Shown here in pieces: positions 1 to 64,000 of a DNA stretch of 64,000 nucleotides. A model generated the notes under the pieces. It was not told where the DNA came from. It worked only from the letters and a program-made list of their open reading frames with translations, and ran no database searches. A program made the position numbers and the translations under genes. Numbering within the stretch: position 1 is the first letter of the stretch; each line of letters opens with the position of its first letter. Source of the stretch: Sporosarcina sp. (GTDB lineage Bacteria > Bacillota > Bacilli > Bacillales_A > Planococcaceae); the NCBI RefSeq assembly GCF_029257255.1, contig NZ_JARICI010000009.1:62001-126000 (forward strand), in the 5' to 3' direction.

Positions 1-2
1 TT

Positions 3-812
3 GCTAAAACAATCACAAAAGACATCGTCGATCCCTTTTTATTAGAAAATGGTTCATTGGTCATTTTGGCCGCTCTCGTTTCTGCAATTATCTGGAACTT
101 GGTGACATGGTATTTCGGTATTCCTTCGAGTTCGTCACATGCATTGATAGGCTCCATCGCCGGCGCCGCCATTGCTGCAGCGGGATTCGGCATTCTGAAC
201 TATAGTGGTTTCATCAAGATTATCCAGGCACTTTTGATTTCTCCAGTCATTGCGCTAGTCGGCGGTTTCATCGTCATGACGATTTTAAAGAACGTTCTGA
301 AAAACCGAAATCTCTTCAAAGCGAATAAACGCATCCGCTATATGCAGATCGGGACAGCGGCGATCCAGTCGTTCACGCACGGTACGAATGACGCGCAAAA
401 GGCTATGGGTATTATTACGATGGCGCTTATCGCTGCTGAATTGCAGACTACTGATGATATTCAGTTGTGGGTGCGGATTGCAGCGGCTACTGCGATGGGA
501 ATCGGAACTTCAATCGGAGGCTATAAAATTATTAAGACAGTTGGCGGCAAGATCATGAAGATTCGACCAATTCACGGCATTGCGGCAGACTTGAATTCCG
601 CTACCATCATTTTCGGTGCCACACTGCTCCACCTGCCTGTCAGCACGACGCACGTTATCTCTTCATCCATTATGGGTGTGGGGTCAGCACAGCGTTTGAA
701 AGGCGTGAAATGGGGAGTCGCGAAGACTATCGTTTTGACATGGGTGATCACAATGCCAATATCTGCCATTATTGCAGCAATCGTCTATAAGGCGCTGGCT
801 TTATTTGTGTAA
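3..812 (+). CDS. Inorganic phosphate transporter, PiT family (C-terminal part, truncated by window edge)
   Basis: Secondary phosphate transporter of the cytoplasmic membrane, PHO4/PiT family. The reading frame is open from base 3 with no start, so the N-terminus lies outside the window. Family signatures are visible: SSSSHALIGS near the left end, HGTNDAQKAMG about 100 residues later, and STTHVISSSIMG near the C-terminus. Several hydrophobic membrane segments surround them. The duplicated serine-histidine motifs are typical of PiT proteins that move phosphate, possibly as a metal-phosphate complex, with protons or sodium. The next gene has its own promoter. Identification is firm; the exact substrate is inferred from the family. 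Confidence 0.93.
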   Translation, partial: AKTITKDIVDPFLLENGSLVILAALVSAIIWNLVTWYFGIPSSSSHALIGSIAGAAIAAAGFGILNYSGFIKIIQALLISPVIALVGGFIVMTILKNVLKNRNLFKANKRIRYMQIGTAAIQSFTHGTNDAQKAMGIITMALIAAELQTTDDIQLWVRIAAATAMGIGTSIGGYKIIKTVGGKIMKIRPIHGIAADLNSATIIFGATLLHLPVSTTHVISSSIMGVGSAQRLKGVKWGVAKTIVLTWVITMPISAIIAAIVYKALALFV

Positions 813-824
813 CAATTTTTCAAC

Positions 825-853
825 TTGCAATCTCTGCCAATAGTTGTTATGAT
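825..853 (+). promoter_or_regulatory. Candidate sigma-A promoter of the cold-shock gene
   Basis: A -35 TTGCAA at 825-830 and a -10 TATGAT at 848-853 are separated by 17 bases. The start codon of the cold-shock gene is at 972, so the transcript would have a 5' leader of roughly 110 bases. Long structured leaders are usual for csp genes and control translation at low temperature. Confidence 0.6.
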
Positions 854-971
854 AAAGGAGAATTATTTTTGTTCGACGCAAGGTCCGACGATTTCATCTC
901 GACCGTTTTCAAGAATTGAGCAAGGATAGTAATACAATGTGTACACAACCGTACACGAGGAGGAAACAAAC

Positions 972-1172
972 ATGGAACAAGGTAAAGTAAAATGGTTTAA
1001 CGCAGAAAAAGGTTATGGCTTCATCGAACGTGAAGATGGCGACGATGTATTCGTACACTTCTCCGCTATCCAAGGCGACGGATTCAAAACTCTTGAAGAA
1101 GGTCAAGACGTGTCTTTCGAAATCGAGCAAGGACAACGCGGACTTCAAGCAACTAACGTTACAAAAAACTAA
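972..1172 (+). CDS. Cold-shock protein, CspA family
   Basis: Single-domain nucleic-acid chaperone of 66 residues that binds single-stranded RNA and DNA and melts RNA structure. It starts with the typical [10 protein letters not shown]. The RNP1 motif KGYGFIE and RNP2 motif VFVHFSAI are intact, and the length is normal. I chose the ATG at 972 because GAGGAGG lies just upstream; an in-frame extension to 939 lacks family similarity. It is monocistronic, with its own promoter and a strong terminator immediately downstream. Bacilli usually carry several csp paralogues and the copy cannot be told from sequence alone. Confidence 0.96.
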
Positions 1173-1184
1173 TTTAACCTTACA

Positions 1185-1215
1185 AACCACTTCCTTTTAG
1201 GAAGTGGTTTTTTTA
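1185..1215 (+). terminator. Rho-independent terminator after csp
   Basis: The arms AACCACTTCC (1185-1194) and GGAAGTGGTT (1200-1209) form a perfect 10-bp stem with a short loop, followed by a run of T. Confidence 0.9.
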
Positions 1216-1289
1216 TGCGCTCAAATAAACAGTTTAGATGTCCGATTACCTGCACCAAACTATCCCCCTGCCGCGCCAATAACGGAATT

Positions 1290-1382
1290 CAACGAACCAA
1301 CCACCGCTTACAACGCACCTTTCACTGTCAGCAACGAACCAAACAGCTCGATCAACGAACCAAAACAGCTTCTGAACGCACA
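1290..1382. repeat. Phased 21-bp repeat array A (core CAACGAACC)
   Basis: The core CAACGAACC, or the variant CAACGCACC, starts at 1290, 1311, 1332 and 1353. A fifth, weaker copy (GAACGCAC) is at 1374. Every step is exactly 21 bases. The 12 bases between cores are not conserved. The array lies between the csp terminator and the MMPL gene. A reading frame crosses it as a 7-residue repeat but has no ribosome site, so I do not treat it as coding. Function unknown; a second array with a different core but the same period is at 14613. Confidence 0.7.
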
Positions 1383-1478
1383 TTTCCTTTCTATTCCTGC
1401 AAGACTTTCACACTATTCTTCGTTATGATAGAGACATATCTCAATTAAAAAAGCCCGCTTAAGACAGGAGGAAACCCC

Positions 1479-3626
1479 TTGCACAACTTCGCAAAATTTG
1501 TGACGCGTTCATATAAATGGATTCTCGCGTTTTGGATGTTATTATTCAGCGTCATGACCTACTTCGCCATCCAGCTGCCCGGCCTGCTCGCAGGTGACGG
1601 ATTCCGCGTAGATGGTGAGCATGAACAAGTCATGAAGATTGTCTCAGAGGATTTTGATTTGCCCGCAGAGACACTATTTTTAGTATTTGATGGCAAATCC
1701 GACAATGAAATCAAATCTACCCTTTCCGAACTGGACTCTCTCGGAATTGCGTCAGAGATTGTGTCACCGCTGAATGAAAAAGATCAGTACACGGACGGCC
1801 TATCCTATGCGATGCTGCAGTTCAGCGAAGAACCGGAAGATATGCCGCAAGTGGTAGACGATATCCGGGAATCATTCGAAGGTGAAAAAGGCATTGTACT
1901 GACAGGCGGGGGCGCTTTCGAGCATGACATTAATAAAGCGAGCCAGCGCGACCTGATGACGGCGGAAGCCATCGGTCTGCCGATTGCAATTGTCGTGTTG
2001 CTGTTTGCATTCGGTACCGTTGTTGCTTCATTCGTTCCATTGGTAGTCGGAATTGGGACGGTTGTTTCTTCACTCGGTGTACTGGCACTGCTCGGCAACA
2101 CTGTGGATCTGTCCATCTTCGTACTGAATATCGTACCGATGCTCGGACTCGCGCTCAGTATCGACTTTGCGCTGTTGTTCATCAGCCGCTACCGTGAAGA
2201 ATTGAAAAAACAAAGCATCACTGATTCCATCATCAGGACCATCCGCACAGCAGGACGCTCGATTATCTTCTCGGCTGTCTGTGTATTCATTGGACTCGGT
2301 GCCATGTTGCTGATTAAAGTGGATATTTTCATGAACATCGCACTTGGCGGCATGATCGTCGTCGGTATGGCAGTCATTTCATCACTTACCCTGCTCCCTT
2401 CTGTCCTGCTGCTTCTTGGCGACCGAATCCATAAAGGACGGCTGCTGAAAGACCGTGGCGAAGAAGCGAACGGCTGGCGTAAGTTTGCCAACGCTGTGAT
2501 TAAGCGTCCCGTAACCATCGCAATTGTCGCCATCGTTTTATTGGCAATCGCATTGATTCCTGTACGCAATATGGAACTGACAATTCCGCAGATCGACTCC
2601 CTGCCTAAATCATTCGATACGCGGCTTGCGTTTGAGCAGATGCAGGATACATTTAAACTCGATGATGAAAGTACGGTATTCCTGCTGGCAGAGCGGAAAG
2701 GCGGCTGGAAGGATACGGACGGACTTTCGGATATGAAGAAGCTGGAAGATCAGCTAATGAACGATTCATTGGTGGAAGATGTCTCCACTATTTATACAGC
2801 AAGCGGAATTAAAACGCCTGAACAATGGGAACAGTCTCTGCTCGCTCCGGGTATGGAGGAACGGCTGAATCCGGTGCTTGAAAACTTCGCAAAGGGCGAT
2901 CGGCTACTAATTCCCGTGACACTTGCTGCATCAGGCAGTTCCAATGAAGCGCAAGACTGGGTTCGTGACTGGTCAGCAAAAGATACGCAATGGAATTTAT
3001 TGATTGGCGGCGAACCGCGCTTTAATCAGGAAATCTTTGATGAAATTACAGATCATATCGTTTATGTACTACTGATTATTGTCGTATCCACGTTCTTCAT
3101 CTTGATGTTCGCTTTCAGATCATTAATTATCCCAATAAAAGCGATCCTGATGAATATTCTCGGACTGTCAGCGACATTCGGTATACTCGTCTACATTTTC
3201 CAGTACGGACATTTCGGTCTGCACCCCGGAACAGTGGCGCTCATAATTCCGGTCATCGTCTTCAGTCTGGTATTCGGATTGAGCATGGACTATGAAGTGT
3301 TCTTGATTTCGCGGATGCAGGAGGAATTCTCCCATTCATTCGATAACGATAAATCTACGGTTGAAGGGCTTGCGACGACAAGTAAAGTCATTACGTCTGC
3401 CGCACTGATTATGATTGTTCTGACAGGTGCTTTCGCGTTTACGGACGTTATGCCGGTGAAGCAGATCGGTGTCGGCATTGCGATTGCGGTCGCAATTGAT
3501 GCCACGATCATCCGCCTCCTGCTCGTGCCAAGTCTAATGAAACTGTTCGGCAAGTGGAACTGGTGGCTGCCGTTTGGTAAAGGGCTGTATCGTTCACGAA
3601 GTCAGCAGCATCACGGAGGAAAATAA
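1479..3626 (+). CDS. MMPL-family RND-type membrane transporter
   Basis: Large inner-membrane exporter of 715 residues, related to MmpL/YdfJ-type proteins that move lipids or drugs using the proton gradient. It shows the duplicated MMPL layout: one TM helix, a soluble loop, a block of five or six TM helices, then a second loop and a second TM block. Conserved TM stretches include DFALLFISRYREEL (about residue 230) and GLSMDYEVFLISRMQEE (about residue 605). The start is TTG at 1479, preceded by AGGAGG. It stands alone between array A and a terminator; no adjacent regulator suggests a substrate. Confidence 0.9.
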   Translation: MHNFAKFVTRSYKWILAFWMLLFSVMTYFAIQLPGLLAGDGFRVDGEHEQVMKIVSEDFDLPAETLFLVFDGKSDNEIKSTLSELDSLGIASEIVSPLNEKDQYTDGLSYAMLQFSEEPEDMPQVVDDIRESFEGEKGIVLTGGGAFEHDINKASQRDLMTAEAIGLPIAIVVLLFAFGTVVASFVPLVVGIGTVVSSLGVLALLGNTVDLSIFVLNIVPMLGLALSIDFALLFISRYREELKKQSITDSIIRTIRTAGRSIIFSAVCVFIGLGAMLLIKVDIFMNIALGGMIVVGMAVISSLTLLPSVLLLLGDRIHKGRLLKDRGEEANGWRKFANAVIKRPVTIAIVAIVLLAIALIPVRNMELTIPQIDSLPKSFDTRLAFEQMQDTFKLDDESTVFLLAERKGGWKDTDGLSDMKKLEDQLMNDSLVEDVSTIYTASGIKTPEQWEQSLLAPGMEERLNPVLENFAKGDRLLIPVTLAASGSSNEAQDWVRDWSAKDTQWNLLIGGEPRFNQEIFDEITDHIVYVLLIIVVSTFFILMFAFRSLIIPIKAILMNILGLSATFGILVYIFQYGHFGLHPGTVALIIPVIVFSLVFGLSMDYEVFLISRMQEEFSHSFDNDKSTVEGLATTSKVITSAALIMIVLTGAFAFTDVMPVKQIGVGIAIAVAIDATIIRLLLVPSLMKLFGKWNWWLPFGKGLYRSRSQQHHGGK

Positions 3627-3639
3627 CTTAGTCACGAAT

Positions 3640-3668
3640 GGGCACCGAACTTTTTCGGTGCTCTTTTT
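3640..3668 (+). terminator. Terminator after the MMPL gene
   Basis: GGCACCGAA and TTCGGTGCT form a stem-loop followed by TTTTT. Confidence 0.85.
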
Positions 3669-3730
3669 ATTTGCCAAAAAAGAAACTAAACACCTGGTGG
3701 GAACGTATGGATAGTAAAGGAGAGGAGATT

Positions 3731-4033
3731 ATGACAAACTTTCTAATTCCCGGCATCATTACCTTAGTTGTTACCTTGATTTTATCCATCGCTTTTAAAG
3801 GATCAGCAAAAGTGGATAAAGGAACCAAATTTAATTACTTTACGTTATCATACAGACGAAAAATGATTCGAAATATAACCAGTCTTCCCCTATTTATTTT
3901 GGCACTTATTTTTATTTTTACCTATTCGGGCTGGAGTACATCAGTTAATATCATCTTCGGTCTGGCGGTTCTTATCATCTACATTATTCAGCTGCTCTAC
4001 AATTATTATATGTGGAAGAGACATGAGGCCTGA
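3731..4033 (+). CDS. Small membrane protein of unknown function
   Basis: A 100-residue protein with three likely membrane helices, one at the N-terminus and two in the second half (around residues 52-68 and 74-92). A basic stretch, SYRRKMIRN, lies between them. I chose the ATG at 3731 because GGAGAGG precedes it; the longer in-frame version would run into the preceding terminator. I do not recognise the family. It has its own upstream space and no obvious operon partner. Confidence 0.7.
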   Translation: MTNFLIPGIITLVVTLILSIAFKGSAKVDKGTKFNYFTLSYRRKMIRNITSLPLFILALIFIFTYSGWSTSVNIIFGLAVLIIYIIQLLYNYYMWKRHEA

Positions 4034-4170
4034 TACAAGAGTATTTTAACAAACCTTTGCAAGATCTTTATTGATCATATAATGAATTCTTGAAGCAATT
4101 TAACACTAGTAACTGGCGAGGTTGCCGCATTTCTTTCTTCATCAGCTGTATATGTAACGACAATTTTAAT

Positions 4171-4185
4171 TGAGAACCATTATCA
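4171..4185. promoter_or_regulatory. Fur box
   Basis: TGAGAACCATTATCA matches the Bacillus 7-1-7 Fur consensus TGATAATnATTATCA at all but two defined positions. It sits about 50 bases upstream of the next gene's start, where a repressor would block transcription. Confidence 0.7.
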
Positions 4186-4232
4186 ACTAATGTATAGTAG
4201 AGCTACAACTAATTACGTGAGGAGAATATATA

Positions 4233-4949
4233 TTGCAAATCTACTGGACTAAAATAAATAAGATCATTGAAGAAACACCTGAGGTTAAAACGTACATGCT
4301 TGACTGTCCGGAAGACTTTACATGGGAAGAAGGTTCTCACACCCACTTTGCACTGGTAGGTTTTAATGCCGGAGATAAGCCAAACCGAAGCCTGATCCGC
4401 CATATGTCGATCTCCACTCTGCCGCACGAACAGTCAATTGGTATCACCACACGCATCAGAGAGCAATGTTCTGAATTCAAAACAATTTTAAGAGATCTTG
4501 AGGTCGGCGGTGACGTGGCAATCTTTAAAACGCATTCGAATGTACCGCTAAAACGGCAAGACAAAAATGTGTACCTGCTGTCCTCGGGTGTCGGGCTGGC
4601 TACTTTCAGACCGCTTGTACTGGATTACTTCAACCGTGCAGACAACGTCAATCAAATTCATTCGCTCAATATTGATTCAACAAAAGACTTCTTATTCACC
4701 GACATCTTTGAATCCGCACCTGACAAAAAATTCACTTCACAGTTCGTCGATAACCGCAAAGACTACTATGACGAAGTGAAAAGCCTGGCTGCAGATAAGG
4801 ATGGACTCTTCTATGTTGTCGGCAGTGATGAATTCCTTGTGCAGAATATTGATGTATTGCGCGGGCAAGGTATCAAGCCTGAACAGATTATGCTCGATAA
4901 ACATGAACGCTCGCTTCCTGAATTTCTAGCAGTTGATTTGTCGGTTTGA
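4233..4949 (+). CDS. Ferredoxin/flavodoxin reductase-like FAD oxidoreductase, probably iron regulated
   Basis: A 238-residue FNR-superfamily protein. The N-terminal beta-barrel has the flavin-contact motif RHMSIS (about residues 54-59), which corresponds to the RxYS/T element. The C-terminal nucleotide fold contains LLSSGVGLATFRPL and ends with YVVGSDEFL. It should pass electrons from NAD(P)H through flavin to a small acceptor. The start is TTG at 4233, with GTGAGGAG upstream. The Fur box suggests induction by iron limitation, which fits a reductase that releases iron from imported ferric chelates; that role is inferred. No siderophore genes are adjacent. Confidence 0.75.
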   Translation: MQIYWTKINKIIEETPEVKTYMLDCPEDFTWEEGSHTHFALVGFNAGDKPNRSLIRHMSISTLPHEQSIGITTRIREQCSEFKTILRDLEVGGDVAIFKTHSNVPLKRQDKNVYLLSSGVGLATFRPLVLDYFNRADNVNQIHSLNIDSTKDFLFTDIFESAPDKKFTSQFVDNRKDYYDEVKSLAADKDGLFYVVGSDEFLVQNIDVLRGQGIKPEQIMLDKHERSLPEFLAVDLSV

Positions 4950-5069
4950 TAGAGATATTTTTTTGATGGAAAACACGAGCTTCTCGTCTATCACTATGCA
5001 AGGTTCCTACCTTCAGTAATATAGTGCTTTCAAATTGATTGAATTGTGGTAATATAAGATTTACATTAA

Positions 5070-5370
5070 TAGGCGATGAAGAGACAAGTATATGTGCTTC
5101 AGGCATGACAGAGAGCTCCGGCAGCTGCGAAGGAGTATGCAAATGCACATAGAAACAAGCCTCGGAGCTGCACGTAGGATATTCATATTATTGATTATGT
5201 GCCGGGTTCTCCCGTTATCGAGATAGAGTATTACCCTGCGCTACATACTGCAGGCGTACTTGAAAAGGTTTTTGCGGCGACGCAGGAACAAACTGGGGTG
5301 GCACCGCGAACTTCTACATTCAGGAAGTCTCGCCCTCAAGTCTATTGACATGAGGGTGAGGCTTTTTTTG
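5070..5370 (+). promoter_or_regulatory. T-box riboswitch leader
   Basis: The T-box sequence GGGTGGCACCGCG is at about 5296-5308. A terminator follows, with arms around 5329-5338 and 5351-5360 and a run of T at 5363-5369. Stem I carries AGTA at 5087-5090, paired arms TATGTGC (5091-5097) and GCACATA (5145-5151), and AGAGAG at 5110-5115. The specifier region after the second arm reads GAAACAAG, so the codon may be AAC (Asn), ACA (Thr) or CAA (Gln). The tRNA-end-binding bases are TGGC, which pairs with a G discriminator and favours Asn or Gln over Thr. A promoter with a -10 near TAATAT (5050) is plausible. It controls the MFS gene at 5402. Confidence 0.88.
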
Positions 5371-5401
5371 TTTCCAAAAAATGAATGTAGGAGTGGCTGC
5401 A

Positions 5402-6610
5402 ATGTTGAAAATCAGTAATTGGAAAAACCCCTTATTACTTCTGCTGGGAATTGGTGTGTCGAATCTGGGTGCCTGGGTTTATTTGATTGCACTTAACCTG
5501 ATTGTTTTAGATATGACAGGATCACCATTCGCAGTATCCATTCTTTATATCCTTATTCCCGTCTCGGCCCTGTGCACAAATTTCTGGTCCGGCAGCTTAA
5601 TTGACAGGGTAAATAAAAGGAAATTAATGATCTTGCTTGACTTACTCAGAGCGTTCTTTATATTTTTACTGCCATTCATGGATTCACTACTATTCATTTA
5701 TCTATGCGTATTACTTATCAATATGGCCAGTTCTATTTTCGGGCCGACCTCCATGGTTTATATGACCAAGCTAATACCTAAGACAAATAGACAGAGATTT
5801 AACGCCCTTAGAAACTTTATTAATTCAAGCGGCTTTATACTGGGGCCGTCCATTGCAGGGTTCCTCTTTATCATCGGCTCTCCGTATCTTGCAATCCAAT
5901 TAAATTCACTGGCATTATGCATGTCGGCAGCCATCATTTTGGTACTGCCTAATTTGGATAACGTAAAAAGCGCTGCTGGGAATCCAGAAAAAATGAGCCT
6001 CCGCGTAATCAGAAACGATTGGATAGAAGTTCTCCGCTTCAGTAAATCAAATCGGCATATCGCCTGGGTGTATGTACTTTTCAGTGGAATTACTGTATTT
6101 ATGACTGGTTTAGACTCGCTGGAAGCCGCTTTTGCAACAAGGGTTCTCTTACTGTCTGATAGCACTTACGGGTTTCTGGTCAGTGTTGCGGGAATTGGAA
6201 TTATAATAGGATCTTTGACAAATGCTTTAGCCAGCCGTTTACAAACGAATTTCCTGATCAGTTTTGGAGCCGTCTTTACACCCTTTGGCTATTTGATCTT
6301 TGCGTTTTCCCAAAACTTTATATGGGCTTCAATTGGCTTTTTCACATTAACCTTTGCCTTGTCATTTGCAAACATTGGATTCTTAACTTTTTATCAAAAC
6401 AATGTGCCCATCACAATTATGGGGAGATTTTCAAGCGTTTTTGGCATAGTAGAGGCATTGCTAATTATTTCCTTTACAGCTGCGATTGGCATTCTTGCTG
6501 AGGTCTACGGGATTCGCTCCGTCTATATCATCGGTTCTTTTATTTTTTTTGCAGTAGGATTTCTTGTCAGTGTAACTGTTTTGGATAAAACTAAGAGCGT
6601 CTATTACTGA
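5402..6610 (+). CDS. MFS transporter under T-box control
   Basis: A major facilitator of 402 residues with about 12 membrane helices. The loop after TM2 reads GSLIDRVNKRKLM, a good match to the MFS motif A. The overall shape resembles the MFS_3/enterobactin-exporter-like group. I chose the ATG at 5402 because TAGGAG lies eight bases upstream; a further ATG at 5381 lacks one. The T-box leader means expression rises when a specific uncharged tRNA accumulates. The protein should therefore move an amino acid, a related metabolite or a toxic analogue, although the family is more often exporting. Substrate unknown. Confidence 0.88.
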   Translation: MLKISNWKNPLLLLLGIGVSNLGAWVYLIALNLIVLDMTGSPFAVSILYILIPVSALCTNFWSGSLIDRVNKRKLMILLDLLRAFFIFLLPFMDSLLFIYLCVLLINMASSIFGPTSMVYMTKLIPKTNRQRFNALRNFINSSGFILGPSIAGFLFIIGSPYLAIQLNSLALCMSAAIILVLPNLDNVKSAAGNPEKMSLRVIRNDWIEVLRFSKSNRHIAWVYVLFSGITVFMTGLDSLEAAFATRVLLLSDSTYGFLVSVAGIGIIIGSLTNALASRLQTNFLISFGAVFTPFGYLIFAFSQNFIWASIGFFTLTFALSFANIGFLTFYQNNVPITIMGRFSSVFGIVEALLIISFTAAIGILAEVYGIRSVYIIGSFIFFAVGFLVSVTVLDKTKSVYY

Positions 6611-6623
6611 AATCACGACAATT

Positions 6624-6663
6624 AAAAAGTACCTGCGCAAAATTTATGCAGGTACTTTTTTAT
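6624..6663 (+). terminator. Terminator after the MFS gene
   Basis: Arms AAAAGTACCTGC and GCAGGTACTTTT form a long perfect stem followed by T. It can also serve the small gene converging from the right. Confidence 0.88.
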
Positions 6664-6836
6664 CATCCTATTTCCCAACCAAAACTGCCGGTTCCCATAT
6701 AAGAAGGTGTTCCCATCGATTGAGGATTCTTTTGTGTCGGGTTGTTTTTAAAAGTAACTGTCACCATGAAATAGACAGCCGCCACTACAAGCACCGTAAA
6801 GATGGCTAAGCCGATCGCCAGTGTTTTACCCTTCAT
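6663..6836 (-). CDS. Small single-pass membrane protein (57 aa)
   Basis: A short reading frame starts MKGKTLAIGLAIFTVLVV. It has one membrane helix (about residues 5-28) and a polar tail rich in Asn, Pro, Gly and Ser that ends SFGWEIG. ATAGGAG lies upstream of the ATG at suitable distance. It reads in the same direction as the next gene upstream, with a gap of only about 20 bases, so the two probably share a transcript. Family not recognised; the ribosome site and hydrophobic profile support it as real. Confidence 0.6.
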   Translation of the reverse strand: MKGKTLAIGLAIFTVLVVAAVYFMVTVTFKNNPTQKNPQSMGTPSYMGTGSFGWEIG

Positions 6837-6856
6837 TTCATTTCACTCCTATTGCA

Positions 6857-7318
6857 TCATTTCGTTTTCAATGAAAAGCCTTCTTCTTTCAGATAGCTGA
6901 CAGCTTCTCCGTAAGCGCCGAAGCCTTCTTCTAGGTTCACGCCGTGGTAAACGTTGAAAAAGTCGTCTTCTTCAAGTACTGTCAGTGTCGATCCATTCGG
7001 ATGCTGCCATGTTTCAGATAGCGGTTCTGCTTCTGTTGGCTCTGTAGCCAATGCTTCGACCGCTGCTTTGATGACGGTACGTAACTCATCTGCAGTAAAT
7101 TCACGAATATTTACCAGTCCGCGATCGTCAGGCTCATAACCTTTGACGTCTGCCACGTAGACAAAGCCATTGCCATTAGGATGCAAGTGCTGTACGACGA
7201 CAGTCTTATCGAAAAGTGATTCTTCGTAATGATAGTTCAGGCGCTTCATGGATACTTCTTTTTTCACTAACTCCGGAAATCCCTCTATGATCTGCTGCTT
7301 CTCTTCAAATGTTAACAT
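6857..7318 (-). CDS. Conserved hypothetical protein
   Basis: A 153-residue acidic soluble protein. I chose the ATG at 7318, which has GTAGGAA upstream; longer in-frame versions would overlap the small gene before it. It contains short strand-like segments such as KTVVVQHLHPNGNG and STLTVLEEDDFFNVYHG, and looks like two related alpha/beta halves, each with an HPNG motif (about residues 49-53 and 110-114). No catalytic motif was recognised. It lies in a leftward cluster of small membrane proteins. Confidence 0.7.
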   Translation of the reverse strand: MLTFEEKQQIIEGFPELVKKEVSMKRLNYHYEESLFDKTVVVQHLHPNGNGFVYVADVKGYEPDDRGLVNIREFTADELRTVIKAAVEALATEPTEAEPLSETWQHPNGSTLTVLEEDDFFNVYHGVNLEEGFGAYGEAVSYLKEEGFSLKTK

Positions 7319-7343
7319 GTTATTCCTACTTTCCATTATTGTG

Positions 7344-7442
7344 TTATCTCGTTTTCCATTCGATGAACAGGACGAGTAATATGACGACTGCAAATGCGAC
7401 GATATAGAACCAGGATGGTACACTGCTAATTCCGCCGAACAT
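7344..7442 (-). CDS. Very small membrane protein (32 aa)
   Basis: A 32-codon frame begins MFGGISSVPSWF and continues as one hydrophobic helix ending LFIEWKTR. AAGGAG lies eight bases before the ATG. It precedes the 153-residue protein by 25 bases in the same direction. Small one-helix proteins of this kind are common in Bacillales. Function unknown. Confidence 0.55.
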   Translation of the reverse strand: MFGGISSVPSWFYIVAFAVVILLVLFIEWKTR

Positions 7443-7586
7443 GCCATCCACTCCTTCCCCACTCTCCATTGCTTTCAGTATACCCTTTTTCTATTAGTTC
7501 TGGCGATTAATTTCAACAATTCGGCTGTTTACGCTGTATTGCCAGAGCACTTAGAGAGTATAATGTGAAAGAGGAGTGAGTGTTAC

Positions 7587-8714
7587 ATGTTCAAACGCCT
7601 TTTTCAACTGCTGTTTCTCATCGTGATTCTGTACGCCGCGAAGCCCTTGTGGGAAGGTCCCATGTCCAAATATGTGGACTTGTCGTTTCTTGACCCGCTG
7701 GATGCGCGTGTAGAGTCTGTTCTCGACGAAGAAATGGTCGAATCTGTACTTGATTATACAAAACAATCCATTACAACTATTGTATCTTTTGTTTCCAATA
7801 AAACAGCAGAATCCCGAGCGCCAGAAGAAGTCGCCCATCCGACGCTCGCAACACCGGCGCAAGGGAGCCTGTCTATTCATAATATCCAAATCGGCATGAC
7901 GGAAGCCGATGTCAAAGCCGAACTCGGTGAACCTGCACGTAAATCTGTCAATGAATACGGCACCGAGTGGCTGACGTTTCATCAGAATTACCAGAATTTC
8001 GTCATGCTGTCCTATGACATTCAGCGCCGTGTGAATGCCATCTATACAAACGACCGTTTGATTTCTTCATCCAAAGGTATTGAATACGGCATGCCGAAAG
8101 CAGAAGTACGTGAAATTGCAGGTGAACCGATCACAGAAATCCGCAAAGGTACGAATATTTATAAGCTGCAGGCCGATGAAGGTATGGATATTTTTCATTC
8201 GGACGGCATTTATATGTATGTTTTTTATGATTTGCATAAGGATAACACGGTGACGGCTGTTCAACTGATTTCGGATAAATTAGAGCAGCGCAAAACGGCT
8301 TTGTATGCACCGCAAAATGATGCTATGCGAAAAGGCTTTGAAATGCAGCTCTTTGATTTGACGAACGCGGCGAGAGTCCGCCACGGCCGTTCCATTTTGA
8401 CATATGACGAGTTGGCATCTGTGACTGCCCGCAAGCACAGCGTAGATATGGCTGTACATGATTATTTCAGTCATGAGAATCTGCAGGGCGAATCCCCTTT
8501 TGATCGGATGAAGAAAGACGGCGTGAAATTCGTCAGTGCCGGAGAAAATTTGGCGTACGGCCAGTCGAGCAGCATCTTCGCCCATGAAGGTCTGATGAAC
8601 TCGAAAGGCCACCGCGAGAATATCTTAATCCGGGATTATCAGTTCCTCGGCATTGGCGTGGATTTCAATGACAAAGAACAGCCATTTTATACAGAGAATT
8701 TCTTCTCTAAGTAG
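7587..8714 (+). CDS. CAP/SCP-domain protein with CAP-associated N-terminal domain (YlbC-like)
   Basis: A 375-residue protein with an N-terminal hydrophobic anchor (residues 3-15). The CAP-associated region follows: two repeats around IQIGMTEADVKAELGEP and IEYGMPKAEVREIAGEP. The C-terminal SCP/CAP domain covers about residues 250-372. CAP hallmarks are seen: HSVDMAVHDYFSHENL, GENLAYG and GHRENILI. The protein is probably secreted or anchored outside. CAP domains of bacteria are often sporulation- or envelope-associated, but their biochemical role is not settled. GAGGAGTGAG precedes the ATG. Domain layout matches Bacillus YlbC; orthology was not tested. Confidence 0.9.
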   Translation: MFKRLFQLLFLIVILYAAKPLWEGPMSKYVDLSFLDPLDARVESVLDEEMVESVLDYTKQSITTIVSFVSNKTAESRAPEEVAHPTLATPAQGSLSIHNIQIGMTEADVKAELGEPARKSVNEYGTEWLTFHQNYQNFVMLSYDIQRRVNAIYTNDRLISSSKGIEYGMPKAEVREIAGEPITEIRKGTNIYKLQADEGMDIFHSDGIYMYVFYDLHKDNTVTAVQLISDKLEQRKTALYAPQNDAMRKGFEMQLFDLTNAARVRHGRSILTYDELASVTARKHSVDMAVHDYFSHENLQGESPFDRMKKDGVKFVSAGENLAYGQSSSIFAHEGLMNSKGHRENILIRDYQFLGIGVDFNDKEQPFYTENFFSK

Positions 8715-8811
8715 GTGGATTTACTTTCATTCTGCAGGTGTTTCTATTAAAATAAAGGAAAGGCCTTCGCGTAACAGGAGGACCTGACAAAGCATTAAAG
8801 GAGAATACGAA

Positions 8812-9258
8812 TTGAAAAAATTTGCAGCATTTTTCTTGGCCGCGACGTTAATTCTATCGCCGATCGGGAACATCGTTTTCCAGGACGAAATCACAGCAGA
8901 AGCACGCGGATATAAGTCCGGAAAGAAAAGTTTCAGTACGCCGAACCGCGTACAGCCGAATAAAGCAGAAAAGAAACAAGATCAAACGAATCAAAACAAT
9001 AATACAACAGCTGCCGGTAAAACAGCGAAGCCTGGTATGGGCGGCGGACTGATGAAAGGTTTGTTAGTCGGTGGATTAGCAGGTCTGTTATTCGGAAGCC
9101 TATTCGCTAACATGGGTATGCTCGGCTCATTACTTGGATTAATCGTCAATGTGCTTGCAATTGTCTTGATCATTGCATTGGTACGAAAGATTTTTGCGAT
9201 CTTCAAAGAAAAAGAACGCAAGAAGAATGAGGATATGAATCAATGGAACAGCAGATAA
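8812..9258 (+). CDS. Secreted/membrane glycine-rich protein
   Basis: A 148-residue protein that starts at TTG 8812 behind AAAGGAG. An N-terminal signal segment ends near ITAEARG. A basic, Gln/Asn/Lys-rich linker (residues 27-70) and a Gly-rich hydrophobic part follow (GMGGGLMKG to about residue 126), with a charged KEKERKKNED tail. The pattern resembles Tim44-like or YxeA-type membrane proteins, but I cannot assign a family. It overlaps the next gene by 16 bases, which indicates translational coupling. Confidence 0.7.
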   Translation: MKKFAAFFLAATLILSPIGNIVFQDEITAEARGYKSGKKSFSTPNRVQPNKAEKKQDQTNQNNNTTAAGKTAKPGMGGGLMKGLLVGGLAGLLFGSLFANMGMLGSLLGLIVNVLAIVLIIALVRKIFAIFKEKERKKNEDMNQWNSR

Positions 9259-9533
9259 TTTATGAACAGGATGTAGCGAATGCGGTATGTGTGCTGATTG
9301 CCAAAGAAGCACGCGTCATGCCGGACGACGTGGAAGTTGAACTTGCTTATGACGATGACGAAGGTTTTTCTGCTGAAGCAGGGCTTAACGGCCAGGTTCA
9401 TCAGCTAAATACAACACGACTTGTCGAAGCACTCCGTTTATGGATTGAACAGTACTTGGATATGGATCCAATGGCTGCCGGCATCCAATTGAAATTGGAT
9501 GATGAAGAAGGCATCATTGCCATTGTCCGATAA
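9243..9533 (+). CDS. YxcD-family (DUF2653-type) protein
   Basis: A 96-residue acidic protein that matches the small YxcD/DUF2653 family in length and style: N-terminal DVANAVCVLIAKEARVMPDDVEVELAYDDD-type helix-strand, then a C-terminal DDEEGIIAIVR. Its start codon lies inside the preceding gene, and that overlap, together with the terminator directly after it, defines a two-gene operon. Biochemical function is not known for the family. Confidence 0.8.
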   Translation: MEQQIIYEQDVANAVCVLIAKEARVMPDDVEVELAYDDDEGFSAEAGLNGQVHQLNTTRLVEALRLWIEQYLDMDPMAAGIQLKLDDEEGIIAIVR

Positions 9534-9540
9534 AACTTTT

Positions 9541-9574
9541 AAGACGCCACCTCAGTTGAGGGGCGTCTTTTTTA
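9541..9574 (+). terminator. Terminator after the YxcD-like gene
   Basis: AAGACGCC and GGCGTCTT flank a shorter inner CTC/GAG pairing, followed by TTTTTT. Confidence 0.88.
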
Positions 9575-9585
9575 GATTTCTTTAA

Positions 9586-9654
9586 GGTGCCTGTGTGCCA
9601 CACAACTTCAGGACAATTCAGAATAGTGTTTAAGTTGTGTGATGCACAGGCACC
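9586..9654. repeat. 69-bp palindromic interspersed repeat, copy 1
   Basis: Perfect outer arms GGTGCCTGTG and CACAGGCACC, and inner arms CACACAACTT and AAGTTGTGTG, close on ATTC-A-GAAT with the central A at 9620. The element is 69 bases long, exactly like copies at 12149, 12650 and 13776. It lies just past a terminator. No flanking target duplication is evident. It is REP-like rather than an insertion sequence. Confidence 0.85.
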
Positions 9655-9736
9655 TCTTATCATTTGAAGTATGGTTTTGTTAACTACCTCATATATATAT
9701 AAGAACAACCCATCTTATCATTGAGGATGTGAGCGA

Positions 9737-10009
9737 ATGAATAAAAAAGATAATAATCAGACAGAGGAAAAAGTGGAGTCGGCAGAAATTTATGCGGCTA
9801 AACTTTCATTTATCGGTTCCGCCCTTTCCACATTGGGCGATGGTCTTCAAACATTAGCTGCGGGAATTGCACTGCAGGAATTGATAAATGCAACGAACGA
9901 CAGCCAAACATCAGATCAAGCGAATCAGCTCGAACAAATACAAATACAACTGGACTACTTAACAAGAAAAATAGAAAGCATGGAGCGCAGAAGTTACGGC
10001 CAGTTTTGA
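9737..10009 (+). CDS. Small hypothetical protein (90 aa)
   Basis: A 90-residue protein: an acidic N-terminus, a hydrophobic-amphipathic centre (AAKLSFIGSALSTLGDG, about residues 20-36), and a Gln-rich C-terminal helix (QLEQIQIQLDYLTRKIESM) with coiled-coil character. The ATG follows GAGGATGTG. A weak hairpin (GCCAGT/ACTGGC) follows the stop. Similar short proteins are common in Bacillaceae, but I know no function. Confidence 0.65.
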   Translation: MNKKDNNQTEEKVESAEIYAAKLSFIGSALSTLGDGLQTLAAGIALQELINATNDSQTSDQANQLEQIQIQLDYLTRKIESMERRSYGQF

Positions 10010-10030
10010 GTCTCAGACTGGCTTTCGACT

Positions 10031-10516
10031 TTATTTATTTTTTAACAACTGCCACAGTTGCAGCCCATCAGACTTGTGACCTGCATACGAACCCATCCAA
10101 CGTGGATAAGTGACTGGGATTACGGTGCTGACGAACTGAATAAGATTAGCTATTGAAGCCCCCCAAAAAAATGATCGGAAATCGCCATGTGACACCGACA
10201 TGGCCATGCCTGCGAATACAAACACCAGCGTCAGCGACATAACAGGTCCCCCAGCCAAAGCCGCCGCTCTCTGCCGCTTATTTAAATTCCCTTCCCAATA
10301 AACAAAGCCTGCAAAGGAATAAACGATATGAAAATGGAGTCTTCCCAACCTGAAATTTTCTATATTCTTCTCACTTTTACTCCCTAAGTAAATATCTACT
10401 CTGGACCTGAACGTAGCTATGACTCCCAGGCCATGACCTACCTCGTGCAGCAACGTACTCAGTGGCAAAACCGTTAGATAGAATAACAAGATGAATAGTA
10501 TATTACCTACCTCCAC
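10031..10516 (-). CDS. Putative M50-like membrane metalloprotease
   Basis: A 161-residue membrane protein with HEVGHGLG (about residues 24-31) in the first membrane helix, which fits the HExxH zinc site of site-2-protease-like M50 enzymes. A later KSDGLQLWQLL stretch could supply the third ligand (Asp of the DG motif). It is shorter than classical RseP/SpoIVFB and lacks a PDZ domain, like minimal M50 proteins. It overlaps the preceding 82-residue membrane protein by 14 bases, so the two are co-translated. Substrate unknown; the partner could be the substrate or a regulator. Confidence 0.65.
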   Translation of the reverse strand: MEVGNILFILLFYLTVLPLSTLLHEVGHGLGVIATFRSRVDIYLGSKSEKNIENFRLGRLHFHIVYSFAGFVYWEGNLNKRQRAAALAGGPVMSLTLVFVFAGMAMSVSHGDFRSFFWGASIANLIQFVSTVIPVTYPRWMGSYAGHKSDGLQLWQLLKNK

Positions 10517-10751
10517 TTGTCACCTCTCCATTATTAACCAGATACACAACACCCACTATGATGACTGCTACAGCCGAAAGAATCAGCGAATATCGGGAGA
10601 TGCTGATGAAGTATTCGTAATAAGGCTTCTCTGTAAAATAAAGTGCGCGATCCATCATCATTTCTGGCTCCTGTTTGGGAAAGAATATAAATAGGAATGA
10701 AAACGAAAAAACAAAACTGTACATTCCAGTTTTCACTAATAGTTTTTCCAA
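10503..10751 (-). CDS. Small membrane protein, partner of the M50-like protein
   Basis: An 82-residue protein with two membrane helices (about residues 9-25 and 51-72) separated by a loop containing KQEPEMMMDRALYF. The start is TTG at 10751, behind GGAGGT with eight-base spacing; an overlapping frame from GTG 10761 is a shadow. It overlaps the protease start, a clear operon sign. Not recognised as a family. The order small TM protein then M50 protease resembles regulator/protease pairs, but that is only context. Confidence 0.6.
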   Translation of the reverse strand: MEKLLVKTGMYSFVFSFSFLFIFFPKQEPEMMMDRALYFTEKPYYEYFISISRYSLILSAVAVIIVGVVYLVNNGEVTSGGR

Positions 10752-10836
10752 TAGGATTCACCTCCCAGCAATTAGTTTTTTCTAGTGAAATATCATTTAC
10801 TGCTCTCTTCAGTTAAAAACTTCATTCTGCCGTCAG

Positions 10837-10944
10837 TCATGAAACTTTTAGCCATATAATAAGCGCTTGCAGTAAATAGCTGCGTGTTAACTTCATTGGA
10901 CTCTTATGCAAATACGTTGATTTTATTGTTTTCCATTTATTCAT
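10837..10944 (-). CDS. Possible small peptide (35 aa)
   Basis: A 35-codon frame begins MNKWKTIKSTYLHKSP and ends ALIIWLKVS. AAAGGAGATTGGCC lies directly before the ATG. The same 14-base leader recurs before another tiny frame at 11714. It is basic and partly hydrophobic. Real translation is uncertain. Confidence 0.35.
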   Translation of the reverse strand: MNKWKTIKSTYLHKSPMKLTRSYLLQALIIWLKVS

Positions 10945-10993
10945 GGCCAATCTCCTTTCCATCTCACATCCTAGTTGTATAAGATTGATTTTA

Positions 10994-11027
10994 AAAAGAG
11001 CAAACCATTACACTGGTTTGCTCTTTT
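10994..11027 (-). terminator. Terminator of the GNAT gene
   Basis: Arms AAGAGCAAACCA and TGGTTTGCTCTT are perfectly complementary. Read leftward, the stem is followed by a T run. Confidence 0.85.
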
Positions 11028-11031
11028 GCTT

Positions 11032-11595
11032 TCATTTTATCAAATTCATTTCCCAATCTTTTCTAAGCAAACCCATAACAAAAATATCATGGTACTTACC
11101 GAATCTAAAAAGCTCTTCCCTTAAAGTGCCTTCTAAGTGAAATCCGCACTTTTCATAAGAGCTAACCGCCCTTTTATTATAACTGAAGACTTGAAGTTTC
11201 ACTTTATTCACATTCATATAACCAAAAATGAAATCAAGTAAAACTTTCATTGCATCTGTCCCATAACCTTTTTCTTGATAATCAGGACCAACAGATATTC
11301 CAACATGACAAGTGCTATTGTTCCAGTTAACTAAATAAACAGCAATAGTTCCAATGAATACTTTTTCATCTTTCAGTTCAATAGCAAACATGTAGTCTTC
11401 TTTCTCAGAACTAATCTCACCAAGAAACTTTTCATGATCTGCATCAGTAGGCGGGAATGGTATTCCATCGTTCATTAGTAGACGACTTTCCATTACATCC
11501 TCGATGTTTGAATAAAACTTGTAATCTGCCTTTGTAATTTTTCGCAAAGTTACTTGGTCACCAGTTAAATAATTCTTTATATATTGCTTGATCAA
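11032..11595 (-). CDS. GNAT-family N-acetyltransferase (RimJ/RimL type)
   Basis: About 187 residues. The acetyl-CoA loop reads DYQEKGYGTDAMKVLL (the Q/RxxGxG/A site). NKVKLQVFSYNKRAVSSYEKCGF is the typical RimJ/RimL end motif. It should acetylate an amine, either a protein N-terminus or a small molecule. I prefer the TTG start at 11595, which has GGGGGA seven bases upstream; an ATG at 11610 lies within that purine stretch and is the alternative. It is flanked by a terminator and by a tiny frame upstream. Confidence 0.85.
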   Translation of the reverse strand: MIKQYIKNYLTGDQVTLRKITKADYKFYSNIEDVMESRLLMNDGIPFPPTDADHEKFLGEISSEKEDYMFAIELKDEKVFIGTIAVYLVNWNNSTCHVGISVGPDYQEKGYGTDAMKVLLDFIFGYMNVNKVKLQVFSYNKRAVSSYEKCGFHLEGTLREELFRFGKYHDIFVMGLLRKDWEMNLIK

Positions 11596-11642
11596 CTTAG
11601 ATTCCCCCATATTTTTGCAGGGGTTGCAGTAAAGGGGAGAAA

Positions 11643-11714
11643 TTACTGTACCCCTGCGACGTTTTTTTGTTCCTCTGTACTTTTATAAACGTCTACCACA
11701 ATGCTCGATAACAT
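11643..11714 (-). CDS. Possible 23-aa leader peptide
   Basis: A short frame, MLSSIVVDVYKSTEEQ and seven more residues, sits about 48 bases upstream of the GNAT start. AAAGGAGATTGGCC precedes it, the same 14 bases that precede the small frame at 10944. It may be an upstream peptide or a remnant. Confidence 0.3.
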   Translation of the reverse strand: MLSSIVVDVYKSTEEQKNVAGVQ

Positions 11715-11882
11715 AGGCCAATCTCCTTTTTCATATGATCTGTTAATTATAGGTCAGATTATTACAATTAGTCAAACAATGTCAGAGGTTCGTAAATTTT
11801 TATTATACAAGATCCCTGTTCAGTATTAGCATACTACTATTAAACCATTGTTCTGCGCTGCACGACTCTCCTTAACTAAGTT

Positions 11883-12146
11883 TTAAATAGAAGCCCTTGC
11901 GTAAAGAAATTCCAAAGCATTCACCCCAACTAGAGCGTCTCCTGCAATTTCTGAATCTTTGAGTGGGAAATTAAATATACATTGCCAAAAATGTCGACTT
12001 TGTCTCCCTTTACACGTACTGCGCAATCTTTGTTTGACGCATAAATATTCATTTCTTCCGATAAGGGAGACAGTTCGTTTTGAACAAGCTCCATATTATT
12101 TTCTAGATCAAAATGAGACAGGACAGAAAAATCACCGACAGCATCG
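11883..12146 (-). pseudogene. Decayed gene fragment with frameshift
   Basis: On the minus strand, codons from about 12146 read as protein-like sequence, including DFSVLSHFDLENN and CAVRVKGDKVDIFGNVY. They then stay coherent only after a frame change, as FPLKDSEIAGDALVGVNAL and FLYARASI, before a stop at 11883. No start codon remains, because the upstream side meets the 69-bp repeat. I do not recognise the family. I read it as the 3' part of a broken gene. Confidence 0.45.
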
Positions 12147-12148
12147 AC

Positions 12149-12217
12149 AGTGCCTGTGTGCCAAACAACTTATAAACAATTCAGAATAGCGTTTGAGTTG
12201 TGTGGTACACAGGCACT
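12149..12217. repeat. 69-bp palindromic repeat, copy 2, with a duplicated right half (12226-12253)
   Basis: It has the same organisation as copy 1: outer AGTGCCTGTG and CACAGGCACT, inner ACAACTT and GAGTTGT. The right end (TTTGAGTTGTGTGG and onward) is repeated 34 bases later, ending at 12253, just before the stop of the VOC gene. Confidence 0.82.
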
Positions 12218-12254
12218 CCCACATCTTTGAGTTGTGTGGTACACAGGCACTCCC

Positions 12255-12626
12255 TTATTCATCCGATACCTTCTGAATCATCTCCACCCGATTACCAAAA
12301 GGATCACGGAATTCGAACCGGTCAAAGCCGGGGATCGGTACGCCTTCAATAATTTGAATATCATGCCGGCCCAATACACTTCTCCAATGAGATATATCAT
12401 CCACCTGATAAGCTAAATGAGCTTTAGTCGTCAATCTATCAAAGCCCTCTTCTGTACCTACATGAACTTCTTGATCTCCAACTTCTAGCCAAAACCCGCC
12501 GCGTCCCTTTAATGATTCAGGCTTTTCTTTTTCGGCTAAGCCCAAGATTCCACAATAAAACCGTTTCCCTTCTTCTTCTGTGCCCACTGGAATAGTAATC
12601 TGTGCATGATGCAATCCGATAATCAT
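12255..12626 (-). CDS. VOC-family (glyoxalase/dioxygenase fold) protein
   Basis: A 123-residue single-module VOC protein. Metal-site-like positions are HHAQITIP (His at the first strand), KAHLAYQVDD and FRDPFGNRVEMIQ, whose terminal Glu is a usual ligand. FYCGILGL is the classical VOC helix. It may be a glyoxalase-like enzyme or an antibiotic-binding protein. I chose the ATG at 12626 for GGAGGAG upstream; the longer in-frame start would reach into repeat copy 3. It is flanked on both sides by 69-bp repeats. Confidence 0.85.
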   Translation of the reverse strand: MIIGLHHAQITIPVGTEEEGKRFYCGILGLAEKEKPESLKGRGGFWLEVGDQEVHVGTEEGFDRLTTKAHLAYQVDDISHWRSVLGRHDIQIIEGVPIPGFDRFEFRDPFGNRVEMIQKVSDE

Positions 12627-12649
12627 ATAATATCTCCTCCATTTAAAAT

Positions 12650-12718
12650 GGTGCCTGTGCGCCAAACAACTTTAATACTATTCAGTATAGTCCATTAATT
12701 ATACAGTGCACAGCAACC
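12650..12718. repeat. 69-bp palindromic repeat, copy 3 (diverged)
   Basis: Same length and left end (GGTGCCTGTG, then CCAAACAACTT) and the central ATTCAGTAT. The right arm is diverged (TGCACAGCAACC). It fills the gap between the TauE/SafE stop and the VOC promoter. Confidence 0.75.
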
Positions 12719-12719
12719 C

Positions 12720-13487
12720 TCATAATGATTGCGCTCCGTTCATCAGCAAGACGGTACCAAGTACGACAAGAAGGAGAAATACATAGCGTTCGAATTTTTC
12801 ATTCGGAATACGGCGCTGTATAAAAACACCCAACACAGTCGCGTGCACGATGACAGGAAATGAATAGCCATATAGTATAAATACTTCTTTCGTCCATAAG
12901 CCGCCGAGTGCCTGTCCAGCTACAATGAAAATACCCGAGATAAGAAAGTGGGCTTGCAGTGTCCCCCGAAAACGCTGTGGTTCCCAGCGCCGCAGCGTTC
13001 CGTATACAACAACAGGAACACCGTGTGAATTATAGGCACTGCCGAGAATCCCAGAAATTAAACCAGCAGGCAGTGCCCAAAATTTATTCTTTAGTCTCGC
13101 CTGAATATGTTCATTTGAACATAAGTGTTTACTAAATGAGTAGGTGCCATATACAAGTAAGAAGAAGCCAAGCGCAATAGTGATGATCGTTTCAGGGAGC
13201 TTTACAACAAGTAAAATGCCTAAGGGGATCCCCGCTAGCGCACCAATCACCAGGCGAATTAAAGCCGGGCGGTCTACATAACTCCAACCTGAAACAGCGG
13301 TAAATAAAGCTACAGTCAGTCCCACTAATCCAATTAAGGAAATTGATATGTGCAAGTCTAGCGATAATAGCGCGAGAAGCGGCATACTGACAACAGCTTC
13401 GCCGAAACCAAAGGTCGAACGTGACAGCGCTCCGATAAAAACTGCGATAACCACTAATATAATAAGTGAAACAGACATTACCATCAT
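12720..13487 (-). CDS. TauE/SafE-family membrane permease
   Basis: A 255-residue protein with about seven or eight membrane helices. The TauE/SafE hallmark RSTFGFGEAVVSMPLLAL (about residues 23-40) and the repeat GLISGILGSAYNSHGVPVV (about 137-155) mark the two inverted halves. The family exports sulfite, sulfoacetate or related anions, and the substrate here is unknown. The ATG at 13487 follows TGGAG. It is monocistronic, between a repeat and a kinase remnant. Confidence 0.88.
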   Translation of the reverse strand: MMVMSVSLIILVVIAVFIGALSRSTFGFGEAVVSMPLLALLSLDLHISISLIGLVGLTVALFTAVSGWSYVDRPALIRLVIGALAGIPLGILLVVKLPETIITIALGFFLLVYGTYSFSKHLCSNEHIQARLKNKFWALPAGLISGILGSAYNSHGVPVVVYGTLRRWEPQRFRGTLQAHFLISGIFIVAGQALGGLWTKEVFILYGYSFPVIVHATVLGVFIQRRIPNEKFERYVFLLLVVLGTVLLMNGAQSL

Positions 13488-13550
13488 AACTCCATTATCT
13501 AAAGTTTATTTGCCTCTAAAAATACAGATGACTTTTCGATACATATCCCC

Positions 13551-13694
13551 TCAAGAATGCTTTCGTATGTCGGAACTGACAAGTTGTTTGGAAAACGTTG
13601 TTTTGCCTGCCGCACCATGTCCTGAAATACCAATTATAATTTGTTCATTAGTCGCATTGATCCACTCTTTGATCTCTTGTAATAACGTCTCCAT
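13551..13694 (-). pseudogene. N-terminal remnant of a uridine-kinase-like P-loop protein
   Basis: The frame starts METLLQEIKEWIN and contains an intact Walker A site, GISGHGAAGKTTFSKQL, then stops after 47 residues. Full-length uridine-kinase-like proteins have about 190-210 residues. The remainder is missing, and the TauE/SafE gene begins about 60 bases on. GAAAGAG precedes the ATG. I read this as a 3'-deleted gene. Confidence 0.7.
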
Positions 13695-13775
13695 TACTCT
13701 TTCCTTTTAAGATATTCTCTTGCGTTTGCTATGACGTTATCAATACTCTAATTTTATCACACTAGTATGACAAGA

Positions 13776-13844
13776 GGTGCCTGTGTGCCAAACGATTTCA
13801 AAACTATTCTGAATAGCGTCTGAATTGCACGGTGCACAGGCACC
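13776..13844. repeat. 69-bp palindromic repeat, copy 4
   Basis: Outer arms GGTGCCTGTG and CACAGGCACC are perfect; the centre is ATTC-T-GAAT. It has the same length and organisation as copy 1, and lies between the kinase remnant and the sodC terminator. Confidence 0.85.
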
Positions 13845-13852
13845 CTGTCGAA

Positions 13853-13884
13853 TCAAAAAACAGCCTCTCCGCAAAGAGAAGCTG
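13853..13884 (-). terminator. Terminator of the superoxide dismutase gene
   Basis: Read leftward, CAGCTTCTC and GAGAGGCTG pair with one bulge and are followed by TTTTTTG. Confidence 0.7.
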
Positions 13885-13895
13885 CATACATTTCA

Positions 13896-14486
13896 TTATT
13901 TAGAAAGGTTTTCGGAAGTGATTTCCGCACAGGCAAATGGCTTACCTGAATCCCCTGCCGGATCCGTCTTATAATCGTCTTCTCCTTCGTGGATGACAAG
14001 TGCTGTGCCGCCGTCATCAATCAATGAATTCTCTTTACCAAGATCCAGTGTCACGGCATCTGTTGTGATATGGACTTCTGCATTGCCGTTTTCATCCGCT
14101 TCAAGATTTTCTAAATCTCCCGCATGGTATCCTTTGGGATTATCGAAACCGTGCTCTTTACCTTCAGGATTAAAATGTCCGCCAGCAGATGCCTTGAAGT
14201 CTGGTGCCGTACATACGCCATTTTCATGGATATGGATACCGTGCTTGCCTGGTATAAGGCCCGTTGCTGTGATATCCATCGCCACGCCGCCATTTTCAGC
14301 ACGAATTACAGCTGAACCAATGTTTTCTCCATCTGTGTTGATAATTGGTGCAGTGATTTCCGAAGCAGCCGTCTCCTCTTGCTCCACACCGCTTTCTCCG
14401 CCGCTGACCGGCACCTTTTCTTTGGCGGTGTTACAGCCCGCCGTCAATAAAACAGCACCCAGTACGATGCCAGGTAATTTCCACAT
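13896..14486 (-). CDS. sodC: Cu/Zn superoxide dismutase lipoprotein
   Basis: A 196-residue lipoprotein that removes superoxide outside the cell. The signal peptide ends in the lipobox LLTAGC (Cys18). The metal ligands are present: HIHENG (two Cu His), GHFNPEGKEHG (bridging and Zn His), KGYHAGDL (Zn His and Asp) and LVIHEGEDD (Cu His). The disulfide cysteines GVC and FAC are also kept. One oddity: the position of the active-site arginine (G-x-R-x-AC in SOD1) reads GKPFAC, so Pro replaces Arg. It is monocistronic with its own terminator. Name by homology; activity may be altered. Confidence 0.88.
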   Translation of the reverse strand: MWKLPGIVLGAVLLTAGCNTAKEKVPVSGGESGVEQEETAASEITAPIINTDGENIGSAVIRAENGGVAMDITATGLIPGKHGIHIHENGVCTAPDFKASAGGHFNPEGKEHGFDNPKGYHAGDLENLEADENGNAEVHITTDAVTLDLGKENSLIDDGGTALVIHEGEDDYKTDPAGDSGKPFACAEITSENLSK

Positions 14487-14612
14487 AGTTACTGCCTCCT
14501 TATTAATGCTATGTACATTCTTTCCTGTTCATTGGGAAATATTCAATGAACCTCTATTTGTCTATACCCTGATTTCCTTTCAGTTAACATTTCAGGAAAT
14601 CGAAAATATGGC

Positions 14613-14738
14613 TATGAGCTTAGAAACGTTCTTTATGAGCATACCGGGAATGGTTATGAGCATGTTCCGTAGGGCTATGAGCACGTGGCACCGAGGTATG
14701 AGCGGAGGGCCAAGAGTTATGAGCGTTCAGGATCTTTT
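14613..14738. repeat. Phased 21-bp repeat array B (core TATGAGC)
   Basis: TATGAGC occurs at 14613, 14634, 14655, 14676, 14697 and 14718. All six steps are exactly 21 bases, and the 14 bases between cores are not conserved. The array lies between sodC and ectC. A frame crosses it as a Met-Ser heptad repeat, but it runs antisense through sodC and has no ribosome site. Function unknown. It shares its period, but not its core, with array A. Confidence 0.78.
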
Positions 14739-14757
14739 CCAAATTTTCACGCACAAC

Positions 14758-14797
14758 AAAAAGCTCCAAAGCAGGAAACTTTCCGCTTTGGAGCTTC
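14758..14797 (-). terminator. Terminator of the ectABC operon
   Basis: AAGCTCCAAAGC and GCTTTGGAGCTT form a 12-bp stem; read leftward it is followed by TTTTTG. Confidence 0.88.
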
Positions 14798-14808
14798 TAA
14801 CTTGTTAT

Positions 14809-15198
14809 TCAGTCTTCCAGCAATGGATAGACACCGTTCTCGTCATGAGTTTCCGTTCCTACAAGCGGCGGATTGAATACGCAGATTAAGCGCATATCTT
14901 CCTTGCCGCCACGAAGGTAATGCTCATCATTTTCATTCAAAGCATACATCGTACCGTTTTTGATCGGGTAGACTTTGCCGTCCGAAGTAGTTTCAATTTC
15001 ACCATCTCCAGCAACACAATAAACAGCTTCTAAATGGTTTTGATAATGAATATGCGTTTCCGTTCCGGCATAAATAATCGTTTCATGGAATGAAAAGCCC
15101 ATATTATCTTTCTTCAGTAAGAAGCGGCGGCTGGACCACGTTTCTGCCTTTGTTTCGTTTTCGCTTCCAATAATCTCATCTACATTACGTACAATCAC
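14809..15198 (-). CDS. ectC: L-ectoine synthase
   Basis: A 129-residue cupin enzyme that closes N-gamma-acetyl-diaminobutyrate to ectoine, the last step of synthesis of this osmoprotectant. Family segments are obvious: [40 protein letters not shown] (cupin metal motif, about residues 52-72) and [19 protein letters not shown] at the C-terminus. The start is GTG, behind GGAGAG. It is the third gene of ectABC, 12 bases after ectB. No ectD hydroxylase follows, so the product should be ectoine rather than hydroxyectoine, unless ectD lies elsewhere. Confidence 0.97.
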
Positions 15199-15210
15199 AA
15201 GTATCTCTCC

Positions 15211-16491
15211 TTAATTCTTAACGATATCTTCAATTGCTTCTTCTAAAATATCGAACCCTTTGTGGATTCCCTTTTCATCCATAGTCAATGAACCGAGGAA
15301 TTTCACAACTTCCCCTTCTGGTCCGGACGTTTCAATGATCAAGCCTTTTTCAAACGCTTTCTCACAGATTTTATCTGCATAGTCTTCCTTACCCTCACCA
15401 CAGACAATACCCTGCATAAAACCGCGTCCGCGTGTTGTCGCCTTCAGCTCAGGATAGTCTTCAACAATTGTTTCCATGCGCTCTGTAATAAGCTTAGATT
15501 TTTCTTGTACCGATTTAGCGAATTCATCTGTTTCCCAGTACGATAGAGCTTCTGTAGCTGTTAAAATCGCCATGTTGTTACCGCGGAATGTTCCGTTATG
15601 CTCAGCAGGGCCGAATTTATCATACTCCGGTTTGATCAGCGTCAAGGCAAGCGGCAATCCGTAGCCTCCAATGGATTTAGACAGACAGACGATATCGGGC
15701 TTGATACCGGCCGGTTCGAAACTGAAAAATGTTCCAGTGCGTCCGCAGCCTGCCTGCACATCGTCAACAATTAGCAGAATATCGTAGTTGCGGCAGAGAC
15801 GCTCGACTTCGCGTAGCCATTCAAAGCTTGCAGGGTTAATACCGCCTTCACCTTGAACCGTTTCCAGGATCATCGCAGCAGGCAAATCTAAACCGCTGCT
15901 CGCATCAGCCAGATACTTTTTCAGGAAAGTCAGTGACTGGCCTTCATCTAAAAACGTATCAAACGGCATAGATGTTGTATTATTCAACGGCACACCTGCA
16001 CCGCCGCGGTTGTATGAATTGCCTGTAACCGACAATGCACCAAGCGTCATACCATGGAAACCGTTCGTAAAGCTGACAATGTTCTGGCGTCCTGTCACTT
16101 TGCGCGCGATTTTCAGTGCACTTTCCACTGTATTCGTCCCTGTAGGTCCAGGAAACATTACTTTATAATTCATGTTTCTAGGCTCCAAGATCACTTCGTT
16201 AAATCGTTCAAGAAACTCTTTTCGAACTGTCGTACCCATATCCAGACTGTGCGCAATACCGTCATCCATAATATAGTCGACTAATTTTTTCTTCATTTTT
16301 TCATTGTTGTGGCCGTAGTTCAAAGCACCTGCGCCGGCAAAGAAATCAATATACTCCTTACCTTCTGTGTCCCACATCTTGTAGCCTTTTGCTCTCTCGA
16401 ATACTGTAGGGAAACTTCTGCTGTAACTTCTCACTTGCGACTCACGATTCTCAAATACTTCCATTACCTTCTGACTTTTTGTCAGTACCAT
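15211..16491 (-). CDS. ectB: Diaminobutyrate-2-oxoglutarate transaminase
   Basis: A 426-residue class III PLP aminotransferase that makes L-2,4-diaminobutyrate from aspartate semialdehyde and glutamate. It shows the family's [13 protein letters not shown], the PLP-binding region [17 protein letters not shown], and [17 protein letters not shown] (Asp contact to PLP). The cofactor lysine is in [13 protein letters not shown]. Length is typical. The start ATG at 16491 follows GGAGG. It is the middle gene of ectABC. Confidence 0.97.
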
Positions 16492-16555
16492 GTGTAATTA
16501 ATTCCTCCGTTAAATTTAGTATTTTCGCATGACCTGTGCGGCAGCCGGCTCTATT

Positions 16556-17080
16556 TTAGAATGGCCCTATGCGGAACAATTCTTCTGCTTCATGTTCTCC
16601 GCCTGGAAACAGATCTTCCGTGTAGCCGTCTGTAATCCGGTATTCTGCATTCAAATCACGCGCCAATCCTTTAAACAGCTTAGTGGACGGGACATTAGAT
16701 GGCGTAACTGTCGCTTCCAGATATTTTACGTTCTTGCATGCCTGACCCTGCAGAATAGCATGCAGCATGCGGGACGCCAAGCCTTTACCACGTGCCGACT
16801 CATCGACCGCCACCTGCCAGATAAACAACGTATCCGGTGATTTCGGCTGAATGAAGCCTGATATAAAACCGACCACTTTCCCGTGATCTTCCACAGTGAT
16901 ACTCGTTTCACTGAAGTGGTCAACCCACAGTAAATAACTGTACGAAGAATTCACGTCAAGCACTTTCGAATCTTTAATAACCTGCCAAATTCGCTTCCCG
17001 TCTTTCACAGTCGGTCTGCGGAAAATGTACGGATCATTCGGATCGTGTCCTGCAATAGTATAGTTATGATGTTTCTCCAA
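16556..17080 (-). CDS. ectA: L-2,4-diaminobutyric acid acetyltransferase
   Basis: About 174 residues, GNAT fold. It acetylates the gamma-amine of diaminobutyrate. The acetyl-CoA loop is VDESARGKGLASRML, preceded by the typical FISGFIQP strand, and the C-terminal region VTPSNVPSTKLFKGLA is characteristic of EctA. I chose TTG at 17080 because GGAGGGG lies six bases upstream; another TTG at 17095 is possible. It is the first gene of the operon. A candidate sigma-B promoter is about 90 bases upstream. Confidence 0.95.
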   Translation of the reverse strand: MEKHHNYTIAGHDPNDPYIFRRPTVKDGKRIWQVIKDSKVLDVNSSYSYLLWVDHFSETSITVEDHGKVVGFISGFIQPKSPDTLFIWQVAVDESARGKGLASRMLHAILQGQACKNVKYLEATVTPSNVPSTKLFKGLARDLNAEYRITDGYTEDLFPGGEHEAEELFRIGPF

Positions 17081-17166
17081 ATATTTCCCCTCCAAGTCTT
17101 ATCATCTGCGTATTGACGCAAATGGTCATTCTCTGAAAATTTCTAAAGATGGATTCATTACTGTTC

Positions 17167-17193
17167 TTACCCGCGAGTACGGTGATTTCAAAC
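17167..17193 (-). promoter_or_regulatory. Candidate sigma-B promoter of ectABC
   Basis: Read leftward: GTTTGA (17193-17188), 15 bases, then GGGTAA (17172-17167). This matches the general-stress consensus GTTTaa-N(12-15)-GGGwAw well. Sigma-B control of ectABC has been reported in other halotolerant Bacilli, so the placement is sensible. Not proven. Confidence 0.45.
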
Positions 17194-17646
17194 AAGTTTT
17201 ATTAAATAGTCATAATCGTGAGGTTTTTTAAAGACCAAGTATAGATACTCGGCAGACTCCTGTAAGAGCCCGGTGGATTTAGCAAGGGTACATACGTAGA
17301 AAAGCCAAATGGAGATTGTTACTGGCCACTGGGTGCTGAATTTCTGCCTTGCGGTATGAAGAGCAAAAAAGAGCGCCTATACAAAAGCGGGGAGCTTTTG
17401 TTCATGTAAAACAGCTAGATATTCGCTGATATGAAAGACACTTTCATCATCTTGAATTTACTGCCATACGCATTCATCCGACCAACGTTCATACACTGGT
17501 GAAGAAGCTGACTACGTGTCTCCTCTGACTGGTTGTAATTATAGGAAACTATGAAAACGTTGTCAACAGTAAATATATGATTTTATTTATTTGATGAAAA
17601 AATAAAGAGCTGTCAAGACAGTCAGCGTATGGCCTCAGCGGAAATA
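17194..17646. other. Intergenic region between ectA and purC, no intact gene
   Basis: About 450 bases with only short coding-like scraps on the plus strand, for example around 17300 and 17490-17550, each broken by stops. There is no ribosome site with a convincing frame and no repeat array. It could be a decayed gene next to regulatory DNA for ectABC. Confidence 0.4.
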
Positions 17647-17678
17647 AAAAAAACCGGAAACTTTTTTAGTTTCCGGCG
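17647..17678 (-). terminator. Terminator of purC
   Basis: CCGGAAAC and GTTTCCGG form a stem; read leftward it is followed by eight T. Confidence 0.88.
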
Positions 17679-17683
17679 GCTGT

Positions 17684-18364
17684 TTATGAAAATAATAACT
17701 TTTCTAATTTCATTGGTGCAATATAGGTTTCACCTTGATAAACACGCATATTACCGCCCGATATTTCATCGATCAGCATGATGTTTCCTTCTGGATCGCG
17801 TCCGAATTCCAATTTTATGTCATACAGGTCTAACCCTTTTTCAGCCATTTCATTCTTAACTACTTCAGAAATACGTTTCGTTAACTCTTGTAAGTTTTTA
17901 AATTCCTCATGCGTCAGAATTCCAAGCTGGGCAAGTGCATCTTCTGAAATCGGAGGATCCTGGCGCTCGTCATCCTTCAGAGTCACTTCGACAAATGCGT
18001 CAAGCGTCTGACCCTCATCACAGTATTGTCCGTATCTGCGCAAGAAACTTCCGACTGCACGGAATCGGCAAATAACTTCTAAACCATTCCCAAAAACAGT
18101 AGCAGGCTTGACTGTCATCGTCACTTCATCCAAATCAGCAGCAATATAATGTGTCGGAATTTGCTGCTCCGCCAGCTTTTCAAAAAAGTACTGCGTCATG
18201 CGAAGTCCCGATTTCCCTGCACCTTCTATTGTCAGGCCGACTGTATTGGCGCCTGGATCGAATACGCCGTCTTCTCCTGTTACATCATCCTTAAATTTCA
18301 ACAGCACATGGCCGTCTTCCAATCGATAGACGTCTTTTGTCTTACCAGAATATGTTAGCTTCAT
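17684..18364 (-). CDS. purC: SAICAR synthetase, stand-alone
   Basis: A 226-residue phosphoribosylaminoimidazole-succinocarboxamide synthase of purine synthesis. Matches include YSGKTKDVYRLEDGHVLLKFKDD, the signature LEVICRFRAVGSFLRRYG, KLEFGRDPEGNIMLIDEISG, and a C-terminal YIAPMKLEKL. I chose the ATG at 18364 for GGGGAG upstream. Bacillales purC usually sits inside the pur operon between purK/purB and purS. Here it is alone with its own terminator, which suggests a second copy or a relocated gene. Confidence 0.88.
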   Translation of the reverse strand: MKLTYSGKTKDVYRLEDGHVLLKFKDDVTGEDGVFDPGANTVGLTIEGAGKSGLRMTQYFFEKLAEQQIPTHYIAADLDEVTMTVKPATVFGNGLEVICRFRAVGSFLRRYGQYCDEGQTLDAFVEVTLKDDERQDPPISEDALAQLGILTHEEFKNLQELTKRISEVVKNEMAEKGLDLYDIKLEFGRDPEGNIMLIDEISGGNMRVYQGETYIAPMKLEKLLFS

Positions 18365-18454
18365 ACGAACGTTTCTCCCCATTTCATGAATAATGTTCTT
18401 CTTTTTAAGTATAATGCATTTTGTCCTGAAGAAAAAGTAAGGATTACAGAAAAC

Positions 18455-18496
18455 TTGATGCAGGTCAAGGAATCATTTCTAAAACCATCCTATACT
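18455..18496 (+). promoter_or_regulatory. FNR/CRP-type box and promoter
   Basis: TTGAT-GCAG-GTCAA at 18455-18468 matches the FNR consensus TTGAT-N4-ATCAA at nine of ten positions. A -10 TATACT is at 18491-18496, with no good -35. A start near 18503 would put the box centre (18461.5) at about -41.5, the classical position for class II activation. Confidence 0.65.
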
Positions 18497-18531
18497 TAAC
18501 GTAACAAATACAAACAAAGAGGATGAGATCA

Positions 18532-18753
18532 ATGAAAAAAGCCATTTTCCGAATGGAGCCGTTCAGCTGCCCATCATGTGTCAAAAAAATAGAAAATGCT
18601 TTATTCAAAGCGAAAGGCGTACAACAGGTGAAAGTTTTATTTCATTCGGATAAAGTACGTATTCAGTTTGATGAAGCAATCGTGTCAGCCGGTGAATTGC
18701 AGGAACTTGTCGAAAAGCTCGGATATCCAGTGCTCAGTCAAAAGGTCGCTTAA
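18532..18753 (+). CDS. Heavy-metal-associated (HMA) domain protein, CopZ-like
   Basis: A 73-residue ferredoxin-like HMA protein. The metal loop is PFSCPSCVKKIENAL, with the CxxC pair at about residues 12-15. Such proteins carry soft metal ions to P-type ATPases. The ATG at 18532 lies nine bases after AAAGAGG; an ATG at 18523 sits too close to it. It starts an operon with the P-type ATPase and a Crp/Fnr regulator, under an FNR-type box. The metal is unknown. Confidence 0.85.
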   Translation: MKKAIFRMEPFSCPSCVKKIENALFKAKGVQQVKVLFHSDKVRIQFDEAIVSAGELQELVEKLGYPVLSQKVA

Positions 18754-18767
18754 AAGGAGATATTTAC

Positions 18768-20669
18768 ATGAATGCCAGACGAACCGTACAGATCACCGCC
18801 ATCTCTGCAATACTTCTTGGAATTGCAATAGTTTTTCACATTGTCGGTTGGCATAATGCGCGCCAGCTGACACTGATTACTTCCACGTTCCTTGCAGGAA
18901 TACCCATTGCCAGTAAAGCGTTCAAAACCGCCCGAATGAAAACGTTCAGTATAGAACTGCTTGTCACGATTGCTGTCATCAGGGCAATGCTTATTGGAGA
19001 GTACGTGGAATCTGCAGCTGTGACATTCCTGTTTTTATTCGGTGCAATGCTCGAAATTCGAACCATGGAAAAAACACGCTCCTCGCTCAAGGCACTGACT
19101 AATTTAGCACCACTTGAAGCTCGGGTGTAGCGGGACGGTGAACTATTGACTATCCCAGTCGATGAAGTGGAAATGGGTGACAGAATTATCATCCGTTCAG
19201 GTGAAAAAGTTGCTGTAGATGGTGCCATTATTTTAGGTAGCGCAAATCTGAATGAAGCAGCCATTACAGGTGAATCCGTATTGGCCGCTAAAACGCTCGA
19301 TGATCAGGTATTCAGCGGCACTATCGTAGATCACGGCTATATTGAAGTACAGGCAGAAAGAGTTGGCGATGATACGACTTTCTCTCGTATTATCGAATTA
19401 GTGGAAGAAGCACAGGAAACCAAGTCCAAAACAGAAAAGTTTCTGGAACACTTCGCCAATATGTACACACCATCAATTGTTGTGTTGGCAGTGCTGGTCT
19501 ATCTATTCACAAGAAATATTGAAATGACGCTGACTTTCCTCGTGATTGCCTGTCCAGGAGCACTCGTCATTTCCGCGCCTGTTTCAATCGTTGCAGGAAT
19601 CGGCAACGGAGCAAGAAACGGTGTTCTGATAAAGGGCGGCGAAGTGATGGAGCAACTTGCAAAAATTGATACGGTTGTCTTTGATAAAACTGGCACTTTG
19701 ACACGCGGACGACCTGAGGTAACGGATATTCATTCAATTAGAATGAAGAAAGAAGAGTTGCTGCGTCTGACAGTTGAGGCCGAAATGATTTCCGAACATC
19801 ATCTCGGCCAGACAATTGTTAAGGAAGCGAAAAAACGTAATATTCCACTCCTCAACCAACCGAAACAAACAGAAGTGGTAAAAGGAAACGGCATACTTGC
19901 TGTAATAGAAGGAAATCACCTCGCTGTCGGCAACAGAAAACTGATGGATACAGAAGGAATCTCGATCAATACCGAAATGGAAATGTATGCACTTAAGCGC
20001 GAAAGGGAGGGAAATGCAGCAGTTTTCGTCAGTATTTCCCGGGAAATTGCGGGGATTATTTCCATAACCGACAGAATTCGTCCTGAAGCGGCAGAAGCCA
20101 TTGAAAAACTGCGTAAGAACGGCGTGAAACAAATTATCATGCTGACCGGCGATAACCGTCACACGGCAGAACTCGTCAGTGAGGAGCTTGGTCTCGATGC
20201 CGTGTATTCGGAATTATTGCCTGAAGATAAAGTGGCAGCTGTCCAGCTTTTGAAAGAGCAGGGACATCGCGTTGCTATGGCTGGCGACGGAATCAACGAT
20301 GCACCCGCCATCGCCACTGCGGATATTGGTCTGTCCATGGGAGATGGCGGAACAGATATTGCGATGGAAACTGCTGATGTTGTCCTAATGGCAGACCGGC
20401 TTGATCAGTTCGCCCATGCTCATGCGCTGGCAAAAGCAACCGTACGGAATATGAAGCAAAACACTTTCTTCGCAGTTGGAACTGTATTCTTCTTGCTGCT
20501 CGGTGTACTGATCGGAAAGGTGTTCCTAGCGTCCGGCATGTTCATCCACGAAGTCAGTGTACTTCTTGTGATCCTAAACGCCATACGTCTAATACGCTAT
20601 ACTAGTGACAAACCATCTATCCGTAAACAAAAAGAGGTGCTGACTAATGAATCAGGAATCACAGAGTAA
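18768..20669 (+). pseudogene. Heavy-metal P-type ATPase interrupted by one in-frame TAG
   Basis: A P1B-type metal-export ATPase read as two pieces in the same frame, 18768-19130 and 19146-20669. They are separated only by TAG at 19128-19130 followed by RDGELL. The TAG falls in the conserved stretch before the actuator domain, between LEARV and RDGELLTIPVDEVEMGDR. Everything else looks intact: TGES, the phosphorylation motif DKTGTLT, MLTGDN and GDGINDAPA. The transport helix has CPG instead of the usual CPC, and the last helix region reads HEVSVLLVILNAIRL. So either a recent nonsense mutation, a sequencing error, or readthrough. No HMA domain is fused; the preceding gene may supply it. Confidence 0.8.
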
Positions 20670-21336
20670 CACAGATCATCACCGCTCCTGCGTGTCACTT
20701 GTCCCCCTTTTCAATCATTTGGACGAGAGTCAGATGAATCAAGTCATACAGCTGGCACACAGCGTCACACATCCACGCGGTGAAACAATTTATCATCAAG
20801 GCGAACGTTCCGAGGGTTTATATATCTTGCATAAAGGGCGAATCAAAGTATACCGGCTTTCTGAAAACGGCAAAGAACAGCTGGTGCGGATACTGGAACC
20901 CGGAGATTTCACGGGAGAACTTTCATTATTTGATGACACACCGCATGATGCTTTCGCGGAAACATTGGAAGCGGTTGAAATATGTATGATTGAACGCGAT
21001 CAAATGCAGGAACTTCTGCAGCAACATCCAGCTATCTCACTAAAAATGCTGGCAGAATTCTCTTCGCGGCTGGCTGATACGGAACAACGGGCAGCGCGGA
21101 TTGCCATGGAATCTGCTGAAACACGAGTTGCACTATATCTCGCAGATTTATCAGAACAACAGCACAACCTGACTATAGAGCTGCCGATGAACCGAAAAGA
21201 TCTGGCTTCACACCTCGGCACGACACCCGAGACAATCAGCCGTAAATTAAGCAGTTTTGAAGAACAGGGTTGGATACATCAGATAGGCATGAAGATAGTA
21301 GAAATAGTAGATTTGGACGCGCTGCTGCTAGTATGA
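20647..21336 (+). CDS. Crp/Fnr-family transcriptional regulator
   Basis: A 229-residue regulator. It has an N-terminal cyclic-nucleotide-binding-like beta-roll (about residues 20-135, with GETIYHQGERSEGLYILHKG and GDFTGELSLFDD), a long dimer helix, and a C-terminal winged helix. The recognition helix reads TTPETISRKLSSFEEQG. The E..SR triplet is the set that lets FNR read TTGAT half-sites, so it fits the box at 18455. There is no four-cysteine FeS cluster set as in E. coli FNR, so the signal differs. It overlaps the ATPase gene by 23 bases and is probably autoregulated. Confidence 0.88.
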   Translation: MNQESQSNTDHHRSCVSLVPLFNHLDESQMNQVIQLAHSVTHPRGETIYHQGERSEGLYILHKGRIKVYRLSENGKEQLVRILEPGDFTGELSLFDDTPHDAFAETLEAVEICMIERDQMQELLQQHPAISLKMLAEFSSRLADTEQRAARIAMESAETRVALYLADLSEQQHNLTIELPMNRKDLASHLGTTPETISRKLSSFEEQGWIHQIGMKIVEIVDLDALLLV

Positions 21337-21407
21337 TAAAGAATTTATGAAGCTCTTTTCTTTCATGGCAGTAAATGCTATGCTGAATAGGAAACTAACT
21401 ATTTCGA

Positions 21408-21500
21408 CCATTAGGGGAATCCTTTACAAGGACTGAGAAAAGAGTGTGGCTCTGAAACCCTTATTACCTGAACAGGTTTGTACCTGCGGAGGGAAGTGGC
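21408..21500 (+). promoter_or_regulatory. TPP riboswitch (thi box)
   Basis: Conserved elements appear in order: TTAGGGGAAT, GGACTGAGA, ACCCTTATTACCTGAACAGG and GGGAAGTGG. These are the thi-box bases that bind thiamine pyrophosphate. A terminator follows at 21547-21577, so control is by transcription attenuation of tenI-thiSGF. Confidence 0.92.
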
Positions 21501-21546
21501 GAGTCTGACGCATTCTAAGTTTTTTTGGCGTTCATTGACCGATCCA

Positions 21547-21577
21547 CCACTTTCCGATTCAGGAAAGTGGTTTTTTG
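21547..21577 (+). terminator. Riboswitch-controlled terminator
   Basis: CCACTTTCC and GGAAAGTGG form a 9-bp stem followed by TTTTTT. It lies between the TPP aptamer and tenI. Confidence 0.88.
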
Positions 21578-21597
21578 TTGTGGAGGTGGAGTGCCAA

Positions 21598-22200
21598 ATG
21601 AAATTAATCGGTGTGACGGATGACCGTCATACCGTCAACGACCTGTTGATGAAGCTACAGCAAACTGAACAATATTTCGATGCGTTCATTCTGCGGGAGA
21701 AATCCAAAACAGATGAACAAATTAAGGAATTGATCAATCGTCTGAAGACCGTTCATTTTCCAATGGAGAAACTGATTCTGCATGCGAGACCTGACTTGGC
21801 AAGCTACTTGTTCCTATCAAATGTTCAGCTGACAGGCTATGGGCTGTCTTTGCGAGATGCACGGGCACACTTCCCTTCGATTCACTTCGGGCGCTCTGTA
21901 CATTCATTGCTGGAAGCTAAACAGGCGGAAGTAGAAGGCGCGGACTGGCTGCTTTACGGCCATGTGTACGAAACCCAGTCAAAAGAAGGACTGGATCCGC
22001 GCGGGACGGAAGAACTTTTCACGATTGCCGCTTCCTGCACTGTGCCAGTCTATGCTATCGGCGGAATCAAGCCGGGGCATCTGCCTGATTTGAGAAGTAA
22101 CGGCGTAGCAGGTGCAGCAATTCTATCACCGCTGAGCTGTGAAAATGCAGTGGTTGCCGTAAATGCCTACAGAAATATGATAGACAATGAAATGGAGTGA
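21598..22200 (+). CDS. tenI: TenI, thiazole tautomerase / thiamine phosphate synthase-like
   Basis: A 200-residue TIM-barrel protein. LLYGHVYETQSKEGLDPRG is the TenI version of the ThiE/TenI signature, with the catalytic His in GHV, followed by VYAIGGIKPGHL. TenI aromatises the thiazole product of ThiG. I chose the ATG at 21598, with GGAGGTGGAG upstream and just after the terminator; longer frames would enter the riboswitch. It is the first gene of the TPP-controlled operon. Confidence 0.88.
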   Translation: MKLIGVTDDRHTVNDLLMKLQQTEQYFDAFILREKSKTDEQIKELINRLKTVHFPMEKLILHARPDLASYLFLSNVQLTGYGLSLRDARAHFPSIHFGRSVHSLLEAKQAEVEGADWLLYGHVYETQSKEGLDPRGTEELFTIAASCTVPVYAIGGIKPGHLPDLRSNGVAGAAILSPLSCENAVVAVNAYRNMIDNEME

Positions 22201-22206
22201 ATGACA

Positions 22207-22413
22207 GTGGAACGAATCATTGACTTGAACGGCAAATCTTATTCTGTCGTAAAGGAAGTAGAAAACGTCCAGCAACTGCTCGAGCATCTGGACCTCAGGG
22301 ACCGGATTTTAATTGTCGAAAAGAACAAAGAAATACTGCAAAAGGAAAGCTACGACGTACCAATTATGGACAGAGATCAAATTGAAATCATACACTTTGT
22401 AGGAGGCGGATGA
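22207..22413 (+). CDS. thiS: Sulfur carrier protein ThiS
   Basis: A ubiquitin-like carrier that brings sulfur to thiazole synthesis. The obligatory C-terminus GG is present (HFVGGG). [17 protein letters not shown] and [11 protein letters not shown] match the fold. Two starts are possible: ATG 22201, which leaves almost no spacing after GGAG, and GTG 22207, with normal spacing and about 68 residues. I prefer GTG. It immediately follows tenI, and its stop overlaps the purine-rich region before thiG. Confidence 0.9.
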
Positions 22414-22415
22414 AG

Positions 22416-23183
22416 ATGTTACAAATCGCAGATAAGAAGTTTTCTTCACGTTTATTATTAGGGACAGGAAAATACCCTTCATTTGAAGCACAAAAAGAAG
22501 CAGTTGCTGTGTCGGAAGCAGAGATCCTGACGTTTGCAGTGCGCCGCATGAATATTTTCGAAGACTCACAACCGAATTTCCTGGAGCAATTAGATTTAAC
22601 TCGCTATACCCTACTGCCGAATACTGCCGGTGCAAGCACAGCGGAAGAAGCAGTGCATATCGCGAAGCTCGCAAAAGCTTCAGGACTATGCGATATGGTC
22701 AAAGTGGAGATTATCGGCTGTAGCCGTTCGCTTCTGCCAGATCCTGTCGAAACTTTGCGCGCATCGGAAATGTTGCTTGAAGAAGGTTTCATTGTACTTC
22801 CATATACGTCTGACGATGTGGTGCTTGCGCGTAAACTATGCGAGCTTGGCGTACATGCTATCATGCCGGGTGCAGCACCGATTGGTTCAGGCAGAGGCAT
22901 TCTGAACCCGTTGAACTTATCCTTAATCATTGAGCAATCGGATGTGCCGGTAATTGTTGATGCAGGGATCGGCTCGCCAAAAGATGCTGCCTATGCGATG
23001 GAACTTGGGGCTGACGGTGTCCTTTTAAACACTGCAGTCTCGGAAGCTGCAGACCCTGTGAAGATGGCAGAAGCAATGAAACTTGCAATCAAAGCAGGAC
23101 GCCTCGGATATCATGCAGGACGCATGCCTGCACGTGATTATGGAGTAGCAAGCAGCCCGCTCGAAGGTCTCGTTACAAATTGA
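22416..23183 (+). CDS. thiG: Thiazole synthase
   Basis: A 255-residue TIM-barrel enzyme that forms thiazole phosphate from deoxyxylulose phosphate, ThiS-thiocarboxylate and dehydroglycine. Characteristic stretches are [43 protein letters not shown] (the imine lysine) and [22 protein letters not shown] place the start at ATG 22416, with AGGAGG upstream; an ATG at 22410 overlaps the thiS stop. It is followed by thiF with a 4-base overlap. Confidence 0.95.
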
Positions 23184-24196
23184 GCCAAAAATATTCTAGG
23201 CAGGAGCTGTTTGCACCAATTGGAAAAGAAGGTCAGAAGCGAATTCGCGCGGCGAAAGTATTCATTCTCGGTGCAGGAGCGCTCGGTTCTTCCGGGGCTG
23301 AAATGCTCGTACGTGCGGGAGTCGGTGAAGTTACGATTGTCGACCGCGATATTTTGGAGTGGACCAATCTGCACCGCCAGCAACTGTACGCCGAAGAAGA
23401 TGTAGTTGCCCAATTGCCAAAAGCAGCTGCCGCAGAAAAGCGGTTGCGCGCAATCAACAGCGATGTGAAAATCAATGGCATCGTAGCGGACGTAACACCT
23501 CGAAATGTCCTGGAGCTATTCGAAGGCCATGATTTCGTGCTCGACGGAACGGACAATATCGAAACACGTCTTCTAGCTAATGATGCCTGCCTGCAGCTGG
23601 GTCTCCCGTTCTTTATGGGAGCCTGCGTCGGTAGCTACGGCCTGACATTTCCGATCGGCGTTGCGGAAGATCAGCCTTGCCTGCACTGCCTGCTCGAAGC
23701 ACTTCCACCACAGTCACTCACTTGTGATACAGTCGGTGTCATCAGCCCGATCGTCGTCACGACGGCTGCACGGCAAACAGCAGAACTTCTAAAATATATT
23801 ACAGGCGCAGAAATGAATCCGCGTTTGGAATCGACAGATCTCTGGACAGGCGAACGGGCCGCAATGAACGTCAAGAGCATGAAGAAGCCTAGCTGCCCGA
23901 GCTGTTCAGACAATCCATCATATCCGTTTTTATCCGCGACAGAAATGGTCCGCACTGCTGTGCTCTGCGGACGCGACACGGTACAGCTTACCTGGCCGAA
24001 AAGCCGACAGATCGAACTTGCTGTTTTCGCCGAGACCATTAAAGGCACGGTGTCAAAGTTGGTTCATAATCCTTTTTTGGTTTCGTGTGAATATCACAAT
24101 CACCGACTCGTCCTGTTTTGCGACGGCCGCATGCTTGTGCACGGAACAAAAGACGTAACGGAAGCGCGAAAAATTGCTGCCGGGCTGCTTGGCTAA
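23180..24196 (+). CDS. thiF: ThiF/MoeB-family adenylyltransferase
   Basis: A 338-residue E1-like enzyme that adenylates the ThiS C-terminus for sulfur loading. The nucleotide loop is [21 protein letters not shown], followed by [16 protein letters not shown]. Two zinc pairs, CLHC and CPSC, are present. The start is TTG at 23180, overlapping the thiG stop and without a strong ribosome site, which indicates coupling. The operon lacks thiO, which supplies dehydroglycine in B. subtilis. Confidence 0.93.
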
Positions 24197-24254
24197 CTTC
24201 TTACTGGTCATTTCTTATTTCCTCATGATACACTAGCCCGAAAAGGAGCCGGTT

Positions 24255-24482
24255 ATGATGAAGGAATTTAAGATCACCTATTTCTTTGACGAAAATCACT
24301 ACATCAGGCGGTTTGTTCATTTGGATTCATTCGAAGAGGTCCGGCAGCTTGTATATGATGAACGAGGACAATACGTTTCATTCTATGACAGCCGAGACAT
24401 CTATCATGAACTGGATACGCGCAATGTGCGTGTTGTGCAAATTTCAGAATATCACCGGACAAATAAGACTGCAGAAAAATAG
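24255..24482 (+). CDS. Small hypothetical protein (75 aa)
   Basis: A 75-residue soluble protein, MMKEFKITYFFDENHY and onward, aromatic and mixed-charge, with predicted beta-alpha-beta character. AAAAGGAG precedes the paired ATGs. It follows the thi operon by about 60 bases and ends in a terminator, so it may be read with it. Not recognised. Confidence 0.65.
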   Translation: MMKEFKITYFFDENHYIRRFVHLDSFEEVRQLVYDERGQYVSFYDSRDIYHELDTRNVRVVQISEYHRTNKTAEK

Positions 24483-24499
24483 ATATAATATGTTCTTTC

Positions 24500-24526
24500 G
24501 GCATCTCGAATGAGGTGCTTTTTTTG
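24500..24526 (+). terminator. Terminator after the 75-aa gene
   Basis: GCATCTC and GAGGTGC enclose a short loop, followed by seven T. Confidence 0.85.
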
Positions 24527-24659
24527 TCATTAAAAGCAATAGTTCTATAACGTCTTTGCACATAATTAAAATTTCAATGTTATCTTGACTTACCATTTTG
24601 TAAACTACACTATACATATAACAGTTTTATTTTGGGAGAAACACAGATTGATTAATAAA

Positions 24660-24687
24660 AAACGTGAATGTTTAAACATTCACGTTT
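24660..24687 (-). terminator. 28-bp perfect palindrome acting as terminator of the ABC operon
   Basis: AAACGTGAATGTTT and AAACATTCACGTTT are exact reverse complements. Read leftward, TTTTTTATT follows the stem, so it can end the ABC transporter transcript. Confidence 0.75.
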
Positions 24688-24693
24688 GTTTGC

Positions 24694-24704
24694 TGCACAG
24701 GCAC
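24694..24704. repeat. Fragment of the 69-bp repeat right end
   Basis: GCACAGGCACT equals the outer right arm of the 69-bp palindromes. It touches the stop codon of the ABC ATPase gene. Short, so possibly chance, but the placement beside a stop is the same as for copy 2. Confidence 0.35.
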
Positions 24705-25369
24705 TACTCTTGTTCTAACACACCATCAGTCATTCGATAGACCTTATCAAAATACTTGATCAGCCGTGTATCATGCGTCACGACAATGGTCGCTGTCTGC
24801 TTTGATTTGGTCTCATCACGCAGCAGCTCCATCACTTCAAATGCACGATCGGAGTCCAGTGACGCAGTCGGCTCATCCGCTAAAATAATAGCCGGATTGC
24901 TGAACAGTGCTTTGGCGATCGCCACACGCTGCCGCTCCCCTCCCGACAAGTCGGAAGGATACTTTTTATGCAACTTGGCGATGCCCAGGTCTTCATACAA
25001 TTGCTTCTGCTCGTCTTTCGGCATATTATTTTTCTTTACTTTATTAAGAAGTTCCATCTGCTCGTCGACTGACAGGAACGGCACCAGATTCGACGCCTGT
25101 AAAATAAAACCGATTTCCTGCAGTCGTATCTTTGAACGTTGTTTTTCATTGAGCTTCGACAGCTCGTTCCCATTGATAATCACTTGACCTTCACTCGGAG
25201 CCTGTAATCCGCCTGCGACCGTCAGAAACGTACTCTTTCCTGAACCGGATGGACCGATGATAGCAACCAGCTCGCCGCGCTCGACTTTGAAATTCGTTTC
25301 CTTCATTGCTTCAACCAGCGTATTCCCTTCGCCAAACGTTTTCTTCGCATTTCGCAGTTCCAATACCAT
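24704..25369 (-). CDS. ABC transporter ATP-binding protein (MacB/LolD type)
   Basis: A 221-residue ATPase of the lipoprotein/peptide-export class. Walker A is GPSGSGKST (about residues 39-47), the signature is LSGGERQRVAIAKAL, and Walker B is AIILADEPTASLD. It pairs with the FtsX-type permease encoded just upstream (3-base gap), and together they form a mechanotransmission-type ABC exporter. No membrane-fusion protein gene is adjacent. The ATG at 25369 lies in GATAAACG context with coupling to the permease gene. Confidence 0.92.
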   Translation of the reverse strand: MVLELRNAKKTFGEGNTLVEAMKETNFKVERGELVAIIGPSGSGKSTFLTVAGGLQAPSEGQVIINGNELSKLNEKQRSKIRLQEIGFILQASNLVPFLSVDEQMELLNKVKKNNMPKDEQKQLYEDLGIAKLHKKYPSDLSGGERQRVAIAKALFSNPAIILADEPTASLDSDRAFEVMELLRDETKSKQTATIVVTHDTRLIKYFDKVYRMTDGVLEQE

Positions 25370-25372
25370 CGT

Positions 25373-26443
25373 TTATCCTCCTATCGCTTCGAGCGGATCA
25401 ATCCGGATGATCGTCCATACCGAAATGACTGCCCCTAAAATGGCCACCACAATCAGAATCAGACCGTAAATAATCATTGTCGGCAAATCAAATTGAACAG
25501 GTACCGCACTTGGCAGGAAACTTCCCGCCAGCAGCGTCAGTCCAAATCCGACCACAACTCCGATCAGCGCCAAAATGAATGTCTGCGCAACAACGGATTT
25601 TGCTAAATAGCCGCTTGAAATCCCCTGTGCCTTCATTAGACCGAACATGCTGATTTTCTGTACGGTCAAAACGTAGAGGAAAATTGCCACAATCGCCGCT
25701 GAAATAACAAATAAGAAATAAATCATATACGTCAGCGTCATATTCTGCTCCGTATATCCCGGTAAATTCTCAATGAACGTTTCCATTTCGATAATTTCCA
25801 TATCATCCGGTGCTTTCAGACTGCTCCAGTTCTTATCTTTAATCACAACCGCGTTGACAATATCCTCATTGATCTCCGCAGCATCGCCGAACTTCAACTT
25901 TTGCAGGTCCTCTAGATTCATGTAGAGAACCGGTGCCGCGTTGAATCTTGCCTGGTCAGTAAAACCGACAATCTCAAGCTTCGTATCACTCGAAGATAAC
26001 TCAAGCATATCGCCAATCTTAAATCCGTCATCTTTCAGCGCGTCTGCTGCAATGACTCCATTTTCCACCGTAAACTCCGCGTCTCCATCGGTCACTTTCG
26101 GCATAATGAATTCATCCGGATCTATTCCGAACATAATAACATTTTGTTTGACGTCTCCATTATTTGCGATCGAACCCATCTGACCGACTATCGCTGTTTC
26201 ATCAGCACCAAGTACATCTGCCTCCGCTTTATCGAGTGCGGACTGATAAAGGCTCTTATCCGATTCCTCCGTCAGCAAAATAGCATCTGCATCCCATTTA
26301 TCCACTGATTCCCTGTTCATACTCGCCAGGCCGTTTGCCAGCCCCGACAGGAAAAACACTAAGAATGATACGAGCAATAAAATTGATGTGATCAATAAAA
26401 ATCGTAATTTATTCCGTTTAATTTCGCTCCACGCCAAAAACAT
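25373..26443 (-). CDS. FtsX/MacB-type ABC permease
   Basis: A 356-residue permease with the FtsX four-helix layout: TM1 (about residues 15-35), a large extracellular domain (about 40-235), and three C-terminal TM helices (about 240-350) containing MFGLMKAQGISSGYLAKSVVAQT, the cytoplasmic coupling helix. It forms the membrane half of the exporter with the ATPase downstream. AAGGAAGTGAG precedes the ATG. Substrate unknown; family members export peptides, lipoproteins or antibiotics. Confidence 0.9.
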   Translation of the reverse strand: MFLAWSEIKRNKLRFLLITSILLLVSFLVFFLSGLANGLASMNRESVDKWDADAILLTEESDKSLYQSALDKAEADVLGADETAIVGQMGSIANNGDVKQNVIMFGIDPDEFIMPKVTDGDAEFTVENGVIAADALKDDGFKIGDMLELSSSDTKLEIVGFTDQARFNAAPVLYMNLEDLQKLKFGDAAEINEDIVNAVVIKDKNWSSLKAPDDMEIIEMETFIENLPGYTEQNMTLTYMIYFLFVISAAIVAIFLYVLTVQKISMFGLMKAQGISSGYLAKSVVAQTFILALIGVVVGFGLTLLAGSFLPSAVPVQFDLPTMIIYGLILIVVAILGAVISVWTIIRIDPLEAIGG

Positions 26444-26481
26444 CCATTACTCACTTCCTTTTATAAGACATCGATTGCTTC

Positions 26482-26637
26482 TCACAGATTATTCATATGA
26501 TCCGAGAATAGATTAATATCATTGACAATTAAATGAACAGTTAACAGTAGCCGAAGAAACGGGCTGAATGAAGTCGTCTTGCGTTTTTTGTGATCCACAT
26601 AATCGTACTCTCCTTCTTCTTCATCTGACACAATCAC
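26482..26637 (-). CDS. Possible small protein (51 aa)
   Basis: A GTG-started frame reads VIVSDEEEGEYDYVDHKKR with a hydrophobic centre, LLLTVHLIVNDINLF. Its composition is protein-like, but the ribosome site is poor and a stop lies directly upstream. It may be the tail of a decayed gene. It lies just before the ABC operon. Confidence 0.25.
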   Translation of the reverse strand: MIVSDEEEGEYDYVDHKKRKTTSFSPFLRLLLTVHLIVNDINLFSDHMNNL

Positions 26638-26748
26638 TTAACATTTCATTCTGATATTCACAGTTCGTTTAGACCTTGTATAAGGTTTGTTAAAGCTAAG
26701 TATATAGATGACCAGTCGAGAATACCAGTGATAAATATCAATGTGGTC

Positions 26749-27195
26749 CTAATTCTTTTCCCTGTCTATTCTTTGTAACATCCAGCCAACCAACAGCCCA
26801 TACAGTGCATGCCCGACTATCCATAAAAAAAGGGCAGTCATGTCTGTGACACTTGGTGTACGATTAGAAAACGATGTTGTCGGGTACAGTAAAAAGCCAA
26901 TGATCACATTTGCTAATAACGAAATCCAAAGGATCTGTTTCCTAATGAAACCTAGGCTTCTCATATACAGAATTGCCAGCAGTACACAAAGAATAATTGA
27001 GACGATAATGTGGAACGATACTTCTATAATTTCTGGGAATTGATACTCTTTTACAATTGGAATGTAATCGACATTCAGCAGGAGTGTGTACACTTTCCGC
27101 CCTGTGACTGCTTGCACGCCTTTAAGAAAGAGCGCTAATATCCCCCCTGTTATTACACCGATCCACGTGGCTTTCCAAATGATTTTAGTAATCAT
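26749..27195 (-). CDS. Hypothetical four-helix membrane protein
   Basis: A 148-residue protein with four predicted membrane helices (about residues 9-28, 58-80, 86-105 and 118-140). The first loop carries GRKVYTLLLNVDYIPIVKEY. It resembles YagU-like membrane proteins in shape only. It is divergent from the MerR-type regulator, and the shared 130-base region holds a palindrome, so this gene could be a target of that regulator. GAAGGTGAC precedes the ATG. Confidence 0.65.
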   Translation of the reverse strand: MITKIIWKATWIGVITGGILALFLKGVQAVTGRKVYTLLLNVDYIPIVKEYQFPEIIEVSFHIIVSIILCVLLAILYMRSLGFIRKQILWISLLANVIIGFLLYPTTSFSNRTPSVTDMTALFLWIVGHALYGLLVGWMLQRIDREKN

Positions 27196-27228
27196 TGAGT
27201 CACCTTCTTATACAGTAAAAATAACAGG

Positions 27229-27259
27229 TTTGACTTGACTCGTCAAATCTATGTATAAT
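27229..27259 (+). promoter_or_regulatory. Promoter and candidate operator of the MerR-type gene
   Basis: A -35 TTGACT (27230-27235) and -10 TATAAT (27254-27259) are separated by 18 bases. An inverted repeat, TTTGAC-N7-GTCAAA (27229-27247), covers the -35 and half the spacer. That is a place where a repressor or MerR-type protein could act, on this gene or on the divergent membrane protein. Confidence 0.55.
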
Positions 27260-27325
27260 GTTAGACATTCAGAACTTAGCCGGAAAAAGTTCTACAAATT
27301 AGTTAGTATAGAAAGGTTGATTGCT

Positions 27326-28207
27326 GTGAAGCCGTCATCTGAAACTCCTACTTATACGATTAAACAGGTTGCGGATCAAACAGGCTTGTCGAGGCAAGTC
27401 TTGAGGAAATGGGAAGAACGCTACGACATTGTTGTGCCAGAGCGTTTGGAGAATGGCTATCGCATCTATCATAACGAAGATATACGGCTTTTTTTGCTGA
27501 TGAAACGTTATGCCGAAGAGGGATTTGCGCTGTCACAAGCTTCCGAGATGGCCAAATCCCAGAAACATTCCAACTTATCTACAGAACCCGAGGAATCCTA
27601 TGCCGATAAGATCTTGCAGGAGTTGCTTCGCCACGGAAAAAATTGCGACGAATTGGAATTGAACTTTTCATTGCAAGCAGCCTATCACCGATTAGGGCTT
27701 GAACAGTACCTTACGGAAATCGTCATTCCATTCCTGAAAAATGTTGGCGATAACTGGGCTACAGGTGAATGGGATGAATATCAGGAAGGGCTGGCGAGCC
27801 TGGTTGTGCGTGATCAGCTCGTACAAATTCGACGAAATTTCCAGTATCGTGATAACGCTCCCTTACTTCTTGGTGCCTGTCTGCCTCATGAATCGCACGA
27901 AATTCCAGTGCATATCATCTTGCTGCAACTGATGTTGAAAGGCTGGCGAACTGCCATGATCGGTTCATCACCTGCCGCCGGAGCGATTCAGTCTTTTGTA
28001 GAAAAAATCCGCCCAACCAAAGTACTGCTGTCTGCTTCAACTACTCTTCCATTTGAAAAGAATCCGTTTCTCATGAAAGAGCTGGATGACTTTGCGGAAA
28101 AGCACCCAAACACAGAATTTTATTTGGGCGGGTACGGATCAGTAATTTGGTCCGATCAGCTGGAGCTACAACATATACGTTTGCTGGGTTCAATCGACGA
28201 AATTTAA
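27326..28207 (+). CDS. MerR-family regulator with B12-binding-type C-terminal domains (CarH/LitR-like)
   Basis: About 293 residues. The N-terminal MerR winged helix (TYTIKQVADQTGLSRQVLRKWEERY) is followed by a helical cap domain and a Rossmann-like B12-binding domain. In CarH the cap has W-x9-EH and the base-off loop has ExHxxG or DxHxxG. Here the cap reads NWATGEWDEYQEGL (Trp and Glu kept, His replaced by Gly) and the loop reads HESHEIP (His kept, Gly replaced by Pro). Cobalamin binding is therefore uncertain. I chose GTG 27326 with GAAAGG upstream. It converges on a photolyase gene with a 4-base overlap, fitting a light-response role. Confidence 0.82.
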   Translation: MKPSSETPTYTIKQVADQTGLSRQVLRKWEERYDIVVPERLENGYRIYHNEDIRLFLLMKRYAEEGFALSQASEMAKSQKHSNLSTEPEESYADKILQELLRHGKNCDELELNFSLQAAYHRLGLEQYLTEIVIPFLKNVGDNWATGEWDEYQEGLASLVVRDQLVQIRRNFQYRDNAPLLLGACLPHESHEIPVHIILLQLMLKGWRTAMIGSSPAAGAIQSFVEKIRPTKVLLSASTTLPFEKNPFLMKELDDFAEKHPNTEFYLGGYGSVIWSDQLELQHIRLLGSIDEI

Positions 28208-29616
28208 GAGTCTGCTCGCTTCTTACATTGCTCATAAGCTGTCAATGCACGTTCGCGGGCAGCCCGGTGATCGACAATCGGAGAAGGATAGGTGCTGCCA
28301 ATTGTCACTCCTGCCGATTTCAAAACATCTGCAGGTGCTTTTGCAGGCTCCCATACATATTTCTCCGGCAGTTCGGCAAGTTCAGGCACCCACTTCTTTG
28401 CATACTTCGCTGAAGGATCGAATTTCTCTCCTTGCAAAATCGGGTTGAATACCCTGAAATAAGGAGAGGCATCAAATCCGCTGCCGGCCACCCACTGCCA
28501 TCCCATCGCATTATTCGCTTCATCCCTATCCACGAGCGTCTGTTCAAACCACTTCAGCCCAACACGCCAATCCACCAATAAATGCTTAATTAGAAATGAA
28601 GCAACAATCATTCGCACACGATTGTGAATGATGCCTGTTTCCCAAAGTTCCCGCATACCTGCATCAACGATCGGATAGCCTGTCTGACCCTTTTTCCATG
28701 CTTGTATCTGCTCCGTTTGCGGTAGCCACGGAAAATGCTCAAATTCCAAACGCACCGGTTTTTCCCGCATATTCGGAAAATACAACAGCTGATAATGAGC
28801 GAAATCCCGCCAGGCTAGCTGCCGTAAAAATGCTTCTGTCTGCTCATCACCGACTTTTTCTGCCGCAGTAAGTGTTTCATACCAAAGTGACCGAACACTG
28901 ATATTGCCGGCTGCCAAGTAAGGCGACAGACGTGATACAAAAGGTTCTGCTGGTAGATCTCGCCCTTCTTTATAAGACGACAGTCCTTTCTTTTCGAACA
29001 ACTGCCAGACCTTTATTGCGGCGTCTTCCCCCGGCTGCCAATGTTTTGCAAACTTTTTCGGCCAATCGCGGTCAGGCAGCAGATTCCATTGATCTTCATC
29101 CAGTGAATCCAGTTGAACTAACGATGGAATTAATTCAGGTACAGGGAGCGGCTGTGCAATCGGTTCCTGCCTCAGACTTTTCCAAAATGGAGTAAATACT
29201 TTATACGGCTGGTAGGTCTTATTGAAGATTGCGTCAGGCGGCACAAGTAAATGTCCCTGGAATGAGCGCACCTGCACTTCTTTCTTTTCTAAAACAGCTG
29301 TCAGCTCACGTTCCTGTTCTCTGCTGTCCCCGTCATAAAATTCATGAAAAACGACCTGATTGGCTTCGCTCTCTTTTTGAATGATTTGCAGCTGCTCCAC
29401 AGGATTACCTTTTCGCACAATGAACTGAATATTTTGTTCAGCAAACTTCTGCTGCATCTCTAGAAGACTGTAATGAAGCCACCAATCAGAAGCTGCATGG
29501 CGCATCTCAGGCAAAATGAAAACCGGCAGCACTTCACCATGTGCTGCCGCCTCTGTTAAAGCCGGATGATCATGCAGTCGTAAATCATTTCGAAACCAGA
29601 CAATTGTTTTCCCCAT
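28204..29616 (-). CDS. phr: Deoxyribodipyrimidine photolyase
   Basis: A 470-residue cryptochrome/photolyase that repairs cyclobutane pyrimidine dimers using light. The N-terminal alpha/beta antenna domain starts with VWFRNDLRLHDHPAL. The FAD-binding C-terminal domain contains YKEGRDLPA, FLRQLAWRDFAHYQLL and the signature region HNRVRMIVASFLIKHLLVDWR followed by DRDEANNAMGWQWVAGSG, all intact. It is monocistronic; AAGGAG precedes the ATG. It converges with the MerR/B12-type regulator and is followed leftward by nothing else on this strand. Confidence 0.96.
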   Translation of the reverse strand: MGKTIVWFRNDLRLHDHPALTEAAAHGEVLPVFILPEMRHAASDWWLHYSLLEMQQKFAEQNIQFIVRKGNPVEQLQIIQKESEANQVVFHEFYDGDSREQERELTAVLEKKEVQVRSFQGHLLVPPDAIFNKTYQPYKVFTPFWKSLRQEPIAQPLPVPELIPSLVQLDSLDEDQWNLLPDRDWPKKFAKHWQPGEDAAIKVWQLFEKKGLSSYKEGRDLPAEPFVSRLSPYLAAGNISVRSLWYETLTAAEKVGDEQTEAFLRQLAWRDFAHYQLLYFPNMREKPVRLEFEHFPWLPQTEQIQAWKKGQTGYPIVDAGMRELWETGIIHNRVRMIVASFLIKHLLVDWRVGLKWFEQTLVDRDEANNAMGWQWVAGSGFDASPYFRVFNPILQGEKFDPSAKYAKKWVPELAELPEKYVWEPAKAPADVLKSAGVTIGSTYPSPIVDHRAARERALTAYEQCKKRADS

Positions 29617-29640
29617 GTGTTTTCTCCTTTACTTGCATTT

Positions 29641-29805
29641 GGCAAGATCTTCAACGCCGGTCGAGCCTAAACGGCACTTTCCGCCTTTATTTTATCTAGC
29701 TGCTAGTGCCAGGCTCTTGGGTCGTTTCAATCTTGCCATAAAGGCAAATAGCGCCTTTTTGGCAAGATCTCCAACGCCGGTCGAGCCTGAACGGCACTTT
29801 CCGCT
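29641..29805. repeat. Direct-repeat / palindromic intergenic element
   Basis: A block of about 44 bases beginning GGCAAGATCTTCAACGCCGG at 29641 returns at 29761 with only a few changes. Between them lie further inverted segments (CTAGCTGCTAG; GGCAAATAGCGCC). This style of GC-rich interspersed element is common between Bacillales genes. It sits between phr and the DUF2207 gene and may fold and end transcription from either side. Confidence 0.7.
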
Positions 29806-29811
29806 TTTGTA

Positions 29812-31518
29812 TTAGAAAGCACCTGAACCTCCGCCACCTCCGCCAGTACCCCCGCCGCCGCTGCTGCTAGAACTGCTCGGTGCGTTGGAAGATACATTCG
29901 AAAAAGCCTGGTTGAAAGAACCTGCCAGGAAGACCGGATTGTACACGTGGGAATCACCTCCACTATATTCCCAGCTGGATACCGGTTGATGTGCTGCCAG
30001 CTGTTTTTGTGCCTTGGCAAACTCTTCGTAATACGATGCCAGTTCAGGATGTCGGATACCCACCCCATAGATCAGAACACGGAAACGATCATCCGTGGAC
30101 AGTACATCCCATTTATTCGGATCCATATCAGTCATCCAATCTTCAACTTGCTGCCATTCCGCAAGCATCAGTGTTCCTGCATAGCTGCGCGGACTGTAGA
30201 AAATTGCGAGCAGGAGTGAATACACAGCTAGTATGATCGCAAACGTCATCAGCATATACAGTTCGTATACCGCGAAAAAGATTGTCAGCGTGATACCCGC
30301 CAAGGTGCTGACCACAAACAGAGAACGTATACCAGCACTTGGTCCCTTTAAGTCATACTGCTTTCGTTCGCTAAACAACAATTCTCCCCATTTAGCAAAG
30401 GACTTTGACCACTCATCATAATTTTTTTCTTCATTCGTGTACGCTTTTAGCTGTGGCAGCGAAAACCGCTCGCCATCACCGATCTGGAAGAACAGCAGCT
30501 TGATCAATTGCTGTTCATGATCGAGCTCTGCATTGACATCGATCAATTCGAATTCGTCATCGGAAATCTGACGCACATTGCCTTTGCGGACCAAATCCAG
30601 CAACGCAGCTGACATGAGTTCAACAGACGCTGCCCCTTTTTTAAATACGACAGTCGCAGGCAGACTGATATCATATGACGGAACAAAGAAACCGCTCGAC
30701 GCGATTTGAGCTTTTGCCTCCCGAATGAAACGCTTTCTTCTGATGTCGGCAAATAGGCTGACCATCACAACACCCAATGCACTGACTCCAAGGATAATGC
30801 CCCCTATAAAATTTGTCTTCTTTTTATCGGCTGCAAATTGCGCACGTTCGATTTCCAGCAGCTGCAAATCCGCTCTAACGGCAGGCCGCACTTTACTGTC
30901 TACCGCTGTCATCGCAGGGAACAGCGAAGGTTCATATACGACACGGATATCGCCTTTCGTTCCTTCTGCCACTTCACCAAGCGTAAATATTACGCTACCG
31001 TCATCTTGCAGGGATCCCTTCTCTTCTGCACTGTCATAACCCGCGAACAGCACATCATGGGCACGCTCAGGCGGCGTAACCGTAATTGTCATATTGCCAT
31101 AGTCCGTTTCATTACGTTTATCAAAAAACGGCCAATAAAAATCAGCACCGTCCTCATATTTTGTCACGCCATCCTTAATTACATAACGCAGTTCAAAGAT
31201 ATATGTTCCTTTTTTCCCTTTTCGATGGGCATGATATTCGTCATTCTTTCTCTCTATATCTAATTTCTTGCCATTTTCATAGGCCTCAAATCGTTCAATC
31301 GTTGCTCCTTTTTTGGGAGTGATCTCCCGTATAATCCCTTTAAATTTCGAATCAAATTCATACGTATGCTTCTCGTTTACCAGTACCACGCCGTCCGGCT
31401 GCAGCTCTGCATGGATTTGCACGTCCGGTATGCTAAAGTCAACTGCTTCTGCCCGCGTCGGGAATAATATGAACGCCAGCAGCGCTACTGCCAAAAGTCT
31501 CCACCTCATAAAAATCAC
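29812..31518 (-). CDS. DUF2207 membrane protein
   Basis: A 568-residue protein with a signal peptide (cleaved near RAEA). The extracellular DUF2207 beta domain covers about residues 25-205 (DVQIHAELQPDGVVLVNEKHTYEF and a GADFYWPFFDKRN stretch). A TM helix is near 235-255, a cytoplasmic region follows, and two TM helices lie near 400-445. The tail is strongly Gly/Ser-rich and ends GGSGAF. The same architecture is common in Bacillota next to LemA proteins, though no lemA is adjacent. Function unknown. GGGGTGATTTTT precedes the ATG. Confidence 0.9.
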   Translation of the reverse strand: MIFMRWRLLAVALLAFILFPTRAEAVDFSIPDVQIHAELQPDGVVLVNEKHTYEFDSKFKGIIREITPKKGATIERFEAYENGKKLDIERKNDEYHAHRKGKKGTYIFELRYVIKDGVTKYEDGADFYWPFFDKRNETDYGNMTITVTPPERAHDVLFAGYDSAEEKGSLQDDGSVIFTLGEVAEGTKGDIRVVYEPSLFPAMTAVDSKVRPAVRADLQLLEIERAQFAADKKKTNFIGGIILGVSALGVVMVSLFADIRRKRFIREAKAQIASSGFFVPSYDISLPATVVFKKGAASVELMSAALLDLVRKGNVRQISDDEFELIDVNAELDHEQQLIKLLFFQIGDGERFSLPQLKAYTNEEKNYDEWSKSFAKWGELLFSERKQYDLKGPSAGIRSLFVVSTLAGITLTIFFAVYELYMLMTFAIILAVYSLLLAIFYSPRSYAGTLMLAEWQQVEDWMTDMDPNKWDVLSTDDRFRVLIYGVGIRHPELASYYEEFAKAQKQLAAHQPVSSWEYSGGDSHVYNPVFLAGSFNQAFSNVSSNAPSSSSSSGGGGTGGGGGGSGAF

Positions 31519-31570
31519 CCCTTACCATTTATATACGGTTAGGGGCGTGCGTTGGTTTCAAATATTCTGT

Positions 31571-32065
31571 TTATAACTTGATTACACGATATATATAATA
31601 GCTTATTGAACCAAAAAGCATCACCATAATCCCAATGAAAATGGGCATGTTCATCGACTCTGTCCGCCCTAACGCAATATCAGTCATCTGCCACAAAATG
31701 AAGATGAAGAGCAACGTACTGACATTCTTTACGACGTTCATGAAAACCACGCCGTAGCGGTATTGAGTTTCGATATTATCGGGTTGTAAGTTGATGTAAT
31801 TGTATAGATGCGGACGTTTTTCCAGAAACCACAGTCCAATCCACATCACGATAGCAATTGCAGGCAAAAGCAACAATTCGAATTTAGAACCGAACCGATC
31901 CACTTCTCCATTGGCAACGAAATGAGCAGGAATCCGTTCAGGCAGCTGATTCCACTGCAAAAACAAGTAGACGAGGCACGCGGCGAATAACGCAATGATT
32001 AGAATATCGAAGACTTTCGCAAAAACCGGTTTCGCTATATCCAGTTTCGGTTTTTCAGTCAACAT
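31571..32065 (-). CDS. DUF1648-domain membrane protein
   Basis: A 164-residue protein with four membrane helices. The DUF1648 motif LPERIPAHFVANGEVDRFGSK (about residues 42-62) follows the first helix. Similar proteins in B. subtilis include SdpI-like immunity and YyaS-type proteins, but no toxin gene is adjacent. It starts 16 bases after the lipoprotein gene, so the two are probably one unit. The ATG follows GGAGG. Confidence 0.85.
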   Translation of the reverse strand: MLTEKPKLDIAKPVFAKVFDILIIALFAACLVYLFLQWNQLPERIPAHFVANGEVDRFGSKFELLLLPAIAIVMWIGLWFLEKRPHLYNYINLQPDNIETQYRYGVVFMNVVKNVSTLLFIFILWQMTDIALGRTESMNMPIFIGIMVMLFGSISYYIYRVIKL

Positions 32066-32081
32066 ACCCTTACCTCCTCAC

Positions 32082-32468
32082 TTATGAAGCAGTTTCGCTT
32101 GTCATTTCAAAAACATCAAAGACGTTCTCGCGAATGTTCAACGACATGATTTTGCCGTTCTTTTCATAAAAGTGAATGGCTCCTCTACGGTCTTCCACGA
32201 GCTCCGTCCAGCCCCATTCTTCGATCGTGCGCAAATAATGGTCCGGCGGATTTCCATCTTCATCTCCAATACCCTGCAGTTTATATTTTGCAGCCTTTGA
32301 AATTTCATCCGTACATTCTTCCGGCTTCACTTCGTAAGCATTTTTCGGCACAGGAAATCCCTGATTGATGACCGCCATACGATAGCCGTCTTCCTGACTG
32401 TAGACATTGGAGCATCCCGCCAAAAGAAGCAAGCTCGTTACAGACAACAGCGCCAGCAACTGTTTCAT
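32082..32468 (-). CDS. Small lipoprotein
   Basis: A 128-residue lipoprotein. The signal peptide MKQLLALLSVTSLLLLAGC ends in a lipobox (Cys19). The mature part is acidic, with PVPKNAYEVKPEECTDEIS and DHYLRTIEEWGWTEL. I chose the ATG at 32468, with GGGAGGTAA upstream. It is adjacent to the DUF1648 protein. No known family. Confidence 0.8.
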   Translation of the reverse strand: MKQLLALLSVTSLLLLAGCSNVYSQEDGYRMAVINQGFPVPKNAYEVKPEECTDEISKAAKYKLQGIGDEDGNPPDHYLRTIEEWGWTELVEDRRGAIHFYEKNGKIMSLNIRENVFDVFEMTSETAS

Positions 32469-32563
32469 AGTATTACCTCCCGTTTCACAACTTGTTAATC
32501 CAAGCGTACTAGGAAATATTGTCACTGTCATCCGACGTTTCTGTGACGGTTTCTTCAGACCGA

Positions 32564-33757
32564 TTATCTCAGTTTCTTCACGATCACGACTTTCAGATAA
32601 TTAAACTCTGGATAGTCACGCGGCGTGCGGAAATCCTTTGGCAATGTTGATTCTTCCAATACTTTATAGCGAATATCCATTTCTTTGAACGCCTGCTCAA
32701 TGAAGCCTTTAAACTTTTTCATGCTGAAGCTCGCGTTGTTTGTGGATGCCACGATAATACCGTTTTTCTCCGTTACCGCAATCGCTTCCTTCATTAGCAT
32801 TGGATAATCTTTCGCTGTACTAAATGTGTATTTCTTTGAACGAGCAAAGCTTGGCGGATCAAGTACGACAAGTCCGAACTTCATGTCATGACGCTTGGCA
32901 TAACGGAAATAATCGAAGACATCCATCACCTTGATATCCTGCTGCTCATAGTCAATGCCGTTGACACTGAACTGTTCAATCGTTTTCGCCACACTGCGCT
33001 TGGCCAAATCGACGCTTGTTGTTTTCGTAGCGCCGCCAAGAGCAGCCGCCACTGAAAACGCTCCTGTATATGAGAATGTGTTCAACACTTCTCGTCCTTC
33101 TGAATAATTATCACGAATCGCTTCACGCACATCCCGCTGATCCAGGAAAATCCCTGTCATCGCACCGTCATTCAAGTCCACTGCAAACTGCATGCCATTT
33201 TCTTTGATGATGATTGGAAAATCTCCAGGCGTCCCCTTAACAAAATCATCCTGCTCCACATATTGCCCCTGTGTATCAAAGCGCTTCTTTTCATAAACCG
33301 CTTTATAGTCTGCACGTTTATCAAGCACATTGTACACATGGTGACGGAACGCATAGATGCCCTCGCTGTACCAACTGACCATATAATAGCCGTCAAAATA
33401 ATCGATCGTCAGACCCCCGATACCGTCCCCTTCGCCGTTAAACAAACGGAAAGCCGTAGTATCCGGATCTTCCATAAGCAAATCACGGCGATCAAATGCA
33501 GCAGACATCTTCTGATCAAAGAAATCAAAATCAATCTCTTCCTGCTCATTTGAAGTCAGCACCCAGCCAATCCCTTTATTCTGTTTGCCATAATAACCCT
33601 TAGCCAAAAATTTATGATAGCGATCCGTTAATTTAATTAAACTGCCCTCTTCCACACGAACATCACTCATCACGGCATCCTTTAAAATCAACGGATAGCC
33701 CTTCTTCAAAGCCACTGTCCCCTGTGCATTTAACTGTATCTCCACTAATTTACTCAT
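32564..33757 (-). CDS. Class I SAM-dependent rRNA methyltransferase (RlmI/YwbD-like)
   Basis: A 397-residue RNA methyltransferase. It has an N-terminal PUA domain (about residues 1-85, with LKKGYPLILKDAV), a central EEHxxx-like domain, and a Rossmann domain with VLNTFSYTGAFSVAAALGGA (SAM-binding motif I) and LVVLDPPSFARSK (motif IV, DPPSF). Homologues make m5C in 23S rRNA (RlmI), but this Bacillus branch lacks clear site assignment. It is monocistronic, and the start MSKLVEIQLN follows GGATGACG. Confidence 0.9.
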   Translation of the reverse strand: MSKLVEIQLNAQGTVALKKGYPLILKDAVMSDVRVEEGSLIKLTDRYHKFLAKGYYGKQNKGIGWVLTSNEQEEIDFDFFDQKMSAAFDRRDLLMEDPDTTAFRLFNGEGDGIGGLTIDYFDGYYMVSWYSEGIYAFRHHVYNVLDKRADYKAVYEKKRFDTQGQYVEQDDFVKGTPGDFPIIIKENGMQFAVDLNDGAMTGIFLDQRDVREAIRDNYSEGREVLNTFSYTGAFSVAAALGGATKTTSVDLAKRSVAKTIEQFSVNGIDYEQQDIKVMDVFDYFRYAKRHDMKFGLVVLDPPSFARSKKYTFSTAKDYPMLMKEAIAVTEKNGIIVASTNNASFSMKKFKGFIEQAFKEMDIRYKVLEESTLPKDFRTPRDYPEFNYLKVVIVKKLR

Positions 33758-33802
33758 ATCGTCATCCTTAGAATGTATTTTCTACATTATCGCATGGATA
33801 GC

Positions 33803-34085
33803 TCAAAAGCGAAAGCGGCTTGATAGGAGCGACAGGCATAAGACGGACTGGACCTGAGGCGCTTTTTGCCTCATGTCCAGGCTGGCTTATGACCCGAGCT
33901 CCTAGCCGCTGTAGCTGGATGACATAAAAGTGAAAGGTGGCGCTTAGAGGCGGCAGGCGCCCGGTAGCTGCGACAGGCATTGGAGGAATTACCGGAATGA
34001 CGCTCTTTGTCTTTTTGGTAATTTTGAAACGTCCCGAGCAACTGGCGCCTGCAACTGCAATAGGCAAAAGCGAAAGGTGCTCGGT
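33803..34085. repeat. Composite palindromic repeat cluster
   Basis: Three units begin AAAAGCGAAAG or AAAAGTGAAAG (33804, 33925 and 34065). The first forms a large hairpin: AGCGGCT-x-TAGGAGC at 33814 pairs with GCTCCTA-GCCGCT ending at 33910, and the inner part TGAGGC/GCCTCA closes it. A piece of the second (CTGGATGACATAAAAGTGA) returns diverged at 46142. It marks the left border of the catabolic island. Confidence 0.7.
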
Positions 34086-34109
34086 TAATTTTTGGGGGAA
34101 TTTAAAATC

Positions 34110-34126
34110 TAAAATCTTGATTTAAA
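34110..34126. promoter_or_regulatory. Candidate GntR operator 1 (gntR promoter)
   Basis: TAAAATC-TT-GATTTAAA lies about 55 bases before the gntR start codon, where a -35 (TTGATT) would be. The same AAAATC/GATT half-sites recur at 39713 and 45973, which points to autoregulation. Confidence 0.55.
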
Positions 34127-34181
34127 AATCTAAACATAGTATTCTTAATATAGGGAAATATAAAAAAGGAGAGGTTTATTA

Positions 34182-34865
34182 TTGATTAAGAATAGCTTAA
34201 GATCAGACTCATTAGTAGATATTGCCTATCATCAAATTAAACAAGACTTTTCTGTTAGGGTTGTCAATCCTGGAGAGAAGATTATTATTAAAGATATGGT
34301 TGATCGGTACGGCATCAGTGAAACACCTATAAAACAAGCTTTAAATCGATTAATTGCGGAGGGGCTAGTTGAATATATCCCTAGACGTGGTATGCGCTTC
34401 AAGGATGCAAATTGGGAAGATATTGAAGAAATGCTTGATGTACGACTAATGTTGGAAACCTTCTTTGCGGCCAGAGTAATTGATGCGGTAAGCATTGACA
34501 ATAAAATTATTGAAGATATGAGAGAAAACATTAAACAACAATACGAAGCAATTGAAAAGATTGAAACCCTTGACGATTTTTTCGAAGTATATAAAATTGA
34601 TCATGATTTTCACTTAACGTATATGAAGGGTATGGGAAATAAAAAAATTCTACAGATTTACGAAAGTATTGGGAGCCATTCATTTTCATCTTTTTTGTAT
34701 GGTAAAAAGCCTAAAGAAAAGTTAATTAGTGGTGTAAAAGAACATGAAGACATTTGTAATGCTTTGGAGAAAAGGGATTACGCAGATTTAGCCACAGCCA
34801 TTAAGGTGCATATTGATAATGCAAAAGAATATATTAGTTTTATGATAAAAATAAAGAGTATATAA
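34182..34865 (+). CDS. GntR-family regulator, FCD subgroup
   Basis: A 227-residue regulator. The N-terminal winged helix includes VDRYGISETPIKQALNRLIAEGLVEYIPRRG. The all-helical FCD effector domain (about residues 85-220) has the Asp/His metal-site pattern DVRLMLETF, DHDFHLTYM and, later, KEHEDICNALE. FCD regulators usually bind carboxylic acids. The start is TTG, with AGGAGAGG upstream. It converges on the catabolic cluster and carries the same operator motif as the cluster promoter, so it is the likely local repressor. Confidence 0.88.
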   Translation: MIKNSLRSDSLVDIAYHQIKQDFSVRVVNPGEKIIIKDMVDRYGISETPIKQALNRLIAEGLVEYIPRRGMRFKDANWEDIEEMLDVRLMLETFFAARVIDAVSIDNKIIEDMRENIKQQYEAIEKIETLDDFFEVYKIDHDFHLTYMKGMGNKKILQIYESIGSHSFSSFLYGKKPKEKLISGVKEHEDICNALEKRDYADLATAIKVHIDNAKEYISFMIKIKSI

Positions 34866-35390
34866 TTCACTAGCACCGAATTAAAATTAAATCTCCGTCA
34901 ATGTTTTCAGGATGTTCCCCAAAAAATAGTTTTTGAGTCCAGCGCTTCTGCGACGCAAGTGTATATAATTATTTCTATCCATTTAGTCAATACAAGACTC
35001 GGCTAGTGTCCCATACTTCATAAATTCAACAGTCAAAGGCAAAGGGAGCGCTTCAGCTCTCTTTTTCTTTTTCTTTTTTTCTATATTTAATCTATATTAA
35101 ATTCATTTTACTCAGTGGGATGAATTTAATAATTCTGAGCCCATGTCTCCCAAGGGGTTGAAGGCATCGTAAAAGAAGTAACTCCCCAAGTCTTTAATAA
35201 TGGTAATCGAAACATTCCAAAAATACTGGAGGAGTACTCCTTATAATCATTATACGACAAGAGAGCCTTTTTGCTCCAAGAATTATTTTGAACATCATCT
35301 GATTCATTTCGATACTCACAGCAAATATTTAAGAGTAGGAAGAGATTGTTTTTTCTTTGGATTTTTCAATAAAATCTTTAATTAAATAAT
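34866..35390. other. Intergenic, AT-rich, no intact gene
   Basis: About 525 bases between gntR and the palindrome. A weak terminator (GGGAGC/GCTCTC followed by TTTTTC) is near 35041-35063. Around 35155-35250 the plus strand looks coding-like for a short run and then stops, with no start or ribosome site, perhaps a remnant. Nothing else is recognised. Confidence 0.4.
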
Positions 35391-35495
35391 AAAATCTTCA
35401 ACAATAACGTTCTTCCTACACTTCGATCTATTATCATTAAAAATAGATCGGATGTGAAAACGTAGGAATTTAGAGCCGTTATTATTGAGGATTTT
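35391..35495. repeat. 105-bp imperfect palindrome
   Basis: AAAATCTTCAACAATAACG at the left pairs with CGTTATTATTGAGGATTTT at the right. Inner blocks TCCTAC/GTAGGA and CGATCTAT/ATAGATCG also pair. It lies between the converging gntR and the last gene of the cluster. It may be a bidirectional end or a small non-autonomous mobile-type element. Confidence 0.6.
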
Positions 35496-35564
35496 AACAA
35501 CAGAATGAAAAAATCAACCACGTAGTATATATAATCAGTTAGATCCATGTGGACTTGTAGATTA

Positions 35565-36515
35565 TTAATTAATTTTATAAGGGCAATTTTGGTCATCTAA
35601 AATACTAATGACATTTTGAGCTGCCAACATACCCATATTTAAAACTGCGTCCATTGTGTAACCACCTATATGAGGAGTAATCAAACAATTTTGAAGTGTT
35701 AATAATGGACTGTCGAAAGATGGTTCTTGCAACGTTGCATCAAGAGCGGCAGAAGCGACTTTACCTTCCTTGAGCGCATGATATAGAGCATCTTCATCAA
35801 TTATTCCACCACGTGCAGTATTTACTATAACAGCAGAACATTTCATCATTTTTAATTGCTTTTCACCAATCAGATTGCTTGTTTCTGCTGTAAGCGGACA
35901 ATGAATTGATACAAAATCAGATTCTGTAAGAAGTTCTTCCAATTCACAATATGTAACGCCATATTCAATAATAAGTTCTTCATTTGGATATTTATCATAG
36001 CATAAAATACGCATATTAAATCCGCTAAGTCGCTTAATAACCCCTTTTCCTATTCTTCCTGTACCAATAATGCCACAGGTTTTTCCCCATAATTCAAAAC
36101 CGAGGGTTCTGCCTTCCTGTTGACTTTTAATCCGTTGATCCATCTGGGGTATATAACGAGCACAAGACAACATCGAACCTATCGCCAAGTCGGCAACCGA
36201 GTTTTCATTTGCCCCTGGAGTGACAGTAACTGCTATTCCTTTTTTGGTTGCCACTTCAATGTCTACTTTATCGTAGCCTACTCCATATCTGGAAATCACC
36301 TTTAACTTTTTACCTGCATCTATAACCTCTGCATTAAAATCATCCAAACCCGCTATAACTGCATCGGCATTTTCAATGTACTTAATCAATTCATTCGAAG
36401 TCAAAGGACTATCAGTTGTTATCTTTTTAACATTGCACTTATTATTCTCTAGCAGTTTAATAGGTGCATCATTTCCTTTACCAAAGGATCGAGCTGTAAC
36501 AATTACCTCATACAT
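35565..36515 (-). CDS. D-isomer-specific 2-hydroxyacid dehydrogenase 1
   Basis: A 316-residue NAD-dependent enzyme of the phosphoglycerate-dehydrogenase/hydroxyacid class. The Rossmann motif is GIIGTGRIGKGV (about residues 147-158). Catalytic Arg is in NTARGGIIDEDAL, Glu in the following LQEPSFDSP region, and His in TPHIGGYT. It would interconvert a 2-hydroxyacid and a 2-oxoacid. It is the last gene of the leftward catabolic cluster, 124 bases after the FGGY kinase. The start follows GGAGGGGG. Confidence 0.9.
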   Translation of the reverse strand: MYEVIVTARSFGKGNDAPIKLLENNKCNVKKITTDSPLTSNELIKYIENADAVIAGLDDFNAEVIDAGKKLKVISRYGVGYDKVDIEVATKKGIAVTVTPGANENSVADLAIGSMLSCARYIPQMDQRIKSQQEGRTLGFELWGKTCGIIGTGRIGKGVIKRLSGFNMRILCYDKYPNEELIIEYGVTYCELEELLTESDFVSIHCPLTAETSNLIGEKQLKMMKCSAVIVNTARGGIIDEDALYHALKEGKVASAALDATLQEPSFDSPLLTLQNCLITPHIGGYTMDAVLNMGMLAAQNVISILDDQNCPYKIN

Positions 36516-36639
36516 TAATCCCCCTCCTTTCTATAATCCCATCCATGACTATATAAAACCATCCGCTAATATAGGGTAGTAATATCAATTTCAGTTGTTC
36601 ATACCATTTAATAGACAAATATTTTGTTACTGTTTACGT

Positions 36640-38055
36640 TTAAGATGTCCTGTCATACCAATGGAGATAACGATTATATCTATTACTATAATGATCATAC
36701 ATATTGGGATTTGGATAAATAACTTTCCCAACCTCCGCAGTATATTCATTTGGATTAAAGGTCCTGTCCAAATAGGCCCTAGCTAGTATAGCACCACCTA
36801 ATACAGATGCCTGTTCACTGTCTGAGCAGTACAACCTTTCACCTAAGATGTCACTCATCATTTGCAGCCATTTCGTGGATTTATTTATCCCACCCGATAC
36901 CATAATCTTCTCGGGTATTCCCATTTCACTCGTAATATGATCAAAACATTGTCTAATATTCATAACAATACCCTCTAAAACGCCAAAATACATATCTACT
37001 GCTGTATGGTTTGAACGCAATTCGTGAAAACCGCTCAATCTATCGTCTTTCCATCCAGGACACCTTTCTCCAAACATAAAGGGTAGAAAAACAGGTATCT
37101 CCTTCATATCAACCTTTTGATTTTCAAGTTCCTGGTATGATGTCGATTTCGGAAAAAATGTTTGCTTACCCCAGTCTAAACAGTTGCATGCTCCTGAAGT
37201 AGCAGCTCCCGCGAGCCAAGATGTAGGCGATAGATAGCACCATGTCCCCATCTCTTTAGATACAATGGGTTTTGAAGATGATAATCGCAGTGCCGCGCTT
37301 GTACCAACAGAAAGGCTCATAATGCCTTCCTTTAAAGCACCGGCACCTACTTGATTCAAAGCACCATCTGGATGAGTAGGTATTACTGGTATTCCTGGAC
37401 TTATACCTAGTGAATTTGCTGCCTCAAGAGAAAGAGGACGTGCATCCTGATAGGTGCACAATTCCCCGAGTTGACTTGTCTTGAGATCAACCATCTCTAA
37501 AGCTTTCTCATCATAATCAAGTGTATGAATATTAAACATTCCTGACCCAGAGGCCATACTATTAGTAACCATTCTTTCTCCGGTCATTCTGTAAAATAAA
37601 TAGCTGCCTTCACCTGCGATATATTTATCCTTTAAATCCAATCCTTGATTTCTAAAGTGTAGTAACTTATAAGCCGGGTAGAGAGCATGAACCATACACC
37701 CTGTTCTTTCATACATTTTTTTAACTTGGTAAGGATCCTTTCTTAACTCCGCCACCTCGTTTGAAGCACCAGTATGTCCCCACAAGTACGTTCGGGTAAG
37801 TGGATTCATATTACTATCACACACCACTACGCTATGCCACGTACTGCAAAGTGCTACAGCGTCTATATCCTTTTGTGCTGCTATTTTCCTTCCAACCTCC
37901 ATAACAGCACTGTATATTCCTTCCGTATCATGTGTAATACCATCGTTAATACTTTTTGGAAAAGGTTTACTTATAATATCTACAATTCCTTTACTATCAT
38001 CATAGAGTAGAGCTTTTGCTGACGTAGTACTAGCTTCAAGAACGAGGATCAACAA
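36640..38055 (-). CDS. FGGY-family carbohydrate kinase (gluconokinase-like)
   Basis: A 471-residue sugar/sugar-acid kinase. It opens with the phosphate-binding strand ILVLEASTTSAKALLYD. The second FGGY segment includes IMSLSVGTSAALRLSS, and the end motif is KIMVSGGINKSTKWLQMMSDILG. Closest in style to gluconokinase or xylulokinase. In this locus it could phosphorylate a C6 acid so that the downstream aldolase can cleave it. There is no PfkB-type KdgK here, so this kinase may fill that place. The start follows GGGGTGAGG. Confidence 0.88.
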   Translation of the reverse strand: MLILVLEASTTSAKALLYDDSKGIVDIISKPFPKSINDGITHDTEGIYSAVMEVGRKIAAQKDIDAVALCSTWHSVVVCDSNMNPLTRTYLWGHTGASNEVAELRKDPYQVKKMYERTGCMVHALYPAYKLLHFRNQGLDLKDKYIAGEGSYLFYRMTGERMVTNSMASGSGMFNIHTLDYDEKALEMVDLKTSQLGELCTYQDARPLSLEAANSLGISPGIPVIPTHPDGALNQVGAGALKEGIMSLSVGTSAALRLSSSKPIVSKEMGTWCYLSPTSWLAGAATSGACNCLDWGKQTFFPKSTSYQELENQKVDMKEIPVFLPFMFGERCPGWKDDRLSGFHELRSNHTAVDMYFGVLEGIVMNIRQCFDHITSEMGIPEKIMVSGGINKSTKWLQMMSDILGERLYCSDSEQASVLGGAILARAYLDRTFNPNEYTAEVGKVIYPNPNMYDHYSNRYNRYLHWYDRTS

Positions 38056-38103
38056 TTACCTCACCCCTTTTACTGTATTTTCATCCTAATGAAGATTAAA
38101 TTT

Positions 38104-38862
38104 TCACATTGCCAGATAACCACCATCAACAGGAATAATGGCACCATTTAAGTAATTTGAAGCATCAGATGAAAGGAAAATTGTTACTCCTTTCATATCA
38201 TCAGAAGTACCCCATCTACCGGCCGGTATTCTTTTTGTAATACCCTCATTTCTTTCACTATCATTAATAATATTCACGTTCATTACTGTATCCATATATC
38301 CCGGGGCCACGGCATTGACATTTACACCCCGCCCTGCCCATTCATTTGATAACGCTTTTGTCATTTGCATAACTGCACCTTTACTTGCTGCATATGCAGG
38401 AACTGTATATCCGCCAAAGTAACTTAACATCGAGGCAATATTAATAATTTTCCCTTTACCTTGTTTTAACATAAGTTTTCCCGCAAGTTGGTTAATTTCA
38501 AAGACAATGTTAAGGTTTACATGCATTACGGCATTCCAATCCTCTATTGGAAATTCCTCACTTTTATGTCTTCGTTGAATACCAGCTGCGGGAATTAGAA
38601 TATCTAAAGTTCCGTCTAAAATTTCAATTGCATTGTCAAAAGCAGACTGCAATTCCTTCCTGTCACCTAAATTAGCTACTATTCCATGTACTTTAAATCC
38701 TTTTTCTCGTAATTCTTCTACTACCTTGGGAGTATTTGGTGAAAGATCTAAAATAACAACCTCAGCACCTGCTTCCATTAACCCCTCCGCCATACCCAAA
38801 CCAAGCCCAGAGGCCGCACCCGTTACAATAGCTTTCTTGTCAGTAAGATCGAATAATTTCAT
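38104..38862 (-). CDS. kduD: Short-chain dehydrogenase, KduD-like
   Basis: A 252-residue classical SDR. It has the NAD-binding TGAASGLGLGM, NIASMLSYFGGYTVPAYAASKGA (catalytic Ser, Tyr, Lys), and KduD-like signatures AAGIQRRHKSEEFP, NVNAVAPGYMDT and RIPAGRWG. KduD reduces 5-keto-4-deoxyuronate-derived 2,5-diketo-3-deoxygluconate to KDG. The neighbouring KduI/IolB-like isomerase makes that role plausible. AAAGAGGTG precedes the ATG. The symbol is by similarity; the real substrate may differ. Confidence 0.82.
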   Translation of the reverse strand: MKLFDLTDKKAIVTGAASGLGLGMAEGLMEAGAEVVILDLSPNTPKVVEELREKGFKVHGIVANLGDRKELQSAFDNAIEILDGTLDILIPAAGIQRRHKSEEFPIEDWNAVMHVNLNIVFEINQLAGKLMLKQGKGKIINIASMLSYFGGYTVPAYAASKGAVMQMTKALSNEWAGRGVNVNAVAPGYMDTVMNVNIINDSERNEGITKRIPAGRWGTSDDMKGVTIFLSSDASNYLNGAIIPVDGGYLAM

Positions 38863-38891
38863 ATCTACACCTCTTTATCTAATTAGTTTAT

Positions 38892-39689
38892 TTACATGTC
38901 TTCAAATGTAGGATCGAAAACAGCCAGATCATACCTTCTGCTTGAATGCGAGAATGCTGCCAATACCCAAAAGTAAGTATTTCTAGTTCCTGGACTCGCT
39001 ACAGTAGGGTGGTATCCTCGTGGTACTAGCACCATGTCACCACTAGTAACATGATGTGCAACCAAATTATCAGTTTCTTGAGTTTTCAAGTAACTAATAT
39101 GCAATCCAAACTTTGGTTCATCCATATCAAAATAGCAATAAACCTCTTCTAAATCATTTTCATGCTGGTGGGGTGGCCAACTGGTCCATGTTCCATCGCC
39201 TCCCCAAGTTAATCCACATATTAATTTAGAGGCAGGGACCTCAGGATTTAGAGTAAAATGAACTTCTCGTTGCCCTGATCCGGCCCCGTGTATTTGGTGA
39301 ATTTCACCTAAAGGTAAATCTTTATTGTATGCACGGTAGAACTCTTTTCCATGCCCCTCACATAATGCTCCACCTATATAAAAGATTGTGTCTTCAATTG
39401 CGGTAACATTAACAGAACTATTACCCGGTATATAAAAGCTATCGTAAACTGACATTTTTTGATCTATACATTCGGATTTTATATTCGCTGTACCTTTCAA
39501 GAGAACACCATTCATTTCCAAATCTAAAGAGTTTATCATATAGCTGTTTCCAGCTGATAGATTTAATCGGAATATGTGCACAGCGGAACAATCTTCTCTA
39601 CCTGGATCAACAACTTTATGAAACCCTTCTTCCTCGGTAGATTTAAGATGCCAATTTTTCATTGTTTGCTGTGTGGATGTACTAGTCAT
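38892..39689 (-). CDS. KduI/IolB-family cupin isomerase
   Basis: A 265-residue bicupin. The metal site WPPHQHENDLEEVYCYF (His, His, Glu) and the later VPRGYHPTVASPG (His) match the 5-deoxyglucuronate isomerase IolB and its relative KduI. These isomerases open or rearrange a deoxyuronate ring. I chose the ATG at 39689 with GGAGG upstream; the longer frame would run over the palindromic operator at 39713. IolB suggests an inositol-like substrate and KduI an uronate; sequence alone leaves this open. Confidence 0.82.
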   Translation of the reverse strand: MTSTSTQQTMKNWHLKSTEEEGFHKVVDPGREDCSAVHIFRLNLSAGNSYMINSLDLEMNGVLLKGTANIKSECIDQKMSVYDSFYIPGNSSVNVTAIEDTIFYIGGALCEGHGKEFYRAYNKDLPLGEIHQIHGAGSGQREVHFTLNPEVPASKLICGLTWGGDGTWTSWPPHQHENDLEEVYCYFDMDEPKFGLHISYLKTQETDNLVAHHVTSGDMVLVPRGYHPTVASPGTRNTYFWVLAAFSHSSRRYDLAVFDPTFEDM

Positions 39690-39712
39690 TATTGAAACCT
39701 CCAATATATTGA

Positions 39713-39733
39713 ATTTAAAATCTGATTTTAAAT
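39713..39733. promoter_or_regulatory. Candidate GntR operator 2 (inside the cluster)
   Basis: Arms ATTTAAAATC (39713-39722) and GATTTTAAAT (39724-39733) are perfectly complementary around a central T. This is the most symmetric of three related sites. It sits between the HIT gene and the IolB-like gene and may mark an internal promoter. Confidence 0.6.
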
Positions 39734-40180
39734 TTCTTGCTTTACGCATTTTCTTATATGATGATTTAATGTAGCAATCCATTGAGTCTTATCTTCATCA
39801 GTTAAATATACTTTTTCAAGTGCGTCACTAAACGGATTTCCCCATGAGACACCATCCACTTTTTTAGGTACCAAGTGTACGTGGAAATGCGGAGCCAGAT
39901 CGCCATAGGTGGCATAATTGATTTTATCCGCACCATAAAGTTCGTGTATTGCTTTTGCTACATTAGATACGTCTTCGAAAAAGTTATTTCTTTCTTGAGC
40001 ACTAAACTCAAATAGTTCTGTTTTATGTCCATTAGAAGCGACTATACATCTACCAGGATTTTTTTGATCATGAAATAGGTAAACCGTAGATGAATCCAAG
40101 ACGCATATCTCAGTCATAAGTGTTGATAAAGGCTCACTTTTTGTACAGTAAAAACACTGCGAATCATAATCTTTACCCAT
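39728..40180 (-). CDS. HIT-family hydrolase
   Basis: A 150-residue histidine-triad protein with the active site HFHVHLVPK (about residues 105-113) and an N-terminal zinc-type pair, CFYC. HIT proteins hydrolyse or transfer nucleotides from nucleoside phosphates. Its presence in a sugar-acid cluster is unusual and suggests a nucleotidylated intermediate or a repair role; this is a guess. The start ATG at 40180 follows AGGAGGAG. Confidence 0.85.
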   Translation of the reverse strand: MGKDYDSQCFYCTKSEPLSTLMTEICVLDSSTVYLFHDQKNPGRCIVASNGHKTELFEFSAQERNNFFEDVSNVAKAIHELYGADKINYATYGDLAPHFHVHLVPKKVDGVSWGNPFSDALEKVYLTDEDKTQWIATLNHHIRKCVKQEI

Positions 40181-40251
40181 AGTAAACTCTCCTCCTGAAT
40201 AGTTTTTAAGTAAGTGAGCCCCTTGAAGAGGCCCATCCTACTAAACGCTAG

Positions 40252-41259
40252 TTATTTAACAGAGACATTTGAATGTAATGGTCGGACATTTTGAAGGGCT
40301 CCCTGATTAACAAGGTTGGGATGTTTACCATATTCCAAGTAATCAATAATGTTTTTAGCCGCCAAACGAACCATTTCTGTTCTTGTTTCAATTGTTGCAG
40401 TTGCCATGTGTGCGCCAAGTACTACATTATCCATTGCCTTAAATGCATCAGGAATATTTGGCTCATTTTCAAATACATCAAGGCCCGCTCCAGCAATCAC
40501 ACCATTTTGCAATGCCTTAATTAAAGCTTGTTCATTCACCACAGGACCCCTGCCAATATTTATTAAGAAGGCAGATTGTTTCATCATTTCAAATTGCGGC
40601 GTATCGAACATATGATATGTCGATGATGTAAGTGGTGTATTAATCATTACAATGTCCGATTCTTTTAAGAGCTGCTCAAGCGTTGGTACATAAGTAGCGT
40701 TATATTCTTTCTCAACCTTTTCTGACAGTCGATTTCTATTATGATATGTTACATCCATCATAAAGCCACTTGTTCTTCTAGCCAGTGCTTTACCGATATT
40801 ACCCATTCCTACAATCCCTAATCTTTTCCCATTTAGCCCCCTGCCAACATTTGCAATTGGTCCCCATGGAAGATTTGGATCCAGGCGCAACTTTCTATCA
40901 GTTTCAGCTACTCTTCTCATTACGGAAAGCATGAGTGCCATCCCAAATTCAGCGGTAGATTCGGTAACAATATCCGGTAGATTACAAACAAGAATTCCTT
41001 TTTCATTCATAGTTTCTATATCTACATTATCGTACCCTACGCCATACGTACTCATGATCTTAATATTATCCATACGTTCGATTGCTTCCTTGTCTGGTTT
41101 AAAACCACAAGAAATTAATGCATCATATTCAGGAAGTATTTTCAGTATTTCTTCTCTAGGAACTTTCTCAGATGGATAATATACATCATACCTCTCAAAT
41201 AACTCTGTTAACCCCTCCTTAAAAACAGGAAACGGTACCATAATCTTTTTTTTCGCCAT
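40252..41259 (-). CDS. D-isomer-specific 2-hydroxyacid dehydrogenase 2
   Basis: A 335-residue NAD(P)-dependent enzyme near glyoxylate/hydroxypyruvate reductases. The Rossmann motif is GIVGMGNIGKAL (about 150-161). Catalytic residues are in NIGRGPVVNEQAL (Arg), LDVFENEP (Glu) and LGAHMATAT (His). I chose the ATG at 41259, with AAGGAGG upstream. It is a distinct paralogue of the enzyme at 35565, so the pathway may need two different redox steps on 2-oxo or 2-hydroxy acids. Confidence 0.9.
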   Translation of the reverse strand: MAKKKIMVPFPVFKEGLTELFERYDVYYPSEKVPREEILKILPEYDALISCGFKPDKEAIERMDNIKIMSTYGVGYDNVDIETMNEKGILVCNLPDIVTESTAEFGMALMLSVMRRVAETDRKLRLDPNLPWGPIANVGRGLNGKRLGIVGMGNIGKALARRTSGFMMDVTYHNRNRLSEKVEKEYNATYVPTLEQLLKESDIVMINTPLTSSTYHMFDTPQFEMMKQSAFLINIGRGPVVNEQALIKALQNGVIAGAGLDVFENEPNIPDAFKAMDNVVLGAHMATATIETRTEMVRLAAKNIIDYLEYGKHPNLVNQGALQNVRPLHSNVSVK

Positions 41260-41293
41260 AAAGTTTTTCCTCCTTGATGTGACTAGTTTTCTA

Positions 41294-42352
41294 TTATTTG
41301 TTCCAACCAATTAATGATTTAATATCATCGCGATGATCCCACGAAGACGGATTATGATCATTTCTTTCTTCAATATGAATAGCAAAGCCAGCTAGATAAT
41401 CCTTTAAATAAATCACGAACATTTTATCGCCATGATATTTAATGTGTTCCGTATTAAACTCAACACCAGCGTTACCTAAATAGAAAATACTTCTCTTTAA
41501 ATTATCCGTATGATAACCAATATGACCATGCGGTCCCCTAACCTTAAAAGGTTGCTTTGTAATTTCAACATCTTTTCCTACATATGTTGAGCTCTCGGTA
41601 TCCCCTAGTGTTAAATCAAACATATCCGCTAATTTAAAGATGTTTTTGTATCCTTCTTCTTCTGTATCACAGTTGATGCCAAAATGTGCAAAATCAAAAT
41701 TCAGCATCTTGAAAATGGAATCGCGTGTGAGCTTTCTAATCTCATCAAATTTCCCGGAACTAATTAATTCAGTATTTACCATCCAACTACCGCCACAAGC
41801 AATTACATTGGGATCATTGACATACTCACTAATATTGTCCAGACCTATGCCACCTGTCGGCATGAAACGTACATCTTTATAAACGGAACATAAAGCCTTT
41901 ATTGTCTGAATTCCTCCAGACGATTTCGCTGGAAAGAACTTCAAATTTGTAAGCCCGTATGAAACTGCCTTTTGAACATCTGATGCTGTTGCACAACCAG
42001 GTATCACAAGGATGTTATGTTGTATGCAGTAATCTACAACTTCATCAATCAACGCGGGACAAACAATAAACTTTGCACCTGCACTCATTGCTTGCTTAAC
42101 CTGTTCAACTGAGTTTATTGTACCTGCACCTATGAGCATATCCGGATATTTCTTTGTAATTTCTTTAATTACGTCAGCTGCACAATTAGTTCTAAATGTG
42201 ATTTCAGCTAGATTTAATCCTCCATCTATAAGTGCCTTTGCAAGTGGAAGAGCATCCTTAACATCTTCAATTTTCACTACTGGTACAATACCATAATCCT
42301 CAATTTGTTTTAATACTTTTTGATTATCAATCTCTACTAATATTTTTTCCAT
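41294..42352 (-). CDS. KDPG/KHG aldolase fused to a VOC-fold domain
   Basis: A 352-residue fusion. Residues 1-210 are an Eda-type aldolase: GGLNLAEITFRT (catalytic Glu50), GAGTINS, and NLKFFPAKSSGG (Schiff-base Lys138). Residues from about 215 form a VOC domain (DFAHFGINCDTEEEGYKN, HIGYHTDNLKRSIFYL, LKDYLAGFAIHIEER). Eda cleaves 2-keto-3-deoxy-6-phosphogluconate to pyruvate and glyceraldehyde phosphate. The extra domain is not part of classical Eda (about 210 residues) and may shape substrate choice. The frame is continuous, with no sign of two genes. Confidence 0.88.
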   Translation of the reverse strand: MEKILVEIDNQKVLKQIEDYGIVPVVKIEDVKDALPLAKALIDGGLNLAEITFRTNCAADVIKEITKKYPDMLIGAGTINSVEQVKQAMSAGAKFIVCPALIDEVVDYCIQHNILVIPGCATASDVQKAVSYGLTNLKFFPAKSSGGIQTIKALCSVYKDVRFMPTGGIGLDNISEYVNDPNVIACGGSWMVNTELISSGKFDEIRKLTRDSIFKMLNFDFAHFGINCDTEEEGYKNIFKLADMFDLTLGDTESSTYVGKDVEITKQPFKVRGPHGHIGYHTDNLKRSIFYLGNAGVEFNTEHIKYHGDKMFVIYLKDYLAGFAIHIEERNDHNPSSWDHRDDIKSLIGWNK

Positions 42353-42389
42353 TTTCTACACCGCCTATATTTTTTAAAATTCTTTTTAC

Positions 42390-44297
42390 TTAATTTTTGT
42401 CTAATGCCATTTGTGGAAGTTGCCCAATTTTTTTCTTTTGTATATTTCTCACTACCAAAATTCCGAGTAAGATAAAGCCAACTAAGGAAGTTGCTAACTC
42501 AGGAACTATTAAAAGCATTGCAACCGTAAGCATTAATATCCGTTCAAACTTATGAATTGGCGCAAACATATAACCCGCAATAGCCGCGGCTAATGCAGAA
42601 ACACCTGCATAAAGGAATAAGGTAGCTACGAATATTTCTAATGGCGATCCTATAAGAAGGATTGCAGGCTGATAAATAAAAACAAACGGGATTAAGAATG
42701 ACACTGATGCATAAACAAATCCCGTCCAACCTGTCTTCCAGGGGTTTGCCCCTGCAATACCAGCCGCTGTAAAGGATGCCAGGCAAACGGGTGGAGTAAT
42801 TTGAGCAATAACCCCAAAGTAAAAACAAAACATATGTGCAACCAAAATTGGAATACCAAGTTTTATTAAGATTGGTACAAACAATACAACTCCGATCAGA
42901 TATGCAGCTACTGTAGGTAAAGCCATTCCAAGTAACATACAACCTAAGGTAGTAATTAAAAGGGCTGCCAATAGGCTTGTTCCACCAACGTCTGCTACAA
43001 CTGCGGAAAATTTATTTGCCAGACCGGATTGAATAACGACACCTATTATAATTCCACATGCTGCGATTGGAAGAGTAATATTCGCCGCCTGCTTTATCCC
43101 TTCAATAAATGCTACATAGATTTCCTTGATACCTTTACGGTTAGCAGGCACCAAAACGTTAAGTACCAGTATTGCCAAAATGCTGTAAAGTGCAGCACTT
43201 CTTAAAGATTGACCGGAAAGGACCATACCAAGTAATACGAACGCCGGGAAAAGCAAGTACAATCTTGGTAAGATTGGCTGAGTTTTAAATTTAATATTCT
43301 CATTATCAATCATTCTTGAACTTTCATACTTATTCCTTTTTGCAATAAACCCTACCAGAAGGAGGATAGACAGAAAGTATGCAAGAGCAGGAATTGTAGC
43401 CGCCAGTGCAATAGAGGCATATTTAACACCTAGCAACTCCGCCATTATAAATGCTCCTACTCCCATAATAGGTGGCATTATTTGTCCGCCTGTAGAAGCA
43501 ACAGCCTCTATCGCACCTGCTTGTTCAGGTTTATAACCAACCTTCTTCATCATGGGAATAGTCAAAACACCTGTAGTAGTTACATTTGCAACGGAGCTTC
43601 CACTGATCATTCCCATAAGTGCACTACTTATCACAGCTGCTTTGGCAGGACCTCCAGTTTCAGGATTACCTAACTTTAAACCTATATCGATCAATACTTG
43701 CCCGCCTCCGCAAGCGGAGAAGATAACACCGAATAGTATAAAGTAGAAGATGAAACTTGCTGTTGCCGATAAGGGTGTTCCGTATATCCCCTCCGTCGTC
43801 AACGTCATGATCTCAGTAAATTGAAGCAGTGAGAATCCCGCGAACTTTGTAAATCCGAAACTATACGGTCCTAGAAATGCGTAAGCAATAAATATTGAAA
43901 CAAAAACCAATAAGTTAAACCCTAATACTCTTCTAACCGCTTCCAGCAAAAGCACAAGTAAAATTAACGTAACAGCAACATCGCCAGGTAAAATGGGATC
44001 AATGTTTGGAATTCTATTAACGATACGCTGTTCATGACCAATATAAAAAATTACGACTCCAACCAAAATACCTACAAAAATGAAATCAATCACCCGTAGC
44101 CAGATAATCTTTTTACTTATTGGTTTGCTAATAAAAACTAAGGACAGGGCAAAAGAAAGGAAAATCGGACTAAGTATCATAGGGTGTATTGGTTTAAATA
44201 GTGTGAAATATAGTTGTGTAAGCAACCAGCCTAGCGCAATTATTCCTAGTAGTATGTTAATATAATGAGATTTTTTATTTAGTTGTAACTCCATCAA
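42390..44297 (-). CDS. TRAP transporter fused permease (DctQ-DctM, TAXI type)
   Basis: A 635-residue membrane protein. The first third has the DctQ-like helices, and the rest is DctM-like, with signatures GSSVANVTTTGVLTIPMMKKVGY and ASTGGQIMPPIMGVGAFIMAE (about 240-285) and, later, GCMLLGMALPTVAAYLIGVVL. The protein imports a carboxylate using a sodium or proton gradient, with the binding protein encoded upstream. Fused permeases of this kind go with TAXI binding proteins, as here. It is followed by the aldolase. Confidence 0.93.
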   Translation of the reverse strand: MMELQLNKKSHYINILLGIIALGWLLTQLYFTLFKPIHPMILSPIFLSFALSLVFISKPISKKIIWLRVIDFIFVGILVGVVIFYIGHEQRIVNRIPNIDPILPGDVAVTLILLVLLLEAVRRVLGFNLLVFVSIFIAYAFLGPYSFGFTKFAGFSLLQFTEIMTLTTEGIYGTPLSATASFIFYFILFGVIFSACGGGQVLIDIGLKLGNPETGGPAKAAVISSALMGMISGSSVANVTTTGVLTIPMMKKVGYKPEQAGAIEAVASTGGQIMPPIMGVGAFIMAELLGVKYASIALAATIPALAYFLSILLLVGFIAKRNKYESSRMIDNENIKFKTQPILPRLYLLFPAFVLLGMVLSGQSLRSAALYSILAILVLNVLVPANRKGIKEIYVAFIEGIKQAANITLPIAACGIIIGVVIQSGLANKFSAVVADVGGTSLLAALLITTLGCMLLGMALPTVAAYLIGVVLFVPILIKLGIPILVAHMFCFYFGVIAQITPPVCLASFTAAGIAGANPWKTGWTGFVYASVSFLIPFVFIYQPAILLIGSPLEIFVATLFLYAGVSALAAAIAGYMFAPIHKFERILMLTVAMLLIVPELATSLVGFILLGILVVRNIQKKKIGQLPQMALDKN

Positions 44298-44376
44298 TAA
44301 ATCCCTCCGGACTATAAAACAAAAGATAAATTTTATCCGATCTTATAGTTTTTGATGTAATCCAAATTATTTAGGT

Positions 44377-45426
44377 CTATTGTAGATATCCAACTTCTTT
44401 AAAATATTTCTCGGCCCCTGGGTGAAGCGGTATTCCAAGGTATTCTAAGTTTCCTGCAGTTTTCGGATCAAAGTCTTCCATTACAGGAACCAGCTCCACC
44501 ATTTTTTCCTTATTTTCAGAAATTGCTTTTGTTATTTCATATACAATCTCTTCAGGAACGTCTTTCCTAACGACCAAGGATTCTGTCCCTACAACAGTTT
44601 GGATGTCATTATCTTGTCCACCCCAACTTTTAGCGGGTATTACTTTATTGGCATAACCATAGTCATTTAGTTTATCTCTAGTTTCTTGCGCTAGTTCAAT
44701 AACGTGCATAGTCGTTGTCATTGTAAGTTCCGAGAATGCAGGCTGCCCCAGACTTACTACGTCTATTGAGATATCCGCCTTTCCTTCTTTCAACATATCT
44801 ACCATTTGGCTAGGATCAATATGGAACACATCACCACCCCAAGATTTAATATCATCAAATTTTACATCCATTGTGTCTAAGAGATCTTCTGCGCCAGTGA
44901 TTCCAAAACTACCTGCCTGCTTAGTTACGACTTTCACAGGATATTTTTGATCAATTATATCTTCAAACGTTTTAATACCAGTTTTTTTCACAAAGGAATC
45001 AGTAAACATGATTGTCATATAAGTAAAGTCTGTACCACCTAAAATAGAAGCTACATTTTCTACAGGTGGACGCTTCTCATCATATGTTCCTTCAAATAAC
45101 TTCTTTGCCGGAACATTGTTTGATGTGCCTATTTGCGCCTTGTTTTCCTCAAGAAGAAGTATAGTCGCCGCTCCTCCAGTAGATGATGGCTGGACTTCCA
45201 TATGATAATCCTCGGGAAGTATAGGATTAATAATTTCGTTAAAAGCCGCGGCTCTAGAATATACTGCTGTCCCTACAGTTTGGGTTGTTAACACCAAGTT
45301 CTTTACCTTATCAGCTTTATCCGAACCTTCAGCACTAGTAGGGTCATCAGAACATGCAGTCATAATTGAAAGCGCTATCATTAAGGTTAAAAATAAAAAA
45401 ATACTTTTTTTCTTTTTACCAATCAT
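44377..45426 (-). CDS. TAXI-family TRAP solute-binding lipoprotein
   Basis: A 349-residue binding protein. The signal peptide ends in IMTAC (lipobox), so it is membrane-tethered. TAXI-style features are QTVGTAVYSRAAAFNEI, NKAQIGTSNN and GADISIDVVSLGQPAFSEL. It should capture the substrate outside the cell for the fused permease. I prefer the ATG at 45426, with GGGGGA six bases upstream; a TTG two codons earlier is inside that site. TAXI ligands are acids such as glutamate or dicarboxylates, and the ligand here is unknown. Confidence 0.9.
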   Translation of the reverse strand: MIGKKKKSIFLFLTLMIALSIMTACSDDPTSAEGSDKADKVKNLVLTTQTVGTAVYSRAAAFNEIINPILPEDYHMEVQPSSTGGAATILLLEENKAQIGTSNNVPAKKLFEGTYDEKRPPVENVASILGGTDFTYMTIMFTDSFVKKTGIKTFEDIIDQKYPVKVVTKQAGSFGITGAEDLLDTMDVKFDDIKSWGGDVFHIDPSQMVDMLKEGKADISIDVVSLGQPAFSELTMTTTMHVIELAQETRDKLNDYGYANKVIPAKSWGGQDNDIQTVVGTESLVVRKDVPEEIVYEITKAISENKEKMVELVPVMEDFDPKTAGNLEYLGIPLHPGAEKYFKEVGYLQ

Positions 45427-45491
45427 ACTCAATCCCCCTTTTAAGTTGTTTAAAATGTATGTTCATATTTAAAACCCTTGAATTATTTAAC

Positions 45492-45917
45492 TTATACAAT
45501 ATTCTTTATTGCATCTATCGCAACCAAATAACTATTTTTTCCGAAACCTGTGATCATTCCAGTACATACGGGAGCAATTGCAGATTGATTCTTTGGATTT
45601 CTAAAAAAGTTGGACAGATGAACCTCTATGCAAGGAATTGATAATGTACTGATTGCTTCTTTTATACCAACACTATAGTGACCAAATGAACCCGGGTTAA
45701 TAATCACACCTGCATACTCAAAGTTAGCCTGCTGAATTCTATCGATTATGTCTCCTTCATGGTTGCTTTGAAACGTATTAACTTCAATACTAAACTTTTC
45801 CGAGTAACCTATCACTTCTTCGTTGATCTCTTCTAACGTAGCCGTTCCAAGTGTATTAGTTTCCCTCAAACCAAGAAGATTCATGTTTGCTCCATTTATA
45901 AGTAATATTTTTTTCAC
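45492..45917 (-). CDS. AroQ-like (type II 3-dehydroquinate dehydratase fold) protein lacking the catalytic Tyr
   Basis: A 141-residue flavodoxin-fold protein, first gene of the leftward cluster. Kept family elements: LLINGANMNLLGLRE (Asn and Arg), TFQSNHEGDIIDRI, IINPGSFGHYSVGIKEA (His) and CIEVHLSN. Lost: the catalytic Tyr in the family motif REPxxYG, since the sequence reads RETNTLG. The lid after EVHLSN is also changed (FFRNPKNQSAIAPV rather than an FRHHS-type stretch). Ordinary dehydroquinase activity is therefore doubtful. The start is GTG 45917, with GGGGGGAAG upstream. Its place at the head of the operon suggests a new substrate. Confidence 0.82.
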   Translation of the reverse strand: MKKILLINGANMNLLGLRETNTLGTATLEEINEEVIGYSEKFSIEVNTFQSNHEGDIIDRIQQANFEYAGVIINPGSFGHYSVGIKEAISTLSIPCIEVHLSNFFRNPKNQSAIAPVCTGMITGFGKNSYLVAIDAIKNIV

Positions 45918-45962
45918 ATCTTCCCCCCTCTCATACAAGATTTTAATATCGGCTTATAAAAC

Positions 45963-46033
45963 ATAAAATCTATTTAATCGGATTTTAGATTTTATTTGAT
46001 TCTTATACTATATTAATTAACAATGCGTGTCAA
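45963..46033 (-). promoter_or_regulatory. Cluster promoter with candidate GntR operator 3
   Basis: Read leftward: -35 TTGACA (46033-46028), a 17-base spacer, -10 TAGTAT (46010-46005). Just downstream, arms ATAAAATCTA and TAGATTTTAT (45995-45986 and 45972-45963) flank a centre with AAATC-C-GATT. The start of transcription would be near 45998, so bound repressor would block elongation or open complex. Confidence 0.65.
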
Positions 46034-46119
46034 TAGAATTGACGATAAATTTAAAAGAATTAGTTTTTAACTATTACTAGCTTTGCATTAATATTAAATC
46101 TTGTCCGACCACTATACAA

Positions 46120-46190
46120 AGAAGCCTCTGCCGCCTTGCAACTGGATGACGAAAAAGTGAGGCGTCGCGCTATTAGAAGGCCACCTTTAA
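46120..46190. repeat. Diverged copy of the left-border repeat
   Basis: CTGGATGACGAAAAAGTGA at 46142, then a GCGC-TTAGA-like stretch, matches the block at 33913-33957 with changes. The two copies lie about 12 kb apart on either side of the catabolic island. Confidence 0.5.
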
Positions 46191-46256
46191 CAGAACTTTC
46201 TTTTCCGTTCGATCACACTTCGGAACTTTAGCTATACAACCGCCTTTATAATATTT

Positions 46257-47156
46257 TCACTCCAATAAAACGTCGAAATCTTTCACAAACACAGCATTTC
46301 CTGTTATTTCAACATCATAAGAATCATCACTTTTTGAAACACGGACCATTACTCTACCGTCTTTATCTATTTCTAAGCCTTGCTCCACAACAAGATCCAG
46401 AGTTCCGTCAAACTTATCATGCTTTATATACTCGATAAAATAAACACCTATCACTCCCGATGCCGTTCCCGTAACTGCGTCTTCAACAGTCCCTGAATAT
46501 GGCGAAGAAAAATGTCTGGCGTGCATATCAGCTTGTTTATCATAGGTTTGCAGACAAAACGGGTGTAGGGAGGCCTTTGGCATTTCTTTTAATATCGAAG
46601 GAAACTGCTGATTATCAGGCCGCATTCTTTTAAAAGCTTCCAATTCTTTGATCGGAATCAAAAGTGTCCATGCACCTGTGCTCCCATATAAAATAGGAAG
46701 ACTGTCATTAATATCTGATCCTGCCAACCCGATTGAATTGGCTAGAGCTTCTTTACAACCTTTGAATTCTCTGAATTGGGGAGATGCCTGTTTCATTGTA
46801 ATCAGGATTTCATTCTTGGGCGATGTGTTGATTTTAATTGGCAAGATCCCTGCTTTTGTTTCTAGTGTAAATTCTTTTTTATTACCTAAAAGCCCTTTAG
46901 TTTTTAATGCATATATTGTCGCCATCGTTGCATGACCGCATAAATTCATTTCTTGTCCAGGCGTAAAAAAGCGGATTTTTAGATCAGCCGCCTCAGATTT
47001 AAGTAGAAAAGCTGTTTCATTGAAACCCGCTTTATAAGCAATTTCTTGCATCTCCTCATCTGATAATTCTCCACCATTTAAAACAACACCTGCGGGATTC
47101 CCTTTATTCGGCAATTTACTGAACGCATCATAATGATGAACTTTTATCCATTTCAT
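46257..47156 (-). CDS. PhzF-family isomerase-fold protein
   Basis: A 299-residue protein with the two diaminopimelate-epimerase-like halves of PhzF. Signatures are [32 protein letters not shown] (with the catalytic Glu45-type NET motif), [14 protein letters not shown] and [19 protein letters not shown]. In the cell such proteins act in small-molecule or thiol/metabolite repair, and phenazine genes are absent here. I chose the ATG at 47156, seven bases after GGAGGT. It is monocistronic, just outside the island. Confidence 0.9.
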
Positions 47157-47383
47157 TTCATTGACCTCCAAATATTTTCTCCCGTCAATCCATACCGCTG
47201 ATCTTATCTACAACTTCGTCGTTAGAAATACCAATAGAATACACCACGGATTAACTCCCAATTGATTTCATTATAATTTTCTATGTATAAAGCCACTTCT
47301 ATGTAAAGGGTATGAATGCATTATGTTATATATTGGGAATAGTGTGTATGATACTCATAAATGGAATGAAGGAGTGATTTATT

Positions 47384-47857
47384 ATGAAGAAATCATGTAT
47401 GATGGGCGTCTGTCTCGCGGTGATGCTGGTCATTTTCACCCCCTATAGTACATCGGCCAATGAACTGGAACCAGCTTATTCATTGGAGACGGGCGGGACA
47501 ACCACCCAACAAGTGAAAGCTGCAAACGGTGAGACCTACACTGTTCGTATAGAGGAAATAACTGAAATGGGGACTTATTCATCGACAATAGACATAACGA
47601 AAAAAGGGACATATAAAATAACTGCATCCCTCCCTAGACAATGGTCCGTTACCTATGATGTGACGATTGATAATAATTACTTCATCACTGGCGCAAATAA
47701 CTTATATATCAACATCATGAAAGGGAAACTGAAAAACAGCTCCCTTGTTCATTCGAAAACAAAAGCTACTGCCACTTTGAAGCGCCAGATAGGGATAGTT
47801 CCCACTACCTCGCAGATTACCGCGCGAATATCAGGAAAAAAGTTAATAATTGAATAA
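47384..47857 (+). CDS. Secreted hypothetical protein
   Basis: A 157-residue protein with a clear signal peptide (cleavage near STSANE). The mature part is all-beta in character: NGETYTVRIEEITEMGTYSS, KGTYKITASLPRQWSVTYDV and a basic C-terminus. It recalls short DUF5626-type secreted proteins, but I am not certain. GAAGGAG precedes the ATG. It converges with the XRE regulator, one base apart. Confidence 0.7.
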   Translation: MKKSCMMGVCLAVMLVIFTPYSTSANELEPAYSLETGGTTTQQVKAANGETYTVRIEEITEMGTYSSTIDITKKGTYKITASLPRQWSVTYDVTIDNNYFITGANNLYINIMKGKLKNSSLVHSKTKATATLKRQIGIVPTTSQITARISGKKLIIE

Positions 47858-47858
47858 G

Positions 47859-48341
47859 TTATTTCTCAATCAATTCAACATCAACTAGGCGTCCACCGAT
47901 ATTTTCCTGCCATATATAATAGGCATCGATGCCATTCGCGACAAGAGCTATAATAGAAACTGTAAAAATCAGCAGGCGTAACCCGTCTGCTTTTTTTGTG
48001 AGGTAAAGAATAACAGGGATTGTCAGTAAACCCGCAGGAGATATAAAATAACTGATGATGCCGCCCAGCAATAATAGATAACTTTTCGTCCGGACTTTAC
48101 TAATAGAAGCATCGCTGGCAGTTTCAGTAATAACAGCTTGTTGGTCTTCAAAAAAATCATCCAGAGGGACACTATATAAATCACTTAATAAACGCAGATT
48201 TTCGATATCGGGATAACTATTCCCATTTTCCCACTTAGAGACAGCCTGGCGGGAAAGGTTTAACATTCCAGCTACATCCTGCTGGGAGAAGCCATGCTCT
48301 TGACGTAACTCTTTTAAACGACCTGTAAAATCATTATTCAT
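47859..48341 (-). CDS. XRE-family regulator with membrane tail
   Basis: A 160-residue protein. The N-terminal HTH (RLKELRQEHGFSQQDVAGMLNLSRQAVSKWENGNSYPD) is followed by a linker and two or three C-terminal membrane helices (about residues 92-150). Membrane-bound XRE proteins of this layout often control adjacent transport or immunity genes. The start is ATG at 48341. It is divergent from the amidase-like secreted protein, which is a possible target. Confidence 0.85.
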   Translation of the reverse strand: MNNDFTGRLKELRQEHGFSQQDVAGMLNLSRQAVSKWENGNSYPDIENLRLLSDLYSVPLDDFFEDQQAVITETASDASISKVRTKSYLLLLGGIISYFISPAGLLTIPVILYLTKKADGLRLLIFTVSIIALVANGIDAYYIWQENIGGRLVDVELIEK

Positions 48342-48547
48342 GCAAATCCCTCAAATCCTTGTATAATCAAGCCCGCAACCAATAGTTTACACTACATTTG
48401 CAACTAATAGTTGCTTTTCAACTATGAAAATATCATGGAAAGTATAGATAGCACAAAAAATAAACTGAAAGGTGTGAAATGAAAGTTTCTATTGCTCTGA
48501 GCTTGTAAAGGACAAACCATATTACATTTATGAAGGGAACGATTTGG

Positions 48548-49318
48548 ATGAGAAAAAAGAAATGGTTACAGAAAGGTTCTGCCGGATTGATCGCAATCAT
48601 GATGGTAACGGGAGGAGCATTTCCACTTTCAGCATCAGCTAATGAAGATTTGAAGAGTAAGAAAAAGCTTTCTACTATTGTAAGTGTTAACCGGGAGTTA
48701 AGTATCGATGAAGTTAACTTACTAGTACAAGAGTATGCATTATCTGAAGGTATCACTGAATCTGAATCTCTTGATTCATTTTATGAGGAAGCGCTCGTAC
48801 AGCAAATCGAGCAAAAACATAATAATCTCCCTTCATCAGAAGAGGACGAGTATTCTGTTCAGAGTGTCACGAATGCAAATCAGGCACCCGGAGTATCAAG
48901 GTACAAAGGAGATGTCATGTATTCAAAGGCTTGGACAGGAGTTAATCACGGTCACAGCGCGATTTACTATACGAAAAGCACTGTTGTCCATGCACCTGGC
49001 ATCAGCTCGAAAAGTAGAGCTGAAAGCGCCAATAATAAAATCGGCTTAAAGAACGGTATCCAAATTCAGTACGTTGATACCACACAAACTAACCGAAACA
49101 AAGCAGCGGATTATGCCTACACTAATTTCAGAAACAAACCGTATGATAAAAGTTTTGCCAGCAACAAAAAAACTACTACTAAATTGAACTGTTCCGGTTT
49201 GGTATGGAACGCATATATTAAAACAGCTAAAGTTGACTTAGATGGAAATGGCGGACCTGGCGTGTATCCATCCAATATCAGAGATTCATCCAAAACCGTA
49301 ACCTATGCATACAAATAA
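48548..49318 (+). CDS. Secreted YiiX-like (permuted NlpC/P60) cysteine hydrolase
   Basis: About 256 residues with a signal peptide ending near SASANE. The C-terminal part is a permuted papain-like domain, with GHSAIYYT (His) first and then NCSGLVWNAY (Cys nucleophile, about residue 220). These hydrolases cut amide bonds in cell-wall peptides or lipids. An acidic region (residues 40-105) lies between. I prefer the ATG at 48548, whose signal peptide begins MRKKKW; ATG 48530 is the alternative. It is followed directly by a lipoprotein gene. Confidence 0.78.
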   Translation: MRKKKWLQKGSAGLIAIMMVTGGAFPLSASANEDLKSKKKLSTIVSVNRELSIDEVNLLVQEYALSEGITESESLDSFYEEALVQQIEQKHNNLPSSEEDEYSVQSVTNANQAPGVSRYKGDVMYSKAWTGVNHGHSAIYYTKSTVVHAPGISSKSRAESANNKIGLKNGIQIQYVDTTQTNRNKAADYAYTNFRNKPYDKSFASNKKTTTKLNCSGLVWNAYIKTAKVDLDGNGGPGVYPSNIRDSSKTVTYAYK

Positions 49319-50579
49319 AATGAAGCATTGCACCAGTTGGAAGCTGCTTACTAGTATTCTTTCTCTATTCATTATCGCTGTCTTAGCATCGGGCTGTTCA
49401 AAAGCCGATGCTGAGGCAAAGGGTAATTTATTCGAATTGGATAAAATCGACCTGACAGACAAATCATACGCCATGATTTTCTCCGCAAATATCTGGCATA
49501 AAGCGGATCAGGAGGCTGGAAGAAATGTCTTACTGCTGGTAGATGATAAAGGCAAATGGGACGCCTATACGACCTATCTTCTTGATCGTGCAAACGTTAA
49601 CTGGACAAAAGACGGTCTTTATCTCTCAGACTACAAATATGAGTATTTTATTAACAATGAAGGTACGATTCAGAAAGCGGAAAGAACAACGGAATTATTA
49701 GACGCTACCGCACAGGACGGTTCTTCTGTTGATGAAGAGAATGGCGTATGGTCTTGGTTCGACGTCGGTTTCAGCGACGATGGTTATGATACTCGCCTTA
49801 CTTATCAAAACAAGGATAAGCGGACGGAAAAGATTGTGGAAGGCGTATACAGTCATCTTTTCACTGCCGGTACAGAGCTTTACGGAGTAACTTCCAGTTT
49901 TGATTTACCAAACGGAATCAATAAAGGCGGCCAGTTTGGGCTGGTTAAATTTGTCGGTGAAGAGTTAACGCCAACCGTTTTATCTTCTTATCCGCTGCCG
50001 ACACCTGAAATGGATGTCGCGCTTGTTTCACAACAGGTCGCACAAAAAGGAGATACTATTCATGTGATCGGAGAAGCTGAATCTGAAGGAGAAACCATTC
50101 AAACGAACCTGATGAAGTGGAATCTTAATGATGGAGAATTTGAATTGGACAGAATTGCTGTTCCTACCGATCATTTCAGCGGAGAGATCAGTGTGTATTC
50201 GTACTACACAGATCAGGATGCACTTATCGGCAATGACCTGTATTGGTTTAATGAACGCGCTGAATTAATGAAAACATCCATTGATACGAATCAAACAGAC
50301 CTTATTCAATCCTATGATGTGGATATACAGGACGAGATGTTTTACACAGCCCGTTTCGTTGGCGATCAGATTCACATGATGGTCAATGATACAACGTGGG
50401 GAAATTCATCTGACTCTGCGGGGACAAAAATGCGATTAATCAAAACGAGTGTGAAATCGCCAGAAACATACACAACTGTCGAGATTTCAAAAGGCGATAA
50501 ACTTTCTCAACTTTTCTCCAGCGCTTCATTGACTCCCACTCAAAACAGCTTTGCGGTTCGACCGATTCATGTTGATTAA
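49305..50579 (+). CDS. Large lipoprotein of unknown function
   Basis: A 424-residue lipoprotein. The signal peptide ends in LASGC (lipobox, about Cys31). The mature part looks like repeated beta-strand units with KLSQLF, GEISVYSYYT and GDQIHMMVNDTTWG, compatible with a beta-propeller. It overlaps the end of the YiiX-like gene by 14 bases, so the two are co-expressed. The ribosome site is weak, fitting coupling. It is followed by a strong terminator. Confidence 0.75.
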   Translation: MHTNKMKHCTSWKLLTSILSLFIIAVLASGCSKADAEAKGNLFELDKIDLTDKSYAMIFSANIWHKADQEAGRNVLLLVDDKGKWDAYTTYLLDRANVNWTKDGLYLSDYKYEYFINNEGTIQKAERTTELLDATAQDGSSVDEENGVWSWFDVGFSDDGYDTRLTYQNKDKRTEKIVEGVYSHLFTAGTELYGVTSSFDLPNGINKGGQFGLVKFVGEELTPTVLSSYPLPTPEMDVALVSQQVAQKGDTIHVIGEAESEGETIQTNLMKWNLNDGEFELDRIAVPTDHFSGEISVYSYYTDQDALIGNDLYWFNERAELMKTSIDTNQTDLIQSYDVDIQDEMFYTARFVGDQIHMMVNDTTWGNSSDSAGTKMRLIKTSVKSPETYTTVEISKGDKLSQLFSSASLTPTQNSFAVRPIHVD

Positions 50580-50587
50580 ACTAAAAC

Positions 50588-50639
50588 AAATCACCCCTCA
50601 GAAACAGTGAATCCAGCTGTTTCTGAGGGGTGATTTTTT
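50588..50639 (+). terminator. Strong terminator after the lipoprotein gene
   Basis: AATCACCCCTCAGAAACAG and CTGTTTCTGAGGGGTGATT are perfectly complementary (19 bp), followed by TTTTT. Confidence 0.93.
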
Positions 50640-50752
50640 CTTCATACGATTGGTACGTAAACAAATGTCTCCTAATCACACTGTCCCATTATGACTTTTT
50701 CCCGTTGTTCATTTACAATTCAGTACATAACCAATTGAACAGGAGGAATTCC

Positions 50753-51487
50753 ATGAACATCATTCCACTCGGTATCTGGGGCGGCTATCCAAAAGCCAAC
50801 AGCGCCACATCATCATTTCTGATTGAGCATGAAGGATTTCATTGCCTAATGGACTGCGGCAGCGGCGTACTGTCTTCACTGCAAAACTATATCGCTCTCG
50901 AAGAACTGGATGCAGTCGTCATCAGTCACTATCACGCCGATCATATTGCTGATATCGGCAGTTTGCAGTACAGCCGCTTAATCCAATATTATCTCGGACA
51001 ACCTTCGCCTCCCCTGCCAATTTACGGACACACACAAGAGGACGAGAAATTTGCTACATTAACATACAAAGAGCAGACGCAGGGTATCAAGATTTCAGAA
51101 GACAAATCAACACAGATCGGCCCGTTCACCGTTAGCTTCTGTCCAACCGTCCACCCTGTCTATTGCCTCGCAATGAAATTTTCAATAAGAAATCAATCCG
51201 TCGTCTTCACAGCAGACACCGAATGGACCGATGCGCTCGTTTCATTCGCAAAAGACGCAGACCTACTGTTTTGCGAAGCCAATCTATACGAAGAACACAT
51301 AGGAGTATCCCCAGGACACCTAGCCGGCAGCCAGGCAGGAAAACTAGCAAAACAAGCGGATGTAGGACAACTCATACTCACCCACCTACCGCATCACGGA
51401 AACATCCAGGATATCCTGCACGAAGCTCAAAACGTATTTAACGGGCCGGCAGAGCTTGCTGTAGTCGGGAAAACTTATTCTCTATGA
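50753..51487 (+). CDS. Metallo-beta-lactamase-fold hydrolase (YhfI/RNase Z-like)
   Basis: A 244-residue MBL protein. The metal motif SHYHADHIAD (HxHxDH, about residues 61-70) is followed by TVHPVYCLAMKF, FTADTEWTDAL and LILTHLPHHG, the remaining ligands. Similar to YhfI of Bacillus, distant from RNase Z. I chose the ATG at 50753, with AGGAGG upstream; the longer frame enters the terminator. Substrate unknown. Confidence 0.88.
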   Translation: MNIIPLGIWGGYPKANSATSSFLIEHEGFHCLMDCGSGVLSSLQNYIALEELDAVVISHYHADHIADIGSLQYSRLIQYYLGQPSPPLPIYGHTQEDEKFATLTYKEQTQGIKISEDKSTQIGPFTVSFCPTVHPVYCLAMKFSIRNQSVVFTADTEWTDALVSFAKDADLLFCEANLYEEHIGVSPGHLAGSQAGKLAKQADVGQLILTHLPHHGNIQDILHEAQNVFNGPAELAVVGKTYSL

Positions 51488-51539
51488 GAAAATAGCTGCT
51501 TAGCTTTACAGTAACTACACTGGACTTTCTATGTTCTTT

Positions 51540-51606
51540 CATAAACTTTATAAGGAGCGAAGCGACTAGGGGGTTCACCGCGTCCGCCTAGAGCGCAAAT
51601 CCCCTA
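51540..51606. repeat. GC-rich intergenic element
   Basis: GGAGCGAAGCGACTAGGGGG, then GTCCGCCTAGAGCGC, with CTAG-containing inverted pieces. Its style resembles the other GC-rich intergenic elements in this window, but no second copy here is close enough to define a unit. Confidence 0.3.
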
Positions 51607-51640
51607 TCCAATACTGACTGCTCCATTTGAATTCCACATT

Positions 51641-51674
51641 AAAAACGACCTCGCCGCGAAAAGGCAAGGTCGTT
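51641..51674 (-). terminator. Terminator of uppP
   Basis: AACGACC-TCGCC and GGCAAGGTCGTT form a stem; read leftward it is followed by TTTTTAA. Confidence 0.88.
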
Positions 51675-51682
51675 CCACATTC

Positions 51683-52513
51683 TTATAAAAATACAATTAC
51701 CGCTAAAATTATTGCCAACACAATACGATAAATCGCAAACGGAACCAGCTTAATTTTCGAAATAAGCTTCAGGAAGAAACGGATCGAAATTAACGAGAAC
51801 ACGAACGCGGCCAAGAAACCTACCACATAAAATGAAATATGGTCCATCGACATATACTCCCAGTTTTTCATCACGGACACAAGACTCGCGCCCATCATAA
51901 TCGGCACCGCCATGATAAACGTGAAATCCGCTGCCGTCCGGTGATTCATTCCGAACAGCACGCCGCCGGAAATCGTTGCGCCTGAACGTGAGAAGCCCGG
52001 CCACAGCGACAGACACTGAACAAGTCCGACTGTGAACGCCTGACGGTATGTAATTTGATCGAGCGTCTGCACGCGAGGCTCTTTCGGCCCGAATTTATCT
52101 GCCGCGATCATCAGTAAAGCCCCCGCCACCAATGCAATAATGACCGTTTCCACTCCAAATAAATAATCATCAATCAGATCCTTGAACGCAAAACCGAATA
52201 TAACAGCAGGCAGCATTCCAACGATGACATGAAGCAAATTGAAACGTTCGCTCATTTTCACGTCGCTATCTACCTTATACAAACCGACGAGACTGAATAA
52301 TCGTTTCCAAAATACCACGACAACAGCCAAAATCGATCCGAGCTGAATGACAATCTTAAATGTAATTGCAGGATACTTCCCTAAGAACTCCTCCGTTTTC
52401 AGCCACATATCATCCACAATAATGAGGTGACCTGTAGAAGAAACAGGAGCAAACTCCGTCATACCTTCTACGAAACCTAAAATTAGTGCTTTAATCAAAT
52501 CAAATAATTCCAT
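51683..52513 (-). CDS. uppP: Undecaprenyl-diphosphatase (BacA type)
   Basis: A 276-residue membrane phosphatase that recycles the C55 lipid carrier of cell-wall synthesis and gives bacitracin tolerance. Signature regions are GFVEGMTEFAPVSSTGHL (about residues 14-31) and LWPGFSRSGATISGG (about 165-179). Eight or so membrane helices. It sits beside the lia envelope-stress operon across the DnaA-box region, a sensible but separately transcribed neighbour. The start is ATG at 52513. Confidence 0.96.
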   Translation of the reverse strand: MELFDLIKALILGFVEGMTEFAPVSSTGHLIIVDDMWLKTEEFLGKYPAITFKIVIQLGSILAVVVVFWKRLFSLVGLYKVDSDVKMSERFNLLHVIVGMLPAVIFGFAFKDLIDDYLFGVETVIIALVAGALLMIAADKFGPKEPRVQTLDQITYRQAFTVGLVQCLSLWPGFSRSGATISGGVLFGMNHRTAADFTFIMAVPIMMGASLVSVMKNWEYMSMDHISFYVVGFLAAFVFSLISIRFFLKLISKIKLVPFAIYRIVLAIILAVIVFL

Positions 52514-52593
52514 TAGACTCTCTTTCCGCGAAGGATACCCTTCAGCTATGCTTTTTTTCTGTTGCCAAACAATACTATCATGACGCCTTATTC

Positions 52594-52772
52594 AGTGGAT
52601 AAGTTTCCGGCTAACACTTATCCACATGTGAACAAGAAAATCTTTCATAGCTTACTGAATAGTTATGCACATTGTCAGTGGATAGTTTGTGGAGAAGTTC
52701 GTAATTTCAGACTATTCTACAAACGAAGCCTTCTTTATCCACAATATGTACTAAGGATTACGCATATGCACA
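52594..52772. promoter_or_regulatory. DnaA-box cluster
   Basis: Eight boxes in 179 bases. Perfect TTATnCACA: 52618-52626 (+), 52663-52671 (+) and 52735-52743 (+). One mismatch: 52594-52602 (-), 52627-52635 (-), 52688-52696 (-) and 52764-52772 (+). Two mismatches: 52677-52685 (-). There is no dnaA, dnaN, rpmH or other origin gene nearby, so this is more likely a titration or regulatory DnaA-box cluster like those known outside oriC in B. subtilis. It lies upstream of uppP and past the 3' end of liaR. Confidence 0.78.
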
Positions 52773-52782
52773 CGATAACCCG

Positions 52783-53415
52783 TTAATTCGCCAGCTTCTT
52801 CTGAAACGCATAAATGACCGCCTGTGTGCGGTCTTGGACTTCCAATTTCGATAAAATATTGCTGACATGCGTCTTCACCGTCTTCACCGCAATGAAAAGT
52901 TCATCCGCTATCTCCTGATTAGACTTACCTTTTGCGAGCAGCAACAGCACCTCAAGCTCCCGGTCTGTCAAATCTTCATGCAGTTCATGAGTTTGGCCGC
53001 TGCGCATTTTAGTCATCATTTTTGAAGTCACTTCAGGCTCCAGTACGGTCTGCCCCTGCATCGTCTCGCGAATAGCATCCGCTACACGCTTGGCATTGGA
53101 CGTCTTTAAAATATAACTGACTGCACCTGCTTCAAGTGCCGGATACAGTTTATCATCATCCAAAAAACTCGTCACGATAATAACTTTTGCTTCCGGCCAC
53201 TTTGCAATGATGGCGGCCGTCGCTTCGGCACCATTCATTTCGGGCATCACCATATCCATCAAAATAATGTCTGGACGCAATTCGAGGGCCTTATCCACGG
53301 CTATCTTGCCGTTTTCCGCTTCTCCGATCACTTCGATATCCGGCTGCATCTGCAAATAAGCCGATACGCCGATACGAACCATTTCATGATCATCCACTAA
53401 CAATACCCGAATCAT
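52783..53415 (-). CDS. liaR: Response regulator LiaR (NarL family)
   Basis: A 210-residue regulator. The receiver domain has phospho-Asp in [13 protein letters not shown] and the conserved Lys in [10 protein letters not shown] LuxR-type [43 protein letters not shown], lies at the C-terminus. Last gene of the lia operon; its start lies inside liaS. It activates the operon in response to envelope stress. I prefer the ATG at 53415. Confidence 0.93.
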
Positions 53416-54433
53416 CAGCATTCACTCCTCTCTCTATTGGTAACTGCACTTCTACAATTGTCCCCTGCGCTGGCACTGACACAATTTTACAGCTGCCGCC
53501 GATCTCAATCGCCCGTTCCTTCACATTCTGCAGACCATAGGAACCGCCTTTTCCGTCATCCTGTTTAAATCCTACACCGTTATCCTGCACACGCAAAATC
53601 GCCAGACCCCCGCGCTCAATCAATAGCATTTCCACTTCTGTCGCTTTCGCATGCCTCAATGTATTTGACAACGTTTCCTGCGCAATCCGGAATAAATGGT
53701 CTTCAGCACCTTTTGAAAGTTCAATTTCCTCTAAACGATGCTTGATATCAAATGTCACTTTTTCCTTCAACTCATTCAGCAACTCTTCAAGTCCCTTGGC
53801 AAGCGACTGATTATGCAAAGCTGCCGGACGCAAATGAAGTAAGAGCGCACGCATTTCAAGCTGCGCCTGCTGCACCATTTTCTCCACTTGCAGCAGTGGT
53901 TTGCGGATTGGCCCTTCATCCGCCTGTTCCACAATGGCAGACAGCAGCATAGATGCCGCAAACAACTGCTGCGAAACAGAGTCATGAAGTTCCCTCGCCA
54001 GACGCTGTCGTTCCTGAACAATTCGTTCCTGAATAACTTTATCCTGCGCTTCAGAACGCTCATCCGTCATACGGCGCAGGCTGTTGCGCTGCGCGTGAAG
54101 CACTTCATACAACTGCTCGATCGAATGATTCATCTGCTTATTCATCTTTTTCGATGGAATGAATTCCTGTTTCGAATATAAGTTTTCAAGCTTCTGCTTA
54201 ATGAAAAGCTCTTTCGTACGGGTGCTCGATGTCATCCAGCCCGCAATGATCAGGCTGATCACAAAAATAGTCAGCACCAGCCATGCAGCCAACGGCATTT
54301 CTGCGGCCTCTGTTTCCATCAGCATTTTGCCGTAGCCTTCAAGCGTCATATCGATAAACAGATAGAAAAATACAGCAACCAAACTGCTGAATGTCAGTGT
54401 CAGAAGAATCGTACGGCTAATGAATACTCTCAT
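53390..54433 (-). CDS. liaS: Sensor histidine kinase LiaS
   Basis: A 347-residue kinase with two N-terminal membrane helices and a short extracellular loop, an intramembrane-sensing type. The HisKA_3 box is [17 protein letters not shown], with the ATPase part containing [15 protein letters not shown] (N box) and DNGVGF (G box). It phosphorylates LiaR. Its start overlaps the liaF stop (ATGA). Confidence 0.94.
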
Positions 54434-55131
54434 TTTCTCCGCACCTCCACATCACCGATCCACGTAAACAGGGAAATAATCAATTCCGGATCATTCGGCT
54501 GCTTTGTTTCATAGCCGTCTAGTTCACGTATCGTTTCATTCAGCAGGCGGCGCGGCGCATTGCCGAGCACTTTCGCTTCCCCATATAGCGTCGCGTAATG
54601 GAAACGCACCGGAATATCGTACGGCAGATCAATTATAATTTTCCCGACACTCTGCCGAATCGAAATAAAGGATGCCCCTTTAGGTAGCACAGTATCTGTC
54701 ACATCCACATGAATATTTCCGAACAGCCCCTGCATATGCACGTCTTCCCATTCATACGCAGAAAATGGAGTGGACTGGACGGAAAACAGACGATTTTTCC
54801 ACAGGCCTTCGGAACGTTTTGCGCGCTCTGTCCGCAGCGAACCAAAGATTTCATTGGAAGGCGTTCCTTTCCACATCTTCACGAGCACATATACAATGGC
54901 AGCGAGAAGAAGCAATCGCAGACTCCAAAGACTCATCAATGCAAAAAAGATGAAAATGCTTGCGATGATAACCGTCCATTTCTCACGCTGTTTGTATCCA
55001 TAATAGAAGAAAGTTCCTCCGAGAAGGAGAAAAATAATATTACCGTTGCCGAACAGCACTGCTTCCGCTAAAACAAGCGCCAGAAAACCAAGCACAAGTA
55101 TCGCAACTTTATTCGAACCATTGCCATTCAT
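54430..55131 (-). CDS. liaF: LiaF, negative regulator of LiaRS
   Basis: A 233-residue protein: four N-terminal membrane helices and a C-terminal cell-wall-antibiotic-response domain (about residues 115-230), with MQGLFGNIHVDVTDTVLPKGASFISIRQSVGKI. LiaF keeps LiaS inactive until wall damage. The start follows GGGGGAGAA. It is part of the leftward operon. Confidence 0.93.
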   Translation of the reverse strand: MNGNGSNKVAILVLGFLALVLAEAVLFGNGNIIFLLLGGTFFYYGYKQREKWTVIIASIFIFFALMSLWSLRLLLLAAIVYVLVKMWKGTPSNEIFGSLRTERAKRSEGLWKNRLFSVQSTPFSAYEWEDVHMQGLFGNIHVDVTDTVLPKGASFISIRQSVGKIIIDLPYDIPVRFHYATLYGEAKVLGNAPRRLLNETIRELDGYETKQPNDPELIISLFTWIGDVEVRRK

Positions 55132-55181
55132 TTCATTCTCCCCCTTCTCGAAGAAGGAAGCACTATGCTTCCTCCTCTAGT

Positions 55182-55817
55182 TTACACAATTTCCTCTTTG
55201 CGTGCGCTGCTTTTTTCCAATGAATCCAAACGTTGTTCCATCGAAGAAGCAGATTGTGCCGATCGTTTCGAACCGCCTAGATTTTCGATGTACGAATGTA
55301 AATCGTCAAGCGTGGAGAACAAAGTCTCCGGAGCTGCAAATCGATCCATCTTCTCCTGTGCCCGTGTGACGTTTTCCTTACCCATCAACTGTAATTGTCG
55401 AACCCGCATATCTTTCACACGATGCTTCATTTCTTCAAACTTATGCTCCAATGAAAGCAGTTCATTCGTCGCCTCCTGAATGCTCGCAGACAATCTGGCG
55501 ACGCGTCCTTCATACGCTTCCGTTTCCGCTTTCGCGAATGAAATCAGCTCTTCCTCACCCGTCGCTTCTGCCAATTCCAGCTGACGACGGCGTTTCATTG
55601 CCATTAATTCAGCATCCTGTCGCTCCTGCTCCAATTCCTGCTTCAATCTTCCCTGACGCTCCAGCAGCTTACCGATTTCCGCCGTTTGCTGCTGCGCATC
55701 CAAAAAGTATTGATTCAGCTGCTCAATCGGATTCTCTTTGCCGACCTTCTTCTTGTCCATCAAAGTATTCAAATCTTCCTGTACCGTATATTTCAAGCGA
55801 TGCCAAAATGCATTCAT
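55182..55817 (-). CDS. liaH: PspA/IM30-family membrane-protection protein (LiaH type)
   Basis: A 211-residue, almost fully helical protein with long coiled coils and the PspA N-terminus FWHRLKYTVQEDLNTLMDKK. It coats damaged membrane to preserve proton-motive force. The gap to liaF is 50 bases. The name liaH versus pspA is a matter of convention; operon context supports LiaH. Confidence 0.9.
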   Translation of the reverse strand: MNAFWHRLKYTVQEDLNTLMDKKKVGKENPIEQLNQYFLDAQQQTAEIGKLLERQGRLKQELEQERQDAELMAMKRRRQLELAEATGEEELISFAKAETEAYEGRVARLSASIQEATNELLSLEHKFEEMKHRVKDMRVRQLQLMGKENVTRAQEKMDRFAAPETLFSTLDDLHSYIENLGGSKRSAQSASSMEQRLDSLEKSSARKEEIV

Positions 55818-55831
55818 TGTCCATCTCTCCT

Positions 55832-56179
55832 TTACTTAGTCATTTCATTCCATTGGCGTTCGAAATTTGTGAATGGATCATTTGAATCCGTGATATCCGG
55901 GTTCACTGTGCGCTCATTCCATTTGCGCCACACATAGTAGATCCCGATCAAAGCAATAATTCCGATGAAAGCCGGAATATTTGAAACCGAGCTGATTAAG
56001 CTGAAAATCAAAACGATCAGCCAGAATACTTTAGCGAATGAAGATTCACTCTTTCTCCAATAATGAAAACTGACAAACGCGATCACTCCCGAAACCGCCA
56101 GTGCGATCATCGGACCTATATTTATTCCGAGTATAAACACTGCCACAATTCCCAGCAGTACAAGTCCAAGTTTTTTCAT
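55832..56179 (-). CDS. liaI: LiaI-like membrane protein
   Basis: A 115-residue protein with a LiaI-type N-terminus: helices at about residues 3-20, 24-42, 50-65 and 68-84. A cytoplasmic tail follows, with NPDITDSNDPFTNFERQWNEM. LiaI anchors LiaH to the membrane. It begins the operon, 14 bases before the pspA-like gene. GGGAGGAC precedes the ATG. Confidence 0.82.
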   Translation of the reverse strand: MKKLGLVLLGIVAVFILGINIGPMIALAVSGVIAFVSFHYWRKSESSFAKVFWLIVLIFSLISSVSNIPAFIGIIALIGIYYVWRKWNERTVNPDITDSNDPFTNFERQWNEMTK

Positions 56180-56230
56180 GTTAATGTCCTCCCTTCATTT
56201 GTAACCTAAGTTTATAATGAAAACTTGATT

Positions 56231-56252
56231 TCTCCGACGGTCGCATAGCGGA
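56231..56252 (-). promoter_or_regulatory. Candidate LiaR-binding region
   Basis: TCTCCGACGGTCGCATAGCG contains CCGACGGTCG, similar to the half-sites described for LiaR boxes in Bacillus. It lies about 55-75 bases upstream of liaI, with only a weak -10 (TAAACT) and no -35, as expected for an activated promoter. A CCTCTCAG/CTGAGAGG hairpin follows at 56257-56280. Confidence 0.35.
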
Positions 56253-56342
56253 TTTCCCTCTCAGACTTAAGGCTGAGAGGTGTGTAAGGCTTGTTTTGGT
56301 GCCGTGTTATGCGGTTTTGGCGCGGTGCGTGTAAAAGTACGC

Positions 56343-56371
56343 AAAAAAACAGCCAGATTAGCTCTGACTGT
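56343..56371 (-). terminator. Terminator of the DinB-family gene
   Basis: Read leftward: CAGTCAGA and TCTGGCTG pair with one mismatch, followed by TTTTTTT. Confidence 0.75.
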
Positions 56372-56389
56372 CTGCATTCATTCATCTAT

Positions 56390-56851
56390 CTATCTATTTA
56401 CTCTGGCCAAACCGTCGATCAGTCCTGCATGAATCCCTTCATGCCAGGAAAGAAAGTTCAATGTATCTTCCACCGTATGCAACGTAATGAATTTGCCGAT
56501 CTCAATAGGCGTATCGAGTGCCTGTCCCAACTGCTCATCTGTCAGCTCTGAAATTAGTTTCCCCTGATCTTTCATGGCCGCAAACAACTCTGCTTCAGCC
56601 GGCGGAATCTCCACCCAATCAGACGGGCTAGTTCCTGCTTTGAAAAAACTTGCCCATTCATGATGCTGTACTTCATAGCTCTCCAAAGCCAGACTCAAAA
56701 TATATTCCGCCAGATTATAGACATGCCCTACATTCCAGCGGATCGTATTAGAAAACCCTTCCGGCTGCCTGTCCCACGCGTCTTCGTCTATTTTTTTCAG
56801 CAAGTTTAATGTGTAGCCCCTTGCCAAATAAAACTGTTGAACTGCTCCCAT
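56390..56851 (-). CDS. DinB-family protein
   Basis: A 153-residue four-helix DinB/YfiT-type protein. Candidate metal ligands are NVGHVYNLAEY (His) and LSWHEGIHAGLIDGL (two His near the C-terminus). Bacillus members are thiol-transferase-like (bacillithiol) or of unknown role. It starts MGAVQQF at 56851. It is monocistronic, between the lia operon and a hydrophilic-protein gene. Confidence 0.88.
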   Translation of the reverse strand: MGAVQQFYLARGYTLNLLKKIDEDAWDRQPEGFSNTIRWNVGHVYNLAEYILSLALESYEVQHHEWASFFKAGTSPSDWVEIPPAEAELFAAMKDQGKLISELTDEQLGQALDTPIEIGKFITLHTVEDTLNFLSWHEGIHAGLIDGLARVNR

Positions 56852-56911
56852 TTCATCCCACCCTTTATATTCTCCATCTAAAAACAGCCACGCGGGAAAG
56901 CGGGCTGGTAA

Positions 56912-57262
56912 TTAGGATAAGTCTGTCGGCTTCTCAATATTTTTATGTTCATTCCACTGACCGTGTGCTTCCTGGTTATACGTACGGTTATACTCTTCCT
57001 GGTTCCCATAAGGAAATTCCTCACCAGGCTTCAGGTCATGGTAATTTTGGCTTGGTGATTTATTCTGGCTGTATGCAGAAGGCTTATGCTCGCCTGTTTC
57101 ATCCTGCGCATTCTCTCTGAATACGACTGAAGAATCCGAATCAGCGGGATCTGCCAACGGAAGTTCGTCAGGTTCGACCGCCTTATTATTTTTATCTAGC
57201 GTATCTTTTACTTTAGGCTCTAAATCTTTCTTGTTTGGGTATTTACCGTCGATGATTGTCAT
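56912..57262 (-). CDS. Hydrophilic hypothetical protein (116 aa)
   Basis: A very polar protein without hydrophobic core: DKNNKAVEPDELPLADPADSD, then QNKSPSQNYHDLKPGEEFPYG and QEAHGQWNEHKN. Probably intrinsically disordered. I chose the ATG at 57262, with GGGAGG upstream; the longer frame would overlap the kinase region. Not recognised. It follows the two-component unit in the same direction, but with a gap of about 150 bases. Confidence 0.7.
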   Translation of the reverse strand: MTIIDGKYPNKKDLEPKVKDTLDKNNKAVEPDELPLADPADSDSSVVFRENAQDETGEHKPSAYSQNKSPSQNYHDLKPGEEFPYGNQEEYNRTYNQEAHGQWNEHKNIEKPTDLS

Positions 57263-57412
57263 TTTACCATTCCTCCCTTTCATGCATGCTCTTTTTACAG
57301 AGACCTCACCCCTTATACATACCCTAATTCGACATCTGGCAAACAGCTTCCTCCTGAAAAATGAAAATTTAGAGAAAGACAGGATATTTTTCCCATCTCG
57401 CTCTAAACCCAT

Positions 57413-59614
57413 TTACCCAGCTGCTATATCAATGGTCACTTTGAATAAATCACCGTCAACTTCTACATCCATCCTGCCGCCATGCAGTTCAACAATCGAT
57501 TGCGCGATGGCAAGGCCGAGGCCGGATCCTTCCGTTTGTCTTGATTCATCGCCGCGTTTAAAACGTTCAAATAATTCATCAGTGTTATCACCAATTTCAT
57601 ATTTCGCAATGTTTTTCATGGTGATCCGTGCCTGATTTCCTGACTTTTGCAGATTCACATATATTCTCGTTCCAGGTAACGAGTACTTCAATGCATTGAT
57701 CAACAAATTATCGAGAACCCGCCATAATTTCTGACCGTCAACAAGTGCATATACCGGGACTTCAGGCAATGAAATCCGCACGTCCAAACCGGATTCTGTA
57801 AAATCATCCGCATGTTCAGCCAAAGCCTGCTGCATCAACTGGTTCAAGTCTACATGCTGTTTCACCAGCTCCAGATTGCCACTCGCCATTTTTGATACTT
57901 CGAATAAATCTTCAATCAGTGTTTTCAGACGCTGTGATTTCTGATCGATAATCCCGACATACTTCGTCCGTTCTTCCGCAGACAACGTGTCATCTTTTAG
58001 CAAATCTGTATAAGTAATGATCGAAGTGAGCGGTGTTCGCAGATCATGGCTGACATTCGTAATCAACTCCGTTTTCAAGCGTTCACTTTTCGCCTGTTCA
58101 TTGACAGAAACCCGGACGCCGTCACGCAGATTATTCAGATTCGCCGCATGTTTGGCAAGCGGAGATCTTCCTATCACAGGGATTCCCTGCGTCAGCTGTC
58201 CCGCCGCCATCGCTTCAGTTGCAGCAAACAGCCTGTTCAAATATGCGCCCCTGCGGACGAATAAAATTAACGCGGGGAGTGCAATAAACACCACACAGAA
58301 AGCATAGACGACAGCGAGTTCAGGAGCTAAAAACATTCCAACAAAACCGATACCAGCCAAGAAAAATATCACCAGTAGTAACAGAAACTGCGTTCCGAGT
58401 TTCCAGTTGCTGAACAGATCCCGGATATTTCTGGCAAGCGACACAGCAAACGTATCCTTCAACGCCCGATCCAAATAACCCGGCTGTTTTATCTGTTCCG
58501 TCAAATTGACCAGCTGGAAGGCAACCAATCCTGCAGGCAAGTACCCGAACAGCATAAATTCTATCAGGTTCATCGTGTAATAAGACGGATGCCGCAATCC
58601 CGCATAGGGAATAGTATTTGCTGCCGACTGTACATATAACAGGAACACTGTAGCTGCAAAGAAGAGTCCCGCAATCTGCACATCGAACTTCCACTTTCTG
58701 TACGCTGCCGATTCTTTGGTTCCGATCACCCATTCTTTCTTGAATTTAACGGCCGTAAATAGCGCAGCAATGGCCATTGCCGCTATCAGCCAGCTCATGT
58801 ACAACATTTTTTTCTCACCATTAAAAACACGCACATTATCCTGCAGCGCCCCGCCGGCAAGTGCAGCCTTCGGGATGGTAAGCGTTCCTTTAAGCTTCCG
58901 CAACGGAATTTCCGCCTGCTGTAAGTCCTCATGGTTCAATCGGAATGGCACATCCGCGTCTGATTGAACGTATTGATCCAGACTGGCATCCGTTAACGAG
59001 TGAGCAAAGAACAAACCGTGTACTTCATTGAACTCTTTTTTGAAAGCGGCAGGCTGTGAAACATCGCCTTTCGTGAAATGCTCGCCGGTCTCAACATCTG
59101 TGAAATCATAATTGACCGCAAAGTTCCTTGCCACATTCTCCGATTGCTGTTTTAAAACAGCAGCCAGCTGTCTGCCTTTTTCCTTCAATATCTTTTGCTC
59201 CACATGCTCCGTGTTCTCAAAGTTTTCTTTAATATCATCCAATTTACCGTTACGCTCTTTGACAAGAGCCATCAGCAGCGTTTCATTTTTGTTTTCTTTT
59301 GCTTCCGCAATACGCGTACGGTATTGTCTCTCAATATTGTCCAGCTGCTCCGGCAATGTGCCGTAATGATTACGATAGTCTTCAATTTCCCGCTCTGTTA
59401 CACTGAACTTCTTTGTCGCTTTATCCGGATCTATCGAATTCAGCTCATTGACGCTTAAGTCACTGTAGAGACTTTCCAGCTGCCAGGAGAATTCATCTGT
59501 TTCAAACCACGATTTCCCTACATATTTTGGGCCTAAGTAAAAAGCTGACAACACTCCAACTATTGCAATTACAACGAGAGCCGGCCACAGCGAGACTTTC
59601 AGATATTTTCTCAT
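57413..59614 (-). CDS. Large sensor histidine kinase
   Basis: A 733-residue kinase. TM1 (about 10-30) is followed by a long extracellular coiled-coil-rich sensor (about 35-275) and several more membrane helices (about 280-450, at least four). Then come a HAMP-like linker, the H-box NVSHDLRTPLTSIITYTDLL, the N-box LDNLLINALKYS, and GSGLGLAIAQSIVELHGG. It is much longer than the usual 450-600 residue kinases because of the extra membrane module. The start ATG at 59614 overlaps the stop of the small gene before it; AGGAGGG precedes. It pairs with the OmpR-type regulator upstream. Confidence 0.9.
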   Translation of the reverse strand: MRKYLKVSLWPALVVIAIVGVLSAFYLGPKYVGKSWFETDEFSWQLESLYSDLSVNELNSIDPDKATKKFSVTEREIEDYRNHYGTLPEQLDNIERQYRTRIAEAKENKNETLLMALVKERNGKLDDIKENFENTEHVEQKILKEKGRQLAAVLKQQSENVARNFAVNYDFTDVETGEHFTKGDVSQPAAFKKEFNEVHGLFFAHSLTDASLDQYVQSDADVPFRLNHEDLQQAEIPLRKLKGTLTIPKAALAGGALQDNVRVFNGEKKMLYMSWLIAAMAIAALFTAVKFKKEWVIGTKESAAYRKWKFDVQIAGLFFAATVFLLYVQSAANTIPYAGLRHPSYYTMNLIEFMLFGYLPAGLVAFQLVNLTEQIKQPGYLDRALKDTFAVSLARNIRDLFSNWKLGTQFLLLLVIFFLAGIGFVGMFLAPELAVVYAFCVVFIALPALILFVRRGAYLNRLFAATEAMAAGQLTQGIPVIGRSPLAKHAANLNNLRDGVRVSVNEQAKSERLKTELITNVSHDLRTPLTSIITYTDLLKDDTLSAEERTKYVGIIDQKSQRLKTLIEDLFEVSKMASGNLELVKQHVDLNQLMQQALAEHADDFTESGLDVRISLPEVPVYALVDGQKLWRVLDNLLINALKYSLPGTRIYVNLQKSGNQARITMKNIAKYEIGDNTDELFERFKRGDESRQTEGSGLGLAIAQSIVELHGGRMDVEVDGDLFKVTIDIAAG

Positions 59615-59796
59615 GAGATGTTCCCTCCTGTGATGATCCTGCTGAAATATCCAATTGTCTTATGAAGTCTGATCCATCCATTTGAAAATAGATCGACAGC
59701 AAACGACGCACAATAGATGAAGCTCACAGTGGCAAGGGCAATGGCGATTAGTGACCAGACAAGTCCACTTTTATTTCTCGATTTTGTAGCCAACAC
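59611..59796 (-). CDS. Small membrane protein between regulator and kinase (61 aa)
   Basis: A GTG-started frame overlaps the end of the response regulator by 26 bases and the start of the kinase by 4 bases. It has a hydrophobic stretch, GLVWSLIAIALATVSFIY, and a polar end, GYFSRIITGGNIS. The ribosome site is weak. It fills the 156-base gap that would otherwise separate the two genes, so it is likely translated by coupling. It could act with the kinase. Confidence 0.5.
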   Translation of the reverse strand: MLATKSRNKSGLVWSLIAIALATVSFIYCASFAVDLFSNGWIRLHKTIGYFSRIITGGNIS

Positions 59797-60460
59797 CCCA
59801 CACCACCTTCACGTACCTTGGATTTTTCGGATCCGCTTCGATTTTCTCCCGTATTTTACGGATATGCACAGCCACGATGTTTTCCGCATTATACGCTTGT
59901 TCATTCCACACGCGCTCATAAATTTCATTGATGGAAAATACCCGTCCGGGATGCTTCATGAGCAGTTCTGTGATCTTGTATTCGATCGGGGTGAGCCGAA
60001 CCGGTGTCCCATTCACCGTCAGTTCCTTCGCCTCTTCATTCAGGACGAGCCCATCGACTTCGATCATTTTCTGCCCTTCATATGTCCCGAGCTGCACATA
60101 GCGCCGCAGCTGCGATTTCACACGCGCCATCAGCTCGAGCGGATGAAACGGTTTCGTAACATAGTCGTCAGCTCCCACCGACAATCCGTGAATCTTATCT
60201 GAATCCTCAACCTTGGCACTGAGCATGATTATCGGTATATTCTGCACTTCCCGAATCTTGAACGTCGCCGTAATGCCATCCATATTCGGCATCATAATAT
60301 CTAAAATGAGCAAATGCACTTCATTGGAAGCAAGCAGTTCGAGCGCTTCCCGTCCATCCTCCGCTTTTAGCACGTCATACCCTTCATTTTTCAAATAAAT
60401 CTCGATTCCCTCACGTATTTCCTTATCGTCATCCGCCACAAGTACTGTAAATTCCGCCAT
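59771..60460 (-). CDS. OmpR-family response regulator
   Basis: A 229-residue regulator. The receiver has acidic DDD, phospho-Asp in LLILDIMMPNMDG, and Lys in YVTKPFHPLELMARV. The winged helix is in the C-terminal third, with RVFSINEIYERVWNEQAYNAENIVAVHIRKIREKIE. First gene of a three-gene unit with the 61-aa protein and the kinase. I prefer ATG 60460; a GTG three codons earlier is possible. The stimulus is not evident. Confidence 0.94.
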   Translation of the reverse strand: MAEFTVLVADDDKEIREGIEIYLKNEGYDVLKAEDGREALELLASNEVHLLILDIMMPNMDGITATFKIREVQNIPIIMLSAKVEDSDKIHGLSVGADDYVTKPFHPLELMARVKSQLRRYVQLGTYEGQKMIEVDGLVLNEEAKELTVNGTPVRLTPIEYKITELLMKHPGRVFSINEIYERVWNEQAYNAENIVAVHIRKIREKIEADPKNPRYVKVVWGVGYKIEK

Positions 60461-60733
60461 TCCCTTCACCCCGTCTCACTTGTTCAATCACGTCTCGACG
60501 TGATTGCGTCTGGATTCAGCATACGTTTATAAATCCGCTGAAAAGAAAAGCCGCTGACTTTCATTCCCCCATTTATAAAGCTGATATCTCCTGCCGAATA
60601 CCGATAATTTCATTCTACCACCCAACTCTTAACAAAGATTCATTATAAGTATGAAGAAAATCTTAAGGTTTTCAGACTCACTCCTCATAATCTAAAGCAA
60701 ACGAGCCACACTTCTATAATGGAGGTGACGACA

Positions 60734-60919
60734 ATGCCGAATAAAGACAAACGTAAAAAGAATGAAAAAATGCGCGAAGAGTATGGGTTTGGGTACGATC
60801 TCAGCCCCGATGACCTTGATGTGATCGGACAAAATGATGCAGCCAAGAAAAATAACGCCAATTCACAAAAAGACAAAAGGCGTGTGCAGACCGGTGACGA
60901 TTACACAACAAATCCTTGA
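60734..60919 (+). CDS. Small charged hypothetical protein (61 aa)
   Basis: A 61-residue hydrophilic protein: MPNKDKRKKNEKMREEYG, GYDLSPDDLDVIGQND, and a basic tail. I chose the ATG at 60734, eight bases after GGAGGT. Likely disordered. Divergent from the two-component unit. Not recognised. Confidence 0.65.
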   Translation: MPNKDKRKKNEKMREEYGFGYDLSPDDLDVIGQNDAAKKNNANSQKDKRRVQTGDDYTTNP

Positions 60920-61020
60920 TTTATCGGACCTGCGCACGCGGGTCTTTTACATAACAACAGAAGGAGATTGTATTTTAGATGTGGAATAATGAGGGAAACA
61001 ACTAAAGAGGGTGACTTTCA

Positions 61021-61464
61021 TTGGAAGCATTATCGATCAAGGAACTTCAGTCTGCAGCAGAAATACTCAGCGCATTTCCGATTATGAAACAGTTGCGCAC
61101 ACATTTGAAGGAAGAAGAATATCTTCAATTAGTCGCGGAAGCACGCGATAAAGACCAGTATCACCTGTTTGCATTGTACGATGCAGATGAAATAGTTGCT
61201 GTCACAGGCTTCAAACCGATGATTACCTTATACTATGGCCGATCCGTCTGGGTCTGCGATTTGGTGACCGCCGAATCAAAACGATCGTCTGGATACGGTG
61301 AAACACTTCTTTCATTCATTCACGACTGGGCGAAAGAACGTAATTATGTCAGCGTCGCATTGTCTTCAGGACTCCAGCGGCATAATGCCCATCGCTTCTA
61401 TGAAGATAAGATGGACTACAAGCGTGTCAGTTATGTATTCAAGAAAGAGCTAGACGATTACTAA
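61021..61464 (+). CDS. GNAT-family acetyltransferase
   Basis: A 147-residue GNAT protein. The acetyl-CoA loop is [15 protein letters not shown] and the C-terminal motif is [22 protein letters not shown], where the usual G of YE..G is replaced by D. The N-terminus ([22 protein letters not shown]) is typical of small Bacillus acetyltransferases. The start is TTG, behind GAGGGTGAC. Substrate unknown. Confidence 0.86.
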
Positions 61465-61554
61465 ATGTGAAACGGTTCGCCAACTTCTCATGAAAATCTC
61501 ATTTTTCTCACAGTATCCTGTAAAATTGCTCCTTTCCCGAAGGAGAGATTCATT

Positions 61555-62132
61555 ATGAAAAAACAAATCATTTCTACACTAGGTGCTTTAATGCTGACGA
61601 CAGGTGTGCTTCATGGAATTAGCGCGGAGGCAAGCCCGAGTACAACAACTAACCATCAGGCGTCTGTTTCACATTACCAGGACGCCCAGCACAATCAAGC
61701 CGTGAAAGTTGATGTTACAAAACTTCCTGAATATGCAACGATTGCGTCAAAAGTAAACGTATCTTCATTCAACTTTAAAGAAGATCAAAAGGTCATCCGT
61801 AAAATGCTGTTGAACGACGTGCAGGGACGTACACAGTACAAAACAATCTACAATAAAAATACTAAACAGCTAAATTCATCAATACAAAAGGCGGCATGGT
61901 GTTCAACCAAGTCATCAAAGAAAAGCCTGCAGCACAGGCGAAACCAAGTAAGCCAGCTGTGCAATCCGTTAAGCCTTCAACTACAAAAGTAGACTTAAGC
62001 AGCTACACAGCCCGTGTCGTTTCTGATAACTACAACACACGCGTGACTGTATACACTGACGCAAAAAACCGTACACAGTACAAAACGATTCTTGTGAAGC
62101 GTACAGGTGCTGTGAAGACAATTCGTTTATAA
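61555..62132 (+). pseudogene. Secreted repeat protein with a frameshift
   Basis: The frame starts with a signal peptide (MKKQIISTLGALMLTTG, cleavage near SAEAS) and runs to about 61870. It then continues coherently only in another frame as FINTKGGMVFNQVIKEKP to IRL at 62132. Adding one A in the short A run near 61870 restores a single protein of about 190 residues. Two copies of a module share RTQYKTI (about 61830 and 62070). AGGAGAG precedes the ATG. Either a real frameshift, phase variation or a sequence error. Confidence 0.7.
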
Positions 62133-62145
62133 TAAAATGCTAAAA

Positions 62146-62183
62146 GGAGCAGCCCGGACAATTTGTCTAGGTTGCTCTTTTTC
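62146..62183 (+). terminator. Terminator after the secreted repeat gene
   Basis: GGAGCAGCC-GGACA and TGTC-GGTTGCTC pair imperfectly, followed by TTTTT. Confidence 0.78.
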
Positions 62184-62218
62184 ATTAACAGTGATTCAGA
62201 TTGATATCATTTTTATAA

Positions 62219-62842
62219 TTACTTAGAACCTGCTGTCCAACTAATCCCCCATCCATGTGCTTTATCCAACTGAGCATGCCCTTGGTAATATTCGACTAGT
62301 CTTTGGACTTTAAAGGTTTCATTGTTTATATTTTCAATCATAGCGATAGCACACATAACCTTACCATTTCGATGTTCGTCAAGTTTTACAACGATATCTT
62401 CACCGCCGCCATACGTAAGCTTCACAATTCCATCCGCTTCTGACCAATTTGCCGCTCCTTCGTAAATGAATGCATAGACGAGCACACGCTTAATATGCTT
62501 TATATTAGAACCGTTAATACGTAAATTTTCACCACCTGCAGATTCGCCTGTACGATCATCGTGATCCAGCTGAATATAAGGGTAACTATTCGATGCACCA
62601 AATGCATTGCCCAGTGCTTGTACACAGCCCTTTTCACCAGATGTCATTTCATAAAGACATCCTAGATCCAGATCCAAATTCTTAGGTGCACCACCAAATA
62701 ACGAAGATAAGAACCCACCACTTTTAGCCGCTTTAGTGTGCTGATTCCATTTGAGGTTAACTAGTATTTCACCAACATCATTACCCTTTTTGGATAGATT
62801 GATGGATTGTCCTTTTTTCTTAAGTTCGATCAAAATCTTCAT
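62219..62842 (-). CDS. TerD-family stress protein
   Basis: A 207-residue TerD/CABP-like protein. It has calcium-site-like LDLDLGCLYEM, the mid motif QLDHDDRTGESAGGENL (acidic), and VYAFIYEGAANWSEADG. TerD proteins belong to tellurite and envelope-stress loci. It ends the leftward ter unit, 13 bases after telA. Start MKILIELKKKG. Confidence 0.9.
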   Translation of the reverse strand: MKILIELKKKGQSINLSKKGNDVGEILVNLKWNQHTKAAKSGGFLSSLFGGAPKNLDLDLGCLYEMTSGEKGCVQALGNAFGASNSYPYIQLDHDDRTGESAGGENLRINGSNIKHIKRVLVYAFIYEGAANWSEADGIVKLTYGGGEDIVVKLDEHRNGKVMCAIAMIENINNETFKVQRLVEYYQGHAQLDKAHGWGISWTAGSK

Positions 62843-62855
62843 TCCCCCAATTTAG

Positions 62856-63935
62856 TTATTTACCGTAGTTTTTCATCGACTCTTGCAATTGAGCAATCCG
62901 TTTCATGCCGTCCTGTCTAGCACGATTATTTTCCTCTTCAATTGCCCTTGTTTCGTCAAGCCCTTTTACAATCGTATTCCAGCTTTCTTCAATCGTTTCA
63001 ATCTTAATACTCGGGCTGCCTGCCAGACGAGCAATATCCGCACTTTGTGAAGCAATATTTTGCGAGTTTCTAAGCAACATTTCATTTGTACGCTTATCCA
63101 GCTCATTCATAGAGTCAGCAACCAACTTCTGCCGTTTCGCCGCTACCGCCTGAATGATGCCGTTTTTGAAGATAGGAATTGTTATGATAAAGGCTGAGTT
63201 AATTTTACCGATAAGTTTGGTGTTACCTCGTTGTAATAAACGCAGTTGGGGTGCCGTTTGTAATGCTACCATACGCGCCATTTCCAAGTCATATATACGC
63301 TCATCCAATGACTGGATGGCATTATTCATTGTATCTAATTCCATCTGTGCCAACTGATCACCATTTGTTGCACGCTGTTCAAGAGCTGGTGTCAGTGTTC
63401 TTAACTCTTCTACTTTTATTTGACCGGCCACTACATACTTTTCTAAAGCCATATAATAATTAAAGTTTTGTTCATACATCTCATCCATATTGTGTGTGGA
63501 ACGAATCATCTCATCTTTATACTTGGATATTTCAATATGTATCCCTTCAATCTCTTTACCAATTGTTTGATATTTACCAAACACTTTTTCAATCAACTTG
63601 TCTCCACGCTTGAAAATTTTTCCCAAGAAACCTTTTGGCTCATCAAAATCATTTTTATCAAACTTGTCCATCGTCTTACCCAGTTGTCTGAGCATCTCAC
63701 CAGAATCGGTAACACTTGATGAACTCATTGTAGATAAAATACGGTCTGCGAATGTAGAAATCTCGACTGCAGGTTCTTTACCAAAATCGAGCAGGCTCAT
63801 TTGATTTCTTGTATCAATCGTACGAACCAGATTCAATACCTCAGGACTCTGTCTTAGCTCGTTACGCATTTGTTCCGCTTTATTCTCCGTTAATACTTCA
63901 ACATCGTAATTTTTTATTTCATTCAAACTACTCAT
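62856..63935 (-). CDS. TelA/KlaA-type toxic anion resistance protein
   Basis: A 359-residue helical protein of the TelA family. Family stretches include SEMLRQLGKTMDKFDKNDF, GKIFKRGDKLIEKVFGKYQTIG, EGIHIEISKYKDEMIRSTHNMDEMYEQN and the C-terminal AIEEENNRARQDGMKRI. It is linked to tellurite resistance and to phage/envelope stress functions. The ATG overlaps the stop of the gene upstream by four bases. The layout resembles yceG-yceH in B. subtilis. Confidence 0.9.
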   Translation of the reverse strand: MSSLNEIKNYDVEVLTENKAEQMRNELRQSPEVLNLVRTIDTRNQMSLLDFGKEPAVEISTFADRILSTMSSSSVTDSGEMLRQLGKTMDKFDKNDFDEPKGFLGKIFKRGDKLIEKVFGKYQTIGKEIEGIHIEISKYKDEMIRSTHNMDEMYEQNFNYYMALEKYVVAGQIKVEELRTLTPALEQRATNGDQLAQMELDTMNNAIQSLDERIYDLEMARMVALQTAPQLRLLQRGNTKLIGKINSAFIITIPIFKNGIIQAVAAKRQKLVADSMNELDKRTNEMLLRNSQNIASQSADIARLAGSPSIKIETIEESWNTIVKGLDETRAIEEENNRARQDGMKRIAQLQESMKNYGK

Positions 63936-64000
63936 CCCTTCCCATTAAAAAATCGATTTAAAAACCCACTTACTATTGAACCGTCTTTTTTTCGCTCTTG
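63932..64000 (-). CDS. 3' end of the gene upstream of telA (cut by window edge)
   Basis: A minus-strand frame is open from the edge and ends with GFLNRFFNGKG before TGA, which overlaps the telA start as ATGA. Translational coupling with telA is clear. By position it could be a YceG-like protein, but 22 residues are too few to identify it. Confidence 0.55.
   Translation of the reverse strand, partial: QERKKDGSIVSGFLNRFFNGKG

Follow-up and report, generated by a model that had tools for sequence, protein, structure and literature searches.

Type II dehydroquinases are dodecamers with a flavodoxin-like fold. In these enzymes, Tyr24 is described as the base that takes the C2 proton and is deprotonated by Asp88 of the next subunit, and Arg108 and Arg112 are proposed to lower the pKa of this tyrosine (PMC6011038). 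The same source has Arg112 and His81 contacting the hydroxyl at C5; the C1 hydroxyl and the carboxylate are where Asn75 and His101 act (PMC6011038). Mutagenesis reported for the C. glutamicum enzyme showed almost complete loss of activity when alanine was introduced at N12, R19, Y24, N75, E99, H101 or R108, activity below detection for H81A and R112A, and 19% activity for S103A (PMC10772564).

The dehydroquinase of B. subtilis, for which the solved structure 1gqo is available (PMC4411048), naturally carries Phe24, a feature shared by several other bacilli, and is a functional enzyme whose mechanism is unexplored (PMC4314829). Its Km of 107 uM and kcat of 10.46 per second correspond to a kcat/Km of 0.10 L/umol/s, which stands beside 0.04 L/umol/s for the M. 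tuberculosis enzyme in the same table and falls within the span of values for the 34 enzymes that the table lists as active, the authors nevertheless calling the efficiency low (PMC4314829). A first-pass annotation of the locus described below had held the tyrosine to be essential in the studied type II enzymes, which the kcat of the Phe24 enzyme contradicts; since this enzyme is active, loss of the tyrosine is neither unique nor proof of lost activity. The literature matches listed included neither a member of the type II dehydroquinase family credited with anything but the dehydration of dehydroquinate nor a Leu-form or repurposed type II dehydroquinase. A Leu form is encoded in the window, by which is meant the whole stretch of 64,000 nucleotides of Sporosarcina sp. 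DNA that was analysed, and an orthologue of it was found in a second species (G005).

Active site of the AroQ-like protein

The AroQ-like gene occupies positions 45492-45917 and encodes 141 residues from a GTG start. The first-pass coordinates of this open reading frame were retained, and it is to be read on the minus strand, since the plus-strand frame there has stops. A longer option from TTG (45492-45938, minus strand) is available, and a G-rich, ribosome-binding-like run, which is also present in G005, lies upstream of the GTG. The membership of the type II dehydroquinase family that had been proposed from the letters was confirmed by the match to PF01220 (DHquinase_II), which reaches 154.5 bits against a gathering cut-off of 23.3 (1.8e-45) and spans residues 10-144, equal to positions 1-137 of 138 in the profile. 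The cut-offs of NF003805 and NF003807, two NCBIfam subfamilies of type II dehydroquinases, were passed as well, and 39 distinct sequences of solved structures match the protein at E 0.001 or better, the top one by E-value being 1gqo (2.9e-36). The aroQ equivalog TIGR01088, with a cut-off of 169.85, was missed by both the window protein (151.2) and its orthologue (149.5), whereas all six ordinary AroQ controls passed it with scores of 193.2-209.7. Among the relatives read, the best ordinary ones are 50-51% identical to the window protein, and the gene is best read as a diverged AroQ paralogue.

The active site was compared in an alignment of 149 distinct rows, which comprised the window protein, the orthologue and 147 others after identical sequences had been collapsed (L002, L083 and L114, which are the window gene itself, and L084, a duplicate of the orthologue, were left out of the count); residues are numbered in the M. 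tuberculosis scheme, set by motif spacing. The earlier observation that the family motif REPxxYG reads RETNTLG was upheld, in that the Tyr24 position is occupied by Leu in the window protein and in the orthologue, and by Tyr in 145/145 other readable rows, the two further rows without a letter being fragments of one broken gene. The Asp88 position holds Glu in both orthologues, a conservative change, and Asp in 145 of 146 other rows. The lid segment after EVHLSN, likewise noticed at first pass, was confirmed to be altered: it reads FFRNP-KNQS in the window protein where the family has xxAREEFRxxS, it is shorter by two residues in both orthologues, and the family arginines are not at their positions. 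The R108 column holds Asn in both (Arg in 144 of 146 other rows), and the R112 column holds Lys in the window protein and Gly in the orthologue (Arg in 145 of 146). The Arg of FFRNP, kept in both orthologues, sits one column before R108 in a lid whose alignment is uncertain by one residue, and for this reason R108 may have been shifted rather than lost. Because the orthologue displays the same Leu, the same deletion and the same Asp88Glu change, chance or sequencing error does not account for these departures.

The Asn, Arg and His positions that had been noted as kept were indeed found in the alignment, since Asn12, Arg19, Asn75, His81, Glu99 and His101 are all retained in the window protein and the orthologue; Ser103 is replaced by Ala in the latter. 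Viewed against the residue roles and mutants summarized above, what has changed is the base together with the residues that assist it on the ring side, and what is retained belongs mainly to the hydroxy-carboxylate side, with Asn12, Arg19 and His81 in addition. The protein is therefore like AroQ (PF01220, TIGR01088) in family, length and most core residues, and unlike it in Leu24, Glu88, the short lid with altered arginines, the sub-cut-off TIGR01088 score and the catabolic-type operon. It shares with the B. subtilis enzyme (1gqo) the natural absence of the catalytic tyrosine; however, the latter has Phe, keeps Asp88 and both lid arginines and is active, whereas the window protein has Leu, and its combination of changes, as judged from the alignment, exceeds the Phe24 case.

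The ten-gene operon and related modules

The AroQ-like gene heads a ten-gene minus-strand operon (45917 to 35565), and the same ten genes recur in the same order in G005 with 82-95% protein identity. Profile matches identify a TAXI-family TRAP solute-binding protein (44377-45432), a fused TRAP permease (42390-44297), a D-2-hydroxyacid dehydrogenase (40252-41310), which is one of two in the operon, a HIT-domain protein (39728-40180), a KduD-like short-chain dehydrogenase (38104-38862) and, as the last gene, the second D-2-hydroxyacid dehydrogenase (35565-36515). The remaining members encode a KDPG/KHG aldolase domain (41294-42352, residues 18-208) followed at the C-terminus by some 140 additional residues that gave no Pfam match, a KduI/IolB-family isomerase-like protein (38892-39782) and an FGGY carbohydrate kinase (36640-38055), whose best solved match, 3gbt, is named gluconate kinase. 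The extension of the aldolase is presumably glyoxalase-like, as it appeared by eye; a similar one was seen in relatives from G603 and G634, near KduD-like genes and PfkB-type kinases, the kinases being identified by eye. The placement of the AroQ-like gene in a catabolic-type cluster rather than with aro genes is thus substantiated by the run common to both species, and an ordinary aroQ lies elsewhere in the window genome, on another contig, where it scores 204.6 on TIGR01088 against the cut-off of 169.85 and adjoins an ORF identified by eye as Xaa-Pro-peptidase-like. G005 likewise has both an ordinary AroQ and the Leu form.

The aldolase meets the KDPG/KHG subfamily TIGR01182 (251.2 versus 156.05), and together with the KduD-like protein and the FGGY kinase it would fit a 5-keto-4-deoxyuronate or a ketogluconate route. 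The operon has in common with the described KduI/KduD DHU pathway clusters a KduI/IolB-family protein, a KduD-like reductase, a kinase and a KDPG aldolase (PMC12838403). It differs from them in that the isomerase-like protein reaches neither the IolB equivalog cut-off nor that of KduI (30.4 bits versus 250 for the KduI equivalog NF002091) and that the window genome has no match to GH88. These two points weaken the 5-keto-4-deoxyuronate route, and with the strong KduI-family match found elsewhere in the genome of G005 they led us to reject the canonical pectin/uronate pathway. The KduD-like protein also missed the KduD equivalogs TIGR01832 (282.2 versus 338.85) and NF005390 (281.5 versus 369). 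No quinate dehydrogenase or dehydroshikimate dehydratase was over its cut-off among the family matches listed for the operon's ten proteins, where the lists of two dehydrogenases cover 25 NCBIfam families each; a Shikimate_DH match in one hydroxyacid dehydrogenase fell just under its cut-off (23.6 versus 24.3).

Upstream of the AroQ-like gene, a promoter-like TTGACA-17-TAGTAT (46005-46033, minus strand) lies in a region conserved in G005, where TTGACA is kept and the second element is TAATAT; the promoter scan on its own was not significant (53 sites versus 50.6 expected). Between promoter and gene, the inverted repeat AAATCTA...TAGATTT (45964-45994) is a candidate operator, the half-sites of which are largely kept in G005, with a chance figure of 0.01 that is post hoc, the pattern having been picked after it was sighted. 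The window has a PhzF-family gene on the same strand (46257-47171), at a distance of about 320 bases on the upstream side. PhzF has no match in the G005 stretch, where the corresponding neighbour is a DctM-type ORF identified by eye. The earlier view that the AroQ-like gene is first in its cluster is therefore favoured by the conserved promoter-like region between it and PhzF, and qualified by the same-strand PhzF gene; on balance it is likely the first gene of the transcript. Past the operon end, a GntR-FCD protein (34182-34865, plus strand, opposite to the operon) is a candidate regulator, and G005 has an 89% identical copy past its operon end, on the strand of the operon. The G005 operon is further accompanied (L116:1464-8421) by rpiA, a LacI-type regulator recognized by eye, a PfkB kinase, an OMPdecase/HUMPS-family protein, a SIS-domain protein and a DctP protein with DctQM-type ORFs, also recognized by eye; no such neighbour set, from rpiA to DctP, was observed next to the window's operon.

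Modules of a related kind were met in more distant Bacillota. The KduI-like gene was detected at 1e-40 in two of 261 genomes of the order, the same two that have the Leu form, and in a draw across the phylum three of 377 genomes besides the window's own (G660, G751 and G753) have a relative at 1e-25. In G660 and G751 this gene lies near KduD-like and hydroxyacid-dehydrogenase genes and near DctPQM-type transporter ORFs, the last of these identified by eye, and in G660 the beginning of an FGGY kinase, truncated by the contig end, is close by as well; in the stretch searched around the gene in G753, no KduD-like or dehydrogenase match was found. The AroQ-like gene has no match in the stretches fetched around the G660 and G751 modules; G751 gave no AroQ match at E 0.001, and the AroQ match of G660, on another contig, carries Tyr. 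Since both modules do without such a gene in the stretches read, the AroQ-like step looks like an accessory addition rather than a constant part of the pathway. The window protein at 38892-39782 thus belongs with L192 and L193 to a KduI/IolB-family group under both equivalog cut-offs, which in two distant Bacillota genomes lies near KduD-like, hydroxyacid-dehydrogenase, TRAP-type and, in G660, FGGY genes.

Distribution and origin

At E 1e-42 or better, a threshold at which a more diverged Leu form would be missed, the Leu-form protein occurs in two of 261 genomes of the order, the window genome and G005. Across 84,980 species genomes, a scan that requires a match to a short peptide pattern of the window protein gave 366 relatives, and the best 80 of the 366 all carry Tyr and are at most 51% identical. 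Plasmid records gave 435 matches, all below 60% identity, and a further search for relatives covered 30 loci and 40 additional fetched places among the matches read. A 17-base degenerate DNA pattern for the lid matched 67 of 398 genomes of the class, the window's own included, but its reversed control also matched many, and it was set aside as too short.

In a tree of 147 rows, the window protein and its orthologue form a clade with 100/100 support on a branch of 1.21, outside the aroQ rows of the genus. The expectation that Leu-form homologues would constitute a separate clade is thereby borne out, for two known members, and their co-occurrence with TAXI-TRAP, KduD-like and KduI/IolB-family genes holds in two of the two genomes that have them. 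The placement of the clade is weakly supported (80/28), and an AU test on 112 of the rows did not reject grouping with the genus aroQ (p 0.311); a recent duplication of aroQ within the genus, which was considered and is disfavoured by the topology, thus retains some plausibility, and both duplication and transfer are candidate origins of the pair. Two other sequences may be mentioned here. L160 (G117:C68) is a very divergent PF01220-like relative, 32% identical, which keeps Tyr but has Glu in the place of His81 and whose lid differs; its genome also has an ordinary AroQ. L161 (G016:C64), from a genome of the same genus, is an aroQ in two fragments, with a stop-free second match elsewhere in that genome.

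Candidate functions and selection

The reading that we tentatively prefer, at a little short of an even chance, is that an AroQ paralogue may have been recruited to the head of a catabolic operon for sugar acids of hexonate or uronate type, with loss of efficient dehydroquinase activity. Asn75 and His81, the carboxylate-binding turn and the dyad of Glu99 and His101 would still hold the hydroxy-carboxylate end of the ligand, and His101 would serve as acid or base on a hydroxy- or keto-acid metabolite of the operon without a tyrosinate, in a reaction that might be a hydration, a dehydration or the migration of a double bond adjacent to the carboxylate. A switch to a ligand other than dehydroquinate would explain the altered lid and ring-side contacts. 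In favour of recruitment, the window protein and the orthologue depart at all four of Tyr24, D88, R108 and R112, of which Y24, R108 and R112 proved sensitive to alanine in the C. glutamicum enzyme (PMC10772564), and the protein is probably a poor dehydroquinase at best, as we infer from these positions. The ordinary aroQ elsewhere in the genome, the ten genes shared with G005, the conserved core described below and the TIGR01088 scores also speak for it. Counted against it are the lid Arg of FFRNP, which may stand in for R108, the two NCBIfam type II dehydroquinase subfamily cut-offs that are passed, the restriction to two members and the G660 and G751 modules that do without the gene; moreover, the Phe24 dehydroquinase has ordinary kinetics, so that loss of the tyrosine alone does not abolish activity. 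Of the new dehydratase, isomerase or binding function that had been put forward at first pass, the changed Leu and lid, the separate clade, the linkage to the operon and the TIGR01088 failure are consistent with such a reading, and the function itself stays a candidate.

If recruitment is true, a natural paralogue in which the base, the neighbour-subunit acid and the lid have changed while the rest is frozen would imply that the fold can be repurposed, and it would offer a natural test of which residues bind the acid and which do the chemistry. It would also bear on the question, left open in the report on the B. subtilis enzyme, of how the Tyr-less enzymes of the family work (PMC4314829).

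The alternative that survives best, unlikely in our judgement though of real weight, is that the protein is still a dehydroquinase, slow or conditional and independent of the tyrosine like the Phe24 enzyme, acting perhaps on quinate-derived 3-dehydroquinate that enters through the TAXI-TRAP transporter. The activity of the B. subtilis enzyme (kcat/Km 0.10 L/umol/s; PMC4314829), the retention of Asn12, Arg19, Asn75, His81, Glu99 and His101 and the passing of NF003805 and NF003807 all speak for this possibility. Nevertheless, Asp88 and the two lid arginines, at all of which the window protein departs, are present in the B. subtilis enzyme, and leucine lacks the aromatic ring of phenylalanine; the operon proteins supply no quinate dehydrogenase or dehydroshikimate dehydratase over cut-off among the matches listed, and a normal aroQ is present in the genome.

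A non-catalytic binding protein, in which the carboxylate pocket would bind a pathway acid and the oligomer would sense it, buffer it or regulate a partner enzyme, is slightly less likely again. It would be in keeping with a changed catalytic base and ring-side contacts beside a conserved hydroxy-carboxylate pocket, and acid binding without turnover is possible in the fold, because citrate is reported to occupy the site of the C. glutamicum dehydroquinase (PMC10772564). Still, the Glu99-His101 dyad and Asn12 are kept, which mere binding does not need, and the GntR-FCD regulator near both operons could do the sensing.

A more specific proposal, to which we accord only a small chance, is that the fold, now without a tyrosinate, hydrates or tautomerizes a cyclic sugar acid belonging to the operon; Glu99-His101 would add water at the carboxylate-bearing ring carbon, in the reverse sense of dehydroquinate dehydration, and so open the ring to a keto acid for the KduI-like and KduD-like proteins. 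If so, it would represent a second, unrelated solution to the step performed by KdgF, which we take to belong to a different protein family. The analogy with this uronate ring-opening enzyme is hypothetical; KdgF is described as acting on an unsaturated uronate in which the carboxylate sits on the double bond (PMC9510102).

The AroQ-like gene is under purifying selection, with a pN/pS of 0.20 between the two species (Fisher p 1.5e-13), compared with 0.086 for the dehydrogenase gene at 40252-41310. The orthologue is 82% identical to the window protein, differing at 24 of 141 residues and at none within 66-101. An identical run of this length, 36 residues, was reached by 180 of 20000 random placements, and the 66-101 core holds Asn75, His81, Glu88, Glu99 and His101. 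In dN/dS, the AroQ-like gene (0.160) and the TAXI protein (0.159) lie above seven other operon genes, whose values range over 0.050-0.120. A decaying aroQ duplicate carried at the operon head, for which the fastest or joint-fastest rate in the operon and the occurrence in two of 261 genomes of the order might be invoked, is the least credible explanation of all, given the 36-residue identical core, the constraint just described and a gene intact in both species at a dS of 0.62.
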